From Homoserinibacter gongjuensis (GTDB lineage: Bacteria > Actinomycetota > Actinomycetes > Actinomycetales > Microbacteriaceae), in the NCBI RefSeq assembly GCF_030161875.1, contig NZ_BSVA01000001.1:1-64000 (forward strand): DNA of 64,000 bases. Direction: 5' to 3'. Positions 1 through 64,000 of the stretch are shown here, piece by piece. The position numbers were made by a program, and so were the translations under genes. The first letter of the stretch is position 1; each line of letters starts with the position of its first letter. The notes below the pieces were generated by a model that did no database searches, had not been told where the DNA came from, and was given only the letters and a program-made list of their open reading frames with translations.

Positions 1-1070
1 GCCGCGCTCACCTGGTTCGTGCAGATCATGCCGCTGTTCTTCGTGCTGGGCGGCTTCTCGAGCGTCACGCAGTGGAGTCGCCTGCGCACGCGCGGCGTGT
101 CGGCCTCCGACTATCTGGCGTTGCGGATGCGACGGCTGCTGCCGCCCGCGCTCGGTGCGATGGGCGTCACCGCGGTGGTGCTGCTCGTGCTGAGCCTGAG
201 CGGCGTGCCGCCGACATGGTGGCCGTCGCCGGTTTCCGCATGAGCCAGCCACTGTGGTTCCTCGGCGTCTACCTGCTGTGCACGGCGCTCGTGCCGCTCA
301 TGACCGCGGCGCACCGTGCCGCCCCGCGCGTCGCGGTGGCCGCCCTCGCCGCGCTCGTCGTCGCGGTCGATGCGACACGCATCACCACCGGCATCGAGGC
401 GCTCGGCTTCGCCAACCTGCTGTTCGTGTGGCTGCTGCTGCAGCAGCTCGGCTTCCACCTCGCCGACGGCCGCGTGTCGACGAACCGCCGCACGCTGCTC
501 GCGGTCGCGGCCGTCGCACTCGGAACACTCGCGGCGCTCTGCGTCAACGGCGTGTACTCCTTCGACCTGTTCGACAACCTCAACCCGCCGACCGCGGCCC
601 TCGTGCTGCTCGGCGTCGCGCAGCTGTGCCTGTTCCAGCTCGCGCGTCCTGCCCTGCGGCGGCTGCACGGCATCCGCGGGGTCGCGACGGCGGTGTCCGC
701 CATCGGCGCCCGCGCCATGACGATCTACTCCTGGCACATGCTCGTGCTCATCGGCCTCGCGGGTGTGCTGCTCGTGACGGTCGGCGACGAACTGCCTGCC
801 CCGCTCACCGAGGCCTGGTGGCTCACGCGGCCGGTGTGGATCGCGAGCGTGCTCGTCGTCGTGGCCCTGCTCGTCGCGGTCGTGGGACGCCGCGAGGCCG
901 CCGCCGACCCCGGGCGCCCCACGACGCCTGCGCACCCCGCCACTGCCGTCACCGCGGTGCTGCTCGCAGCCGTCGGCGTGGTGCTCGTCCTCGTGTTCGG
1001 CGCGAGCGCGGCGGCGTGGTTCGCCGGTGCGCTGCTGCTGGTCGGGGCGCTCCGGCTCGCCACCCCTTGA
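1..1070 (+). CDS. Acyltransferase family 3 membrane protein, 5' truncated
   Basis: This is the C-terminal part of a multi-pass membrane O-acyltransferase (acyltransferase 3 type), which normally acylates sugars or lipids at the cytoplasmic membrane. The reading frame is already open at base 1, so the start lies outside the window. The segment MPLFFVLGGFSS early on and PLWFLGVYLL after base 240 are typical of the family, and about eight hydrophobic segments follow. The frame changes by one base between about 215 and 241, where the first frame hits TGA at 241-243 while the conserved PLWFL segment is already in another frame. I read this as a one-base sequencing loss. The acceptor substrate cannot be inferred. 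Confidence 0.72.
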   Translation, partial: RAHLVRADHAAVLRAGRLLERHAVESPAHARRVGLRLSGVADATAAAARARCDGRHRGGAARAEPERRAADMVAVAGFRMSQPLWFLGVYLLCTALVPLMTAAHRAAPRVAVAALAALVVAVDATRITTGIEALGFANLLFVWLLLQQLGFHLADGRVSTNRRTLLAVAAVALGTLAALCVNGVYSFDLFDNLNPPTAALVLLGVAQLCLFQLARPALRRLHGIRGVATAVSAIGARAMTIYSWHMLVLIGLAGVLLVTVGDELPAPLTEAWWLTRPVWIASVLVVVALLVAVVGRREAAADPGRPTTPAHPATAVTAVLLAAVGVVLVLVFGASAAAWFAGALLLVGALRLATP

Positions 1071-1106
1071 CGTCGACGCGGTTGCCGGCGCCCCTAGGGT
1101 GAACAC

Positions 1107-1955
1107 GTGACCACCGCGCTCGACCAGCTCGCCGCCACCCGTGACCTGCGCTCCTTCGCCGCCGCCAACGGCTGGCGCTATGACGAGACGGCCGCCCCGC
1201 CGGCATCCGTAGGCCTGTGGGAGCAGGTGTCGTCGGGAGTGGGACGCGATCGCGTGACGGGCGAAGGCTGGGAGGCCGGTCGTATCACGGGCGGCAACCG
1301 CTCGGCATCGAGGACCGAGCGGCGCGGCGGCTGGACGGTCACCACGACGATGAGCGTGTCGACCCCCGAGCGCAGTCTCGAACTCGGCTACCTCGCGATC
1401 ACCCTGCCCCGCCGGGTCCCCCACATGGTGCTCGATGCCCGCAGCAACGACCGCGGGCCCTTCTCGAGCCTGCTGCGCCGCCCGGCGGCGAACCAGCATC
1501 TCTCGCTCGAGGGCGACTTCGACAGCCGGTTCCGCCTGTACGCGCCCTCCGGCTACGAACGCGACGCGCTCTACGTCTTCACGCCCGACCTGATGGCGCT
1601 GCTCATCGACGAGACGGGCGACCTCGACGTCGAGCTGCGCGACGATCGGCTCATCGTCTACAAGCCCGGCGGCTTCGACCTCACCGACCCTGCGGTCTGG
1701 CAGCGCTTCGCACACATCCGCGCCACGGTGGGGGCGAAGACCTGGGACCGCACGGATCTCTACGCCGACGAGCGCGCCGCCCCAGACCTGCAGTTCGACG
1801 CCGCGGGAACCGTCGCCCCCGACGGAGCCCGTCTGCGTGGGCGGATGCCGCGGATGGTGTGGGGGCTCATCGCGGGCGCTGTCGCCTTCGTCACGATCTT
1901 CGTGGGCATCTTCGTGATCGTGATCGTGAACGTCGCGAACGCCTTCTCGAGCTGA
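1107..1955 (+). CDS. Hypothetical protein with C-terminal membrane anchor
   Basis: Protein of 282 residues with no domain I recognise with confidence. The first ~245 residues are soluble and mixed in character; residues ~250-278 form one hydrophobic segment (VWGLIAGAVAFVTIFVG), so the protein is probably tail-anchored with most of it in the cytoplasm. The GTG start at 1107 is preceded by TAGGGT (1095-1100) with exactly 6 nt between them, which fits a leaderless transcript. It converges on the uracil permease gene with a GC-rich hairpin between. It resembles broadly distributed actinobacterial proteins of unknown role, but that is an impression and not a database result. Confidence 0.7.
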   Translation: MTTALDQLAATRDLRSFAAANGWRYDETAAPPASVGLWEQVSSGVGRDRVTGEGWEAGRITGGNRSASRTERRGGWTVTTTMSVSTPERSLELGYLAITLPRRVPHMVLDARSNDRGPFSSLLRRPAANQHLSLEGDFDSRFRLYAPSGYERDALYVFTPDLMALLIDETGDLDVELRDDRLIVYKPGGFDLTDPAVWQRFAHIRATVGAKTWDRTDLYADERAAPDLQFDAAGTVAPDGARLRGRMPRMVWGLIAGAVAFVTIFVGIFVIVIVNVANAFSS

Positions 1956-1982
1956 TCGGGGGCGGGTCGCCCCGCCCCGATC
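1954..1982. terminator. Putative bidirectional hairpin terminator
   Basis: A GC-rich imperfect inverted repeat starts at GATCGGGG and ends at CCCCGATC around a short TCG loop. It lies between two converging stop codons, overlapping the end of the upstream gene. There is no T tract on either strand, so a terminator role rests on position and stem strength. Confidence 0.45.
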
Positions 1983-1993
1983 AACTGCCGCGG

Positions 1994-3313
1994 CTACTGC
2001 GGGTCGCCGCCGAGCTGGCCGACCGCGGGAATGGGCCCGCCGTCGTCGGCGCCCGTCTTGCGCACCCGCGCGATGAGGTTGCCGAGGTGGTAGATCACGA
2101 GCGCGGCGGCCGTGGCGAGCACGATCGCGCCGAGGGTGAAGTCGCCCCAGCTCATCGAGAAGCCGGCGATCGCCATGACCAGGGCCACGGCGCCGGTGTA
2201 CTGGTTGACGGGCCGCGAGAAGTCCACGCGGTTGTCGACCCAGATCTTGATGCCGATGATGCCGATGAGCCCGTAGAGGGCCGTGGTCACGCCGCCGAGC
2301 ACGCCCGCAGGGATCGAGTTGAACAGCGCACCGATCTTGGGCGAGAGGCTCAGCAGGATCGCCGTGGCACCGGCCACCCAGTAGGCGGCCGTCGAGTACA
2401 CACGGGTGGCCGCCATGACGCCGATGTTCTCGCCGTAGGTGGTGGTACCGGATCCGCCGAAGAAACCGGCGAGCGTCGTGGCGACACCGTCGGCGATGAG
2501 CGCCTTGCCCGTGGAGGCGTTGACCGACTTGTCGGTCATGGCCGCGACGGCGCGCACGTGGCCGACGTTCTCGGCGATGAGCACGAGCACGACCGGCAGG
2601 AACATCGCGATCGCCGACCAGGTGCCCGCGGATGCGAAGTCGGCCAGGTGGAAGGTCGGCAGCCCGATCCAGTCGGCCTTCTCGACGGCCGAGAGGTCGA
2701 GCTCACCCAGCAGCGCCGCCGCGATGTAGCCCACGACGACACCCAGGAAGATCGAGATCCGCCCGAGGAAGCCGCGGAACAGCACGCTGAACAGCACGAC
2801 CGCGGTGAGGGTGATGGCGGCCACGAGCGGGCCCTGCTCGAAGTTCGACCACGCGACGGGCGCGAGGTTGAACCCGATGAGCGCGACGATCGCCCCGGCC
2901 ACGACGGGCGGCATGAGCTTGTCGATCCAGCCGGTGCCCGTGACGTTCGCGATGACGCCGACGATCGCCAGCAGGATGCCGACCGCCACGATGCCCGCGA
3001 GCGCCGACCCCATGCCCGCGCTCGCCGTCGCGGCCGTGACCGGCGCGATGAAGGCGAACGACGATCCGAGGTAGCTCGGCAGCTTGTTGCGCGTGATGAT
3101 CAGGAACAGCAGGGTTCCGACGCCCGAGAACAAGAGGGTGGTGGGCACCGGGAAGCCGGTGAGCACCGGCACCAGGAATGTGGCTCCGAACATGGCGACG
3201 ACGTGCTGCACGCCGATCGCGATCGTCGCCGGCCAGTTCAACCGCTCCGAGGGAGCGACGACCTCACCGGGGGCGACCGACTTGCCGTCGCCGTGGAGGG
3301 ACCAGATCTTCAT
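1994..3313 (-). CDS. NCS2 family uracil/xanthine permease
   Basis: Predicted proton-coupled nucleobase permease of 439 residues in the cytoplasmic membrane. About 12-14 hydrophobic segments are visible, and the family-typical stretch FGGSGTTTYGENIGVMAATR lies near residues 280-300. The N terminus (QHVVAMFGATFLVP) matches the UraA/PyrP type, so uracil is the most likely substrate, although xanthine or other purines cannot be excluded. The stop at 1994 faces the converging gene across a hairpin. The start ATG at 3313 lies about 110 bp downstream of the MarR gene on the same strand once that gene's frameshift is taken into account. Confidence 0.88.
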   Translation of the reverse strand: MKIWSLHGDGKSVAPGEVVAPSERLNWPATIAIGVQHVVAMFGATFLVPVLTGFPVPTTLLFSGVGTLLFLIITRNKLPSYLGSSFAFIAPVTAATASAGMGSALAGIVAVGILLAIVGVIANVTGTGWIDKLMPPVVAGAIVALIGFNLAPVAWSNFEQGPLVAAITLTAVVLFSVLFRGFLGRISIFLGVVVGYIAAALLGELDLSAVEKADWIGLPTFHLADFASAGTWSAIAMFLPVVLVLIAENVGHVRAVAAMTDKSVNASTGKALIADGVATTLAGFFGGSGTTTYGENIGVMAATRVYSTAAYWVAGATAILLSLSPKIGALFNSIPAGVLGGVTTALYGLIGIIGIKIWVDNRVDFSRPVNQYTGAVALVMAIAGFSMSWGDFTLGAIVLATAAALVIYHLGNLIARVRKTGADDGGPIPAVGQLGGDPQ

Positions 3314-3421
3314 AGGATTCTCTCACCGGCCCGCGCGTGTCGGGTACGGGGCCGGATGGTGGTTGAGACGCGTGGCCCGCGTCGGCATGCCGCCGCGCCG
3401 TTGCGGTGACATGCCCAGATG

Positions 3422-4068
3422 CTAGCGGGCGGCGGCGCCCTCGGGGTCGTCCGACTCTCCGGGGCGGCGTCCGCCACCTCGATCGCGTCGGGGCCGTCGG
3501 CGTGGGCGAAGGGCGCGTCGCTCCATTCACCCTCGGTCGTGATGCTGAGCTGATCGAGGAAGCGGATGACGATCTCACGCTCCTCGGGAGCGAGGGCCGC
3601 CGCGACGCGGAAGCGGCGGGCGTGCTCGCGCCCGACGGTGGCCTCGGCGGCCGCCCGCGTCTCGGGGTCGACCACGACGGCGAGCGCCCGGCGGTCGGTG
3701 GGATGCGGCGTGCGCCGGATGTGGCCTCCGGCTTCGAGCCGGTCGAGCAGCTTGGTCGTCGACGCGCTCGAGATGTTCAGGTGACGGGCGATGTCGCGCG
3801 CCGTGACGTGCTCGTTCTTGTCGGACATCACGATCGCGAAGCGCAGGGCCTTCATGTCGTTGTCGCCGAGCCGCATGTAGCGGCGCGACGCGGCGCTCAC
3901 CCGCTGCTCCGCCTCGCGCCACCGGAACATGGCATCCATCACGCGCACGATCTGGCCGAGCTCGTTCTCGTCGATGCCCTGGAGCTGCAGCAGTCGACCC
4001 GCACGGTCGATGACGCGGGGATCGTGCAGACGCATCGCGACCTCGGGCGGGGTCTCTTGCGTGCTCAT
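3422..4068 (-). CDS. MarR-family regulator, probable CrtR-type repressor of carotenoid genes
   Basis: Winged-helix transcription factor of 215 residues. The DNA-binding part is near residues 78-130 (TARDIARHLNISSASTTKLL, then a wing with TPHPTDRRA). The gene is read divergently from idi-crtE and the rest of the carotenoid operon with an 87-bp shared promoter region. Corynebacterium glutamicum has a MarR-type CrtR divergent from its crt operon that responds to geranylgeranyl diphosphate; the same role here is inferred from layout. As written the frame runs on to 3310 and would overlap the uracil permease. Adding one C at the run at 3461-3464 (G on the plus strand) gives a normal end, GESDDPEGAAAR, with TAG at 3422. 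This shorter end is preferred. Confidence 0.82.
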
Positions 4069-4155
4069 GAACAGTACGCTAGCCTTTCGCGAAGTATTTA
4101 GCTACGCTGAATACTTACTTGGCTAGCTAACCTGGGAAAACGCTTGGAGGACGAG
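4069..4155. promoter_or_regulatory. Divergent promoter/operator between marR-type gene and idi-crt operon
   Basis: This AT-richer 87-bp region separates the two divergent start codons. It holds a 7-bp perfect inverted repeat, AAGTATT (4092-4098) and AATACTT (4110-4116), with an 11-bp spacer, and overlapping TAGCTA/TAGCTAA motifs (about 4099-4120). These are good candidates for MarR dimer sites. On the minus strand TAGCGT (4076-4081) ends 7 nt before the regulator start, consistent with a near-leaderless message. A strong GGAGG precedes idi at about 4147. Confidence 0.6.
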
Positions 4156-4686
4156 ATGGACGACGTGGTACTGCTCTCCCCCGAGGGGGCCGAGATCGGC
4201 CGGGTGGCCAAAGACGCCGTACACGGCGCCGACACTCCGCTCCACCTCGCGTTCTCCTGCTATCTGCTCGACGGCGCGGGCCGTCTGCTCGTCACGCGCC
4301 GCGCGCTTTCGAAGCGCAGCTGGCCGGGGGTCTGGACGAACTCGTTCTGCGGCCACCCGCTGCCCGGCGAACCGGTGGCCGACGCCGTGCGGCGCCACGG
4401 CATACGCGAACTGGGGGTGCAACTGACCGAGCTGAGGCTCGAACTGCCCCTGTTCCGCTACCGCGCCACCGACCCCGCCGGCGTCGTCGAGCACGAGGTA
4501 TGCCCCGTCTACACGGCCCGCATCGCCTCCGAACTGCAGCCGTCCCCCGCGGAGGTCATGGACCACGTGTGGGTGCACCCCGACGAACTCGCCGCGTCGG
4601 CCCGCGCCACGCCGTGGGCGTTCAGCCCCTGGATGGTGCTGCAGGTCGAGCTGCTCGAGCTCTTCACGAAGGCGCGCGCCGCGTGA
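4156..4686 (+). CDS. idi: Isopentenyl-diphosphate delta-isomerase (type I)
   Basis: Interconverts isopentenyl and dimethylallyl diphosphate, supplying the allylic primer for carotenoid synthesis. The 176-residue protein is a Nudix-fold type I enzyme. The catalytic cysteine is C64 in NSFCGHPLPGE, and the metal and catalytic residues H23, H30, H66, E112 and E114 (VEHEV) keep the spacing of the E. coli enzyme. The ATG at 4156 is chosen over the in-frame TTG at 4144 because GGAGG lies about 6 nt upstream of it. It is the first gene of the carotenoid operon and its stop overlaps the GTG of crtE. Confidence 0.95.
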   Translation: MDDVVLLSPEGAEIGRVAKDAVHGADTPLHLAFSCYLLDGAGRLLVTRRALSKRSWPGVWTNSFCGHPLPGEPVADAVRRHGIRELGVQLTELRLELPLFRYRATDPAGVVEHEVCPVYTARIASELQPSPAEVMDHVWVHPDELAASARATPWAFSPWMVLQVELLELFTKARAA

Positions 4687-5744
4687 CCCCCGAGGAACGC
4701 ACGGTCGCCGCCCTCGGCGAGGTCGAGGTGCGGCTGCACGATTTCGTGAACCGCGGAGCGGCCCGTGCGACACGACACTCGCCGCACTACGCGGAGCTGT
4801 GGCGCACCATGCGCACGGCCGTCTCGGGCGGCAAGCGCGTGCGCCCCCAGCTGCTGCTGTCGAGCTACACGCAGCTCACCAACGCGCACGACGAACCCGC
4901 CATCCAGCTCGCCGTCGCGATCGAGCTGCTGCACACGGCTCTGCTCGTGCACGACGACATCATCGACGGCGACGACGAGCGCCGGGGCGCCCCGAACCTC
5001 GTCGGCGCCTTCCGCAACGGCGGCCTAGCGGCGGGGCTCGGGCCCGTCGCCGCCGAGCGGTGGGGCGAGACCGCCGGCATCCTCGCGGGCGACCTGCTGC
5101 TCATGTCGGCGCTGCGCATGGGCGTGCTCCCCGACCTCGACCGTCGACGCGCCGACCGCATCGCCGAGCTGCTCGACGAGAGCATCTTCCGGGCCGCCGC
5201 GGGCGAGCTCGCCGACGTGGCCTACGCGGTCGGACTCACGACCCCGAGTGTGGGCGACATCCGCGACATGATGGCCGACAAGACCGCCCACTACTCGCTC
5301 GAGCTGCCGCTGCGCGCGGCGGCGGTGCTCGCGGATGCCGGGGTCGAGATCGAGGAGCGCCTCGGCGCGGTCGGGCGCTCACTCGGCATCCTGTTCCAGA
5401 TGCAAGACGACCTGCTAGGCGTCTTCGGCGACCCCGAGCGCACCGGCAAGAGCGCGAGCGGTGACCTGCGCGAGGGCAAGCAGACCCTGCTCGTCGCGTT
5501 CGCGCGCGACACCGAACCGTGGCGCTCGGCGGCCGCCGGCTTCGGGGATCCGGGGCTCGACGAGCGCGGCGCGGACGCCCTGCGGCACGCGCTCGAGACC
5601 TCGGGAGCCCGCGCGAGTTTCGAGGCCGAGATCCGCCGCGAGCGCGACCACGCGGTGCGTCTCATCCACACCGCAGGGCTGCCCGCCCAGCTCGAGCACG
5701 CGCTGTGCCGCGCCGCCGATCAGGCGATGGAGCGGCACGCATGA
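4683..5744 (+). CDS. crtE: Geranylgeranyl diphosphate synthase (polyprenyl synthetase)
   Basis: Trans-isoprenyl diphosphate synthase that condenses C5 units to the C20 substrate of phytoene synthase. It has 353 residues. The first aspartate-rich motif is DDIID at residues 91-95, and the second region is DDLLG at about 242-246. In that second motif the last Asp of the usual DDxxD is Gly, a common variation in this group. The GTG start at 4683 overlaps the idi stop and the gene's own stop overlaps the ATG of crtB (ATGA), so translation is probably coupled. The product chain length is inferred from the operon. Confidence 0.92.
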   Translation: MTPEERTVAALGEVEVRLHDFVNRGAARATRHSPHYAELWRTMRTAVSGGKRVRPQLLLSSYTQLTNAHDEPAIQLAVAIELLHTALLVHDDIIDGDDERRGAPNLVGAFRNGGLAAGLGPVAAERWGETAGILAGDLLLMSALRMGVLPDLDRRRADRIAELLDESIFRAAAGELADVAYAVGLTTPSVGDIRDMMADKTAHYSLELPLRAAAVLADAGVEIEERLGAVGRSLGILFQMQDDLLGVFGDPERTGKSASGDLREGKQTLLVAFARDTEPWRSAAAGFGDPGLDERGADALRHALETSGARASFEAEIRRERDHAVRLIHTAGLPAQLEHALCRAADQAMERHA

Positions 5745-6618
5745 AGCGACGGAGCCCGCTCGAGCTCTACACCGACACGGCACGCCGCGCGGCGGCCCGG
5801 TGATCCGCAGCTACTCGACCTCGTTCGGCCTGGCGACCCGCATGTTCCCGGCCCGCTGCCGCACCGACATCGGCACGATCTACGCGCTCGTGCGGGTGGC
5901 CGACGAGATCGTGGACGGCACCGCGGGCGAGGCGGGCCTCGACGCGTCCACCCAGCGCCGGGCCCTCGACGAGCTCGAGGCCGAGACCGAGCGCGCGGTC
6001 GCGAGCGGCTTCAGCGCCAACCTCGTCGTTCACGCCTTCGCCGAGGTGGCCCGGCGGGCGCGGATCGAGCCCGAGCTCACGCGGGACTTCTTCGCCTCGA
6101 TGCGGCGCGACCTCGACGAGGTGGCCTTCGACGAGGAGGAGTACCGTCGCTACGTGCACGGATCGGCGGAGGTCGTCGGCCTCATGTGCCTGCGGGTGTT
6201 CCTCGCCGGTCGCGCCCCCACCCCGGATGCCGAGGCCGTGCTCGAGGAGGGCGCCGCGCGCCTGGGGGCGGCGTTCCAGAAGGTGAACTTCCTGCGGGAC
6301 CTCGGTCACGATCGCGCCGAGCTCTCGCGGTCGTACCTGCCCGAGCTGCGCGAGCACGGACTCACCGAGGCGAGCAAGGCGGCCGTCGTGGCCGACATCC
6401 GCTCCGACCTCGACGCCGCGCGTGCCGCCGTACGCGTGCTGCCCGGCGACTGCCGGCGCCCGGTGCTGCTCGCCACCGCATTCTTCGCCGAGCTGCTGCG
6501 GCGCATCGAACGCACCCCCGCCGAGCAACTCGCCGCGCGGCGCATCTCGGTGCCGAACGCCGTCAAGCTCGCGCTCGCGGCGCGGTGGCGACTGCTGCCG
6601 GTGGGCGGACGCCGATGA
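5741..6618 (+). CDS. crtB: Phytoene synthase
   Basis: Condenses two geranylgeranyl diphosphates to phytoene, the first committed step of the pathway. After correction the protein has 292 residues. The squalene/phytoene synthase motifs are present: an Asp-rich segment RVADEIVDG in the N-terminal third and KVNFLRDLGHD in the second half. The ATG at 5741 overlaps the crtE stop as ATGA. The frame breaks after about 20 codons at 5799-5800: the start frame reaches TGA, and one extra G (CCCGG to CCCGGG) joins it to the conserved IRSYSTSFGLATR segment. The corrected length is an exact number of codons. Confidence 0.92.
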
Positions 6619-8175
6619 CCGCGCGCGACGCGATCGTGGTGGGCGGCGGCATCTCGGGGCTCGCGAGCGCCGCCCTGCTGGCCGCCGACGGACACCGCGT
6701 GACGCTGTTCGAGGCGCGCGACGCGCTCGGCGGTCGTGCCGGGTCGTGGGAGCGCGACGGTTTCCGCTTCGACACCGGGCCCTCATGGTTCCTCATGCCC
6801 GAGGTCTTCGAGCACTTCTATCGGCTGCTCGGCACCTCGATGGCCGAGCAGCTCGAGCTGCGCACACTCGACCCCGGCTACCGGGCGTACTTCGAGGGCG
6901 ACGCCACCCCCTTCGATCTGCCCGCGGGGTCCGTGCCCGCGCGCGCCGCCCTCATGGCGCTCGATCCGGCATCCGAGCGCGACCTCGCGCGGTATCTCGA
7001 CTCCGCGGGCGCCACCTACGACCTCGCGTTGCGGCGCTTCCTCTACAGCTCCTTCGACTCGATGCGCCCCTTCCTCGCCCGTGAGGTGCTCGGCGGCCTG
7101 CCACGGCTGGCACGCATGCTGCTGCGCTCGCTCGACGGTGAGATCCGCGCCCACACGCGGGAGTCCCGCCTCCGCCGGCTGCTCGGCTACCCGGCCGTGT
7201 TCCTCGGCGGCCCCTGCGGGTGCCGGGCATGTACCACCTCATGAGCCACCTCGACGTCGACGAGGGCGTGCTGTATCCGATGGGCGGCTTCGCGGCCGTC
7301 GTGCAGAGCTTCGTGCGTCTGGCCGAGGCCGCGGGTGCCGAGCTGCACACCGGGGCGCGCGTCGAGAGCATCATGACGGTCGACGGGCGCGCCCGCGGGG
7401 TGCGCTATCGGGATGCGGACGGCGCGCTGCGCACCCAGCTCGCCGACCTCGTCGTGACGACGGCCGATCTGCACCACGTCGACACGCAGCTGCTCGACGC
7501 ACGCCACCGAGAGCGCGACGAGCGCTGGTGGGCGCGGCGGGATCCCGGTCCCGGTGCCGTGCTCGCGATGCTCGGTGTGCGCGGGCGGCTGCCGCAGCTC
7601 GCACACCACACGCTGCTGCTCGCCGACGACTGGGAGGAGCGTTCGTCTCGGTGGCCTCGACCGCCACCGGGTTCCCGACGAACCCGTCGCTCTACATCGG
7701 CAAGCCGAGCGAGACGGATCCGGATGTCGCTCCGCCCGATCACGAGAACCTGTTCGTGCTCGTGCCGGTCGCCGCCGACACCACGACGGGCCACGGCGGG
7801 ATCGACGGAGCGGGCGACCCCCGCGTCGAGCGCTTCGTCGACGGCGTCATCGCCCAGATCGCCTCCTGGACGGGAGCGAACGACCTCGCCGACCGCATCG
7901 TGGTGCGCCGCACGGTCACACCCGCCGACTTCGCGGGCGAGCTGAGCTCCTGGCGTGGCAGCGCACTGGGACCCGCCCATACTCTGCGGCAGAGCGCGTT
8001 CTTCCGCGCCCCCAACGCATCCCGGCGCACCGCAGGTCTGCTGCACGCCGGCGGCAGCACGATCCCCGGCATCGGCGTTCCGATGTGCCTCATCAGCGCC
8101 GAGCTCGTGCTCAAGCGCGTGCGCGGTGACCGCAGTGCCTCCCCCGTCGCCGAGCCGGTCGGGGCGCGCGCATGA
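6615..8175 (+). CDS. crtI: Phytoene desaturase
   Basis: FAD-dependent desaturase that converts phytoene to lycopene by successive dehydrogenations. The corrected length is 520 residues. The N-terminal dinucleotide-binding motif VVGGGISGLASAALLAADG and the C-terminal segment HAGGSTIPGIGVPM are classic for CrtI. Two one-base losses split the gene: one at the C run 7211-7214, just before PGMYHLMSHLDVDEG, and one near 7637-7640, just before FVSVASTATGFP. Both flanks are highly conserved, so the gene is very likely intact in the cell. ATGA overlaps join it to crtB upstream and crtYe downstream. Confidence 0.93.
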
Positions 8176-8492
8176 GCCCGATCTATCTGCTGTGCCTGCT
8201 GGCCGCGAGCGCGTGCATGGTGCTCGTGGATCGACGCTGGAGGCTGTTCTTCTGGCGGGACGCGCGCCGTGCGGCGTGGGTGCTCGTGATCGGCGTCGCC
8301 CTGCTGCTCGTGGCCGACGTGGTGGGCATCGCGCTCGGGGTGTTCTCGCGCGCGCCGACCTGGGCCATGACGGGCATCTTGCTGGGGCCGGAGCTCCCGC
8401 TCGAGGAGCTGTTCCTCGCGTTCCTGACGTACCTCACGATGAACCTCGTGGCGATCTTCGAACGCCTGCCGCGACGGGAGCGCGCGCGATGA
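8172..8492 (+). CDS. crtYe: C50 carotenoid epsilon-cyclase subunit CrtYe
   Basis: Small membrane protein of 106 residues with three hydrophobic segments and the lycopene-cyclase-domain motif PELPLEELFLAFLTYL near residues 75-90. In C. glutamicum CrtYe and CrtYf form a heterodimer that cyclises the C50 intermediate flavuxanthin to decaprenoxanthin. Here the two subunits are adjacent and overlap by ATGA, in the same order. The ring type (epsilon as in decaprenoxanthin, or gamma as in sarcinaxanthin) cannot be told from sequence by eye. Confidence 0.88.
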   Translation: MSPIYLLCLLAASACMVLVDRRWRLFFWRDARRAAWVLVIGVALLLVADVVGIALGVFSRAPTWAMTGILLGPELPLEELFLAFLTYLTMNLVAIFERLPRRERAR

Positions 8493-8812
8493 GCTACCTG
8501 CTGCTCGTGGCCGGGTTGCTCGCGATCGCGATCGTGCTGCGCGTCGCGGGAGCCGCCGCTGCCCGCCGGCGCGGGGAAGGCATCCCAACTCTCCCGACTG
8601 TGCTCGCGGGGGTCGTGCTCGTCGCCCTGACCCTCGTGTTCGACAACATCATGATCGCCGCCGGGTTGTTCGCCTACGCAGACGCGCACATCTCCGGGCT
8701 GCGCATCGGGCTCGTGCCGATCGAAGACCTCTCCTACCCGCTCGCCCTCGCCATCGCCCTCCCGGGCGTCTGGCAGCTCATCCCCCGCGGGAGGCGCCGT
8801 GACGAGGCGTGA
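8489..8812 (+). CDS. crtYf: C50 carotenoid epsilon-cyclase subunit CrtYf
   Basis: Second cyclase subunit, 107 residues, with three hydrophobic segments, the stretch FDNIMIAAGLFAY and the acidic motif PIEDLSYPLALAIALP. That motif corresponds to the ExxE-like site in the first subunit, so each half of the heterodimer supplies one conserved acidic loop. The start overlaps the crtYe stop, and the end overlaps the proposed GTG start of crtEb by 14 nt. This tight packing suggests the three membrane proteins are made together. Confidence 0.87.
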   Translation: MSYLLLVAGLLAIAIVLRVAGAAAARRRGEGIPTLPTVLAGVVLVALTLVFDNIMIAAGLFAYADAHISGLRIGLVPIEDLSYPLALAIALPGVWQLIPRGRRRDEA

Positions 8813-9676
8813 CCGGATGCTGCCGCGCTTGCTGCTCGCCTCGCGGCCGCTCAGCTGGGTCAACACCGCCTACCCCTTCGGGGCCGCCTACCTGCTGGCG
8901 GGCGGCGGTGTCGATGCGCTGTTCGTGGTGGGGGCGATCTTCTTCCTCGTGCCGTACAACCTCGCGATGTACGGCATCAACGACGTGTTCGACTACGCCT
9001 CCGACGCCGTCAACCCGCGCAAAGGCGGCAGCGAAGGGCCCTGCTGCCGCCGCGCACGCATCGTCGGGTGCTGCTCGCCGCGATCCTCGGCTGCGTTCCG
9101 TTCGTGGTGGCGCTCGTGGTGCTCGGCCCGCCCGCATCGTGGGCCGTGCTCGCCGTGTCGCTCTTCGCCGTCGCCGCCTACTCGATGCCGGGGCTCCGGT
9201 TCAAAGAGGTGCCGGTGCTCGACTCGCTCACCTCGAGCACCCACTTCACGAGCCCCGCCGTCTACGGTCTCGTCGCCGCGGACGCGGCGTGGGATGCCCG
9301 CACGGTGATCGTGCTCGTGGCGTTCTTCCTGTGGGGCATGGCGAGCCACGCGTTCGGTGCCGTGCAAGACATCGTGCCGGATCGCGCGGGGGGCATCGCC
9401 TCGATCGCGACGGTGCTGGGGGCCGCGTCGACCGTGCGCCTCGCGATCGGCCTGTGGACCGCCGCGGGGCTCCTCATGCTGCTCACCCCGTTCCCCGCGA
9501 CGCTCTCGGCGATCCTCGCCGCCCCGTACATCGCGCTCGCCTGGCCGTTCCGCTCGGTGCCGGATGCCGCATCCGCGTCCGCGAACCGCGGCTGGCGTCG
9601 CTTCCTGCTCGTCAACTACCTCGCCGGCTTCGCCGCGACCCTCATCATCATCGCGATCATGCTCGGCGTCCGCTGA
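8799..9676 (+). CDS. crtEb: Lycopene elongase (UbiA-type prenyltransferase)
   Basis: Adds two C5 units to lycopene to give the C50 acyclic carotenoid flavuxanthin. The corrected length is 292 residues with about eight membrane segments. The two UbiA Asp motifs are visible: NDVFDYASD near residues 61-69 and QDIVPDRAGG in the second half. The frame breaks at the G run 9036-9038; a fourth G gives the continuous sequence into LPPRTHRRVLLAA. GTG at 8799 is taken as start; ATG at 8817 is possible. This gene is what marks the pathway as C50. Confidence 0.9.
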
Positions 9677-9702
9677 CCTCGCCCCACCTGAAACGGAGAA
9701 CC

Positions 9703-11842
9703 ATGTCTCACGCCGCCCCGTCCCGCACTCGACGCACGCTGCGCATCCTCATCCCCGCGCTGCTCGTGCTGGTGTGGCTCACCGTCGCGGCGATCGGCGG
9801 ACCGTACTTCGGCAAGGTGAGCGAGGTCTCCTCCAACGACCCGACCGCCTACCTGCCGACAACCGCGGAGGCGACCCAGGTGCAGGAGCGCCTGTCGGAC
9901 TTCCTCGGCACGGATGCGATTCCCGCCGTCGTGCTCGTGCTCGGCAATGGCACGCTCAGCGACGCCCAGCTCCAGGAGCTGGAGGCGTGGCCAGACGAAC
10001 TCGCCGAGCTCGACGGGGTCGTCGGCGAGGTGAGTCCCGCGATCCCCTCCGAGGATGGCGTGGCCGTGCAGCTCTTCGTACCGATCGACTCGACGGCGAA
10101 CGTCGGGGAGACGATCGACGGACTGCGCGCCGACCTCGCCGAGCTCGCGCCGGCGGGCACCGAGGTGTATGTGACGGGACCCGCCGGGTTCACGGGCGAC
10201 CTCGTCTCGGCGTTCGCGGGCATCGACGGGATCCTGCTGCTCGTGGCGCTGCTCGCGGTCTTCGTGATCCTCGTGATCGTCTACCGCTCACCCCTGCTCC
10301 CCCTCATCGTGCTCTCGACGAGCCTCTTCGCGTTGTGCGCGGCGCTCCTGACGGTGTGGTGGATCGCCAAGGCGGGCGTCTTCCCACTCAGCGGGCAGAC
10401 GCAGGGCATCCTGTTCATCCTCGTGATCGGCGCGGCGACCGACTACTCGCTGCTCTACATCGCGCGGTATCGAGAAGCGCTGCGCCATCACGAGACGCGG
10501 GCGCAGGCGACGCGCGCCGCGGTCCGGGGATCCTCGAGCCGATCCTCGCCTCGGGGGGCACCGTGATCGCGGGCCTGCTCATGCTGCTCCTGAGCGAGCT
10601 CGAGTCGAACCGGGCACTCGGTCCGATCGCCTCGATCGGCATCGTGTTCGCCATCCTCGCGGCGCTCACGCTGCTTCCGGCCCTGCTCGCCCTCGTCGGC
10701 CGTGTGGCGTTCTGGCCGCTCATGCCGCGCTACGACACCGCCGACGTGAACGCCGACCCCACCCCCACCAGGGGCATCTGGGCGCGGGTGCCGCGCTTCG
10801 TCGAGCGCCGCGCGCGCCCCATCTGGATCATCTCGGTGCTCGCCCTGCTGCTCGCGAGCCTCGGCGTGCTGCAGCTCAAGGCCGACGGCGTGCCGCAGAG
10901 CGAGCTCGTGCTCGGCGGCTCGGAGGCGCGCACCGGTCAGCAGCTGCTGAGCGAGCACTTCCCGGGCGGCTCGGGCAGCCCCGTGTACGTGATCACCGAC
11001 GAGAGTCGGCTGCAGGAGGTGGCCGACCTCATCCTCGCCGACTCCCGTATCGAGTCGGTCGCCGTCTCGAGCGAGGACTCCCCCAGCGGCAGCGTGCCGG
11101 TGACGGATGACGGGGTGCAGCCGCTCTTCCCGGGTGCCCCGGCATCCGATCCGACGGTGAGCGACGGTGAGGTGCTGTTGCAGGGAACCCTCGCGGTGGC
11201 ACCCGACTCGGCCGAGGCCGAAGACACGGTGCGGGAGCTGCGCACGGCCGTCGGCGACGAGGCGCTCGTCGGCGGCACGACGGCCACCGCGGTCGACACC
11301 GAGGCGGCCTCGATCCGGGATCGCACGCTCATCATCCCGCTCGTGCTGCTCGTGATCCTCGTGATCCTCATGCTGCTGCTGCGGGCGATCGTCGCCCCGC
11401 TGCTGCTCGTCGGCACCGTCGTGCTGTCGTTCGCGGCGACGATGGGCGTCGCGGCGCTCGTGTTCAACCACGTGTTCCAGATGCCGGGAGCGGACCCCGC
11501 GGTGCCCTCTTCGGATTCGTGTTCCTCGTGGCGCTCGGCATCGACTACAACATCTTCCTCATGACGCGCGTGCGCGAGGAGGCCCTCAAGGTCGGCGCGC
11601 GCGCCGGCATGTCGCGCGGTCTCGGCATCACCGGCGGTGTCATCACCTCGGCGGGCGTCGTGCTCGCGACGACCTTCGCGGCGCTCTCGGTGATCCCGAT
11701 CCTGTTCCTGCTGCAGCTCGCCTTCATCGTGGCGTTCGGGGTGCTGCTCGACACGATCCTCGTGCGTTCGCTGCTCGTGCCGGCGCTCGGCCATGAGCTC
11801 GGCCGCGCGATGTGGTGGCCCGCACGCAAGATCCGCTCCTAG
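9703..11842 (+). CDS. MMPL-family RND transporter (CmpL-like)
   Basis: Large RND-type membrane protein, 713 residues after correction. It has the usual arrangement: one N-terminal helix, a periplasmic loop, five to six helices, and then the same again (second loop near residues 390-530). Signature stretches are GAATDYSLLYIARYREAL and GIDYNIFLMTRVREE. MMPL proteins export lipids and other hydrophobic molecules. In C. glutamicum an MMPL gene sits inside the crt operon, so a role in placing or exporting carotenoids or related lipids is a reasonable inference. Two one-base losses occur, at the G run 10526-10529 and the C run 11505-11507. An AGCGGAGA-like ribosome site precedes ATG 9703. Confidence 0.88.
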
Positions 11843-11852
11843 GGGGTCGCAC

Positions 11853-12287
11853 ATGAGGCTCTGGTCGCTGCACCCGCGGTTCCTCGATCGGCAGGGCCTC
11901 ACGGCGTGCTGGCGCGAGGCCCTGCTCGCCCAAGCCGTGCTCGCGGGCACGACGCGCGGCTACACGCGGCATCCGCAGCTCGAGCGGTTCCGCGAGCACC
12001 CCGATGCGCTCGGGCTGGTGGGTGCGTACCTCTCAGGCGTCGCGGATGAGGCGACCGCGCGCGGCTACCGCTTCGACCGCGACCGCATCCGGATGCCCGC
12101 GGATGCTGTGGGGCGCCTCGAGGTGACCGACGGGCAGCTGGCCCTCGAATGGCGCCATCTGCTCGCCAAGCTCGAGATGCGCAGCCCCGGACTCGCGGAA
12201 CGGGTGCAGCACGCGGAGCCCGCACCGCATCCGCTCTTCCGCGTCGTGCCGGGTCCCGTCGCTGCCTGGGAACGGGCCGGAGACTAG
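11853..12287 (+). CDS. Pyrimidine-dimer DNA glycosylase / endonuclease V family protein
   Basis: Protein of 144 residues beginning MRLWSLHPRFLDRQGL, followed by WREALLAQAVLAG and RGYTRHPQLERF. This is the pattern of the T4 endonuclease V family, which cuts UV-induced pyrimidine dimers by glycosylase and AP-lyase activity. The Glu in WREALL matches the position of the catalytic Glu of the phage enzyme in order, though I cannot align them here. It directly follows the carotenoid/MMPL genes with a 10-bp gap, so the operon would combine quenching pigment with UV repair. Its stop overlaps the stop of the converging TetR gene. Confidence 0.82.
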   Translation: MRLWSLHPRFLDRQGLTACWREALLAQAVLAGTTRGYTRHPQLERFREHPDALGLVGAYLSGVADEATARGYRFDRDRIRMPADAVGRLEVTDGQLALEWRHLLAKLEMRSPGLAERVQHAEPAPHPLFRVVPGPVAAWERAGD

Positions 12288-12893
12288 GGCGCCAGGAGGC
12301 GGCACAGGGAGTCGACGACCCCCGCCGGAACCGCTCCGTACAGGCGATGGTGCAACTCGACGCCCTCCACATGGGAGAACACGATGCCGGCGAGCTCGTC
12401 GACGCTGAGATCGCGGCGCACCATGCCGCGCGCATCGAGCGCGTTCACGAAACTGCGCAGTTCGGCGAGCCACGCGGGGTAGAGCGCGGCGAGTTGCGCG
12501 GGGTAGTCCCCTTGCCGTTGAGCGACTGCACGAATTCGACGATGAGCGCGAGCCAGAGCGCGGTGCCCCCGTCGGCGCGCATCGCGAGTACGCGCAGCGC
12601 CGCGCCGATGACCTCGGCGAGCGTCACGTGCGCCGGATCCTCGGCGACGGTCCACCAGTCGTCGCGGGCCTCTCGGCGGTGGCGCAGCACGGCGAGGAAG
12701 AAGTCCTCCTTGCCGGAGAAATGGAAATAGAACGCGCCGCGCGTCAGCTGTCGCGGACGATGTCTTCGACGGTCGTGGCCGCGTAGCCCTTGATCGGGAA
12801 GCGCTCCACCCCGAGCCGCAGCAGCTCCCGACGTGTCGCCTCCCGACGGAGGTCGAACTTGGTGGGAGCGTCACGGCCCCGCGCTGCGGTCAT
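12284..12893 (-). CDS. TetR-family transcriptional regulator
   Basis: Corrected protein of 203 residues. The N-terminal helix-turn-helix (about residues 15-60) reads RRELLRLGVERFPIKGYAAT and then TRGAFYFHFSGKEDFF, the standard TetR pattern. The C-terminal ligand domain is unassigned. Two one-base losses break the frame, near 12745-12748 in the recognition helix and at the C run 12509-12512. One added base at each restores a full-length protein. The gene converges on the UV-repair gene, with stop codons overlapping. Its target is unknown; no obvious operator was seen upstream. Confidence 0.8.
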
Positions 12894-12995
12894 GCCTCCA
12901 CTGTAGGCGCGAGCCGCGAGCTTTCGACGGACCCGATACTCGGCAGCCGGATGGGCGTGCGCACCTCTTCGGCGGTGATGCCTCGACTCACGAAA

Positions 12996-13071
12996 TGGTG
13001 GATCTGAGGGGACTCGAACCCCTGACCCCCTGCATGCCATGCAGGTGCGCTACCAGCTGCGCCACAGACCC
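12996..13071 (-). tRNA. tRNA-Ala (anticodon GGC), CCA encoded
   Basis: A complete cloverleaf of 76 nt reads on the minus strand. The acceptor stem GGGTCTG pairs with CAGATCC and contains the G3-U70 wobble pair that marks alanine tRNAs. The anticodon stem CCTGC/GCAGG closes the loop ATGGCAT, giving GGC. The T loop GGTTCGAGTCC is standard, and the genome encodes the 3' CCA. It lies between the TetR gene and rsfS. Confidence 0.97.
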
Positions 13072-13110
13072 GCGCTGACCTCCGTCGCCGGAGACAACTC
13101 GACAAGATTA

Positions 13111-13503
13111 CTACACTTCCGACGGCTCCACAGACGGCTGCGCGGGCGTCAGATCGATCGGGATGACCGGCGCGTCCTTCCAGAGTCGCTCGAGCGAGTA
13201 GTACTGACGGTCTTCCTGGTGGAAGACGTGCACGACGAGATCGCCGAAGTCGAGCAGCACCCAGCGGCCCTCGCTGCGCCCCTCGCGACGCAGCGGCTTC
13301 GCGCCCGCCTCGAGGAGCGCATCCTCGATGCCGCCCGCGATCGCGAGCACGTTGCGCTCGTTGTCGCCCGTCGCGAGCAGGAATGCGTCGGTCAGCGGCA
13401 GCGGCCCGGACACGTCGAGCGCGACGAGATCCTCGGCCTTCTTGTCGTCGGCAGCGCGCGCAGCGATGGCGACGAGTTCACGGGCACGGTCGGATGCGGT
13501 CAC
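13111..13503 (-). CDS. rsfS: Ribosomal silencing factor RsfS
   Basis: Protein of 130 residues of the RsfS/Iojap family, which binds ribosomal protein L14 and blocks subunit joining when nutrients are short. The family core is clear: AEDLVALDVSGPLPLTDAFL, then RREGRSEGRWVLLDFGDLVV and VFHQEDRQYYSLERLW. It is the last gene of the minus-strand group nadD-(Pro-rich protein)-rsfS, and linkage to nadD is typical for many bacteria. Confidence 0.95.
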   Translation of the reverse strand: MTASDRARELVAIAARAADDKKAEDLVALDVSGPLPLTDAFLLATGDNERNVLAIAGGIEDALLEAGAKPLRREGRSEGRWVLLDFGDLVVHVFHQEDRQYYSLERLWKDAPVIPIDLTPAQPSVEPSEV

Positions 13504-13560
13504 AGGCTCTTCCGGGTCAGGTTCAGGGGGTCGGCGTCTGGGGTGTCACGGTCACGAGTG

Positions 13561-15522
13561 TCAGTTCAGCACGCCCTGCGTGAGCGCCACCACGAGCAAC
13601 GTCACGACGACGACAGCCATTCCGGCGGCCGACACGATGAGCACGGTCAGCGCGCGGTTGCTGCGCTTGGGCTTGATGTTGCCGATGATCTCGCGCGAGG
13701 AGGTGTGCGTGCTGACGGCGCGCATCGCTCGGACGGGCTGCGAGTCGGTCGACACGACCTGCTGGTCGCCCGGGTCGAGCAGGTTGTCGAGATCCGACTC
13801 GTCCAGCTGGGCGGGCAGCGCACCGGTGGATGCGAGGCTCGCGGGCAGCGAGATCGTTCCGGTCACGATGACCTCGCCGTGCTGCGCACGGTGCCCATGA
13901 TGAGGTCCGAGTTGGGCACCTCGGGCAGCACGAGCGCGTTGGCGGTGGCCGAGCCCACACCCACGTCGCGCGTGAGCGACCCCGTGGGGGCTGCGCCTCG
14001 TCGTCGAGCTCCGCCTGCCGCGACCAGTGGTTGCGCGGGCGCTCACCGACGGGGGCTGCGACGTGCTCGCGGCCGCCTCGGGTTGCTGCGGGCGGGCGGC
14101 GCCCAGGACGGGTCGGGCGGAAGCGGAACCGAGGCGGGCGCGTCGGTGGCGGTCGGCGGCGCAGCGACGGGCGGAGGGCTCACCGGCTCGGGCGCGATGG
14201 GCTCGGGCGCGACGGGCTCGGAGGCGATCGGCTGGGCCGCGATGGGCTCGGCCGCGATCGGCTCAGGCGCGATCGGCTCGGCCGCGATGGGCCACTGCGG
14301 TGCCGGAGCATCCTGCGGGGCGTCCACGGGGGCGCCGAGAGCAGCGATGTGAAGTCGGTGGGGGCCGCGGGCTCCGGCGTCGCCACCTCGGGCGCGGGAA
14401 CGGGTGCGGCCGAGCCGGTCGCCTGTCCGCCGGGGGTCAGGCCGCCCCACGGCGGAAGCACGGGCTCGGACGGCTCGGGCGCCGCCGTGCCCCAGGCGGG
14501 CGGCGGGGGCGTCGCGGGAGCGGGAGGCGCGGTATGCGCCGCGTCGTCGGGCGGGGCGGCGGGAGCCGGACGCTCGAACACCGGCGGCTCGGGAGTCGGA
14601 TCGGAGACGACCGGCACGGCACCGCTCTGCGCACGGAAGAACGCTTCGAGGCTCGCCACGGCATCCGTCTCGGGCGCCTCCGGCTCGACGAGCGGTGGCG
14701 GCGTTGCGGGCGTCGCCTGGGCGGCGGGCGGCGCGGATGCGACGGGCGGAGCGGACGCGGCCTGCTGCGGCACGAACGGTGCGAGCCACGAGGGGGCCGC
14801 CTCGGGTGCCTGCTCGGCGAGAGGGGGCGCGGCGGCAGGGGGTGCGCCCGTCGGAGGCGCGGCAACTGGAGGTGCGGATGCTTGCGGGGGCACGGGTGTC
14901 ACGGGAGCCTGCGATGCCTGCTGCTCGCGCTCCTGCTGCTCGCGCAAGGCGCGCAGTTCGCGACGGCTCATCGTGCCCTCGGGGTGCGCCGTCACGGGCG
15001 GCGCCGACGCAACGGGCGGCGCCGACGCAACAGGCGGCGCGGACGCAGGGGCCGCGTACGCCGGCGACGCGGAGCCGAGCGGAGGCGAGACCACGGGCGG
15101 ACGGTACTCGGGAGGCGCCGAGGCAGCGGGCTCGGGGACGGGAGCCGAGGACGGCGTCTGGTCGGGCCTGTTCTGCGTGCGGTAGTCGAGATCGGCCGGC
15201 TCTGCGGCGGGGGCCACGGGTGACGCGCGGCGCGCCGACCCTCGGGGCTGAAGTCGCGGTAGCGGAAGCCCGCCTCGGCCTCCTGCGCGGTGGCGGGCGG
15301 CGTCGTCGGCTGTGCAACCGGCGTGTCGTAGTGCGGAAGCGGGGCGCGGCCCTGCGTGACGTAGTTCAGCGGCTCGGGGGCGGCATCCGGGGCCACGGGG
15401 GCGTTCGAGTCGCCGCTCGCCTGCTGATCGTGCGACGCGGCGGCCTCCGCGGCGCGCGCAGCCTCGGCTTCGCGCTCCCGGATCTCACGCCGGGAAAGCG
15501 GCTGATCCTGGTAGGTCGTCAT
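13561..15522 (-). CDS. Pro/Ala-rich tail-anchored protein of unknown function
   Basis: Corrected length is 655 residues. The N terminus carries a charged motif [19 protein letters not shown], repeated later as [16 protein letters not shown]. The middle ~400 residues are low-complexity Pro/Ala/Glu with tandem units such as [17 protein letters not shown] and [17 protein letters not shown]. The last ~140 residues are normal sequence ([17 protein letters not shown], later [12 protein letters not shown]) and end in one membrane helix, so the disordered part should face the cytoplasm. Six one-base losses (about 15230, 14330, 14080, 14046, 13985, 13877) all move the frame in the same direction, and the corrected length is an exact codon number. 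Its ATG overlaps the nadD stop. Function unknown. Confidence 0.7.
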
Positions 15523-16124
15523 GTCGTAGAACTCCGATAGAGGTGGTGCTTGGAGATGTACTGCACAACACCGTCGGGGACCAAGTACCACACCGGGTAA
15601 CCCCGGCCGACTCGCTCACGGCATTCCGTGGAGGAGATCGCCAGGGCGGGCACTTCGAGCGAGCTTACGCCAGCCTCCGGCAATCCGCGAACGTCCAGGG
15701 CATGTCCTGGGCGAGATACCGCCACAAAATGTGCCAATTCCCAGAGTTCTCCCACGTCCTTCCACTGCACGATCTGCGCCACGGCATCCGCGCCCGTGAT
15801 GAAGAACAACTCGGCGTCGGGACGTTGAGCCCGCAGGTCGCGCAGCGTGTCGATCGTGTAGGTGGGGCCGTCGCGGTCGATGTCGACCCGGCTGACGGTG
15901 AATCGCGGGTTGGATGCGGTGGCCACGACCGTCATCAGGTACCGGTGCTCGGCCTCGGTGACGTCGGCCTTCATCCACGGCTCACCGGTCGGCACGAAGA
16001 CGACCTCGTCGAGGTCGAAGGTCTGCTGCACCTCGCTCGCGGCCACGAGGTGGCCGTTGTGCACGGGGTCGAAGGTGCCACCCATCACCCCGATACGCGG
16101 TCGGCGGGCGGCTCCTTCGCTCAC
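15519..16124 (-). CDS. nadD: Nicotinate-nucleotide adenylyltransferase
   Basis: Transfers AMP to nicotinate mononucleotide in NAD synthesis. The nucleotidyltransferase motif [12 protein letters not shown] is near residues 13-24, and the C-terminal motif [10 protein letters not shown] fits the ISSTxxR signature. GTG at 16124 is taken as start because it gives a 201-residue protein of normal family length. In the sequence as written the frame is open far upstream through a small membrane protein and proA, giving an apparent 711-residue product, which I think is an assembly artefact. Its stop overlaps the next start (ATGA). Confidence 0.9.
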
Positions 16125-16352
16125 AGGCGTGAGCCTGTGGGCCGCGCCGCTCGGTCCGTGGCTGACGTGGCCGTGGTCGTTCGGGTCCTGGTTGATGGTC
16201 TTGTCGCCGTGGCGGTTGGTGACGTCGCGGTAGCTGTAGGTCACGAAGGCGAGCACGAGGAAGATCGCAGCGGCGATCGCGGCGAACACCCACGGCGGCG
16301 CGACGAGGGGCGCGAGTTCTTCGTGGGTCTCAGCGAGGAGCGTGCTCAGCAT
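16121..16352 (-). CDS. Small single-pass membrane protein between proA and nadD
   Basis: Starts at ATG 16352 ([16 protein letters not shown]) and has one strong helix, [19 protein letters not shown], at residues ~24-42, followed by a His/Asp-rich hydrophilic tail. As written there is no stop before nadD. With two one-base losses in the tail it would end at TGA 16121-16123, overlapping the nadD GTG as GTGA, and would have 77 residues. A true in-frame fusion to NadD cannot be excluded. The exact 3' end is therefore uncertain. Function unknown. Confidence 0.55.
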
Positions 16353-16380
16353 GCCACCGAGTCTAGCCGGATACGGGGCC

Positions 16381-17654
16381 TCAGCCCTCACCTGGCCCTC
16401 GCCGCGCACGATCCATTTGGTGCTCGTGAGCTCGGGCAGTCCCATGGGGCCGCGCGCATGCAGCTTCTGCGTCGAGATGCCCACCTCGGCGCCGAAGCCG
16501 AACTCGCCGCCGTCGGTGAATCGGGTCGACGCGTTCACCATCACGACCGCCGAATCCACCTCGGCGAGGAACCGGTTGGCGGTCGCCATGTCGTTCGTGA
16601 CGATCGACTCGGTGTGGTGCGTCGAGTAGCGGCGAATGTGGTCGAGCGCGTCGTCGAGGTCGTCGACGACCTTGACGTTCAGATCGAGGCTCATGTGCTC
16701 GAGCGCCCAGTCCTCGTCGCTCGTCGGCAGCGCCTCGGGGTAGAGCTCGCGCGTGCGCTCGTCGCCGTGGATCGTGACGCCGTTCTCGGTGAGCGCCTTC
16801 AGCACGGGCGGCAGCAGCCGCTCGGCGGCATCCGTGTCGACCAGGAGCGTCTCGAGGGCGTTGCACACGCTCGGCCGCTGCACCTTCGAGTTGACGGCGA
16901 TCTCGGCCGCCATCTCGGCATCCGCGGTCCTGTCGAGGAAGACGTGCACGACGCCCGCGCCCGTCTCGATCACCGGCACCTTCGACTCGCGCACGACCGT
17001 GTCGATCAGCTGCGCGGAGCCGCGCGGGATGAGCACGTCGACGAAGCCACGCGCCTGCATGAGCTGCGTCGCACCCTCGCGACCGAACTCGTCGATCGTC
17101 TGCACGGCATCCGCGGGCAGCCCCACCGAGGCCAGCGCCTCCTGGATGAGCGCCACGAGCACGCGGTTGGTGTTCTCGGCCGCCGACCCGCCGCGCAGCA
17201 CGACGGCGTTGCCCGACTTGAGGGCGAGCGCGGCGATGTCGATCGTCACGTTGGGGCGGGCCTCGTAGATGGCGCCGACGACACCGAAGGGCACGCGCAC
17301 CTGGGTGAGCTGCAGACCGTTCGGCAGTGTCGACCCGCGCAGCACGGTGCCCACGGGGTCGGGGAGCGCGATGACCTCGCGCGTCGCGGCTGCGAGTCCG
17401 GCGAGCCGGTCGGGGTCGAGACGCAGGCGGTCCTGCAGACCCTGCGACATGCCGCTCTCGCGTCCGTTCGCGAGGTCGAGCTCGTTCGCGGGGAGGATGC
17501 GGTCGGCGGCGGTTCCGACCGCCTGGGCGATGGCTTCGAGTCCGGCGTTCTTCTGCGAGGTGGAGGCCTGCGCGAGCGCGATGGATGCCGTGCGCGCGGC
17601 GACGAGTTTGTCGTCGAGGCTGAGCTTCTCCGAGGGAGCGGTCGTGGCGGGCAT
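16381..17654 (-). CDS. proA: Gamma-glutamyl phosphate reductase
   Basis: NADPH-dependent reductase of the second step of proline synthesis. It has 424 residues after correction. The aldehyde-dehydrogenase-like catalytic cysteine is in [15 protein letters not shown], and [20 protein letters not shown] is typical of ProA. As written, the end [13 protein letters not shown] runs on without a stop. One extra G at the run 16385-16387 (C on the plus strand) gives GEGQVRG followed by TGA at 16381, a normal ProA end. It is separated from proB by a 316-bp repeat-bearing gap, so the two proline genes may not share a transcript. Confidence 0.93.
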
Positions 17655-17970
17655 GCGCCGAGTCTACCGAGGTCCCCGACGGGCGTCCGGGACGAGCCCG
17701 CCCTCCTCATCTGGGCCAAACGCTGTAGCGTCTGCCGGGGTGCGTCAGCAATAGCTGTCGCCGGGGGCCAAAGGGTGGCGCTCGACGGAACGGGCGCCGA
17801 CCGCGGCTGCAGCATCCACATCCACCCGCTGCCGCGCACGGCGCCGCCCTGCCAGGCACACGCGCTACACCTTTTGGTCAGGCGCGACCGTAATCACCGG
17901 CGCTCGGGGCCAAGCGCTACAGCGTTTGGCACAGGACGCCGAGGCGAGAGGGCGCGCGGCCGACTGGCGG
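17655..17970. repeat. proA-proB intergenic region with four copies of a ~17-bp motif
   Basis: No gene is visible here. The region carries GCCAAACGCTGTAGCG (17715-17730) and its exact inverse complement CGCTACAGCGTTTGGC (17915-17930), plus two diverged copies, GGCCAAAGGGTGGCGC (17766-17781) and GCGCTACACCTTTTGGTC (17862-17879). The first two copies point one way and the last two the other way. The last copy is nearly self-palindromic. They may be operator sites or small palindromic repeats. Confidence 0.7.
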
Positions 17971-20385
<2,415 letters not shown>

Positions 20386-20411
20386 AGATGAAAATCTCTG
20401 TCGCGCGGCGC

Positions 20412-20666
20412 CTACGCCGGGACGACGATGTTGACGACCTTACGGCCGCCCTTGGTGCCGAACTCCACGGCGCCCGCCTCGAGGGCGAACAGCGTGTCGT
20501 CGCCACCGCGCCCGACGTTGGCGCCGGGGTGGAAGTGGGTGCCGCGCTGGCGGACGATGATCTCGCCGGCCTTGACGACCTGGCCGCCGAAGCGCTTGAC
20601 GCCGAGGCGCTGCGCGTTCGAGTCGCGACCGTTACGGGTGGACGATGCGCCCTTCTTGTGTGCCAT
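20412..20666 (-). CDS. rpmA: 50S ribosomal protein L27
   Basis: Ribosomal protein L27 of 84 residues, near the peptidyl-transferase centre. The sequence [20 protein letters not shown] and the rest of the protein are canonical. The N terminus begins with the mature-type AHKKG and has no cleavable Firmicutes-type extension. It is co-transcribed with rplU 15 bp upstream. Confidence 0.97.
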
Positions 20667-20681
20667 GTCTTCAGCCCCTGC

Positions 20682-20989
20682 TTACTTGATGCCGGTGATC
20701 TTGACGCGGGTGAGCTCGGAGCGGTGGCCCTGACGCTTCTTGTACCCGGTCTTGTTCTTGAACTTCTGGATGACGATCTTCTTGCCCCGCTCGTGGCCGA
20801 TGACCTCGGCGGTCACCTTGACCTTGGCCAGCGCCTTCTCGTCGTGCGTGATCGTGTCACCGTCGACGTAGAGAACGGGGTGAGCTCGATCTTGCCGCCC
20901 TGCTCGGCCTGGACGCGGTCGAGCACGACGACCGTGCCCACCTCGACCTTCTCCTGCCGACCACCGGCGCGCACAACTGCGTAAACCAC
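20682..20989 (-). CDS. rplU: 50S ribosomal protein L21
   Basis: Ribosomal protein L21, 102 residues after correction, starting at GTG 20989 ([18 protein letters not shown]) and ending [13 protein letters not shown] lies about 7 nt before the start. The frame is broken near 20874-20877 between KIELTP and LYVDGD; one extra base restores it and gives an exact codon number. A single-copy essential gene cannot truly be broken here, which makes this one of the best proofs that the frame breaks in this window are sequencing errors. Confidence 0.95.
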
Positions 20990-21097
20990 GGGATGTCCTT
21001 ACGTTGGAATGAAGTCTGCCGCTTCATCGGAGCCGCGAAGGCCCGGGAAGCGTGGGGTATCGAATGCGGGCGGGAAACCCACAGACACCAAGGATCA

Positions 21098-21126
21098 AGA
21101 ATAGCCGACGCGGAGGCATCCGGCAA
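21098..21126 (-). promoter_or_regulatory. Promoter of rplU-rpmA
   Basis: On the minus strand TTGCCG (21121-21126) and TATTCT (21098-21103) are separated by exactly 17 bp, a good sigma-70-type promoter. It would give a leader of about 100 nt before the rplU GTG, long enough for a ribosomal-protein autoregulatory structure, although I did not identify one. Confidence 0.7.
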
Positions 21127-21144
21127 ACACGGTGAGGGGTGTGC

Positions 21145-21633
21145 TCACAGGCGCGCGCCGCGGCGGATCACCCACTGCGCGAGCACCACGAGCATCACGA
21201 GCGGGGCGAGCATGACCACCGACGACACGATGCCCGCGAAGGGGGTGTACGGAAGCGCGCCAGCATCCGAGAAACGCACTCCGTAGACGACCACGGTGTA
21301 GACGAACCCGACGAGGGCGGCCAGCACGCACGCCGCTGCCGCTGCCACGAGGGCCTTCACGAGCACCATGACCACCCGATCCTCCACGCGCGCCGGCCAC
21401 AGCCAGAGCACGACGAGGATGCCGACCGCCTTGGGCACGATATCCACGAGCAACTGCGGTAGGGCGATCCCGAGCAAGAAGTCGCGGGACCCGGACCCGA
21501 ACGCGAAGGACTCGAGGAAGCTGACGAGCAGGTCGAGCACGAGAACGGCGGCGACGATGAGGGCGACCAGCAGAGCCGACCGGGCATCGCGGTCGACGCT
21601 CGTGCTGTGGGTTACCGGGGCGGTCTCAGTCAT
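21145..21633 (-). CDS. Hypothetical four-helix membrane protein
   Basis: Protein of 162 residues with a short hydrophilic N terminus (MTETAPVTHSTSVDRDARS) and about four membrane helices. ATG 21633 is chosen because the longer upstream reading lacks any hydrophobic or conserved character and would overlap the divergent DUF4031 gene. No family is recognised. It is in the same direction as rplU but upstream of the rplU promoter, so it is not part of that operon. The 63 bp to the divergent gene must hold both promoters; TATGAT is visible on the plus strand at about 21639. Confidence 0.65.
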   Translation of the reverse strand: MTETAPVTHSTSVDRDARSALLVALIVAAVLVLDLLVSFLESFAFGSGSRDFLLGIALPQLLVDIVPKAVGILVVLWLWPARVEDRVVMVLVKALVAAAAACVLAALVGFVYTVVVYGVRFSDAGALPYTPFAGIVSSVVMLAPLVMLVVLAQWVIRRGARL

Positions 21634-21696
21634 GCGGGCTCCTATGATCGCGAGAGCGTCTTCATGCGAGCCTACGCCGGAACGGAGGGAATCTCG

Positions 21697-21960
21697 ATGA
21701 TCCTCATCGACGAGGCGATCTGGCCGAACCACGGCACGGTGTGGGGGCACCTCGTCTCGGATGTCTCACTCGATGAGCTGCACGCCTTCGCGCGCCGCGC
21801 CGGAATGCCGGAGCGCGGCTTCGACCACGACCACTACGACTACCCGCTCGAGCGTCGCGAGCAGCTCATCGCGCTCGGTGCCGAGCCCGTGACCGGGCGC
21901 GAGCTGCTGCGGCGGCTACAGGCCTCGGGACTGCGCGTGCGTCAGCGCGACAAGCACTAA
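21697..21960 (+). CDS. DUF4031 domain protein
   Basis: Small protein of 87 residues starting MILIDEAIWPNHGTVWGHLV and containing RGFDHDHYDYPLERREQLIA, the hallmark of the DUF4031 family. The two His-rich stretches, WPNHG and DHDHYDYP, could bind a metal, but no activity is known to me. The ATG at 21697 has GGAGGG about 7 nt upstream and is preferred over the longer upstream reading. It ends just before a palindromic repeat that separates it from the converging rne gene. Confidence 0.85.
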   Translation: MILIDEAIWPNHGTVWGHLVSDVSLDELHAFARRAGMPERGFDHDHYDYPLERREQLIALGAEPVTGRELLRRLQASGLRVRQRDKH

Positions 21961-21971
21961 CGGCAGGTCGA

Positions 21972-22121
21972 GGTGGCTGAGGAGCGCCCGCGCAGCGGAC
22001 GCGTCTCGAAGCCGCCGTCGGTGACGCAGGTTTCGAGACGCGTCGCGCCTTCGGCGCGGCGCTCCTCAACCAGCTGAGTCGTCAGGCAGCGGCGGCGCGG
22101 CGCTCCTCAACCAGCTGAGCT
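21972..22121. repeat. Dispersed palindromic repeat, inverted pair plus partial third copy
   Basis: One unit (21972-22013) begins GGTGGCTGAGGAGCG and ends GCGTCTCGAAGCC. A second unit in the opposite orientation (22029-22079) begins GGTTTCGAGACGCGT and ends CTCCTCAACCAGCTGAGT. A partial third unit (22095-22121) repeats GCGGCGCTCCTCAACCAG. The inverted pair can fold into a long hairpin and lies between the converging DUF4031 and rne genes, where it may serve as a terminator. Related units are at 26339, 32915, 37451 and 38727. Confidence 0.9.
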
Positions 22122-22127
22122 CCCGCG

Positions 22128-24389
22128 TCAGCCCGCGTCGGGGGAACCCGCGGCCGAGGAGGCGCGGCGCGAGCGACGGCCGCGGCCCTGACCGGGCTTC
22201 TTCGGTTCGGGCAGGGCGTCCAGCACCGAGCCGAGCACCGCATCCGGATCGACCACGGGGCGCGCCTTCTCGACCCGAACGGGCTCGATCGGAATGTCGA
22301 GGATCTCCACGGGCGCCGCGGCGACCGCATCCGCGATCTGCTCGGGCGCGGCCTCCGACGGGGCGTCAGACGACACCTCCTGGTGAACCGTCTTCGCCGC
22401 GATCTTGGCGAGCGCATTGCGCACGTCGTCGGTGATCTCGTGCGTCGTGGTCTTCGGAGCGGATGCGGCCTGGTTGCCACCGCCGTTGCCGCCACCGCCA
22501 CCGCCGTTGCCCCCGCGCCCGCGACGTCCGCGCGATGAACTCTGCTGGGGCTCGGCCTGCTGGCCGCGGTGCTTGAACACCGGGTCGTGGTGCACGATGA
22601 GCCCGCGGCCCGCGCACACGTCGCACGTCTCGCTGAACGACTCGAGAAGCCCCAAGCCGAGCTTCTTACGCGTCATCTGCACGAGGCCGAGCGAGGTGAC
22701 CTCGGCCACCTGGTGCTTCGTGCGGTCGCGCGAGAGGCACTCGACGAGGCGGCGCAGCACGAGGTCGCGGTTGGACTCGAGCACCATGTCGATGAAGTCC
22801 ACGACGATGATGCCGCCGATGTCGCGCAGCCGCAGCTGGCGCACGATCTCTTCGGCCGCCTCGAGGTTGTTCTTGGTGACGGTCTCTTCGAGGTTGCCGC
22901 CCGAGCCGACGAACTTGCCGGTGTTGACGTCGACGACCGTCATCGCCTCGGTGCGGTCGATGATGAGCGAGCCGCCCGACGGCAGCCACACCTTGCGGTC
23001 GAGAGCCTTCTCGATCTGCTCGGTGATGCGGAACTTGTCGAAGCTGTCGACCTCGTCGGCGTAGATCTCGACGCGGTCGAGCAGGTCGGGCGCGACGGCC
23101 GTCAGGTACTTCTCGATCGTGGCGCGCGCGTCGTCGCCGGCGATCACGAGCTTCTGGAAGTCCTCGTTGAACACGTCGCGCACGATCTTGAGCAGCAGAT
23201 CGGGCTCCGAGTGCAGCAGCGCCGGGGCCTGCTGCGTCTCGACAGCGCGCTCGATCTCGGCCCACTGCGCGGTGAGCCGCTGCACGTCGAGCGTCAACTG
23301 CTCCTCGGTGGCGCCCTCGGCGGCGGTGCGCACGATGACGCCCGCGTCATCCGGCAGCACCTCCTTGAGGATCTTCTTGAGGCGCGCGCGCTCGGTGTCG
23401 GGGAGCTTGCGGCTGATGCCGTTCATCGAGCCGCCGGGCACGTACACGAGGTAGCGGCCGGGCAGGCTGATCTGGCTCGTCAGGCGGGCACCCTTGTGGC
23501 CCACCGGGTCCTTGGTGACCTGCACGAGCACGCGGTCGCCCGGCTTGAGCGCGAGCTCGATCTTGCGAGCCTGATTCTTTTCGCGGCCCGCCTCTTCGGC
23601 GGCAGCGGCGGCGGCCTCCCAGTCGACCTCGCCCGAGTAGAGCACCGCGTTGCGGCCGCGACCGATGTCGACGAAGGCCGCCTCCATGCTCGGCAGCACG
23701 TTCTGCACGCGCCCCAGGTAGACGTTGCCGATGAGGCTCGCGTCCTGCGCACGCGCGACGTAGTGCTCGACGAGCACGCCGTCTTCGAGAACGCCGATCT
23801 GGATGCGGCCGAACTTCGAGCGCACGATCATCTGCCGGTCGACGCTCTCGCGGCGGGCCAGGAACTCGGCCTCGGTGATGACCGGGCGGCGGCGACCGGC
23901 GTCCCGCCCGTCGCGGCGGCGCTGCTTCTTGGCCTCGAGGCGCGTGGAGCCCTTGACCTTCTGCGGCTCGGTGATGGGTTCCGGCTGCTTGCGCGGCTGG
24001 CGAACCTTGACGGTCGTGCCGGGCGCGTCGTCGCCGTCGCGCGGCGCCTCACCCGAACGGCGGCGGCTGCGGCGACGGGACGAGCCGCTGGACTCGGCCT
24101 CGTCGTCGTCGGGAAGCGCCGGCGTGCCCGACCCGGGTGGCGGCGGCGGGGGTGCCTGGAACAGCAGCGAGAAGGGCGAGGCGGGCGCGGATGCGATGCT
24201 CGCCTCGGCGGTCTCGCTCGCGGGCGGCTGGCCCGGCTCCGCTGAATCGGCCGCTGTCGCTTCGACCGATGCGGCTTCGTTCGCTGCGGCTTCGTTGGCC
24301 GCGGCTCCGTCGGATGACCCCGGTGTCTCGACTGATCCCGACGGAGTGTCGGCCGGATCGCTGGAAAGGTCCTGCTTCTTCTTCACCAT
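22128..24389 (-). CDS. rne: Ribonuclease E/G family endoribonuclease
   Basis: RNA-processing and decay endonuclease of 753 residues. The first ~185 residues are Ala/Pro/Ser-rich and basic (probable RNA- or protein-binding extension), then an S1 domain (GNVYLGRVQNVLPSMEAAFV near residue 220), the catalytic core with TVVDVNTGKFVG and GIIVVDFIDM carrying the metal-binding Asp residues, and the zinc-link motif CDVCAGRG near residue 610. The C-terminal ~130 residues are Gly/Asn/Arg-rich and disordered. Long disordered tails on both sides are typical of actinobacterial RNase E. The intergenic region upstream is long, as expected for an autoregulated gene. Confidence 0.95.
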   Translation of the reverse strand: MVKKKQDLSSDPADTPSGSVETPGSSDGAAANEAAANEAASVEATAADSAEPGQPPASETAEASIASAPASPFSLLFQAPPPPPPGSGTPALPDDDEAESSGSSRRRSRRRSGEAPRDGDDAPGTTVKVRQPRKQPEPITEPQKVKGSTRLEAKKQRRRDGRDAGRRRPVITEAEFLARRESVDRQMIVRSKFGRIQIGVLEDGVLVEHYVARAQDASLIGNVYLGRVQNVLPSMEAAFVDIGRGRNAVLYSGEVDWEAAAAAAEEAGREKNQARKIELALKPGDRVLVQVTKDPVGHKGARLTSQISLPGRYLVYVPGGSMNGISRKLPDTERARLKKILKEVLPDDAGVIVRTAAEGATEEQLTLDVQRLTAQWAEIERAVETQQAPALLHSEPDLLLKIVRDVFNEDFQKLVIAGDDARATIEKYLTAVAPDLLDRVEIYADEVDSFDKFRITEQIEKALDRKVWLPSGGSLIIDRTEAMTVVDVNTGKFVGSGGNLEETVTKNNLEAAEEIVRQLRLRDIGGIIVVDFIDMVLESNRDLVLRRLVECLSRDRTKHQVAEVTSLGLVQMTRKKLGLGLLESFSETCDVCAGRGLIVHHDPVFKHRGQQAEPQQSSSRGRRGRGGNGGGGGGNGGGNQAASAPKTTTHEITDDVRNALAKIAAKTVHQEVSSDAPSEAAPEQIADAVAAAPVEILDIPIEPVRVEKARPVVDPDAVLGSVLDALPEPKKPGQGRGRRSRRASSAAGSPDAG

Positions 24390-24727
24390 CGCTGGTGTGC
24401 TCCTTGGCGGGGCGGCCGCGCCGGCCTCCGGGTACTCTCGTGCGATCCCGCGGAGCGGGACGCCAATCCTTCATCTGGGTTCGCGGTCTCACCTCGCTCT
24501 GCGGCGGTGATCCGCTCGCGCCCTCTCACGGCGCCCGTGCCCTCTCACGGCACGGAACGGAACTGGCTATCCGTCTGGGTGCGGTCCCGACGCGGCGGGA
24601 GCATCCACTGGCCCGGTATGCCCGGTCAAGCTTTTGTCGTATCGCCCATCGGGGGCGACTGCCTCGATTATCGCATGAGATACCGTTTGCGGCATTTCCT
24701 CATCCGCGGCGTGGCAAGATCGAGCCC
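24390..24727. promoter_or_regulatory. Divergent intergenic region between rne and the VKOR gene
   Basis: No gene is seen in these 338 bp. The region is suited to an rne leader: on the minus strand GATAAT preceded by TGC (about 24667-24675) looks like an extended -10, which would give an untranslated leader of roughly 270 nt. A short tandem duplication GCCCTCTCACGGC occurs twice near 24530-24551. On the plus strand CAAGAT (24715-24720) ends 7 nt before the VKOR start, so that gene may be leaderless. Confidence 0.45.
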
Positions 24728-25393
24728 ATGACCGAGGTCGCCGACGACACCGCCACCGAGCTCGAACCCGGCGACGAGTTCGACGAAACCGCTGACGCAC
24801 CGGCACGCACCGCATCCCGCCCGTGGGTCTTCGGCATCTGGCTCATCGTCGCGGGCATCCTCGGTGAGATCGCGGCGTTCGCGCTCACGATGGAGAAGTT
24901 CCACGTGCTGCAGAACCCGGATGCCGTGCTCAGTTGCGACTTCAGCGTGTTCGTGCAGTGCGGCAAGAACCTCGACTCGTGGCAGGGAGCCGTGTTCGGC
25001 TTCCCGAACCCGATCATCGGCCTCATCGGCTGGATGGCGCCCATCATCGTGGGCGTCTCGGTGCTCGCGGGTGCGCGCTTCCCGCGCTGGTATTGGGCGG
25101 TCTTCAACGTCGGCGTCGCCGGTGCCATGGTGTTCGTGCTGTGGCTCGCGAGCCAGTCGATCTTCGACCCCTTCATCCGCACGCTGTGCCCCTACTGCGT
25201 GCTGACCTGGGCCGTCACCTACCCCGTCTTCTTCGCCGTCACCTTCCGCAACATGGCCGAAGGCGTCTTCGGGGCGGGGGCGCGCGCCGGCCGCGCACTG
25301 CTGCCGTGGGTCGCCCCCATCAGCATCGTGCTGCTGCTCATCGTGTTCGGCATCGCGCAGAGCCAGTTCCCGGTGATCCAGAGCCTGTTCTGA
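24728..25393 (+). CDS. Vitamin K epoxide reductase family protein (disulfide-forming)
   Basis: Integral membrane oxidoreductase of 221 residues that would reoxidise a DsbA-like partner and pass electrons to menaquinone. All key residues are present with exact VKOR spacing: loop cysteines C70 and C78, S84, and the active pair C154-P-Y-C157. Four to five helices are visible after a hydrophilic, acidic N-terminal tail of 32 residues. The next gene encodes a membrane-anchored thioredoxin-fold protein, which completes the disulfide relay; both should act on the outer face of the membrane. Confidence 0.93.
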   Translation: MTEVADDTATELEPGDEFDETADAPARTASRPWVFGIWLIVAGILGEIAAFALTMEKFHVLQNPDAVLSCDFSVFVQCGKNLDSWQGAVFGFPNPIIGLIGWMAPIIVGVSVLAGARFPRWYWAVFNVGVAGAMVFVLWLASQSIFDPFIRTLCPYCVLTWAVTYPVFFAVTFRNMAEGVFGAGARAGRALLPWVAPISIVLLLIVFGIAQSQFPVIQSLF

Positions 25394-25457
25394 AACCCCT
25401 CTAGACTGACTCCGAGCTTTTCAGCATCCTCTTATCCCGACCCGTCAGGATCCACCC

Positions 25458-26321
25458 GTGACCAATGCGCCCCGGCCCACCAAGAACCAGCGCCGTGAGG
25501 AGGCCCGCGAGGCCGCCCGCGTCGCCCGTGAGAAGGCCCTGAAGCGTCAGAAGCTGCTCAAGTGGCTCATCCCGACCATCGCATCCGTCGCGATCCTCGC
25601 GATCGTCGGTGGCGTGGTGTGGGCCGTCGTCGCGTTCCAGCCGCCGCCCAAGAAGGAGGCCGGCCCCGCGAACATGATCAGCGACGGCATCGTCTTCGAA
25701 GCGGATGGCGACGGCGGCGTGCAGTACGTGCCGACCGCCGCGATCAAGAAGGGCGGCGACCCGGTCCCGACCGAGCAGCGCGAGGGCCTGCTGAACATCG
25801 TCACCTACGTCGACTTCTCCTGCCCCGCCTGCAAGCAGTTCGAGGAGGCGTACTCGGCTTCGATCCAGTCGATGGTCGCGCAGGGCGCCGCCACGCTCGA
25901 GGTGAAGCCCATCGCGATCCTCGACTACCGCGGGTACACGACCGATTACTCGACGCGCTCCAACAACGTCGGCGCGTGCGTCGCCAACTACGCGCCCGAG
26001 AGCTTCCTCGACGTCATGGCGGCCATGTACGCCCAGCAGCCGTCGGAAGGCGGCCCGGGTCTCGGCAACAACGCCCTCGTCGACGTGGTGAAGAGCGCGG
26101 GGCTCGACAACGACGATGTGAACGAGTGCATCACGGGCGAGAGCTTCCAGCCCTGGGTGAGCGCGGCCACCGCTCGCTCCTCGCAGGCCGGCGTTCGCAG
26201 CACACCGACGATCATCATCAACGGCACCCCGTGGGACCGCAACGCCTTCGGCAACTTCGAGGACTTCGTGAACGCCGAGCTCGCGAAGCTGCCGGTCGGC
26301 GACAGCGCGCAGAGCGAGTAG
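25458..26321 (+). CDS. DsbA-like membrane-anchored thiol oxidoreductase
   Basis: Protein of 287 residues with a basic cytoplasmic N terminus, one helix at residues ~36-60, and an extracytoplasmic thioredoxin fold. The active site is C122-P-A-C125 in VDFSCPACKQFEEAY, and the cis-Pro loop is RSTPTIIINGTPW. This is the usual partner of actinobacterial VKOR, introducing disulfides into secreted proteins. It starts at GTG 25458, 64 bp after the VKOR gene, with TAGACT at about 25402 as a possible extra promoter. It ends before an inverted pair of palindromic repeats. Confidence 0.92.
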   Translation: MTNAPRPTKNQRREEAREAARVAREKALKRQKLLKWLIPTIASVAILAIVGGVVWAVVAFQPPPKKEAGPANMISDGIVFEADGDGGVQYVPTAAIKKGGDPVPTEQREGLLNIVTYVDFSCPACKQFEEAYSASIQSMVAQGAATLEVKPIAILDYRGYTTDYSTRSNNVGACVANYAPESFLDVMAAMYAQQPSEGGPGLGNNALVDVVKSAGLDNDDVNECITGESFQPWVSAATARSSQAGVRSTPTIIINGTPWDRNAFGNFEDFVNAELAKLPVGDSAQSE

Positions 26322-26338
26322 TCGCCCGCGGCTGACGC

Positions 26339-26442
26339 GGGTTTCGAGACGCGTCGGGCCTCCGGCCCGGCGCTCCTCAACCAGCTGAGTTGGCCGGGCT
26401 CAGGTGGCTGAGGAGCGCCGCGCAGCGACGCGTCTCGAAGAC
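26339..26442. repeat. Dispersed palindromic repeat, inverted pair between converging genes
   Basis: Two units face each other: GGGTTTCGAGACGCGTCGGG to CTCCTCAACCAGCTGAGT (26339-26390) and AGGTGGCTGAGGAGCGCC to CGCGTCTCGAAGAC (26402-26442). They lie between the stops of the DsbA-like gene and the phosphatase gene. The outer arms are complementary, so RNA from either side would form a strong hairpin. Confidence 0.92.
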
Positions 26443-26461
26443 TCCTCCGTCGTGGCGGCCG

Positions 26462-27265
26462 CTACTCGAGGAGCCGCTCGCGGAGGTGATCCTGCTCGGC
26501 GTGCGAGATGCCGAGCGCGACCGTGAAGTACTGCTCGATCGTGCCGTACTCGGCGCGCATGGTGGCGAACGAGGTGTCGAGGTAGCTGCGGTCGACGCCG
26601 AGCACGGGCACGAGCAGCTCGCGCGGGGCCCCGTGCGCCTCGAAGCGCCGGAAGAGCGGCTCGAGCGCCGGCAGCAGTTGCTCGTTCGTGAGCAGGTACT
26701 CGCGGTAGACGTCGTCCTCCGACACCCCGAGCAGCGTCAACAGCGCCGCGGTCGCCCAGCCCGTGCGGTCCTTGCCCGTCGTGCAGTGGTAGAGCACCGG
26801 CAGGTCGTCGTCGTGAAGCAGCAGGCGGTAGAAGGTCGCCAGTCCCCGACGCGCGCTCGGCAGCGAGATGAACTCGCGGTAGGCCGCGCGCATCGCGTCG
26901 TCGCCACGACCGCTTTCGAGGAAGGCGAGCGCCTTCGCCGGCTCCCGGAAGAACGCCGCCATCTGCGCGGGAACCGCGATCTCGGAGTCGGCGAGCACAT
27001 CCTCGAGCAGGCGACGCACGCCCTCGAGCACGCGATCGGGCTGGCTCTCGCGTTCGAGCGAGGTGCGGAAGTCGACGACGCTGCGGATGCCGAGCGCGAC
27101 GACGGCATCCGCATCCGCTTCATCCAGCCGATCGAGCGCCGTCGAGCGGAACAGCACCCCGGTGCGCACGCGGCGCCCGTCGGTGGTCGGCCAGCCGCCC
27201 GCGTCGCGCAGGTTCGGCAGGGTCGCGAGAACGATGGCCTCGCCCGGCCCCGACAGCTCGGGCAT
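26462..27265 (-). CDS. Tyrosine/serine protein phosphatase (PtpB-like)
   Basis: Protein of 267 residues with the cysteine-phosphatase P-loop HCTTGKDRTG: nucleophile C161 and phosphate-binding R167, where the Lys after Gly is typical of the PtpB/LipA lipid- or tyrosine-phosphatase group. The N terminus NLRDAGGWPTTDGRRVRTG followed by LFRST is also characteristic. The substrate is unknown; relatives act on phosphotyrosine, phosphoserine or phosphoinositides. The start overlaps the ndk stop by one base (TGATG), placing it at the end of the ileS-folC-ndk transcript. Confidence 0.9.
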   Translation of the reverse strand: MPELSGPGEAIVLATLPNLRDAGGWPTTDGRRVRTGVLFRSTALDRLDEADADAVVALGIRSVVDFRTSLERESQPDRVLEGVRRLLEDVLADSEIAVPAQMAAFFREPAKALAFLESGRGDDAMRAAYREFISLPSARRGLATFYRLLLHDDDLPVLYHCTTGKDRTGWATAALLTLLGVSEDDVYREYLLTNEQLLPALEPLFRRFEAHGAPRELLVPVLGVDRSYLDTSFATMRAEYGTIEQYFTVALGISHAEQDHLRERLLE

Positions 27266-27690
27266 CAGCCGCGCGGGAACCAGAGGCCGAGCTCGCGAGC
27301 CGCCGACTCGGGCGAGTCGGAGCCGTGCACGAGGTTCTGCTGCACCTTGAGACCCCAGTCGCGCCCCAGGTCGCCGCGGATGGTGCCGGGCGCCGCGCTT
27401 GTCGGATCGGTCGTGCCGGCGAGGGCGCGGAAGCCCTCGATGACCCGGTTGCCCGCGACGCGCATCGCCACGACGGGCCCCGACTGCATGAACTCGACGA
27501 GCGGCTCATAGAACGGCTTGCCCTCGTGCTCCTCGTAGTGCGCGGCGAGCAGCTCGCGGTCGGCCTGCAGCAGGCGGATGTCGACGAGCTGGTAGCCCTT
27601 CGCCTCGATGCGGCGCAGGATCTCGCCCGTGAGGCCGCGGGCGACACCATCCGGCTTCACGATCACGAGGGTCTCTTCGATGTCGGTCAC
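27265..27690 (-). CDS. ndk: Nucleoside-diphosphate kinase
   Basis: Equalises nucleoside triphosphate pools by gamma-phosphate transfer through a phosphohistidine. The 141-residue protein has the active-site segment NLVHGSDSPESAARELGLWF, where His is the phosphorylated residue, and the N-terminal VIVKPDGVARGL. Length and motifs are canonical. The gene overlaps DUF4233 upstream (ATGA) and the phosphatase downstream. Linkage with folC and ileS/valS is common in Actinobacteria. Confidence 0.97.
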   Translation of the reverse strand: MTDIEETLVIVKPDGVARGLTGEILRRIEAKGYQLVDIRLLQADRELLAAHYEEHEGKPFYEPLVEFMQSGPVVAMRVAGNRVIEGFRALAGTTDPTSAAPGTIRGDLGRDWGLKVQQNLVHGSDSPESAARELGLWFPRG

Positions 27691-28118
27691 GGGGTGTCTC
27701 CTTCTGGCGAGGTTGCGGGTGAGGGGGTTCCGGATGCCTGAGCGGCCAGCCAGGCCGCCTTCTGGCGGTCGATCTGGCGGCCGCGCACGAAGCAGTACAC
27801 CCAGAGGGCGAGGAAGGCGGCGCCGACCAGGAACATCATCGGCTCGAGCAGGCCGGTCGCGATGATCGCGAGCTGCAGCACCGCGCCGAACCAGACGCCC
27901 CAGGTGTAGCGCTGGAGGGCCGCCGCGATCACGAGCACGACGATGAACATCGCGCCGTAGACGAGCGCGAGCCAGTCGGGATCGAGGCGGTCAAGGCCGA
28001 ACACCACGAGCGACGCGAAGAACATCATGGCCGCTTCGAGACCGAGGGTGATCGAGAGGAGCGTCTCGGTGAGACTGCGCTCGCGCCGCACGCGGCCGGG
28101 TCGTCGGGCGTCGGTCAT
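27687..28118 (-). CDS. DUF4233 membrane protein
   Basis: Protein of 143 residues with a basic N terminus (TDARRPGRVRRERSL) and four membrane helices, matching the DUF4233 family that is commonly found between folC and ndk in Actinobacteria. ATG 28118 is chosen because it overlaps the corrected folC stop as ATGA; the ATG at 28127 is possible. Function unknown. Conserved linkage suggests only co-expression. Confidence 0.85.
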   Translation of the reverse strand: MTDARRPGRVRRERSLTETLLSITLGLEAAMMFFASLVVFGLDRLDPDWLALVYGAMFIVVLVIAAALQRYTWGVWFGAVLQLAIIATGLLEPMMFLVGAAFLALWVYCFVRGRQIDRQKAAWLAAQASGTPSPATSPEGDTP

Positions 28119-29502
28119 GGCTTCCACCCCTCGGCGGCGGCGAGCGTGAGCGCCTCCCCACGAGCGTGATCGAACCCGTCACGACGACCGCGCGGCGCGG
28201 CGACTCGGCTGCCCAGGCGCGTGCGGCGTCCATGGCATCCGCGAACTCCTCGTGCACGAGCACGGCGTCGGGCTCGACGTCGTCGCGCACGAGCTCGGCG
28301 AGTTCCTCGGCCGGGATCGCGCGCTCCGAGCTCGACCGGGTTACGTCGACACGGGCGGCCACCGAGGCGAGTTCGCGCACGATGCCGTGGGCGTCCTTGT
28401 CGGCGAGCACGCCGAGCACGATCACGTACTCGTCGAAGTCGAAGTACTCGCGCAGCGCGGCCGCGAGTGCGGCTGCTCCGTGCGGATTGTGGGCGGCGTC
28501 GACGAGCACCGTCGGCTCGATGCCCACGAGCTGCAGGCGACCGGGGGACGTGACCTGCCCGAGTCCCTCGGCCACGACATCCTGATCGAGCGCCACCGTG
28601 CCGTCGCCCAGGAACGACTCCACAGCGGCGATCGCGACGGCGGCGTTCTGCGCCTGGTGGTCGCCGTAGAGCGGCAGGAAGACGTCGCGGTAGCGCCCCA
28701 CCCGCCCGCGGATGTCGACGAGCTGCCCGCCGACGGCGACGGTCGTCGATTCGAGGGCGAAGTCGACGCGCTCGATCGCGAGGCTCGCCTCGTCCATGCG
28801 GGCGGCCTCGCGCAGTTCGTCGAGCGCCTCGATCGGCTGGATCGCCGTGACGACCGACGCCGAGGGCTTGATGATGCCGGCCTTGGTGCGCGCGATCTCG
28901 GTGATCGTCGACCCGAGTCGTTGCGTGTGATCGAGCGCGATGGGCGTGAACACGGCCACCTGCCCGTCGGCGACGTTCGTGGAATCCCACTCGCCGCCCA
29001 TGCCCACCTCGAGCACGATGACGTCGACGGGTGCGTCGGCGAAGCACGCGAAGGCGAGCACGGTGAGGGCCTCGAAGAAGGTGAGGGTCTCCTCGCCGTC
29101 GGCGGCGAGCTCGGCGTCGACGATGAGCAGGAACGGACGGATGTCGTCCCAGTTGCGCGCGAACGCCTCGTCGCTGATCGGCTCGCCGTCGATCATGATG
29201 CGCTCCGTCACGCGCTCGAGGTGCGGGCTCGTGAGCAGTCCCGTGCGCAGCCCGGTGGCACGCAGGAGCGACTCGATCATGCGGCTCGTGGAGGTCTTGC
29301 CGTTGGTGCCCGTGATGTGCACGACGGGCGCGGCCCGGTGCACATCGCCCAGCAGCTCGACGGCGCGTCGGGTCGGCTCGAGGCGCGGCTGCGGTGCCGA
29401 CTCCCCCACGCGCCCGAGCAGCTCCTCGTAGGCGGCATCGGCCGCGCGACGGAACTCCGCCGCCTCGGCCTCCTCGTAGGGGTCCGGCTCGTCGGCACTC
29501 AT
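28115..29502 (-). CDS. folC: Bifunctional folylpolyglutamate/dihydrofolate synthase
   Basis: Mur-ligase-family enzyme that adds glutamate to folates. The corrected length is 462 residues. The ATP-binding loop is VHITGTNGKTSTSRM near residue 65, followed by VLEVGMGGEWDSTN and VLVDAAHNPHGAAAL, all diagnostic. The 3' end is shifted by one base at the run 28156-28159 (C on the plus strand): SITLVG continues as EALTLAAAEGWKP to TGA at 28115, which restores the ATGA overlap with DUF4233. The ATG at 29502 overlaps the corrected ileS stop. Confidence 0.94.
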
Positions 29503-32500
29503 GCGCGCTCCAGCTCGATCGTCACGGTGGAGGCATCGCCGACCGGCGTCGCTCCCCACCAGCCTCACCCGACACCAGGCTGGTGGCAAGCGTCTCGGCC
29601 GCGATCAGCTCGCGGTGCGCCTCGATCGCGGCCACGGCATCCGCGTCGCCCGTGAGCGTGAGCCGGATGCGGTCGCTCACCTCGAGCCCGGCGTCCTTGC
29701 GGGCCTGCTGCACGGCGCGCACGACGTCGCGCGCGAGCCCCTCGGCGGCGAGCTCCGGCGTGACCACGGTGTCGAGCACGACGTAACCATCGCCACTCAG
29801 GAAATGGATCGCGAGGTTCGCATCGCTCGACGTAAGTTCAAGTTCGTATTCACCGGGCTCGAGAGCAAAGCCCGCCACCACGGGACTCCCGTCACCGGTG
29901 ATTTCCCAGTCCCCCGCCTTCGAAGCTCGGATGACCGTCTGAACGTCCTTCCCGAGTCGCGGCCCCAAGGCACGGGCGTTCACTACCAGGCGCCGAGAGA
30001 CGATGTTGTCCTGGTCCTCATCCTCGCCGCGCGCGCTGTCATTGAAGATAACTCGCCTGACATTGAGCTCTTCGCAGAGAACATCCGAGAACGGACGAAT
30101 GTCGGGCCCGTGCACCCCCGTTAGTGTGATCGAGTCAAGTGGCAGACGTACGCGCAAACCATGCGCCTTGCGCAACGCGAGTCCCGCCGAGGCGACCTCG
30201 CGCACGCGATCCATCGTGCGCACGAGCTCGGTGTCGATCGGGAACTCGGCGGGGTCGGGCCAGTCGGTCAGGTGCACGCTCCGCCCGCCGGTGAGGCCGC
30301 GCCAGATCTCCTCGGTCACGAGCGGCAGCAGGGGCGCCGCGAGCCGCGTGTAGGTCTCGAGCACCGTGAAGAGGGTGTCGAAGGCGTCGCGGTCGTCTCC
30401 CACCCAGAACCGGTCGCGGCTGCGCCGCACGTACCAGTTGGTGAGCACCTCGGCGAAGTCGCGCAGCGCCGCGGCGGCGAGCGGTGTGTCGAAGTCGTCG
30501 AGGTGCCGCGTGACCTCCTGGATGAGCTCGCGCGTCTTCGCGAGCAGGTAGCGGTCGAGCGGATGCGAGGAGTCGGTGCGGCGGGCGGCCTCGTAGTCGG
30601 CGCTGTTGGCGTAGAGCGTGAAGAAGTAGTAGCTCGACCACAGCGGCAGCATGACCTCGCGCACGCCCTGGCGGATGCCCTCCTCCGTCACGATGAGGTT
30701 GCCGCCGCGGATCACCGAGCCCGACAGCAGGAACCAGCGCATGGCATCCGCGCCGTCGCGATCGAAGACCTCCGAGACATCCGGGTAATTGCGCAGCGAC
30801 TTCGACATCTTCTGCCCGTCGGAGCCGAGCACGATGCCGTGGCTCAGCACGTTCTTGTAGGCCGGGCGGTCGAAGAGCGCTGTCGCGAGCACGTGCATCA
30901 CGTAGAACCAGCCGCGCGTCTGCCCGATGTACTCGACGATGAAGTCGGCCGGGTTGTGCCCCGGTTCTCCGTCGACACCGTCGAACCACTCGCGGTTCTC
31001 GAACGGGTAGTGCACCTGCGCGAACGGCATCGACCCCGAGTCGAACCACACGTCGAGCACGTCCTCGATGCGGCGCATCCTCGAGCGGCCGGTCGGGTCG
31101 TCGGGGTTGGGGCGCGTCAGCTCGTCGATGTAGGGGCGGTGCAGGTTCGGCTCGCCCTTCTCGTCGCGCGGCAGCATGCCGAAGTCGCGCTCGAGCTCCG
31201 CGAGCGAGCCGTACACGTCGATGCGCGGGTAGGCGTCGTCATCCGACTTCCACACCGGGATGGGGCTGCCCCAGTAGCGGTTGCGGCTGATCGACCAGTC
31301 GCGCGCGTTCGCCACCCACTTGCCGAACTGGCCGTCCTTGACGTTCTCGGGAACCCAGTTGATCTGCTGGTTGAGCTCGCCCATCCGCTCCTTGATGTCG
31401 GGCACGCGCACGAACCAGCTCGAGACCGCCTTGTAGATGAGCGGGTTGCGGCAACGCCAGCAGTGCGGATAGCTGTGCTCGTAGCTCTTGACCTGCAACA
31501 GCCGCTTCTCGGCGCGCAGCTTCTGCACGAGCGGCTTGTTCGCCTCGTCCCAGCGCAGTCCGGCGACATCCGGCACCTGCGGCAGGAAGCGTCCGCCGTC
31601 GTCGAGGGAGAGCACCACCGGGATGCCGGCGGCGGCACTCGTGACCTGGTCGTCTTCACCGTAGGCGGGCGCCTGGTGCACGATGCCCGTGCCCTCGCCC
31701 GTGGCGACGTAGTCGGCCACGAGCAGCTGGAAGGCCTCCGGGCCGTAAGCGTCGAGATAGTAGTCCCAGAGCTGGTCGTAGCGGATGCCGCCGAGCTCGG
31801 CCCCGGTGAAGCGGCGCGGCTCGATCGCGGCGAGCGCGGCAGCGGCATCCGGGTAACCGAGGTCCTTGGCGTAGGAGGCGACCGTGTCGGCCGCGAGCAG
31901 GAACCGGGCGGAGTCGCCCTCCAGACCGTTCGCGGCGCCGGCCGGGCCCGCGGGAACCACGACGTACTCGATCGCGGGGCCCACGGCGAGCGCGGCGTTC
32001 GTCGGCAGGGTCCACGGGGTCGTCGTCCAGGCGAGCGCGTTCACGGCCGTGAGCCCGAGCGCCTCCGCCTTCTCCCCCACGAGCGGGAAGGTAACGGTGA
32101 CCGACTGGTCCTGTCGCATCCGGTACACGTCGTCGTCCATGCGCAGCTCGTGGTTCGAGAGCGGGGTCTCGTCGTTCCAGCAGTACGGCAGCACCCGGAA
32201 GCCCTCGTAGGCGAGGCCCTTCTTGTACAGCTCGGAGAAGGCCCAGATGACCGACTCCATGAAGGTCACATCGAGCGTCTTGTAGTCGTTCTCGAAGTCG
32301 ACCCAGCGCGCCTGGCGGGTGACGTAGTCCTGCCACTCCTGCGTGTAGTGCAGCACCGACTCGCGCGCCTTCGCGTTGAAGGCGCCGATGCCCATCGCCT
32401 CGATCTGGCCCTTGGTCGTGATGCCGAGCTGGCGCATGGCCTCGAGCTCGGCGGGCAGGCCGTGGGTGTCCCAGCCGAAGCGGCGATGCACCTGCTTGCC

Positions 32501-32760
32501 GCGCATCGTCTGGTAGCGCGGGAAGACGTCCTTGGCGTAGCCGGTGAGCAGGTGGCCGTAGTGCGGCAGGCCGTTGGCGAACGGCGGGCCGTCGTAGAAG
32601 ACCCACTCGGGCGCTCCTCGCGCGCCTCGACGGACGCCGCGAAGGTGTCGTCGGTCTTCCAGTGCTCGAGGATGCGCTTCTCGATCTCGGGGAAGCGTGG
32701 GGATGCGGGCACGCCCTCTCCGGCGTTCTCACCGGGGGCCGCGTTGCGGGGGTAGCTCAT
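29499..32760 (-). CDS. ileS: Isoleucyl-tRNA synthetase, type 2 (eukaryotic-like)
   Basis: Charges tRNA-Ile; 1087 residues after correction. The HIGH-like motif lies in [16 protein letters not shown] near residues 60-75, and KMSKS is in [11 protein letters not shown]. The [12 protein letters not shown] form, [10 protein letters not shown] and the overall length place it with type 2 enzymes, which in other bacteria are tolerant of mupirocin. Two one-base losses occur: at 32609-32611 near residue 50, which separates the true start from the long frame, and at 29554-29557, after which the protein ends [11 protein letters not shown] with TGA at 29499 overlapping folC. A T-box leader controls it. 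Confidence 0.95.
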
Positions 32761-32764
32761 CCGA

Positions 32765-33003
32765 TCCGTCCGTGTCGTGCGTGGAAATGTCACACGAGGA
32801 CGACGGATGCCGCGGTACCACCTCGCTTGCCGCATCCGCTCTCCGAGGAGGCGTGTGCGACCGCTCATTCACGCGGTGACGGGCGCACCCGCTCGGGTCT
32901 ACTGCCTCGCTCCTGGGTTTCGAGACGGCGCTGCGCGCCTCCTCAACCAGCGGAGAGGGGTTTCTTCCGAGGACTCCCCGGTGATGGCCGGATCGATGTC
33001 GGT
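32765..33003 (-). promoter_or_regulatory. T-box leader of ileS (short Stem I, translational type)
   Basis: On the minus strand a hairpin CCGG-CCATCA-CCGG (32978-32991) presents ATC (32983-32985), an isoleucine codon, in its loop and is followed by GGAGTCCTCGGAAGAA, as in actinobacterial ileS leaders with ultrashort Stem I. A Stem II-like segment CAGTAGACCCGAGCGGG follows. The T-box core GAGGTGGTACCGCGG (about 32809-32824) is enclosed by GGATGC/GCATCC arms, and the ileS start lies about 50 nt downstream. Uncharged tRNA-Ile should pair with T-box and specifier and free the ribosome site. A dispersed repeat is inserted in the Stem I-Stem II linker. Confidence 0.9.
32915..32953. repeat. Dispersed palindromic repeat inside the ileS T-box leader
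   Basis: The unit GGGTTTCGAGACGGCGCTGC to GCGCCTCCTCAACCAGCGG is a single copy of the same family as at 21972, 26339, 37451 and 38727. In the leader RNA it reads GGTTGAGGAGGCGCGCAGC and folds on itself, sitting between Stem I and Stem II of the T-box. Confidence 0.9.
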
Positions 33004-33009
33004 TCGTCG

Positions 33010-33015
33010 ATTCTA
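33010..33015 (-). promoter_or_regulatory. Probable -10 element of the ileS operon
   Basis: TAGAAT on the minus strand lies about 7 bp upstream of the first conserved leader sequence, so transcription would begin near 33003. No convincing -35 hexamer is present at 16-18 bp, which is common in Actinobacteria. The hairpin at 33043-33097 lies immediately upstream. Confidence 0.55.
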
Positions 33016-33024
33016 GCGGTGAAT

Positions 33025-33097
33025 CGCGAGCGCTACCCGTTTCCGCGAGCGCTACCGGTCTGCGGGCCGCGCTCGCGGATTTCGGTAGCGCTCGCGG
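33025..33097. repeat. Direct and inverted CGCGAGCGCTACC repeats overlapping a stop codon
   Basis: CGCGAGCGCTACC occurs at 33025-33037 and 33044-33056, and its inverse complement at 33084-33096. The second and third copies form a 15-bp perfect stem (33043-33057 with 33083-33097). The stop codon of the DUF1648 protein lies in the first copy, and the ileS promoter is just downstream, so the hairpin may end the DUF1648 transcript. Confidence 0.8.
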
Positions 33098-34082
33098 TGT
33101 ACGCCGCGAGCAGGGCGGCGCCCGTCTCGGCGTCGTCGACGGTGACCACGAAGCGCCGTCCGTCGCGGCGTCGCACCTCGATCGCCTCGCCGCCACGCGT
33201 CACCACGCCGAAGCCGTTGCCGGGCGCCCAGCGCCACCCCCAGCCGCCGAAATCGGCGAGCGGCTCGATATGGGCCGTCTGCACGCGGTCGATGTCGGCG
33301 GAGCGGATGCGCACCCGCGGCCAGCCGAAGGGAAGGGAGCGTACGAGCAGTCCCGTGGCATCCACGCGCACCCGCCACACGGTGGCGATCGAGGCGAGGG
33401 CGAGCAGCAGCAGGGGCGCGATCGCGATGGGCCACAGCGCTCCGTCGCTGATGGCGATCGCGAATACGGCAGCGGCGAGCACGACGCCGAGGCCGCCGAG
33501 GATCGCGGCGAGCGCACCGGTGGGCACCCGCGTCGTCGCGATCCAGACGCTGCGCTCGCCGGGCACGAGCGTCAACGGCCGGGCGGGGGTCGCATCCGTT
33601 CCCGGGCGCACGGCCTTCGGCAGCACGAACCAGGCGGCCACCCCGACCAGCACGGAGCCGATGAGGGCGAGGCCGAGCCAGCCGTCGATGCCGGGGGCGT
33701 CACGGGCGTCGTCGAGTCCGCGCTGTACGGCGACGGATGCGGTGACGGTGCCGCCGACGAAGAGCGCGGTCACGAACGAGAGCACCGCGAGCAGCTTGTG
33801 GGTGACGGTCGGAGCCGCGCCGCGTGCCGTCGCCAGGAACGCCGCGAACATCGCCGTGAGACCCCCGGCGAGGCCGGCGGTGAGCGCGAGGGACGACCAC
33901 GGGGCGCCGAATCCGTCGGGGCCGTCCGGCCCCCAGTGGATGGCGATCGGATCGGGCAGCTGCGGCAGCCAGGCGAGCTGGAGCGCGACGGCGACCGCTC
34001 CCGCGATGAGCGGAAGTCCGACGGCCACCACCCAGTACGAGAGGGGCAGGCGGGCGCGAGGCGGGCGGTCGGAGGCGGTCAT
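33033..34082 (-). CDS. DUF1648-type membrane protein
   Basis: Protein of 349 residues with about six membrane helices. The segment LPDPIAIHWGPDGPDGFGAP near residues 41-60 is the DUF1648 signature. The C-terminal part (from about residue 235) looks like a membrane-associated PH-type domain (VDATGLLVRSLPFGWPRVRI). The gene follows a YtrA-like GntR regulator with an ATGA overlap, an arrangement seen in several Gram-positive bacteria where the regulator controls its own small operon, often responding to cell-envelope stress. The role is unknown. The last ~20 residues are encoded within a repeat hairpin. Confidence 0.82.
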   Translation of the reverse strand: MTASDRPPRARLPLSYWVVAVGLPLIAGAVAVALQLAWLPQLPDPIAIHWGPDGPDGFGAPWSSLALTAGLAGGLTAMFAAFLATARGAAPTVTHKLLAVLSFVTALFVGGTVTASVAVQRGLDDARDAPGIDGWLGLALIGSVLVGVAAWFVLPKAVRPGTDATPARPLTLVPGERSVWIATTRVPTGALAAILGGLGVVLAAAVFAIAISDGALWPIAIAPLLLLALASIATVWRVRVDATGLLVRSLPFGWPRVRIRSADIDRVQTAHIEPLADFGGWGWRWAPGNGFGVVTRGGEAIEVRRRDGRRFVVTVDDAETGAALLAAYTASATEIRERGPQTGSARGNG

Positions 34083-34432
34083 GCGGGGTACTCCTCGCGG
34101 ATCAGGGTGAGCAGGGTCTGGGGCGGAACCCCGGTGCGTCGTGCGTCGGCCACGAGGGCGCGCACGGCATCCAGCAGTTCCGAGCCGCGAGCGGCGGCGT
34201 CGGTGACGACGGCACCGCGGCCACGGCGCAGGTCGATGAGCCCTTCGTCGCGCAGCTGCTGGTAGGCCCGCAGCACGGTGTGCACGTTGACCTCGAGCGC
34301 CTCGGCGAGTTCGCGGGCGGCGGGAAGTCGGTCGCCCGGCCGCAGCGTGCCGCGGCTCGCGTCGGCACGCACGGATGCCGCGATCTGGTCGAAGATCGCC
34401 ACCCCCGAGCCCGGGTCGATACGGATGAGCAC
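34079..34432 (-). CDS. GntR-family regulator, YtrA-like
   Basis: Short regulator of 117 residues. The N-terminal winged helix (residues ~10-75) contains IFDQIAASVRADASRGTLRPG, LPAARELAEALEVNVHTVLR and AYQQLRDEGLIDLRRGRG, the classic GntR pattern. The C-terminal part is only ~40 residues, as in the YtrA subfamily. The start is GTG at 34432, placed exactly 6 nt after TAGAAT, so the message is probably leaderless. It is co-expressed with the DUF1648 protein and likely represses its own promoter. Confidence 0.9.
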   Translation of the reverse strand: MLIRIDPGSGVAIFDQIAASVRADASRGTLRPGDRLPAARELAEALEVNVHTVLRAYQQLRDEGLIDLRRGRGAVVTDAAARGSELLDAVRALVADARRTGVPPQTLLTLIREEYPA

Positions 34433-34467
34433 GAGGCGATTCTATAGTTCTAGTTCATCTATAACAA
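34433..34467 (-). promoter_or_regulatory. Promoter and operator of the GntR-DUF1648 operon
   Basis: On the minus strand TTGTTA (34462-34467) and TAGAAT (34439-34444) are spaced by exactly 17 bp. Between and over them lies an inverted repeat, TATAG and CTATA around 11 bp (34443-34463), well placed to be bound by the GntR protein and block RNA polymerase. Transcription would start at or next to the GTG start codon. Confidence 0.8.
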
Positions 34468-34568
34468 GTCGGCTGCCCCGGGCTACCGTTCTCTCAGTGA
34501 ATCGGCAGCGACGAGGCGAGGCCGCCGCTCTAGGCTGACCTGCAGAACACCGAGCGGGCGGAGCATCC

Positions 34569-35375
34569 ATGAGCGACGACACCCCCACCCAGCGTTACCC
34601 CGACGGCTTCCCGCCGCCCGGGGGTCGGCCTCCGGGCGAGTCGGGTCAGCCGGACGCGGCACCCACCGGGCCGACGCAGCCGCTCGTGCCAGCGGAGTCC
34701 GGGCCGGAGTCGCTGCCGCCCGAACCGGCGCCGCCCGCCGCGTCACCCCTCGCCGATGCACCCACCGAGCGCTTCGCCTCGCCGGATGCGTTCGCCGCCG
34801 CGTCCGTGCCACCCGCCGTCGTGCCTCCCGCGGGCACGCCGCCGCCCGGCGGACGCACGAGCGACGACGAGCGCCGGAGCCGCGGCCTCATCATCGGGCT
34901 CGCGATCGCGGGCGGCGTGCTGCTGCTCGCGCTCATCGCGCTGCTCATCTGGCTCGCGACGTCGCAAGCGCCCACCGCCGAACCGACCGAATCGCCGACG
35001 CCCTCCGCGAGCTCCTCCGAGACTCCCACCCCGACCCCGACGCCGACCGAGACAGAGGAGCCACCCCCGCCTCCGCCGCCGGCCGACGCGATCGCGACCT
35101 TCACCGCATCCGCCGAGCAGGTCGACTGCACGGCCGCGGGAGGCACCTCCGTGCCGGTCACCTTCAGTTGGGCGGCAACGGGCAACCTTCTGTGGTTCGG
35201 CATCGGTACCGACGACGCAAGTGTGAATCCGTACGAGAGTGATCTGCCCCTCAATTACACGATGGACGTCGACTACCAGTGCGGCCAGCCCGGCCAACAG
35301 CAGCGCTACACGATCACCGTCGAACGCACCGACGGCACCCACGAGTCGAAGACGCTCATCATCCGCGAGATCTGA
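34569..35375 (+). CDS. Single-pass membrane protein with Pro/Thr-rich linker, unknown function
   Basis: Protein of 268 residues: a disordered cytoplasmic Pro/Ala-rich N terminus (~110 residues), one helix (LIIGLAIAGGVLLLALIALLIWLAT), an external linker of Thr/Pro/Glu repeats (TPTPTPTETEEPPPPPPP), and a C-terminal domain of about 95 residues with two cysteines (VDCTAAGG and DYQCGQPG) that may form a disulfide. The external domain reads like a small beta-sandwich. No family is recognised. It lies upstream of valS on the same strand, 83 bp away. Confidence 0.7.
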   Translation: MSDDTPTQRYPDGFPPPGGRPPGESGQPDAAPTGPTQPLVPAESGPESLPPEPAPPAASPLADAPTERFASPDAFAAASVPPAVVPPAGTPPPGGRTSDDERRSRGLIIGLAIAGGVLLLALIALLIWLATSQAPTAEPTESPTPSASSSETPTPTPTPTETEEPPPPPPPADAIATFTASAEQVDCTAAGGTSVPVTFSWAATGNLLWFGIGTDDASVNPYESDLPLNYTMDVDYQCGQPGQQQRYTITVERTDGTHESKTLIIREI

Positions 35376-35457
35376 TCCGCGCCGGTAGGATCACAGGGAT
35401 TGCCACACTCAGGCACCCCGTGACGCGGTGCCGCATATATCGAACCGGAGTACCGCG

Positions 35458-38081
35458 ATGACCGACGTGTCAGCCATCCCTGAGAAGCCCGCACTCGAAG
35501 GGCTCGAAGCGAAGTGGCGGGACGTGTGGGACGCGGAGGGCACCTTCCGATTCGATCGGGATGCCGCGCTCGCCGCCGGCAAGACCGCGGTCTTCAGCGT
35601 CGACACCCCGCCGCCCACGGCATCCGGCAGCCTGCACATCGGGCACGTGTTCAGCTACACGCACATGGACCTCATGGCCCGGTTCCAGCGCATGCGCGGC
35701 AAGCACCTGTTCTTCCCGATGGGCTGGGACGACAACGGCCTGCCCACCGAGCGCCGCGTGCAGAACTACTACGGCGTGCGCTGCGACCCCTCCCTCCCCT
35801 ACGTGCACGATTTCGTGCCGCCGCAGGAAGGCGGCGAGGGCAGCTCCGGCAAGGCTGCCGATCAGCTGCCCATCTCGCGCCGCAACTTCGTGGAGCTGTG
35901 CGAGCGCCTCACCGCCGAAGACGAGGTGCAGTTCGAGGAGCTCTGGCGCACCCTCGGCCTCTCGGTCGACTGGTCGCTCACCTACCGCACGATCGGCGAC
36001 GAGGCGCAGCGCGCCGCCCAGCGCGCGTTCCTGCGCAACCTCGCGCGCGGCGAGGCGTACCAGGCGGATGCGCCGACGCTGTGGGATGTGACGTTCCGCA
36101 CCGCGGTGGCCCAGGCCGAACTCGAAGACAAGGAGCAGCCGGCCGCCTACCACCGGGTGTCGTTCCACAAGGCAGACGGCGGCACGATCGAGATCGAGAC
36201 GACCCGCCCCGAGCTGCTGCCGGCCTGTGTGGCTCTCGTGGCGCATCCGGACGACGAGCGCTACCAGCCGCTCTTCGGCACGACCGTCACGACCCCCATC
36301 TTCGGCGTCGAGGTGCCCGTGGTCGCCCACCACCTCGCCCAGCAGGACAAGGAAGCGGCATCGCCATGATCTGCACCTTCGGCGACGTGACCGACGTCGT
36401 GTGGTGGCGCGAACTCGGGCTGCCGAACCGCACCATCCTGGGCTTCGACGGCCGCATCCTGGCCGAGGCGCCCGCCGAGGAGCTGTTCACGGATGCCGGG
36501 CGCGCCGCCTACGCGGAGCTCGCGGGCAAGACCGTGTTCAGTGCCAAGGCCCGCATGGTGGAGCTGCTCGCCGAGTCGGGCGACCTCATCGGCGAACCGC
36601 GCAAGATCACCCACCCCGTGAAGTTCTTCGAGAAGGGCGACAAGCCGCTCGAGATCGTCTCGACCCGCCAGTGGTACATCACCAACGGCGCGCGCGACGA
36701 GAAGCTGCGCGACGAACTGCTCGCGGCCGGGCAGGAGCTGGCGTTCCACCCCGACTTCATGCGGGTGCGCTACGAGAACTGGGTGGGCGGCTTGACCGGC
36801 GACTGGCTCATCTCGCGCCAGCGCTTCTTCGGCGTGCCGATCCCCGTGTGGTACCCGCTCGATGCCGACGGCGAGCCGGTTCGCTCGCAGCCGATCGTGC
36901 CGTCCGAGGATCAGCTGCCCGTCGACCCCTCGTCGGATGCCGCCCCCGGCTACGACGAGAGCCGGCGCGGCGTGCCCGGCGGCTTCGTGGGCGAGCACGA
37001 CATCATGGACACCTGGGCCACCTCGAGCCTCACCCCGCAGATCGCGGGCGGCTGGGAGACCGACCCGGAGCTCTTCGACCTCGTGTTCCCCTACGCACTG
37101 CGCTCGCAGGGGCAGGACATCATCCGCACCTGGCTCTTCTCGACCGTGCTGCGCGCCCGTCTCGAGCACGGCCAGACCCCGTGGCGGCACGCGGGTATCT
37201 CGGGCTTCATCGTCGACCCCGACCGCAAGAAGATGTCGAAGTCGAAGGGCAACGTCGTGACCCCGCAGGGCCTGCTCGACGAGCACGGTTCGGATGCGGT
37301 GCGCTACTGGGCGGCGTCGTCGAAGCTCGGAACGGATGCGGCCTTCGATCCGCAGAACCCGAAGCAGATCAAGATCGGCCGCCGCCTCGCCATCAAGGTG
37401 CTCAACGCGGCGAAGTTCGTGTACTCGTTCCCCGGTGCGACGCCCGCCCCGGTGGTTGAGGAGCGTCGCGAAGCGACGCGTCTCGAAACCACCGCCATCA
37501 CGAACCCTCTCGACCTCGACATGCTCGCCGAGCTCGCGCGTGTCGTTACGGAGTCGACGCGCGCCTACGAGGCCTTCGACCACGCTCGCGCGCTCGAAGT
37601 GACCGAGCAGTTCTTCTGGACCTTCTGCGACGACTACCTCGAACTCGTCAAGGAGCGCGCCTACACGGGCGAGGGAGCCGCTCAGGCCTCGGCCGTCGCG
37701 GCGCTGCGTCTTGCGATCGACGTCATGCTGCGACTGCTTGCGCCCGTGATCCCCTTCGCCACGGAGGAGGTGTGGAGCTGGACGCACGACGGTTCCGTGC
37801 ACACCGCCGCCTGGCCGACCGTCGAGGAGCTGCCCGCCACCGAGCCCCGCGGCCTGCTCGCGGCCACGAGCGCGGCGCTCATCGGCATCCGCCGCGCCAA
37901 GACGGATGCCAAGGCCTCGCAGAAGACGCCCGTCACGTCGGCTGTGCTGGCGGGGCCCGCGATCCTCGCCGAGGCGGCCGACGACCTCCGGGCCGTGGGA
38001 CGCATCGCGCGCCTGGACCTGACCGAAGCGGACGAGGTCGCGGTGAGCGACGTCGTGCTCGCCGAGCTGCCGGAGGGATGA
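35458..38081 (+). CDS. valS: Valyl-tRNA synthetase
   Basis: Charges tRNA-Val; 874 residues after correction. The HIGH motif is GSLHIGHVF near residues 57-65, KKMSKSKGN is near residue 595, and the editing domain lies between. One G is missing at 36351-36352: DKEAASP becomes DKGSGIAMICTFGD, the conserved segment. Residues about 665-678 (VVEERREATRLETT) are encoded by a 43-bp palindromic repeat inserted in frame between the catalytic and anticodon-binding parts, just before NPLDLDM. ATGA couples it to the GNAT gene. Confidence 0.95.
37451..37493. repeat. Dispersed palindromic repeat inserted in frame in valS
   Basis: The unit starts GGTGGTTGAGGAGCGTCGCG and ends GCGACGCGTCTCGAAACCACC, with perfectly complementary GGTGGTT/AACCACC ends. 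It is the same family as the intergenic copies but is read as protein (VVEERREATRLETT). The reading frame of valS is open through it and conserved sequence continues on both sides. Confidence 0.92.
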
Positions 38082-38524
38082 CCATGCCCACGACCGTCCG
38101 TCCGCTCGCCGAGGGCGACGCCGCGCGCTGGCGCGAGCTGTTCCACGCCTACGGCGTCTTCTACGAGACCGAGTTCTCGAACGAACTGCTCGAGCGGGTC
38201 TGGGCGCTCATGATCGAGCCGGGCTCGGGCATCGACGCGCTCGTGGCCGAGCATGACGGGCAGGTCGTGGGCATCGCGCACTACCGCTCGCATCCCGACA
38301 CCTTCTCGGGCGGCCGCGACTGGTACCTCGACGACCTCTTCGTCGACCCCGCCGCGCGCGGTGCCGGCGCCGGGCGCGCGCTCATCGAGCACATCGCCGA
38401 GCTGTCGGCGGGCACCGGTGGTTCGTTGCGCTGGATCACGGCCGACACCAACGAGACGGCTCAAGCCCTGTACGACAAGGTCGCGACCCGCACGCGCTGG
38501 GTCACCTACGAGATGAGGCGCTGA
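38078..38524 (+). CDS. GNAT-family N-acetyltransferase
   Basis: Protein of 148 residues with the GNAT core: WYLDDLFVDPAARGAGAGRA forms strand beta4 and the acetyl-CoA pyrophosphate loop (R-G-A-G-A-G-R-A), and ITADTNETAQALYDKVATR is the usual end. The acceptor is unknown. It starts at ATG 38078, overlapping the valS stop (ATGA), so it is translationally coupled to valS. Confidence 0.9.
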   Translation: MTMPTTVRPLAEGDAARWRELFHAYGVFYETEFSNELLERVWALMIEPGSGIDALVAEHDGQVVGIAHYRSHPDTFSGGRDWYLDDLFVDPAARGAGAGRALIEHIAELSAGTGGSLRWITADTNETAQALYDKVATRTRWVTYEMRR

Positions 38525-38715
38525 TGCAGCTCGGAACCCGCTGGCCGGTGGGAGGCGCGGTGCCGCCCCGCCTGCCCGAGGAGCTCGTGGCCCGCATCCG
38601 CGAGGTCGAGGCGCGTCTCGATCCCGCGGATGCTGCCCGCATGCGCTGGACCCTCACCTGGCTCGAGGGCCGCCCCGTCGCCGAGCTCGACGACGGCACG
38701 ATCCTGCGCGGCTGA
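38524..38715 (+). CDS. Small conserved-looking protein of unknown function
   Basis: Protein of 63 residues, MQLGTRWPVGGAVPPRLPEE followed by an amphipathic helix and TWLEGRPVAELDDGTIL. It overlaps the GNAT stop by one base (TGATG), has the codon usage of its neighbours and has no hydrophobic segment. I have the impression that similar short proteins are common in Microbacteriaceae, but I cannot name a family or function. Confidence 0.7.
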   Translation: MQLGTRWPVGGAVPPRLPEELVARIREVEARLDPADAARMRWTLTWLEGRPVAELDDGTILRG

Positions 38716-38726
38716 GCTCCCGACGG

Positions 38727-38766
38727 CGGTTTTCGAGACGCCGCTGCGCGGCTCCTCAACCGCCTC
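38727..38766. repeat. Dispersed palindromic repeat between converging genes
   Basis: A single unit reading GCGGTTTTCGAGACGCCGCT to GCGCGGCTCCTCAACCGCC lies between the stop of the 63-residue protein and that of the methyltransferase. The outer arms GGCGGTT/AACCGCC are complementary, so it may end transcription from both sides. Confidence 0.9.
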
Positions 38767-38775
38767 GACACCGCA

Positions 38776-39573
38776 CTACCCCCGCGCGAGGATCTCGCCG
38801 TGCGGGAACACCATCCAGGCGTTCGGGTCCTCGGCCCAGTGGGCCCAGGCCGTGCTGATGGCCTGCAGGTCGGCACGCGTCGCGAAGCCCTTGCCGATCG
38901 CGTCGTCGGCGAAGGCCGAGGCGAGCACGCGGTCGCGCCACATGCCGCCCCACCAGGTGCGCTCGCCGTCGTCGGAGAAGCACCACACGGATGCCGTCGA
39001 GGTCACCTCGGTGAACCCCGCCGCGCGCGCCCACTGCTTGAGCCGCCGCCCCGCATCCGGCTCGCCCCCGTTGCTGCGGTGCACGCGCTGATAGAGCCGC
39101 TCCCACGACTCGAGGCCGAGGGTGAGCGGATGCAGCACCACGCCCGCGTAGTCGCACTCGCGCACGGCGACGAGCCCGTCGGGGCCCACCACCCGGCGCC
39201 ACTCGGCGAGCGCCGCGACGGGGCGCGCCACGTGCTGCAGCACCTGATGCGCGTGCACCACGTCGAACTCGCCGTCGGCATACGGGAGCGCATAGGCGTC
39301 GGCCACCACGAACTCGACGTTCGTCACCCCGCGCTCGGCGGCGTGGGCGCGCGCCTGCTCCACGACCTCGGGTGAGGCGTCGACCCCCACCACGCGGCCG
39401 GGCGCGACGAGCTCGGCGAGGTCGACCGTGATCGTTCCGGGGCCCGCGCCGACGTCGAGGATCGACATGCCGGGTCGCAGCTGCGGCAGCAGGTAGGCGG
39501 CGGAGTTGAGTGCGGTGCGCCAGATGTGCGACCGCAGAACGCTCTCGTGGTGCCCGTGCGTGTAGTGCTCCAT
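38776..39573 (-). CDS. SAM-dependent class I methyltransferase
   Basis: Protein of 265 residues with the SAM-binding motif ILDVGAGPGTITVDLAELV near residues 38-56, the acidic loop GVDASPEVVEQAR, and the post-II/III segment VVADAYALPYADGEFDVVHA. The pattern is that of small-molecule methyltransferases of the UbiE/MenG-like Methyltransf_11 group. The substrate cannot be inferred and the gene stands alone, divergent from the peptidase with a 22-bp gap that must hold both promoters. Confidence 0.88.
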   Translation of the reverse strand: MEHYTHGHHESVLRSHIWRTALNSAAYLLPQLRPGMSILDVGAGPGTITVDLAELVAPGRVVGVDASPEVVEQARAHAAERGVTNVEFVVADAYALPYADGEFDVVHAHQVLQHVARPVAALAEWRRVVGPDGLVAVRECDYAGVVLHPLTLGLESWERLYQRVHRSNGGEPDAGRRLKQWARAAGFTEVTSTASVWCFSDDGERTWWGGMWRDRVLASAFADDAIGKGFATRADLQAISTAWAHWAEDPNAWMVFPHGEILARG

Positions 39574-39595
39574 GGTGCCAATCTAGGCTGGCGAG

Positions 39596-41611
39596 GTGAC
39601 CAATCCCTTCCTCGCCGAGAGCACCCTCCCGTTCCAGTTGCCGGATTTCGCCGCCGTGCGCGAGGAGCACTTCCGGGAGGCGTTCGAGCTCGGCATGACC
39701 GAGCAACTCGCCGAGGTCGCCGCGATCACCGCGGATGCGGCATCCCCCGACTTCACCAACACGATCGAAGCGCTCGAGCGCTCGGGCCGCGTGCTCGACC
39801 GGGTGGCGACCGTGTTCTTCACGCTCGCGTCCTCCGACACGACCGACGGCATCCAGGCACTCGAGGAGGAGCTCGCGCCCCGGCTCGCCGCGCACCACGA
39901 TGCGATCGTGCTCGACCCCGCGCTCTTCGCACGCGTCGACGCCGTGCACGCCGCTCGCGAGAGCCTCGATGCCGAGCAGCGCTACCTCGTCGAGCGCCGG
40001 CACATCGAGATGGTGCTCGCGGGCGCGGCCCTCGACGACGCCGCGAAGGAGCGCCTGCGCGAGCTCAACCAGCAGATCTCGACCCTCATGACGCGCTTCG
40101 AGAAGAACCTGCTGAACGACACGAACGAACTCGCGGTGCACGTGACGGATGCGGCCGAACTCGCGGGCCTCGCGCCGTCCGAACTCTCGGCCGCCCTCGA
40201 GGCGGCCGCCGCGCGCGGGCTCGAGGGCTGGCTCGTGACCCTCGTGCTGCCGACCGGCCACCCCTGGCTCGCCTCGATCGAGGTGCCCGCGACGCGCGCC
40301 CGCATCATGCAGGCGTCGCGCTCTCGCGGTACCCGCGGGGGCGACTTCGACAATCGCGAACTCGTGCTCGAGCTCGTGCGGGCACGGGCCGAGCGGGCCC
40401 GGCTGCTGGGCTTCCGCGATCACGCCTCGGCAGTCACCGCGGATGAGACGGCCGGCTCCCCCGCCGCCGTCGCCGAACTGCTCGGTCGCCTGGCGCCCGC
40501 CGCCGCCCGCAATGCCACAGCGGAGCGCGAGGAGCTGTCGGCGAGTCTCGGCTCGCCCGTCACCGCATCCGATTGGGCCTTCGCCGCGGATGCCGTGCGC
40601 CGTGAGCGCTACGACCTCGACACCGCGGCCCTGCGCGCGTGGTTCGAGGCCGAACGGGTGCTGCACGATGGCGTGTTCTTCGCGGCCGAGCGCCTCTACG
40701 GTCTGCGCTTCGTCGAGCGACCCGAGCTGCGCGGGTGGAACGACGAGGTGCGCGTGTTCGAGGTGAGCGACGACGACGGCCCTGTGGGGCTCTACCTGCT
40801 CGACCTGTACACGCGCGACTCCAAGCGCGGGGGCGCGTGGATGAACTCGCTCGTGTCGCGCAACGAGCTGCTCGACCAGCCCGCGGTCGTCACCAACAAC
40901 CTCAACGTGCCGCGTCCCGCCGCGGGCGAGCCGACGCTGCTCACGCTCGACGAGGTCGAGACCTTCTTCCACGAGTTCGGGCACGCGCTGCACGGGCTGT
41001 TCGCGCACGCGCGCTATCCGAGCCTGGCCGGCACCAACGTGTTCCGCGATTTCGTCGAGTTCCCGAGCCAGGTGAACGAGATGTGGGCCATGTGGCCCGA
41101 GGTGCTCGCGAATTACGCACGGCACCACGAGACCGGCGAGCCGCTGGATCCGGCCATCGCCGAGCGGCTGCGCGAGGCCGAACGGTTCGGCCAGGGCTTC
41201 GGCACGAGCGAGTACCTTCAGGCAGCGCTGCTCGATCAGGCGTGGCACACGCTCGACGTCGAGGCGGCGGAGGCCCTGACGGATGCCGCCACCTTCGAGC
41301 GGAACGCGCTTGCGGCGGCGGGGCTCGCGGATGACGCCGTGCCGCCGCGCTACGCGACCACGTACTTCGCGCACGTGTTCTCGGGCGGCTACGACGCGGG
41401 CTACTACTCCTACATCTGGAGCGAGGTGCTCGACGCCGACACCGTCGAGTGGTTCCGCGAGAACGGCGGTCTCACCCGGGAGAACGGCGAGCGGTTCCGT
41501 CGACTGCTGCTGCAGGCCGCGGGCACGCGCGATCCGCTCGAGGCCTTCCGCGACTTCCGCGGGCGCGACGCCGCGCTCGAGCCGCTGCTCGTGCGGCGCG
41601 GTCTCGGGTAG
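39596..41611 (+). CDS. Peptidyl-dipeptidase Dcp-type M3 metallopeptidase
   Basis: Zinc metallopeptidase of 671 residues that would remove dipeptides from peptide C termini in the cytoplasm. The zinc motif HEFGH is at residues 459-463 with FFHEFGHALHGLF, and the third ligand Glu is in the following NVFRDFVEFPSQVNEM. The C-terminal SGGYDAGYYSYIWSEVLDAD is a substrate-binding signature of the oligopeptidase A/Dcp group. GTG at 39596 follows TAGGCT (39584-39589) by exactly 6 nt, so it is likely leaderless. No signal peptide. Confidence 0.92.
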   Translation: MTNPFLAESTLPFQLPDFAAVREEHFREAFELGMTEQLAEVAAITADAASPDFTNTIEALERSGRVLDRVATVFFTLASSDTTDGIQALEEELAPRLAAHHDAIVLDPALFARVDAVHAARESLDAEQRYLVERRHIEMVLAGAALDDAAKERLRELNQQISTLMTRFEKNLLNDTNELAVHVTDAAELAGLAPSELSAALEAAAARGLEGWLVTLVLPTGHPWLASIEVPATRARIMQASRSRGTRGGDFDNRELVLELVRARAERARLLGFRDHASAVTADETAGSPAAVAELLGRLAPAAARNATAEREELSASLGSPVTASDWAFAADAVRRERYDLDTAALRAWFEAERVLHDGVFFAAERLYGLRFVERPELRGWNDEVRVFEVSDDDGPVGLYLLDLYTRDSKRGGAWMNSLVSRNELLDQPAVVTNNLNVPRPAAGEPTLLTLDEVETFFHEFGHALHGLFAHARYPSLAGTNVFRDFVEFPSQVNEMWAMWPEVLANYARHHETGEPLDPAIAERLREAERFGQGFGTSEYLQAALLDQAWHTLDVEAAEALTDAATFERNALAAAGLADDAVPPRYATTYFAHVFSGGYDAGYYSYIWSEVLDADTVEWFRENGGLTRENGERFRRLLLQAAGTRDPLEAFRDFRGRDAALEPLLVRRGLG

Positions 41612-41658
41612 CGGTCTCGAATCACCGCCCCACGTTGACAGCGCGGCACCGCACGTGG

Positions 41659-41677
41659 TTAGGATTGCCTAACCTCA
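41659..41677. promoter_or_regulatory. DtxR/IdeR-type iron box
   Basis: TTAGGATTGCCTAACCTCA matches the 19-bp DtxR consensus (TTAGGTTAGCCTAACCTAA) at 16 positions, and its AGG/CCT half-sites are inverted. It lies 35 bp before the start of the siderophore-binding lipoprotein gene, the expected place to block transcription when Fe2+ is plentiful. Confidence 0.9.
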
Positions 41678-41711
41678 CTTCGAGGTCTCCTCCCACTCGA
41701 AAGGACCCTCG

Positions 41712-42728
41712 TTGCGCGCGCTCCGCTGCCTTCCCCTCGTTCTCGCCGCTGCGGTCGCCTTGACGGCATGCGCCGGCCCGACCGCCGACACCGCGGCCGA
41801 GGGGCCCCGCGACGACGCGGCGTTTCCGGTGACGATCGAGCACGCCTTCGGCGAGACGACGATCTCGCAGAAGCCCGTGCGGGTCGCGACCGTGTCGTGG
41901 TCGAACCAGGAGGTGCCGCTCGCACTCGGAGTCGTGCCTGTCGGCATGGCCGCGGTCAGCTGGGGCGACGACGACGGAGACGGCGTGCTGCCGTGGGTCG
42001 AGGACAGGCTCGCCGAGCTCGGCGCCGACACCCCGGTGCTCTTCGACGAGACCGACGGCATCGACTTCGAGGCGGTCAACGACACACGACCGGATGTGAT
42101 CCTCGCCGGCTACTCCGGTCTCACCCAGGAGGAGTACGACACGCTCTCGAAGATCGCGCCGGTCGTCGCCTATCCCCAGGTCGCCTGGGGCACCTCGCTC
42201 GAGGACATGATCCGCATCGACGCGAAGGCGCTCGGGCTGGATGCCGAGGCCGACGCGTTCATCGACGAGCTCCACGGTGAGATCGACGCCGCCCTCGAGG
42301 CCAACGCGGTCATCCGTGACAAGAAGATCCTGTTCTCCTTCATCGACCCCTCGGACTTCAGCCAGATCGGCTTCTACACCTCCCTCGACACCCGCCCCGG
42401 CTTCCTCGCGGGTCTCGGCCTTCCCGAGCCGAGCATCGTCCAAGAGGAGTCGGCCGGAAGCGACGCCTTCTACACCTCGGTGAGCGCCGAGCAGGCCGAG
42501 CGCTTCGCCGACGTCGACATCTTCGTCACCTACGGAGATCCCGACGGCGACCTCGTCGAGCGGATGCAGGCCGACCCGTTGCTCTCGAAGATCCCCGCGA
42601 TCGCGGCCGGGCACGTCGTGATCCTGCCGGACTCGACCCCGCTCGCCGCCGCCGCGAACCCCTCGCCGCTCTCGATCGGTTACAACATCGGCGACTACCT
42701 GGCGCTGTTCGCCGCCCAGGTCGGGTGA
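41712..42728 (+). CDS. Iron-siderophore ABC transporter substrate-binding lipoprotein
   Basis: Protein of 338 residues with a lipoprotein signal ending LTACAG, so C20 is lipidated. The mature part is a FecB/BtuF-type (peripheral class III) binding protein with VATVSWSNQEVPLALGVVPV and a C-terminal IAAGHVVILPDS. TTG at 41712 is the start; AAAGGA lies 8 nt upstream and no other start fits the signal peptide. It heads a five-gene operon under a DtxR box. The siderophore is unknown; no synthesis genes are in the window, so it probably uses xenosiderophores or ones encoded elsewhere. Confidence 0.93.
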   Translation: MRALRCLPLVLAAAVALTACAGPTADTAAEGPRDDAAFPVTIEHAFGETTISQKPVRVATVSWSNQEVPLALGVVPVGMAAVSWGDDDGDGVLPWVEDRLAELGADTPVLFDETDGIDFEAVNDTRPDVILAGYSGLTQEEYDTLSKIAPVVAYPQVAWGTSLEDMIRIDAKALGLDAEADAFIDELHGEIDAALEANAVIRDKKILFSFIDPSDFSQIGFYTSLDTRPGFLAGLGLPEPSIVQEESAGSDAFYTSVSAEQAERFADVDIFVTYGDPDGDLVERMQADPLLSKIPAIAAGHVVILPDSTPLAAAANPSPLSIGYNIGDYLALFAAQVG

Positions 42729-43771
42729 GCGTCTTCACCGCGCCCCTCACGCCGCCGGATGTCGCGATCCTGCGGCGCCCGGCGGCGATCCGTGTCACCT
42801 GGCTCATCGTCGCGCTCGTCGCGCTGCTCGCCCTCAGCATCGCCTCGCTCGCGATCGGCACCCGCACCGTCTCGGTCGAGGAGGTGCTCGCCGCCCTCAC
42901 CGGCGACAGCTCGAGCATCGGCGCCGCGGCGGTGACCGCACGCATCCCGCGCACCGTGCTCGCCCTGCTCGTCGGCGCCGCACTCGCGCTCTCGGGAGCG
43001 ACCCTGCAGGCCGTCACCCGCAATCCGCTCGCCGACCCCGGCATCCTGGGTCTCTCGATGGGCGCCTCGCTCGCGGTCGTGTGCGGCATCGCGTTCTTCG
43101 GCATGGCCGACCCGGTGGCGACGCTCGTGGTGGCGATCGTCGGATCGAGCGCCACCGGAGTGCTCGTCTACGCGATCGGCTCGCTCGGCCGCGACGGCGC
43201 GACTCCGCTCAAGCTCGCGCTCGCCGGTGCCGCCACCGCGGCAGCGCTCGGCTCGCTCGTGAGCGCCATCATGCTGCCCCGCGCGCAGTCGCTCACGAGC
43301 TTCCGGTTCTGGCAGATCGGGGGCGTCGGCGGTGCGGTCTGGGATCGCATCCTGCTCGTGCTGCCCGCGCTCGTGCTCGGCGCCATCCTCGTGCACGTGT
43401 GCGCGCGCGGCATGAACTCGCTCGCCCTCGGCGACGACATCGCCGTCGGCCTCGGCGAGAACGTCGCGCGCACCCGCATCGTCTCGGCGGCGGGTGCCCT
43501 CATCCTGTGCGGTGCGGCCACCGCGATCGCAGGCCCCATCGGCTTCGTCGGCCTCATCGTGCCGCACCTCTGCCGGCTGCTGGTCGGCACCGACCACCGC
43601 TGGCTGCTGCCCGTCACCGCCGTCGTCGGTGCGGGGCTGCTGACCGCAGCGGATGTCGTGGGGCGCGTCATCGCGCGCCCGGACGAGGTCGAGGTGGGGA
43701 TCGTCACGGCCCTCATCGGCGCACCGGTCTTCATCGCGCTCGTGCGCCGCCGGAAGATGCGTGAGCTGTGA
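42725..43771 (+). CDS. FecCD-family siderophore permease subunit 1
   Basis: Membrane permease of 348 residues with about nine to ten helices. Typical FecCD segments are ARIPRTVLALLVGAALALSG followed by LQAVTRNPLADPGILG, and GPIGFVGLIVPHLCR near the C terminus, which contacts the ATPase. GTG 42725 overlaps the preceding stop. It pairs with the next gene to form the translocation channel. Confidence 0.95.
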   Translation: MSVFTAPLTPPDVAILRRPAAIRVTWLIVALVALLALSIASLAIGTRTVSVEEVLAALTGDSSSIGAAAVTARIPRTVLALLVGAALALSGATLQAVTRNPLADPGILGLSMGASLAVVCGIAFFGMADPVATLVVAIVGSSATGVLVYAIGSLGRDGATPLKLALAGAATAAALGSLVSAIMLPRAQSLTSFRFWQIGGVGGAVWDRILLVLPALVLGAILVHVCARGMNSLALGDDIAVGLGENVARTRIVSAAGALILCGAATAIAGPIGFVGLIVPHLCRLLVGTDHRWLLPVTAVVGAGLLTAADVVGRVIARPDEVEVGIVTALIGAPVFIALVRRRKMREL

Positions 43772-44831
43772 GCACCGCGACCCTGGCTACGGCATCCCTC
43801 GCCCCGCACACCCCGGGCGAGCTCGCCGCCGGCCGTCGACGCCGTGCCCGGCGCCGCGCCGTGCGGGTCGCAGCCCTCGCGGTGCTCGTCGCGGCGGCCT
43901 TCGCCGTCACGCTCATGATCGGCAAGACCTTCTACGGGCCCGAGGACGTGATCCGGGTGATCCTCGGCCAGCAGGTGCCCGGAGCCTCGTTCACGGTGGG
44001 CGAGCTGCGTCTGCCGCGTGCCTCGCTCGGGATCCTCGCCGGCTTCGCCTTCGGGGTCGCGGGGGTGACCTTCCAGACCATGCTGCGCAACCCGCTCGCC
44101 TCGCCCGACATCATCGGCATCACCTGGGGCGCGAGCGCCGCGGCCGTCGTCGGCATCGTCGTGCTGTCGCTCGGCGATACGGCCGTTTCGGCCCTCGCCC
44201 TCGCGGGCGGGCTCGTCACGGCGCTCGCGATCTATCTGCTCGCGTTCCGCCGTGGCTTCTCGGGTGCCCGACTCATCCTGATCGGCATCGGCGTGGCGGC
44301 GATGCTGCAGAGCGTCGTGGCGTGGGTGCTCTCGCGCGCCTCCGACTGGGATGTGCCTGCCGCGATGCAGTGGCTCGCGGGCAGCCTCAACGGGGCGGCG
44401 TGGGAGCGGGTGGCCCCGCTCGCGCTCGCGAGCCTCGTGCTGCTGCCCGTCATGTTCGGCCTCTCGCGCGACCTCGGTGTGCTCCGCCTCGGCGACGACG
44501 CGGCGGCCGCGCTCGGCGTGCGAGTTCCCCTGGCGCGGCTCGTGCTCATCCTGGGTGCCGTCGCCCTGCTCGCGATGGCCACCGCCGCCACCGGCCCCAT
44601 CGCCTTCGTGGCCTTCATGGCGGGCCCCATCGCGGGGCGCCTGCTCGGGCCGGGTGCGTCGCTGCTGCTGCCCGCGGGTCTCGTGGGCGCGCTGCTCGTG
44701 CTCGTCGCGGATGCCGTGGGCCAGTTCGCCTTCGACACCCGCTTTCCGGTGGGGTCGTCACGGGCGCCCTCGGCGCCCCGTTCCTCATCTCCCTGCTCGC
44801 CCGCACCGCCCGCCACGGAGGCACGCTGTGA
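43768..44831 (+). CDS. FecCD-family siderophore permease subunit 2
   Basis: Second permease subunit, 354 residues after correction, with RLPRASLGILAGFAFGVAG, QTMLRNPLASPDIIGITWG and GPIAFVAFMAGPIAGRLLG as family landmarks. One G is missing at the run 44751-44754: DTRFPVG continues as VVTGALGAPFLISLLART to TGA at 44831. Starts at GTG 43768, overlapping the first permease, and its corrected stop overlaps the ATPase start. Confidence 0.94.
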
Positions 44832-45628
44832 CGCTCGACCACCGCCTCGAGGCACGCGAGGTGACGCTCTCCTACGGCGACCGCACCGTCGTCGAGAACC
44901 TCGACCTCGACATCTCGCCCGGCCGCATCACCGCGATCGTCGGGGCCAATGGATGCGGCAAGTCGACGCTGCTGCGCGCACTCGCCCGGCTCATGGCGCC
45001 CGCGCAGGGTCGCATCCTGCTCGACGGCGAGCCGATCCGCTCGCGCGCCTCGAAGGAGGTCGCGCGGGTCGTCGGCCTGCTGCCGCAGAGCCCGCTTGCG
45101 CCCGACGGCATCACGGTGGCCGACCTCGTGGGCCGCGGGCGGCATCCGCACCAGCGCCTGCTCGCGCGCTGGAACGCCCAGGACTACGAGGCGGTCGCCG
45201 ACGCACTCACGGCCACCCACGCCACCGACCTGGCCGAGCGCAGCGTCGACGAGCTCTCCGGCGGGCAACGTCAGCGCGTGTGGGTCGCGATGGCGCTCGC
45301 GCAGCAGACCGACATCCTGCTGCTCGACGAGCCCACGACCTTCCTCGACGTCGCCCACCAGATCGAGGTGCTCGATCTGCTCGCCGAGCTCGGACGCACG
45401 CGCGGCACGACGATCGTCATGGTGCTGCACGACCTCAACCTCGCCGCGCGCTACGCCGACGAGCTCGTCGCCATGTGCGAGGGACGCGTCGTCGCGTGCG
45501 GAGCGCCCTCGGAGGTGCTCGACGCCGAGCTCGTGCAGCAGGTGTTCGGCATCCGCAGCCACGTCATCGACGACCCGGTGTCGGGCAGTCCCCTCGTCGT
45601 CCCGATCGGAAGGCATCATGTCGCCTGA
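44828..45628 (+). CDS. Siderophore ABC transporter ATP-binding protein
   Basis: ATPase of 266 residues of the FepC/FhuC type. Walker A is GANGCGKST, the signature is LSGGQRQRV, Walker B is ILLLDEPTTFLD, and the switch His is in VLHDLNLAARYADEL. GTG 44828 overlaps the permease stop. The gene overlaps the start of the siderophore-interacting protein by 11 bp, so all five genes are probably one transcript. Confidence 0.95.
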   Translation: MTLDHRLEAREVTLSYGDRTVVENLDLDISPGRITAIVGANGCGKSTLLRALARLMAPAQGRILLDGEPIRSRASKEVARVVGLLPQSPLAPDGITVADLVGRGRHPHQRLLARWNAQDYEAVADALTATHATDLAERSVDELSGGQRQRVWVAMALAQQTDILLLDEPTTFLDVAHQIEVLDLLAELGRTRGTTIVMVLHDLNLAARYADELVAMCEGRVVACGAPSEVLDAELVQQVFGIRSHVIDDPVSGSPLVVPIGRHHVA

Positions 45629-46574
45629 GTCCCTGACCGCAGCGGTGCTGACCGGCCCCGTGGTGACCCCGCGCCGCCTCGCGAGCGAGCCCTGGGTCTT
45701 CGCCCGCGTGGCCGTCGAGCGCATCGTGGATGTCTCCCCCACCTTCCGGCGGTTCGTGTTGCGCCCCGACGAGCCGGGCGTGCTCGCCGACCCGGGCTTC
45801 GATCAGCGCATCAAGCTCGTGCCGCCGAGCCCACAGGGCATCGAGCGCATGCCGACGGATCCCGACTGGTATGCCGCGTGGCGCGCGCTCCCGCAGCACG
45901 AACGGCCGCCGTTCCGCACCTACACCGTGCGCGGCGTCGACGACGGGGCCCTGCTCGTGGACTTCGCTCTGCACGGCCCGGACGGCCCGGCCGCGCGCTG
46001 GGCCACGGACGCGGCCCTCGGTGACGAGCTGCTCGTGCTCGGGCCGCACGCCGCGCACCCGGGTCCGCACGGCGGCGTCGACTTCGTGCCCCCGGCGCGC
46101 ACGGCTCACCACCTGCTCGCGGGCGACGAGACCGCGGCCCCGGCGATCGCGCGGATCCTCGAGCAGCTGCCGGCGGATGCGCGTGGCACCGCCGTCGTGG
46201 AGCTGCCGCGCGCGGGCGACGCCGACTACCTGCCCCGGCATCCGGGCTTCACCGTGCACGCGCTCACCCGCGAGGGAACCGGGCACGGCGAGCTGCTCGT
46301 GGAGCACGTCGCGCGCATCGCGACCGAGCTCGTCGAGGCGCATCCGGGGGTCGAGCCCGAGCCGATCGACATCGATCACGAGCTGCTCTGGGAGGTGCCG
46401 CGCAGCGCCCGCGGCGGGGCGGCGCTCGCGAGTGCGCCGCTGTATGCGTGGCTCGCGGGTGAGGCGGGGGCGATCACCCGCATCCGCCGTCACCTCGTGA
46501 AGGAGCTCGGCGTGGATCGGCGAGCCGTCGCCTTCATGGGCTACTGGCGGCACGGACGCGCCGAGAACTCCTGA
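45618..46574 (+). CDS. Siderophore-interacting FAD protein (SIP family ferric reductase)
   Basis: Cytoplasmic flavoprotein of 318 residues that would reduce imported ferric siderophore to release Fe2+. The FAD-binding domain has the RxYxxR motif as RTYTVRGVDDG near residues 98-108; the middle has LLAGDETAAPAIARILEQLP, a NAD(P)H-domain signature of the ViuB/YqjH group. The C-terminal KELGVDRRAVAFMGYWRHGR is also typical. It completes the uptake operon: binding, import, reduction. Confidence 0.94.
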   Translation: MSPESLTAAVLTGPVVTPRRLASEPWVFARVAVERIVDVSPTFRRFVLRPDEPGVLADPGFDQRIKLVPPSPQGIERMPTDPDWYAAWRALPQHERPPFRTYTVRGVDDGALLVDFALHGPDGPAARWATDAALGDELLVLGPHAAHPGPHGGVDFVPPARTAHHLLAGDETAAPAIARILEQLPADARGTAVVELPRAGDADYLPRHPGFTVHALTREGTGHGELLVEHVARIATELVEAHPGVEPEPIDIDHELLWEVPRSARGGAALASAPLYAWLAGEAGAITRIRRHLVKELGVDRRAVAFMGYWRHGRAENS

Positions 46575-46581
46575 CGCCGGT

Positions 46582-47842
46582 TCAGCCGGCGCGCGCCGCG
46601 CGGTGGGCGATGATCGTCACCCCGGCGGCGGCGAGCAGGAACATCGCGGCGAGCAGGAACCAGCCGAGGAGCCCGAGGCTGATCGCGGTCCACGTGATGA
46701 TGAGCGGGCCCACCATCGAGGCCAGCGCGAACGCCATCGAGTACATGCCCTGGTAGGCGCCCGGGCGTCGCGCGTCGGCGAGCTCGTAGCTGAGCCCCCA
46801 CGCCCCGGCCTGCGAGAGCACCTCGGAGAGCGCGTGCAGCACGGAGGCCGCGATGAGCAGCACCACGGCACCCAGCACCGGGATGCCGGCCGAGGCCCCG
46901 TAGAGCACGCAGCCGAGGGCCATGAGCACGCCCGCGACCGCCGTCACGTTGCCCGCGCGCCGCAGGTCGTGGGTGCCCCGCGAGAGCGGCACCTGCAGGG
47001 CGATCACGAGCACGGTGTTGACGATGAACATGATCGAGACGAGGTACTCGGGTGCCGTGGTGTCGTGGGCGACCCACAGGGGGATGCCGATGTTGAGCAC
47101 CACGAACTGGATGGCGAAGACCGCCGCGAAGATCGAGAAGGCCAGGTAGCGCGGGTCGCGCCACGGGCTGCGGCCGACCTCGGGGGCGGCCTCGGCATCC
47201 GCGTCGTCCCCGCGCGCCCGGCGGGGTGCGTCGACGCTCGACGGCAGGCGCAGCAGCAGCACCGCGCTGCTCGCGTAGGCGAGGCCACCCACCACGAGGA
47301 TCACGCGATACGCCTCGGGGTTCCGAGGGCGAGCGCGATCGCTCCCACGCCGGTGCCGACGGAGATGCCGATGTTGGTGACGGTGCGCAGCACCGCGCGA
47401 TTGGTCACGCGGCTCTCGGGGTCGAAGGCGCGCGCGATGATCGCCGAGCGCACCGAGCCGTTGGTGCCGAGGGCGATGGAGATGAGCGCCTCGGCGACGA
47501 TCGCCGCCCAGAACTCGGTGACGAAGGCGTAGGAGGCCAGCGCGAGCCCGGCGAGCACGACACCGCCCACGAGCAGCGCACGCGCCGAGATCGTGTCGGC
47601 CAGGTGCCCGCCGAAGTACGACGCCGCGACACCGACGCCCGAGCCGACGGCGAACACGAGCGCAACCTGCTCGGCCGGCAGCCGCGCGATGAGCGAGAGG
47701 TAGAGCACGACGAGCGTGAGCGCGACCCCGCGGCCGACGGTGCTGATGAGCGTCGCGATCGTGAGCGAGCGCAGCACGGGGTCGGCGAAGGTGCCCCGCA
47801 GGCGCGCGCCGACCGGCACGCGCATGCGGGGGCGTCGGTCAT
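46582..47842 (-). CDS. MFS transporter
   Basis: Major facilitator of 420 residues after correction, with about twelve helices and a charged central loop (RRARGDDADAEAAPEVG). The substrate is unknown; the closeness to the converging siderophore operon hints at siderophore or drug export, but nothing in sequence proves it. Two one-base losses: at the run 47317-47320 (between LALGTP and EAYRVILVVGG) and at 47828-47832 near the start. With the latter corrected the protein begins MTDAPRMRVPVGARLRG at ATG 47842, which has a strong GGGAGGA site 8 nt upstream. Without it, ATG 47825 would be used. Confidence 0.85.
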
Positions 47843-48020
47843 CGCTCGTCCTCCCGAGGTCAACGTGCGCCGAACCGGCACCGTCGTCCAGGCTAACCCG
47901 CACGTGGGACGCCGATGACCGGTCATCGATCGACACATTGCGGTGTCGCGTCGCGCCGCGACCGCGCATGGCGCTACTCTGACGCGAACGCCCCACCGCA
48001 TCCCGAACCCGGAGGCCGAT

Positions 48021-51000
48021 CTGTTCTCTCTCACCCGGATGCGGCAGCACGCGGGCGTGTTCGGCTCCCTGCTCGTGGTCGCGGCGATCGTCAGCGGTCT
48101 TGCGCTCGGTGTGCTCGCCCTCATCGACCGCGCCGCGGCCGCGGGCGTGCGCGGCGAGCTGGCGACGCACACGGGCGAGGACGCGGCACTGCGCCTGTCG
48201 CTGCTGCTCACGACCGAGGAGACGGCCGCGGATGCCGCGGTGCGCGGGCTGCTCGCCGACGCGTTCCAGCGCGACGGCGCGCCGATCCCGGTGAGCGTGC
48301 AGCACGAGGTGCGCACGACGCTCGGGGTGCCCGTGGAGCGCCTCGACACGACGGGGCTCGAGGAGAGGATGCGACGGCGAGCATCGTCGCGGCGACCATC
48401 CCCGATCTCGCATCCGCGGCGACGCTCGTCGCGGGCGCCTGGGGCGACGGCGCGGACGAGGCCACGCTGCAGGCCGACGCCGCGGCCGCTCTGGGACTCG
48501 CGGTCGGCGACCGCCTCGAGCTGGCCGGACGCGAGCTCACGCTCGTGGGCATCTGGCGCGTCACCGACGGCCTCGCGGCGCGCTGGGTCGGCGATGCGCT
48601 CACCATCCGCGGCACCGACGACGCACGCCTGCCGTCGTTCGGGCTGCTCATCGTCGACGACGCCGTCTGGCCGAGTCTCGCCGAGGAACGCCGCGACGTC
48701 TGGACGATCGTGCCGGGCACCGACCTCGAGGCCGCCGACCTCGCGCCCGTCGTGGTGGCCTGGGAGGGCATCGAGGCCGGCGTCAAGGGGCTCGGAGTCG
48801 GTCGGAGCTTCGAGAAGAGCGGCCACTTCGCCCTCACGGCGCGCGAACTCGACCGGAACGTGCGCGCGCTCGACGCGATCGGTCCGGCGTCGCTGCTGCT
48901 CGTCGCGATGATCGCACTCGTGACGTTCATCGAGCTCGGCCGCCTGCTCACCGAGGTGCGCACCCGCGAACTCGGTCTGCTGTGGGCCCGGGGGCGACGC
49001 CGCGCGAAGTGGCCGTCGCGACTGCCGCCGAGACGGCGTTCACCGCGCTGCTCGGCGTCGGCATCGGGGCCGGCGCCGCGGCGGCCCTGGTGGCTCTCGG
49101 CGATCCGAACGGGTTCGCACGGCTGGGTGCGAGTTGGTGGGCGATCCCGGCAGGAGTCGCGGCGGCCGCCGTGCTCGCGGTCGCGGTGCAGTCCTTCCTC
49201 GGCACCCGCCGCGCCTCCCGCCCCGACGATCCGGCACGCGCCGGGCGGGGTCAACGGATCGCGGGCGCGGGCGTCGCGGTGCTCGTGGTGCTCGGCGCGG
49301 TGCTCGCCACCTGGCAGTTGCGGCTCTACGGCTCTCCCGTCACCCCCGACGCGGCGGGGGCAGCTCAGTCGACGCGATCGCCGTGAGCGCCCCGGCCCTC
49401 GTCGTCGTCTCGCTCGTGCTGGGCGCACTGCTGCTGTTCCCGCGCATCGCGTCGCTCGCCGAGCGTGGGGTCGCCCGCCGTCCGCAGACGGGCGTGCTCG
49501 CGGCCCGCAGCGTGGCGCGCCGCCTCGCGCTCGCGGCGACCCCCATCGCGCTCGTCGCCCTCGCGGCATCGCAGCTCATCATCGCGGCCGGCTTCGCCGG
49601 GTCGTGGAGCGCTCCCAAGCCCAGTCTCATGCGCTCCGCTCGGGAAGCGAGCTGCGCGTGGACGCTGGCCCCTCGGGCTTCAGCGAGAGCCAGCTCACCG
49701 CGCTCTCGGGGGTCGTGGGCGTGACGCGGCTCGCCGCGGTGGCCTCCGACACGCTCGACATGGGAGATGCCGACGTGCGCCTCCTCGGGGTATCCGCCGA
49801 GGCGGTGGGCGACCTCACGCTGGCCGGAGACGGCACGATCGATCCCGCGGCGCTCGCCGACGGCATCCGCGTCGACCCGCTCGGCGCACTGCTGCCCAGC
49901 GGCGGGCACGCCCTCACCCTTCGGCTCGTGCCGGACCAGCCGCTCGTGCTGGACGACGTGGCGGTCTGGGTGCAGACCGACGACGGTGTGCTGCGCCGAT
50001 CCGCGGCCACGGCCGATGCCGGCGACAGCTACACGGCGCCCCTGCCTGCGGCCCCTCAGGCGCCGCCTGGCGGATCGTCGCCATCGACCTCACCGTGCCG
50101 TTCGTGCCCGACAAGGACGACGAGCCCGACGGCATCCAGGTGAGCCTCGCCACGGCAGCGGTCGACGGCACGCCCGTCGAGCTCGTCGGCTGGCGCGGCG
50201 TCGAGATCGCCGAGCGCGTGCCGCTCATCGCGGTCGGCACGAGCGGCGCGGTCGTCGACCCCGGCACCTCCGCACGGCTCCTGACGCCGACGGGAGTGGC
50301 CGCAGCTCGCGTCGTGGTCTCGCGGGTGCTCGCCGAGACGATGAGCGCCGGGATCGGCTCCGAGCTGAGCCTGCCGCTGCGGAACGTGAACCTGCGCGTG
50401 ACGATCTCGGCGATCGTCGACGGCATCCCGGGGTCCGACCGCAGCGACGCGGTGCTGATCGATGCCCGCGCTCTCGAACTCGAGCTGTTGCGCAGCGAGG
50501 TGCAGCCGGCACCCGCCGAGCTCGCCTGGATCGGGGCGCAGGACCCCGCGGCTGCGGGACGCGCGATCGTCGCGGCCCTCGACGGCTCCGTGCGCGCCGA
50601 GGTGGCCTCGCACGATCCGCTGGGCGAGATGCTCGCGACCTCGTCGCTCGTGCTGTGGGTGACGGCGATCGGCTCGGTCGTGCTCGCGCTCGCCGCGCTC
50701 GGCGCCGTGGTCGGCGCCCAATTGCGCTCGCGTCGTGACGAGACGGCCGTGCTGCGCGCGCTCGGGTTCTCGGCCCGCCAGCAGGGTGCCCTGCGGCGGC
50801 GCGAGCTGCTCGCGGTCGTGGGATTCGGCGCGCTCGCAGGCCTCGTGGCGGGCGCCCTCGTGGTGATCGTCGTGATCGCCGTCTTCGTGCGCGCCGCCGT
50901 GCCGGGCTCCTATCTGGGCATCCCCACCGAGGTCGCCCTCGACATCCCGCTGCTCGGGGGCGCCCTCGTCTGCTTCGCGGCCCTCGTGCTCGCCTTCGTC

Positions 51001-51066
51001 GCCGGCTACGGGGCGCTCGTGACACGGCAGGGCCGCATCGCCCGCGTTCCGGAGGATGCCAGATGA
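48021..51066 (+). CDS. ABC exporter permease A, module 1 (FtsX/MacB-like)
   Basis: Large permease of 1016 residues after correction, with an N-terminal helix, an external region of ~240 residues, a block of about five helices, a second external region of ~300 residues, and a final FtsX-type block (VVGAQLRSRRDETAVLRALG). It is paralogous to permease A of module 2. The proposed start is CTG 48021 (LFSLTRMRQHAGV), because it aligns with the GTG of the paralogue and has GGAGG 5 nt upstream; ATG 48039 is the alternative. Five one-base losses (near 48370, 48994, 49365, 49668, 50056) all move the frame the same way. Substrate unknown; MacB-like systems export peptides, lipids or drugs. Confidence 0.78.
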
Positions 51067-53214
51067 GCGCGCTCTCCACCGCCGGGCTGCTGCGCGCGCA
51101 CCTCCGTTCCGGACTCGGGGCCGCGGCGCTCACGGCAACGCTCGTCGCCGTCACGGTGTTCGTCGCGGCGGCCGTGCCGAGCGCCCTCGCGGCCCTCACG
51201 ACGGCGCAGTTGCAGCATGCGGCATCCGAGCTCTCGACGGCGCGCCGTGACCTCACGGCATCGGGGCCCTCGGGCCCCGCTTCGCCGAGCTGGTCACCGC
51301 GACCAACACGATCGCCGACATCACCGACCAGGTCGAGATCTTCCCGCGCCAATACGGCGAGCCGCTCGAGAGCGTGCTCGGTGCGGGCGAGTGGGTGGGG
51401 GTGACGCGCCTGTTCACCGCGAACCCGGAGGACCCCGCCCCGGGGGCGCCGTCGATCTCGGTGAACCTCGCGATCGACCCTGCGTGGCAGCAGCGCGTGC
51501 GCATCGTCGAGGGAAGCGCCCCGGAGGCGTGGAGCGGCACGCTCGGCTCCCGCGACGAACCGCGCCCGCCGGTGCCTGTCGCCGTCTCCGCCGGCTTCGT
51601 GAAGAACGCGGGAGTCGCCCTGGGCGACCTGCTCGACTACAACGGCGAACGACTCGAGATCGCGGCGGTCTACGAGCCACTCGACGCCGACGCAGGCTAC
51701 TGGGCCCACGCTCCGCTGCTGGGCGCGCCCATCGTGACGCCCCCACCGGGCTATTCCGTCACGGCGTCGCTGTATGTCGACCCGGGCACCGTGCAGGGTC
51801 TCTCCACATGGTTCAACTCGGCGAGCGTCACTGCCTGGTGGCCATCGCGGGTCGGCACCGTGACGGCCGCCAACGCGAGCGAGATCGTCCGGGCATTCCA
51901 CGACACCCCGTCCTACGGGCGCGTCGTCATCTCCCAGACCGAGCTCACGCTCACGAGCGATCTGCCGCATGCCCTCGAGGTGGCATCCGCACGGATGCAG
52001 TTCGTGCTCGCGCTGCTCGCCCTCGTGGCAGCCGGGCCGCTGGGTGTCGTCTTCGCCGTCGACGCGCAGGCGGCGCAAGCGGTGCTCACCCGGCGACGGC
52101 CCGCCCTCGCGCTCGCGTCGGCGCGCGGCGCCTCCGGTCGGCAGCTGCGCACGGCGATGGCGATCGAGGGGCTGCTCATCGGCCTGCCCGCCGCCGGGAT
52201 CGCCTACCTCGCCACGAGGCTGCTCTTCCCGGGGGACTTCACCGCGGCGGGGCTCGCACTCGCGATCGTGTTCGGGCTCGCTCCCGCCGTGCTGCTCGCC
52301 GCTCTCACCCCCACGCGCCTGGGCCGCGGCGAGCGCACGGATGTCTCCCTGCGGTCCCGCAGCGGCGTGCGCTGGGTCGTCGAGGTCGCGGCGGTGGGCC
52401 TCGCGGCCCTCGCCGTCTTCCTGCTGTTCCGACGCGGGTTCGCCGAGGCATCCGCCGAGGTGGGCATCGACCCGCTGCTGGCCGCCGTGCCCCTGCTGCT
52501 GGCGATCGCCGGATGCGTCATCGCGTTGCGCATCTACCCCGCGCTCCTGCTGCTCGTGCACCGCATCGCGCGCACGACCGCGCACGCCGTTCCCCTGCTC
52601 GGGGCCGCGCGCGCGGTGCGCACTCCCGCGCTGGGGTTCGCCACCGGCTTCTCCTCCTCGTGGGGGTGTCGATCTCGGTGTTCTCGACGGGCATCGCCAC
52701 GACGATCCGTGCGGCGATCGCGCAGGCACTGCTGCTGCCCTCCGCCGACAACGAGACGTTCCTCTCGCTCACCCAGCAGCCCGTCATGACGGGACTCACC
52801 GTCATGCTGCTGCTCGCCGCGATCGTCGCCACCCTGCTCGGCGCGCTCGCCGTCGTGCTCGGCTCGATCGCGGCATCCGAACCCCGCAACCGCCTGCTGG
52901 GAGTCGCGCGCGTGCTCGGCTTCTCGCCGCGTCAGCTCGGGGCGCTCGTCGGATGGGAGCTCGCCCCTCTCGCGATCGTCGCGATCGCGGTGGGCGCGGT
53001 CGTCGGCGCCGCCGAGTTGCAGCTCGTTCTCGGTGCGCTCGACCTGCGGCCGTTCCTCGGCACGACCGATGCCGTCGCCCCCGTTCTCGACCCGCTGTGG
53101 GTCGCCGGCGTGATCGCCGTCTTCACCGTCGTCGTGCTCGTGGCGGGTTTCGTCACGGCCGCGATCGCTCGCCGGATGAGCCCCGTGAGCAGCATCAAGA
53201 TGGGAGCCGAATGA
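51063..53214 (+). CDS. ABC exporter permease B, module 1 (shortened)
   Basis: Permease of 717 residues after correction, paralogous to permease B of module 2 (890 residues). Both share the N-terminal helix, an external domain with YWAHAPLL/YWAHAPDL, and the block SARGASGRQLRTAMAIEGLL. After GVSISVFSTGIATT this copy has only ~40 external residues before the last three helices, whereas module 2 has about 200. So it lacks the second external domain. One-base losses occur at about 51293 and 52656. ATGA overlaps link it to permease A and to the ATPase. Confidence 0.82.
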
Positions 53215-54088
53215 CCGCGCAGATCCGATGCGCCGACCTGGTGCGCATCTACACCGCCGTCGGCGTCGAGGTGCAGGCCCTTCAGGGCCTCACGCTCGAC
53301 GTTGAGAAGGGTGAGCTGACCGCCATCGTCGGGGCCTCCGGCTCCGGCAAGTCGACGCTGCTCGGCATCCTCTCGGGGCTCGACACGCCCACCGCAGGCC
53401 GCGCCCAGGTGGCCGACCACGACCTGCTCACCATGACGGGTCGCGAGCGCACGCGCTACCGCCGCGAGACCGTCGGCTTCGTGTTCCAGCAGACGGCCCG
53501 CAACCTGCTGCCGTACTACACGGCGGCGCAGAACATCGCCCTCGCGCTCGCGCTCGCCCACCGTCCGCGCCGCGGTCGCGCCGAGCGGGTCGACGAACTG
53601 CTCGGGCTGCTCGGCATCGCCGAGGTGCGCGACCGCCGGCCCGCCGAGATGTCGGGGGCCAGCAGCAGCGCGTGGCGATCGCCGTCGCGCTCGCCAACGA
53701 GCCCGAGGTGCTGCTGGCCGACGAGCCGACGGGCGAGCTCGACGAGGCCAACTCGGTGCTCGTGCTCGAAACCCTGCGCGACATCAACGAGCGCCTCGGC
53801 GTGACAGTGCTGATCGTCACCCACGACGACACCGTGTCGCAGCATGTGCGGCGCACGGTGCAGATCCGCGACGGGCGCACCTCGACCGAGGTGCTGCGCC
53901 ACACCCGCACCGACGAGAGCGGCACCGAGCACCAGATCGAACGCGAGTACGCCGTGCTCGACCGCGTCGGACGGCTGCAGCTGCCGCACGACTACCTCGA
54001 ACGGCTCGACATGCGCGACCGCGTGCGGCTCGAGCTCGAACACGACCACGTGCAGGTGCACCCGACGACCGAGGAGGATGCGCGATGA
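53211..54088 (+). CDS. ABC exporter ATPase 1, module 1, with C-terminal AbrB-like domain
   Basis: MacB/LolD-type ATPase of 292 residues after correction. Walker A is GASGSGKST, the signature MSGGQQQRV is restored by one G at the run 53654-53658, Walker B is [12 protein letters not shown], and the switch is VTHDDT. An ATPase of this type usually ends near residue 230. Here residues ~247-285 read [19 protein letters not shown] followed by [17 protein letters not shown], close to the AbrB/MazE swapped-hairpin pattern (D-x-x-G-R-x-x-L-P ... L ... V-x-L-E-x-D-x-V-x-V-x-P). Module 2 has the same extension. It could be a dimerisation or DNA-binding domain. Confidence 0.85.
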
Positions 54089-54798
54089 CCGACCCGACAC
54101 AGCCCGCGTTGCGCGCCGAGGGGCTGACGCGCACCTACGGGGCGGGCGAGACGGCCGTGCACGCGCTCGTCGACGCCTCGCTCGAGCTGCACTCCGGTGA
54201 ACTCGTCGTCGTGCGCGGGGCGTCAGGGTCGGGCAAGACGACCCTGCTCAACCTGCTCGGTGGTCTCGACACCCCCACCGCCGGCCGGGTGCAGCTCGGC
54301 GAGATCGACCTGACCACCGCATCCGAGGCGCAGCTCGTCGATGTGCGGCGACGCCGCGTCTCGTACGTCTTCCAGTCGTTCGCCCTGCTGCCTGCCCTCT
54401 CCGCCGCCGAGAACGTCGAGCTGCCGCTGCGGCTGCTCGCGACGCCGCCCGAGCAGCGTGACGCGCGCGTGGCGGAGCTGCTCGAGCTCGTCGGCCTCGA
54501 GGCCCATGCCAACCAACGCCCGGCGGAGCTCTCCGGCGGGCAGCAACAGCGCGTCGCGCTCGCCCGCGCCCTCGCCAACCGCCCCGATGTGCTCATCGCC
54601 GACGAGCCGACCGGTCAGCTCGATTCCCGCACGGCCGACGCCATGATGATGCTCATCGCCGAGCTCGTCCACGATCAGAAGGTCGCCGCGATCATGACGA
54701 CGCACGATCCGAAGATGGTGGCCGCGGCCGACCGCGTGCTCGAGATGCACGACGGGCGGCTCACCCAGACCCTCGCCCGCGGGCGGCACCGGGCCTGA
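54085..54798 (+). CDS. ABC exporter ATPase 2, module 1
   Basis: LolD/MacB-type ATPase of 237 residues without extension. Walker [17 protein letters not shown], signature [17 protein letters not shown], Walker [13 protein letters not shown] and switch TTHDPKM are all intact. Starts at ATG 54085, overlapping ATPase 1. With permeases A and B it gives a 2+2 set; the two ATPases may pair as a heterodimer or each serve one permease. Its stop is 4 bp from the stop of the converging BenE gene. Confidence 0.92.
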
Positions 54799-54801
54799 GC
54801 G

Positions 54802-56018
54802 CTACGGCGTGGCGAGCTCGCGGCGCCGTCGGGGTCGCCAGCCGAGCCAGAGCATCGCGATCCCACCCACGACGAGACCCCAGAACGCCGAGCCGATGCC
54901 GGCCACCGACACCTGCGAGGCGACCACGAGGAAGGTCACGACCGCGACGACCCGTGTCGCCGGCTCCTCGAGTGCGCCCGTGGTGGCCGTCGCCAACGCG
55001 CCGAAGAGGGCGAGCCCGGCGACAGCCGTGATGAGCAGCGGCGGGGTGACGGTGACGAGCGCGGTGGCGGCGCCGGATCCGAGACCGAGCACGAGGTAGC
55101 AGACACCGCCCGCGACGCTCGCAACCCAGCGGCGATCGCGATCCGGATGCGCATCCGGCCCCGCCATCATCGCCGCCGTGATCGCCGCGAGATTGAGGGT
55201 GTAGGCGCCGAGCACCGACCCGACGACGGTCGCGGCACCGGTGCTCGCGAGGACCACGCGCGCGGGCGGATGCGGATAGCCGAAGGTCTTCAGCACCTCG
55301 AAGCCCGGCACGTTCTGCCCCGCCATCGTCACGACGTAGAGCGGCAGCCCGAGGCTCACGAGCACGAGCGGGTCGAACACGGGCCAGGTCACGCTGAGCA
55401 CGGGCGCGAGCGGGGTCGCCGCGAGCTCAGCCCCTCACCGGACGCCAGCACCACGACGACCGTCGCGAGCACGGCGGCGGGCACCGCCCAGCGCGGCGCG
55501 ATCCGGGCGAACAGCAACCACACGATCACGACCGGCAGCCCGAGCGCGGGCAACTGCACGGCGGCGAGAACGGGCGCGATGCAGATCGGGAACAGGATGC
55601 CCGCGAGCATCGCGCTCGCGATGGGCTTCGGGATGCGGGTCACGGCACGCGCGAGCGCGGGCCAGAGGCCGGTCACGAGCAGCAGCACACCGCACAGCAC
55701 GAACGCGCCGACCGCGGCCCGGAAGTCGCCCGTCGTCGCCTCCGCCGCCACGAGCACCGCGGCACCGGGGGTCGACCAGGCGAAGCTCAGCGGCATCCGG
55801 AACCACAGGCCGAGCCCGATCGCGAGCACGCCCTGCAGCACGCACAGCATGAGCAGCCCGGATGCCGTGTCGGCGGGCGAGGCGCCGACGGCCTGCAGAC
55901 CCGCGACGACGAGCGCGAAGGAGCTCGCGAATCCGGTGACGGCGCCGACGAGGCCGGCACCGATCGGCTGGAGGTCGGATGCGCGCATGGCACCCGAGCC
56001 TAGGGCCGGGGAGGTCAT
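54802..56018 (-). CDS. BenE-family (benzoate/aromatic) transporter
   Basis: Membrane transporter of 405 residues after correction, with ten to twelve helices. The stretch PIGAGLVGAVTGFASSFALV at the N terminus, SFAWSTPGAAVLVAAE and VTMAGQNVPGFEVLKTFGYP are signatures of the BenE family, whose described members take up benzoate. One base is missing at the run 55431-55434 (C on the plus strand): VLASGEG continues AELAATPLAPVLSVTWP. No benzoate catabolism genes are nearby. It stands between the two ABC modules on the opposite strand, so it breaks up an otherwise tandem duplication. Confidence 0.9.
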
Positions 56019-56096
56019 GTGACGACGCGACTGGATGTGACGGTCACATTCGCCGCTAGACTCGCCTGGCTCACCGATGAATCGAGGATCCGTCCC

Positions 56097-59000
56097 GTGT
56101 CGTCCCTTGCCCGCTCACGCCGACAACTCGGGGTGCTGACGAGCGTGGCGGTGGTCGTGGGTCTCGTCGCCGGGGGCTGGATGGTCGCCGAGGGAGCGCT
56201 CTCGCGTGCGGCCGATCAGGGGGTGCAGCAGGGCATGGCCACCCGCTCGGGAGCCGACCTCGGCCTGCGGGTGACGGCTCCGCTCGGAGCGGACCCCGAG
56301 ACCCAGGATGCCCAGGTGCGCGCGGCGATCGGGCGAAGCTTCGCGGCGCTCGCGACGCCCCCGAGGTCGTGCGCACCGCGAGCGCGGCCGCGACCGTGCT
56401 CGCGCCCGCCCACCCGACCACCTCGCGCGCGGGACTCGTCATGAGCATCGATGGGCTCGCGCAGCGGGCGCAGCTCGTGGCGGGCTCGTGGGCGTCCTCA
56501 CCCGACGAGGTGACCGTGCAGGCGGATGCCGCCGAGCTGCTCGACGCCACGGTCGGCGATGTGCTGACGCTCGATGGCGCGCCTGCCCGCATCGCGGGGC
56601 TGTGGCGCGTGACCGACCCGCTCGCCGCGCGGTGGCTCGGTGATCCGCAGCTGCTCACCGGTCACGACGACGCCGGCCCGAGCTCGATCGGCCCGATCGT
56701 CGTCGACGCGAGCCGGTTGACCGCTTTCGAGGAACCTGACGCGCAGTGGACGGTGGTGCCGGATGCGACGCGCATCGCCGCCGCCGACCTCACGACGATC
56801 GCCTCCGCCTGGGCGCAGATCCCGTCGGCCTGGCGCGGCGAGGTCGACGGGGCGGGTTCGTTCCACAAGTCCGGCCGCCTGAAGAACACCGTCGCCGACC
56901 TCGGCGCGCGCGTCGATGGCCTGCGGGCCATCGAACCTGTCGTGTTGCTGCTGCTCGCCGCCGCCGCGCTCGTCGCGCTGCTGGAACTGGGCCGTCTGCT
57001 CGCGAGCAACCGCGCTCGCGAGATCGCCCTGCTGTGGGCCCGCGGGCGCGGTTCGACCGAGACCGGCGCGTGGGCGGGCATCGAGGCGAGCATCGCTGCG
57101 GCGCTCGGTGCCGCCGCAGGCCTCGGTGCCGGGGCGCTCGTGCTCGCGCTGCTCGGCGACCGCGTCGCGGTGACTCCCGCGAGCCTCGGCGTCGCGCTCG
57201 TCGCGGTTCTCACGGCGGTCGCGGCTTGTGGTGCCGCCGCGGCCCGACAAGCGCGCGAGGGCGTGCGCGCCGAGGCCGCCGAGGGCGCCTGCGCCGCGCC
57301 GCCGGGCCCATGGTCACGATCCTCGCGGTGGCCGCCGCGGCCGTCTCGGTGTGGCAGCTGCGCCTTTACGGCAGCCCGGTGACCCCGCTCGCCGACGGAC
57401 GCTCGGCGGTCGACCCCATCGCGGTCGTGGCACCGGCCCTTACCGTCGTCGCCGGTGCCCTGCTCGCGCTCACCGCGTTTCCGCTGCTCGCCCGTCTCGT
57501 CATGCGGGCGACGGCACAAGGTCCGGCACCGCGGATGCTCGCGGCACACGGGGTCGCCCGTCGCCTCCGTCGCGTCACGGCGCCGCTGCTCGTCGTGGCG
57601 ATCGCCGGATCGAGCGTGCTCGTCGCCGCCGGCTACACCGCGACCTGGTCGCTGGCCTTCGATCGCACGAGTGCCCTGCGCGCCGGGGCGCCGCTCAGCG
57701 TGGCGGGCGCGGGCACTCTCGATGAGGCCACGCTCGACGAGCTCGCCTCACTCGACGCGGTGCAGCACCTCGTTCCGATCCGTCGCGACGAGCTCGTGCT
57801 GAGCGACGGCACCGGCACGATCGTCTCGGTCTCCCCTGATGCCTTCGCCGCGCTCGCGAGCGACGGGTCGGGCGCGATCGATCCGCGCGCCGTCGCCGAG
57901 CAGTTCCGCGCCGAGCTGAACGGCCCCGCCGTTCCGGCGTCCGCGCACGAGCTCGTGCTGACCGCCGAACTGAGCGGGTTCTCGAACGCACCCGCGGTGA
58001 GGTTGCGCTACGCCGACGGCTGGGGCCGCGAGCGCGTGCTGCCCACCGAGGCATCGGCATCCGATGGCCGAGTGCGTTTCACCGCCGCCCTCCCCGAAGC
58101 GGCGCCGCCCGCCGGCGGACGGCTGCTCGCGATCGACGTCGAGGTGCGCGGGTCGGCGATCGCGACGGCGGACGGTGCCACCTTCGCGCTCGAGTCGCTC
58201 GGAACGGATGCCGGCGAGCTTCCCGAGGCGTTCGGGCGCGCGCCGTGGGCCGCCGAGCCGACCGGGCTCACCGCGGCCGTCGGCGCGACCGGCGCTCGCG
58301 GCTTCCGCGTCAGCGGCGGCAACACGACGGTGCGCATGACTCCGGATGCCGCGGACGGCATGCCGCCCGTCGTCGTGACGCGCGCGCTCGCCGAGCGATA
58401 CGGGCTCGCGGTGGGATCGACGTTGAGCGTGCAGACGGCGGGCTCCTACGCGAACACCACGATGCGCATCGCCGCGGTACTCCCCGCCGTGCCGGGTGCC
58501 GACGACGCGCTCGCGGCTCTCATCGACCTCGGCGTCGTGCAGACCGCGGCCGCACGGGAGACGCGCGGCTCGGCCCTGCCGAACGCGGCCTGGCTCGACT
58601 CCGACGCGCCGCCGGTCGCCGCCGCCGCGGTGCGCGCCGTGCTGCCGCCGGGGGCCCGCATCCTGACCGCCGACGACGAGGCGGGGCGCACCGTGGTCGG
58701 ATCCGCCGCGATCGCGCTCGTAGGCGTCGCGGCCCTCTGCATCCTGCTGGCACTCATCACACTCGCGGCCGTCGGCCGCGCCGATCACCGGCTGCGGCTC
58801 GGCGACCTCGCCGTGCTCCGCGCGCTCGGCTTCCGCGCCGCGCAGCAGTCCGCCGTGCGGCGCGGCGAGTGGTGGATCGTCGCGGCGTCGGGACTGCTCG
58901 CGGGTGCGATCATCGGCACGCTCGCGGTGCTCCTCACCATCCCGCAGCTCACGAGCGCGGCGCTGCCCGATCCCATTCCCGGGCTGTCGGCCGCCGTGCG

Positions 59001-59130
59001 GGTCGATCCCGTGCTCGTCTCCGGTGGCGCGATCGTGCTGCTCGGCGGCATCGCCCTGCTCGGCGAACTCGCGGCCGCGCGGGTGCGCCGCAATGCGCTG
59101 CGCGCGCTCGGCGGGGAGGAGACGCGATGA
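56097..59130 (+). CDS. ABC exporter permease A, module 2 (FtsX/MacB-like)
   Basis: Paralogue of permease A in module 1, 1011 residues after correction. Layout: a helix at ~14-34, an external region to ~275, helices to ~520 with WQLRLYGSPVTPLADGRSAV (shared with module 1), a second external region, and a C-terminal FtsX block (RLGDLAVLRALGFRAAQQSA). Two one-base losses: the C run 56358-56362 (LATPP then EVVRTASAAA) and near 57303-57306 (before MVTILAVAAAAVSVW). GTG 56097 follows TAGACT (about 56057-56062) and gives an exact codon count. Confidence 0.85.
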
Positions 59131-61799
59131 CCCGCTCCCGGGTCGGCACCCCCGGTCTGCTGCTGCGTCACACCTCGACGGGAATCACCGGCTCGTTGCT
59201 CGTGGCGCTGCTCGTCGCGATCGCCGTCTTCGCCACCACGGTGGCGCCGCGCGCGCTCGTGACGCTCGGCACCGACGAGCTGCAGCACCGGCTCGGCGAG
59301 CTCTCCTCCCTGCGCGACATCACCGGGCTCGGGCGCATCGGTCTCGTCGGCGGGCTCGCCGATCCCACCGCCGAGGAGCTGCTCGGCCCGACCGACCACG
59401 CCATCCAGCAGTCGGCGTCGCTGCTGCGTCCGCCCCTCGGCGAGCTCGCGGGAACGCCGCGCTGGGTCGCCCGCACGGCGCAACAGGATGCCGTGCTGCC
59501 CGAGGGCGCGCCGGCCGCGCGCGTGCGCCTCAAGCTCGCCGTCGACCTCGCGTGGGGCGACGGCATCCGCATCGTCTCCGGCGACGCGCCGAGCGCCTGG
59601 GCCGGGTCCGACGACGGCACGGTCGACGCCCCGCTCGACATCGCGATCTCGCAGGCCACGGGCGAGGCGATGGGCGTGACCGAGGGCGCCCTGCTCCGCT
59701 ACGGGGCGCTGACCCTGCGCGTCGCGGGCGTTTACGCCCCCACCGATCCGCAGGATGCCTACTGGGCGCACGCGCCGGATCTCGCCGAACCCTCGGTGAG
59801 CGCCCCCGACGGCGTCGTGCCGACCGTCACGACCTCGGCCTACATCTCCCCCGACTCGGCGCCCGGGCTCCTCAACACCTTCGCGGCGGGCGCGCTCTCG
59901 GCCTGGATCCCCATCGACGCGTCGACGATCACCTACGGCGACGCGGCCGAGATCGCCACCCAGACGCGCACCCGCACGGCCACGAACTTCACGCTGCCCG
60001 CTGCGGGAGAGCTGCGCTTCTCGAGTCGGTTCGCGGATGCCATCGACCAGACGGCCGCGCGGGTCGTCGCGGCCTCCGCTCTGCTGGCGCTCGCCCTCTC
60101 GGGCCTGCTCGGGGTGCTGCTGGCCGTCGTGACCCTCGGCATCGGCGCGATCGTGGAGCGACGCCGCGCCGCGCTCGTGCTCATCGGGGCGCGCGGGGCG
60201 AGCGGCCTGCAGCTTCGCGGCGCCATGGCGCTCGAAGGGCTGATCGTGGCGCTCCCTGCCGCGATCCTGGGTGCCGCCGCGGCCGTCGTGCTCGTGCCCG
60301 AACCCGTCGACGCGAGCGCGTGGGTGCTGCCCGTGCTCGTCGCCGCCTCGGTGCCCCTCGTCTTCGCCGTGCGTGCCGGCCCCCACGACGTGCGTGCCCG
60401 ACGCCGCGACCTGCGCTCGCGCGGCGGGCGGGTGCGCGTGATCGCCGAAGCCCTGCTCGTGGGTGCGGCCGCCCTCGCCCTGTTCCTGCTCTCGCGTCGC
60501 GGGCTCGCCGCCTCGGCCAGCGCCGTGGGGATCGATCCGCTGCTCGCGCTCACCCCCGTGCTGCTGGCGGCAGCCGTGTGCGCACTCGCGCTGCGGCTCT
60601 ATCCGCTGCCGCTGCGTCTCGTGCTCGACCGGGTGCGCGGTGGCGACAGCGCGGTCGGGCTGGTCGGAGCGGCGCGTGCCGTGCGCGCCCCCGTGCACGG
60701 GCCCACGGCATCCTTCGCCCTCGTGCTCGGGGTGACGGTCGTGGTGTTCTCGTCGGTGCTCGGCACGACGCTGAGCGTCGGCGTGACCCGCGCCGCTACC
60801 GCCGAGGCCGGGGCCGACATCAAGGTGCGCGCGGTCGAGATCGCGCCCGACACGCTCGCCACCATCGCCGGGCTGGACGGGGTTCGGGCCGCTGCCGCGC
60901 TCACCCGCATCCCGGGCGCGCAACTCGATGACGACGGAGGCACCAGCGGCGTGACGCTCGTGCTCACCGACACGGCGGCGCTGCACGCCATGCATCCCGA
61001 ACTGCCGCAGCTCGACGCGCGCGACGGCGGGCGCATCCCCGTCGCGGTCTCGGATGACCTGCCGCTCATCGGCGATGACGCCCGGCTCGGCAGCGCCGAG
61101 GTGGTCGTCCAGCACCGGCGCGCGCCGCGGAGCCTGCCGGGTGTCACGCGCGACTGGGTGCTCGCCGACAGCCGGTTCGCCTCCGAGCTCGGGCGCGAGG
61201 GCATCGTGGCGGACCTGCTGCTGATCGCCGTGGACGACGCGGATGCCGTCGACCGCATCGCGGCGAGCGCCGAGCGCACCGTGATCGACGCGCTCAGCGA
61301 GCAGGGCCGCGCGACGGTCACCGTGACGACCGCGCGGGGTGTGCTCGATGACGCGCGCTCCTCCCCTGTCATCGCGGGGATCGAGGGTGCGCTGCCGATC
61401 GCCGCCGGCGCCGCTCTGCTGCTGACGCTGCTCGCACTCGCACTCGCGACCCTCGCGGCGGGCGCGGCACGCAGTCACCTCGTGGGCGTGCTGCGCGTCA
61501 TCGGCGCCGACCGACGGCAGCAGCGCGGCATCCTCGTGTGGGAATCCGCCCCGGTCGTGATCGTCTCGATCCTCGTGGGGGTGGGGCTCGGGCTCGCCTT
61601 GCCGTTCGTCGTGACCTCGGCGGTCGATCTGAGCGCCTTCGTGGGAGGCGACGTCGCGCCCTCCCCCGTCATCGACCCGCTGACGGTCGTGCTCGCGGTG
61701 TGCGCCGTGCTCGTCACCGCCGTCGTCGCGGGCGCGACCGCCCTCGCACTCGGACGCCGCCTCACCCCCGCGGTCACCCTCAAGATGGGAGAGAGATGA
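59127..61799 (+). CDS. ABC exporter permease B, module 2
   Basis: Intact permease of 890 residues with two external domains: one after the first helix (to ~300) and a second (~560-755, VRAVEIAPDTLATIAGLDGV onward) that is missing in module 1. The FtsX-like C-terminal block has SHLVGVLRVIGADRRQQRGI. This is the largest unbroken gene of the module and shows what the full-length architecture should be. ATGA overlaps tie it to permease A and ATPase 1. The cargo is unknown. Confidence 0.9.
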   Translation: MTRSRVGTPGLLLRHTSTGITGSLLVALLVAIAVFATTVAPRALVTLGTDELQHRLGELSSLRDITGLGRIGLVGGLADPTAEELLGPTDHAIQQSASLLRPPLGELAGTPRWVARTAQQDAVLPEGAPAARVRLKLAVDLAWGDGIRIVSGDAPSAWAGSDDGTVDAPLDIAISQATGEAMGVTEGALLRYGALTLRVAGVYAPTDPQDAYWAHAPDLAEPSVSAPDGVVPTVTTSAYISPDSAPGLLNTFAAGALSAWIPIDASTITYGDAAEIATQTRTRTATNFTLPAAGELRFSSRFADAIDQTAARVVAASALLALALSGLLGVLLAVVTLGIGAIVERRRAALVLIGARGASGLQLRGAMALEGLIVALPAAILGAAAAVVLVPEPVDASAWVLPVLVAASVPLVFAVRAGPHDVRARRRDLRSRGGRVRVIAEALLVGAAALALFLLSRRGLAASASAVGIDPLLALTPVLLAAAVCALALRLYPLPLRLVLDRVRGGDSAVGLVGAARAVRAPVHGPTASFALVLGVTVVVFSSVLGTTLSVGVTRAATAEAGADIKVRAVEIAPDTLATIAGLDGVRAAAALTRIPGAQLDDDGGTSGVTLVLTDTAALHAMHPELPQLDARDGGRIPVAVSDDLPLIGDDARLGSAEVVVQHRRAPRSLPGVTRDWVLADSRFASELGREGIVADLLLIAVDDADAVDRIAASAERTVIDALSEQGRATVTVTTARGVLDDARSSPVIAGIEGALPIAAGAALLLTLLALALATLAAGAARSHLVGVLRVIGADRRQQRGILVWESAPVVIVSILVGVGLGLALPFVVTSAVDLSAFVGGDVAPSPVIDPLTVVLAVCAVLVTAVVAGATALALGRRLTPAVTLKMGER

Positions 61800-62677
61800 G
61801 TCCCCACATCCGCTGCACCGACCTCGTGCGCATCTTCTCGGCCGAAGGGGTCGAGGTGCAGGCCCTGCAGGGGCTCACCCTCGCCATCGAACGCGGCGAG
61901 CTCACGGCGATCATCGGCGCATCGGGCTCGGGCAAGTCGACGCTGCTGTCGATCCTCTCGGGCCTCGACGTGCCGACGGCGGGGCGCGCGGAGGTGGCCG
62001 GTCACGACCTGCTCGCGATGACCGCACGGGAACGCACCCGCTACCGCCGGCACACGGTCGGCTTCGTCTGGCAGCAGACCTCCCGCAACCTGCTGCCGTA
62101 TCTCACGGCCGTCGAGAACATCGCCACGGCGCTGTCGGTGTCGCACACCCCGCGCCGCACCCGCCGGTCGCGGGCCACCGAGCTACTCGAGCTCATGGAC
62201 ATCGCGAACCTCGCCGACCGGCGGCCCGCGCAGATGTCGGGCGGTCAGCAGCAACGCGTGGCGATCGCGGTCGCCCTGGCCAACTCGCCCGAGGTGATCT
62301 TCGCCGACGAGCCGACCGGCGAACTCGACGAGCACAACTCGCAGCTCGTGTTCGACGCGCTGCGCACCGTCAACGTCGAGCTCGGCACGACGGTGCTCAT
62401 CGTCACCCACGACCAGGCCGTCTCGGCGCAGGTGCGGCGCACGCTGCAGATCCGCGACGGGCGCATGTCGACCGAGGTGCATCGCAGCACGCGCACCGAC
62501 GAGCACGGTAACGAGAGCACCCACGCCGAGGAGTACGCCGTGCTCGATCGCGTCGGCCGCTTGCAGCTGCCCGAGGAGTACCTACGGGCGCTGGCACTGC
62601 GCGACCTCGTGCGGCTCGAGCTCGAACCCGACCACGTCGAGGTGCACCCGACCGCCCTCCGAAAGGACACGGCATGA
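61796..62677 (+). CDS. ABC exporter ATPase 1, module 2, with C-terminal AbrB-like domain
   Basis: Intact 293-residue paralogue of the module 1 protein. Walker [10 protein letters not shown], signature [17 protein letters not shown], Walker [13 protein letters not shown], switch VTHDQ. Residues 245-285 carry [20 protein letters not shown] and RDLVRLELEPDHVEVHP, an AbrB/MazE-like sequence joined to the ATPase by a charged linker (THRSTRTDEHGN-like, about residues 225-244). Since this gene has no frame break, the extension is real and not a frameshift product. Its conservation between both modules suggests it matters for function. Confidence 0.92.
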   Translation: MSPHIRCTDLVRIFSAEGVEVQALQGLTLAIERGELTAIIGASGSGKSTLLSILSGLDVPTAGRAEVAGHDLLAMTARERTRYRRHTVGFVWQQTSRNLLPYLTAVENIATALSVSHTPRRTRRSRATELLELMDIANLADRRPAQMSGGQQQRVAIAVALANSPEVIFADEPTGELDEHNSQLVFDALRTVNVELGTTVLIVTHDQAVSAQVRRTLQIRDGRMSTEVHRSTRTDEHGNESTHAEEYAVLDRVGRLQLPEEYLRALALRDLVRLELEPDHVEVHPTALRKDTA

Positions 62678-63399
62678 GCGAGCAGATCGTGGCGCGCGCC
62701 GAGCGACTGCGCCGCAGCTACGGGCACGGCCCCGCCGAGGTGCACGCCCTGCTGGATGTCTCGGTGCAGTTGCGGGCGGGCGAGCTCGTGGTGCTGCGCG
62801 GCCCGTCCGGCGCGGGCAAGACGACGCTGCTCAACCTGCTGGGCGGTCTCGACAAGGCGGATGCCGGCGAAGTGTGGGTGGGCGAGCTCGAGTTGGGTGC
62901 CGCGAGCGAAGACGAACTCGTCGAGCTGCGTCGCCACGAGCTCGGCTACATCTTCCAGACCTTCGCCCTGCTGCCGGTGCTCTCCGCGAGCGAGAACATC
63001 GAGCTGCCGATGCGGCTGCGCGGCGTGCCGATCGCCGAGCGCCGTGAGCGCACGCGTGAGCTGCTCGCGACCGTGGGCCTCGCCGACCACGCCGAGCAGC
63101 GTCCCGGCGAGCTCTCCGGCGGCCAGCAGCAGCGCCTCGGCATCGCCCGCTCCCTCGCCAACGAGCCGCGCCTGCTCATCGCCGATGAGCCCACCGGTCA
63201 GCTCGACTCCGCGAACGCCGAGGCCATGATGAGCCTCATCGCCTCACTCGTGCACGAGCGCGGTGTCGCCGTGATCGTCTCCACTCACGACCCGCGCATG
63301 GCCGAGCACGCCGACCGCATCATCGACCTGCGCGACGGCCAGCTCGTGCCGCCGAAGCCGGGCAGGCACCTCAGCGCGCCACCACGTGCGGACGGATGA
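62674..63399 (+). CDS. ABC exporter ATPase 2, module 2
   Basis: Second ATPase of module 2, 241 residues. Walker [17 protein letters not shown], signature [17 protein letters not shown], Walker [13 protein letters not shown], switch STHDPRM. The start overlaps the ATPase 1 stop (ATGA). The last ~15 residues run past the stop of the converging doc gene by 29 bp; a normal end may be slightly shorter, but no clear frame error is visible. Confidence 0.9.
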
Positions 63400-63739
63400 T
63401 GTCGGCCGCCGCCTGAAGATCGAGCTCGCCGCCCGCTACCCCGAGCACGAGATCGAACGCGGTGTCTTCTGGCATGACGACCCTCAGGCCGTTGAGCGAC
63501 AAGAACGCGAGAGTCATGAACCATGCGAAGCGCTTGTTGCCGTCGAACAGGGCGTGGTTGCTGGCGATGGAGTGCATGAGCGCTGCAGCCTTGAGTTCGA
63601 TGGTCGCGTAGGCGTCTTGGCCGAAGGCGCTGGCAGCCGGACGAGCGAGCGCCGAGAACAGCAGCCCCTCATCCCGGATGTGCACGCCGAGCCGCTCGGC
63701 GGCGGCGAGCGCCTGCTCGGGCTCGAGGTACTGGATCAC
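63371..63739 (-). CDS. doc: Doc-type toxin (Fic fold)
   Basis: Protein of 122 residues with the Doc version of the Fic motif, HALFDGNKR at residues 62-70, including catalytic H62 and the G-N-K-R phosphate loop. Doc of phage P1 phosphorylates elongation factor Tu and stops translation. The N-terminal QYLEPEQALAAAERLGVHIRDEGLLFSAL and the following ALARPAASAFG are typical of death-on-curing proteins. It overlaps its antitoxin by ATGA. Confidence 0.92.
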   Translation of the reverse strand: MIQYLEPEQALAAAERLGVHIRDEGLLFSALARPAASAFGQDAYATIELKAAALMHSIASNHALFDGNKRFAWFMTLAFLSLNGLRVVMPEDTAFDLVLGVAGGELDLQAAADIIRPHVVAR

Positions 63740-63942
63740 GCGTCTTCGAGGCGCCGGATGAGCCCCGCGTAGTCGCGGCTCGTCTCGTCGATGCTGGCCA
63801 GCACCGCTTCCGTCTTACGTTCCCGCATGAGGTACTCCTCCACCGCCCGCACGACGAGGGCCTGCTTGGAGGCATGCCGCTCCTCAGCAAGTCGATCGAG
63901 ACGCTTGTCGAGATCGGTGGAGAACCGCACGGTCATGGCCAT
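63736..63942 (-). CDS. Ribbon-helix-helix antitoxin of the Doc module
   Basis: Protein of 68 residues, MTVRFSTDLDKRLDRLAEER followed by SKQALVVRAVEEYLMRE, the ribbon-helix-helix (CopG/Arc-like) DNA-binding fold, with a C-terminal helix (ASIDETSRDYAGLIRRLEDA) that probably masks the toxin. It is not a Phd-type antitoxin, so this is an RHH-Doc pairing. ATG 63942 or the in-frame ATG 63936 could start it. A perfect palindrome lies just upstream. Confidence 0.9.
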   Translation of the reverse strand: MAMTVRFSTDLDKRLDRLAEERHASKQALVVRAVEEYLMRERKTEAVLASIDETSRDYAGLIRRLEDA

Positions 63943-63950
63943 GTGCAGGA

Positions 63951-63969
63951 TGATACCACTCTGGTATCA
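63951..63969. promoter_or_regulatory. Palindromic operator of the antitoxin-doc operon
   Basis: TGATACCACTCTGGTATCA is a perfect 8-bp inverted repeat with a CTC centre, 8 bp upstream of the antitoxin start. TATCAT on the minus strand lies in it and can serve as the -10 box, so binding of the ribbon-helix-helix protein would autorepress the operon. The remaining bases to 64000 show nothing else. Confidence 0.85.
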
Positions 63970-64000
63970 CTTTGCGGGGGTGGGCGCTGGGGGCTACGCC

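Follow-up and report, generated by a model that had tools for sequence, protein, structure and literature searches.

A REP-like palindromic element probably inserted into the Stem II terminal loop of a class III ileS T-box leader

The ileS leader in the window (the whole 64,000-nucleotide stretch of DNA analysed in this study) carries a palindromic unit at the distal tip of Stem II. We consider it quite likely that this unit is a REP-like element that entered the Stem II terminal loop, that it does no more than lengthen that loop, and that the insertion is tolerated in a switch that still works, because the Stem II tip is free to vary. The proposed mechanism is that a palindromic REP-like element, from a family dispersed in the genome, was inserted into the Stem II terminal loop of a class III ileS T-box, where in the RNA its hairpin would extend Stem II past the S-turn. 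The added length would face away from the groove that binds tRNA, from the IIA/B pseudoknot and from the discriminator. The leader retains the specifier AUC, the S-turn, IIA/B and the T-box sequence, and ileS translation would still be set by the charging of tRNA-Ile. The insertion thus appears neutral, and the switch is most likely still working and controlling ileS translation. The change in geometry that had been feared is not supported; what is of interest is that such units recur, in three genomes.

Class III T-boxes are defined by a short Stem I with the specifier in a 5-6 nt apical loop (PMC10482949, excerpt). The leader in the window has a Stem I of this form, with a helix that is invariant in 32 aligned leaders and is joined to Stem II by a sequence, GGGGAG, that is conserved in the alignment. 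Stem II has an S-turn between its helices, as seen in the alignment, the covarying pairs and a held-out covariance model; IIA/B follows it, recognized by a sequence conserved in the alignment, and the T-box sequence and a predicted helix hiding the Shine-Dalgarno region precede ileS (Table 1). The leader is a class III, translation-type ileS T-box, and its membership rests on these structural features rather than on its RF00230 score. At the Rfam gathering score no T-box was found in the window, but a relaxed search did recover the leader, at 33.6 bits (E 5.1e-06; gathering cut-off 93 bits). The score is weak because the leader is of the short-Stem-I type; in the printed alignment, the Stem I of the RF00230 model is about 70 nt longer. 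All 40 columns that are invariant among 30 other leaders are kept in the window leader, and the number is 40 with or without it. Like the class III ileS T-boxes of Nocardia farcinica and Mycobacterium tuberculosis, it has a six-nucleotide apical loop that presents AUC, a Stem II with an S-turn, IIA/B, Stem III, the T-box sequence and a predicted sequestration of the Shine-Dalgarno region, but unlike them it has a 58-nt Stem II tip that is mostly dispersed genomic repeat.

Table 1. Positions in the window of ileS and of the parts of its T-box leader
Feature	Position	Strand	Remark
ileS	29522-32760	-	start codon 32758-32760, stop at 29522
Shine-Dalgarno region GACGGAU	32764-32770	-	read from sequence; three bases 5' of the ileS start
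AUCCGUCGUC strand	32799-32808	-	predicted partner: Shine-Dalgarno region 32766-32770 and CGGAU over start codon 32759-32763
T-box sequence AGGUGGUACCGCGG	32810-32823	-	sequence, RF00230 match, congener leaders
T-box leader, Rfam RF00230 match	32793-33005	-	below gathering score
Stem I to IIA/B domain, held-out covariance model R2 match	32873-32997	-	79.1 bits, E 2.4e-17
Stem IIA/B element CGGGUGCGCCCGUC	32878-32891	-	sequence as in relatives; identification from PMC7583486 (excerpt)
Stem II basal helix, 3' strand CCGAG	32892-32896	-	covarying pairs
S-turn, 3' half AGUAGA	32898-32903	-	invariant or nearly invariant columns
Stem II distal helix, 3' strand GAGG	32905-32908	-	predicted fold
REP-like palindromic unit, RNA sense CCGCUGGUUGAG-stem-CUCGAAACCC	32915-32953	-	Stem II distal tip
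Stem II distal helix, 5' strand CCUC	32955-32958	-	predicted fold; pairs with GAGG 32905-32908, encloses the unit
S-turn, 5' half AAGAA	32962-32966	-	invariant columns
Stem II basal helix, 5' strand CUCGG	32967-32971	-	covarying pairs
Stem I CCGG-CCAUCA-CCGG	32978-32991	-	specifier AUC 32983-32985, 6-nt apical loop
Probable -10 element TAGAAT	33010-33015	-	by eye

By eye, a -10-like hexamer stands at the equal position in the six congener leaders printed, as TAGAAT in five and as TAGAGT in G003. A consensus scan found no promoter near the ileS leader, and no transcription terminator was found within 32750-33150. Several GGTAGCGCTCGC / GCGAGCGCTACC repeats lie at 33014-33110, directly upstream of the ileS promoter region, and these also occur in G005 and G008. 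The sole tRNA found in the window is tRNA-Ala (GGC), at 12999-13071 on the minus strand. The window copy of ileS has its frame broken near 32615 (L001) by a one-base difference that is absent from an overlapping contig end, and this looks like an assembly or sequencing error.

To place the unit within the leader, ileS leaders were collected from congeners, the family and the order, and from the 98 usable stretches a set of 32 was picked to span a range of relatives and of tip lengths; the held-out set is the same 32 without the leaders of the window genome and of G003 (n=30). In the 32 leaders, the columns 5' of GGAAGAA pair with the columns 3' of AGUAGA. This basal helix is CUCGG/CCGAG in the window and UUCGG/CCGAA, UCCGG/CCGGA, UUUGG/CCAAA, CGCGG/CCGCG and others elsewhere. 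Across the 30 held-out leaders, 100% of cells in the basal helix are paired, with three of five pairs changed on both sides, and in the distal helix 85% are paired, with all five pairs changed on both sides. The covariation score of these leaders, from which the structure itself was drawn, is 0.441 compared to a shuffled mean of 0.129 and to at most 0.104 when the structure is slid. The held-out model found the window leader with the score given in Table 1, the runner-up match in the window reaching 15.8 bits, although the E-values of such home-built models are rough. It puts 48 nt, the unit included, in the Stem II terminal loop, where the model itself has 7, and this 48-nt stretch is enclosed by two covarying helices and the S-turn.

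The sequence-only reading had described a dispersed repeat within the ileS T-box, and the genome-wide pattern counts given below and the two covariance searches agree with it on both points. It had, however, put the unit in the linker that separates the specifier hairpin from Stem II, and this is wrong: the unit is bracketed by the strands of Stem II, UCGG(AAGAA) at 32962-32970 and (AGUAGA)C-CCGA at 32893-32903, and so caps Stem II inside both strands and the S-turn. The element taken there for Stem II is presumably the IIA/B element that follows. As the unit lies in the Stem II tip and not in the linker, the spacing of the functional parts is unchanged, and the suggestion that the placement of specifier, Stem II and T-box bulge is disturbed finds no support. 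Whether the segment is simply a normal stem of this leader class had been left to a covariance-model alignment, and here the answer is divided: leaders of this class normally have a variable stem-loop at this position, but in the window its contents are an inserted repeat. At its edge, the window leader has ACC between the 5' half of the S-turn and the CCUC strand, and it has UAGACC, as do L037, L045, L063, L071 and L082, where most leaders have UAGAACC; the S-turn edge is therefore not identical to that in solved structures.

Fold predictions, which ignore tRNA, pseudoknots and tertiary contacts, are in keeping with a hairpin at the tip. Alone, the unit is predicted to form a hairpin of -17.2 kcal/mol (z -1.71; matched by 9 of 200 shuffles), which bears out the earlier description of it as self-folding, and the flanking CCUC and GAGG extend this predicted hairpin toward the S-turn. 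The whole 82-nt Stem II segment is no more stable than its shuffles (z -0.71; matched by 46 of 200). When the 285-nt leader is folded to minimum energy, Stem II is present and tipped by the unit, IIA is a hairpin, and the AUCCGUCGUC strand pairs with the Shine-Dalgarno region and start codon, as expected of a translational switch. In published structures, the S-turn lies midway along Stem II and clamps the duplex of codon and anticodon, and the IIA/B pseudoknot stacks on the same stem (PMC7583486 and PMC10651847, excerpts). A two-strand construct in which the distal loop of Stem II was deleted and the stem gained two G-C pairs bound tRNA-Ile with a Kd of 29 nM compared to 24 nM (PMC10482949, excerpt). 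Since deletion of the distal loop was harmless to tRNA binding in that work, a hairpin added at the tip should likewise point away from the contacts that matter.

The length of the tip by itself is ordinary. Measured from GGAAGAA to AGUAGA, the Stem II tip is 11-58 nt long (median 23) in 107 of 110 loci, a count that includes the window leader as its second copy (L033) and from which L062, L095 and L103 yielded no segment; L052 was mis-bounded at 11 nt and is really longer, so that the true 11-nt tip is that of L039. The window tip is the longest in that set at 58 nt, followed by G003 at 56 nt. In the wider family, tips as long or longer exist without the unit of the window, and most long tips are not REP-like. 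A comparison of leaders with and without the unit had been proposed as a check. Eight congener leaders were sampled; in seven the unit is missing, and the tips of these seven are 11-28 nt long and quite different.

A sample of 398 genomes of the family was searched with two patterns that demanded exact motifs, so more cases may exist. Among the matches listed for units near GGAAGAA, most resemble coding sequence, and the matches in G322, G109 and G053 were rejected because they are not in T-boxes. The pattern for Stem II tips of 37 nt or more matched at 41 places in 40 genomes, but the reversed control was about as frequent (41), which makes the tip-length pattern alone unspecific; it is the downstream T-box core that identifies a leader. 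Of 30 long-tip places read, 24 have this core and six do not, and in 10 further ones, besides the duplicate of the window leader, none shows the arms by eye in the printed letters. A clear unit is present in three leaders, in one orientation: that of the window, of subtype TTGAGGAG..GTCTCGAAACC; that of G003 (L038), of subtype TCGAGTAG..GTATCGAGGCC, in a genome with 39 matches to a broad pattern compared to 0 for the control; and that of G157, from another genus (L193/L236). In G157 the 12-base motif CTGGTYGAGTAG has 25 matches genome-wide compared to 4 for the control.

Four other leaders were left uncounted. CGCTGAGCCTGTCGAAGCG occurs in the Stem II tip of G431 (L230), but the genome gave a single match for either of the two forms looked for, one pattern being ill-suited to the Stem II copy. 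G110 (L258) has a palindrome that is unit-like in the opposite sense, and G030 (L048) has a REP-like stretch in Stem III; CTGGTYGAGTAG has no matches in either, although that motif is not the form proper to G110 or G030. The leader of G100 (L242) is diverged, yet its genome holds CTGGTYGAGTAG 21 times compared to 6 for the control.

The core of the unit is 32916-32951, read on the plus strand as GGTTTCGAGACG-stem-CTCCTCAACCAGC or, with the inner stem spelled out, GGTTTCGAGACG-GCGCTGCGCGCC-TCCTCAACCAGC; the leader RNA has the complement. A narrow pattern, GGTTTCGAGAC-N5-20-CTCAACCAGC, has 40 exact matches genome-wide compared to 0 for the reversed-pattern control. One of these, C1:3267481, is the window locus again in the other contig end, leaving 39 distinct loci: the 3,061 bases around it are identical to the window at 99.97% with one gap, and the contig ends therefore seem to overlap, by about 56 kb. 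From copy to copy the arms are constant and the inner stem varies, yet it is palindromic each time, and several copies (L012, L017, L021; also 181474- / 181524+) have an inverted second copy nearby. None of the eight congeners has the narrow subtype, which was found in five of 99 genomes, including that of the window. A broad pattern has 156 matches in the window genome, two of which (32916 and 37454) are expected to be counted twice. The congeners have 196 (G002), 39, 46, 58 and 51 (G003-G006) and 20 (G008), with none in G001 and G007, and G026, of another genus, has 10; the reversed control had one match over all ten genomes (the places behind these counts were listed in part). As judged from these patterns, the family is REP-like, and its subtypes vary from one species to another.

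Like the REP/REPIN elements of the GTAG and CGTC superfamilies (PMC3733652, excerpt) and the REPINs of Pseudomonas fluorescens (PMC3116915), the units are imperfect palindromes of about 36 nt with many dispersed copies, some neighbouring inverted pairs, and subtypes that differ by related species. In those superfamilies the GTAG or CGTC tag stands at one end of the palindrome; here, by eye, the inner stem is adjoined by CGTC in the window subtype and by GTAG in the G003 subtype, both within a larger palindrome. Unlike in REP/REPIN systems, pairing reaches past the inner stem to the outer arms, and no RAYT-type Y1_Tnp (PF01797) gene was found in any of 12 genomes, whereas the positive control detected it in five of 14 known genomes. 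A RAYT of known kind is therefore rejected as mobilizer as far as tested. DUF222-HNH genes occur in all nine genomes of the genus, with 5-11 matches in most but also two in G001 and one in G007, both unit-free, and the unit stands at five of 30 DUF222-HNH loci; this candidate is unsupported and a mere lead. Since no Y1_Tnp gene was found, it is the dispersal of the copies, and only that, which suggests a mobile family. The open-licence literature yielded nothing on REP or RAYT in Actinobacteria, no paper matching the letters of this repeat (the best 15 of 297 being unrelated by title), and, among the eight papers listed on that subject, no report of a REP inside a riboswitch (PMC3110155, excerpt, included). 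The word Actinobacteria is absent from the main text of PMC3733652, and PMC5552033 (excerpt), among the best 15 of 698 papers on palindromic repeats in Microbacteriaceae, has 'palindromic' solely in a CRISPR reference. A parallel is offered by the recB REPs of two Xanthomonas species (PMC3733652, excerpt), where different repeats likewise occupy one tolerant site in related genomes, although there the site is a coding gene and here it is the loop of a structured regulatory RNA.

The units of the window genome (G000) and G003 could descend from one ancestral insertion that later diverged or was converted by the resident family. They have equal place and orientation, and their flanks are alike on both sides (CCTC..CC / GCGAGGC). 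However, the ileS DNA tree joins G000 to G002 and G004 (support 92), and G003 first to G006 (72), then to G008 (68) and then to G005 (78). Some of these supports are modest, but the leaders of G002, G004, G005, G006 and G008 lack a unit, so that these five relatives intersperse and a single gain needs several losses. The two units are also of different subtypes. A single insertion is thus rather unlikely in our estimation, and the tree favours separate insertions for G000 and G003.

It could also be argued that the unit tunes the switch, either because Stem II, lengthened and rich in G+C, would fold more quickly or be more stable, or because a nuclease or an RNA-binding protein would act on the hairpin of the unit, in which case the isoleucine response would differ from that of congeners. 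Three genomes have units at one place in one orientation, which would suit such a role. For the first four pairs at the base of Stem II, the predicted probability is 0.72-0.74 in the window leader, near the top of the range in the eight congeners (0 to 0.75). However, unit-bearing G003 is low (0.20), so stabilization is inconsistent; seven congeners with tips of 11-28 nt keep an equal core, and the distal loop was dispensable in vitro in a published construct (PMC10482949, excerpt). We regard tuning as unlikely, and a tolerated insertion that merely lengthens the Stem II loop as the better account.

The same recurrence raises the question of targeting. Assuming (not measuring) that units can land at any intergenic place, that 10% of 3 Mb is intergenic, that each genome has 50 copies and that the target is 20 nt, about one match would be expected by chance in 398 genomes, and three were observed; this is not strong evidence of targeting. 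A bolder proposal is that the Stem II tip of actinobacterial ileS leaders is a recurrent landing site, reached independently by at least three subtypes through a RAYT-less mobilizer that prefers hairpin loops in single-stranded DNA, with the units reused as RNA stems. This would be speculative, and we hold it to be decidedly improbable.

There is little to suggest that the insertion broke the T-box and left ileS constitutive or read from elsewhere. The unit-bearing G157 leader has no recognizable IIA/B and scores 37.8 bits, and in the minimum-energy fold of the whole window leader Stem I is unformed and pairs with the coding start instead. The fold predictions of unit-free congeners also vary widely, however, and the window leader keeps every one of the invariant columns. 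G353 seems by eye to lack IIA/B yet has no such unit, so the loss is not tied to insertion, and a broken switch is very improbable. That the tip is a normal, vertically inherited Stem II stem-loop resembling the repeat by accident is very unlikely, since, although its location is that of a normal variable stem-loop and the short flanks of G000 and G003 are alike, the pattern to which its 36-nt core conforms has 39 distinct loci in the genome while the reversed control has none, seven of eight congeners have quite different tips and G003 has another subtype.

The leaders with and without the unit form natural riboswitch pairs that differ in one arm, and they indicate which part of a T-box can accept tens of extra nucleotides. 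An abundant REP-like family is documented in this genome group, with no RAYT found. The T-box model is not overturned, and the finding fits the structures.

Several observations concern other leaders and other repeats. The ileS T-boxes of G157 (L193/L236) and G353 (L251) seem by eye to be without the IIA/B pseudoknot and to have a shorter Stem I, GATCCGTTATCRGCGG; in vitro work has found that pseudoknot to be essential for tight tRNA binding. In L230 (G431), a palindromic motif, GAGCCTGTCGAAG, is present in both Stem II and Stem III, each form occurring once in the genome. G338 has 83 copies of TGAGCCTGTCGAAG, another type of palindromic repeat, with 0 to 4 copies in six other genomes searched. 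Lastly, G026, from another genus, has an exact 36-nt copy of the window unit (L195) outside any T-box, between genes that by eye are alcohol-dehydrogenase-like and GIY-YIG-like.
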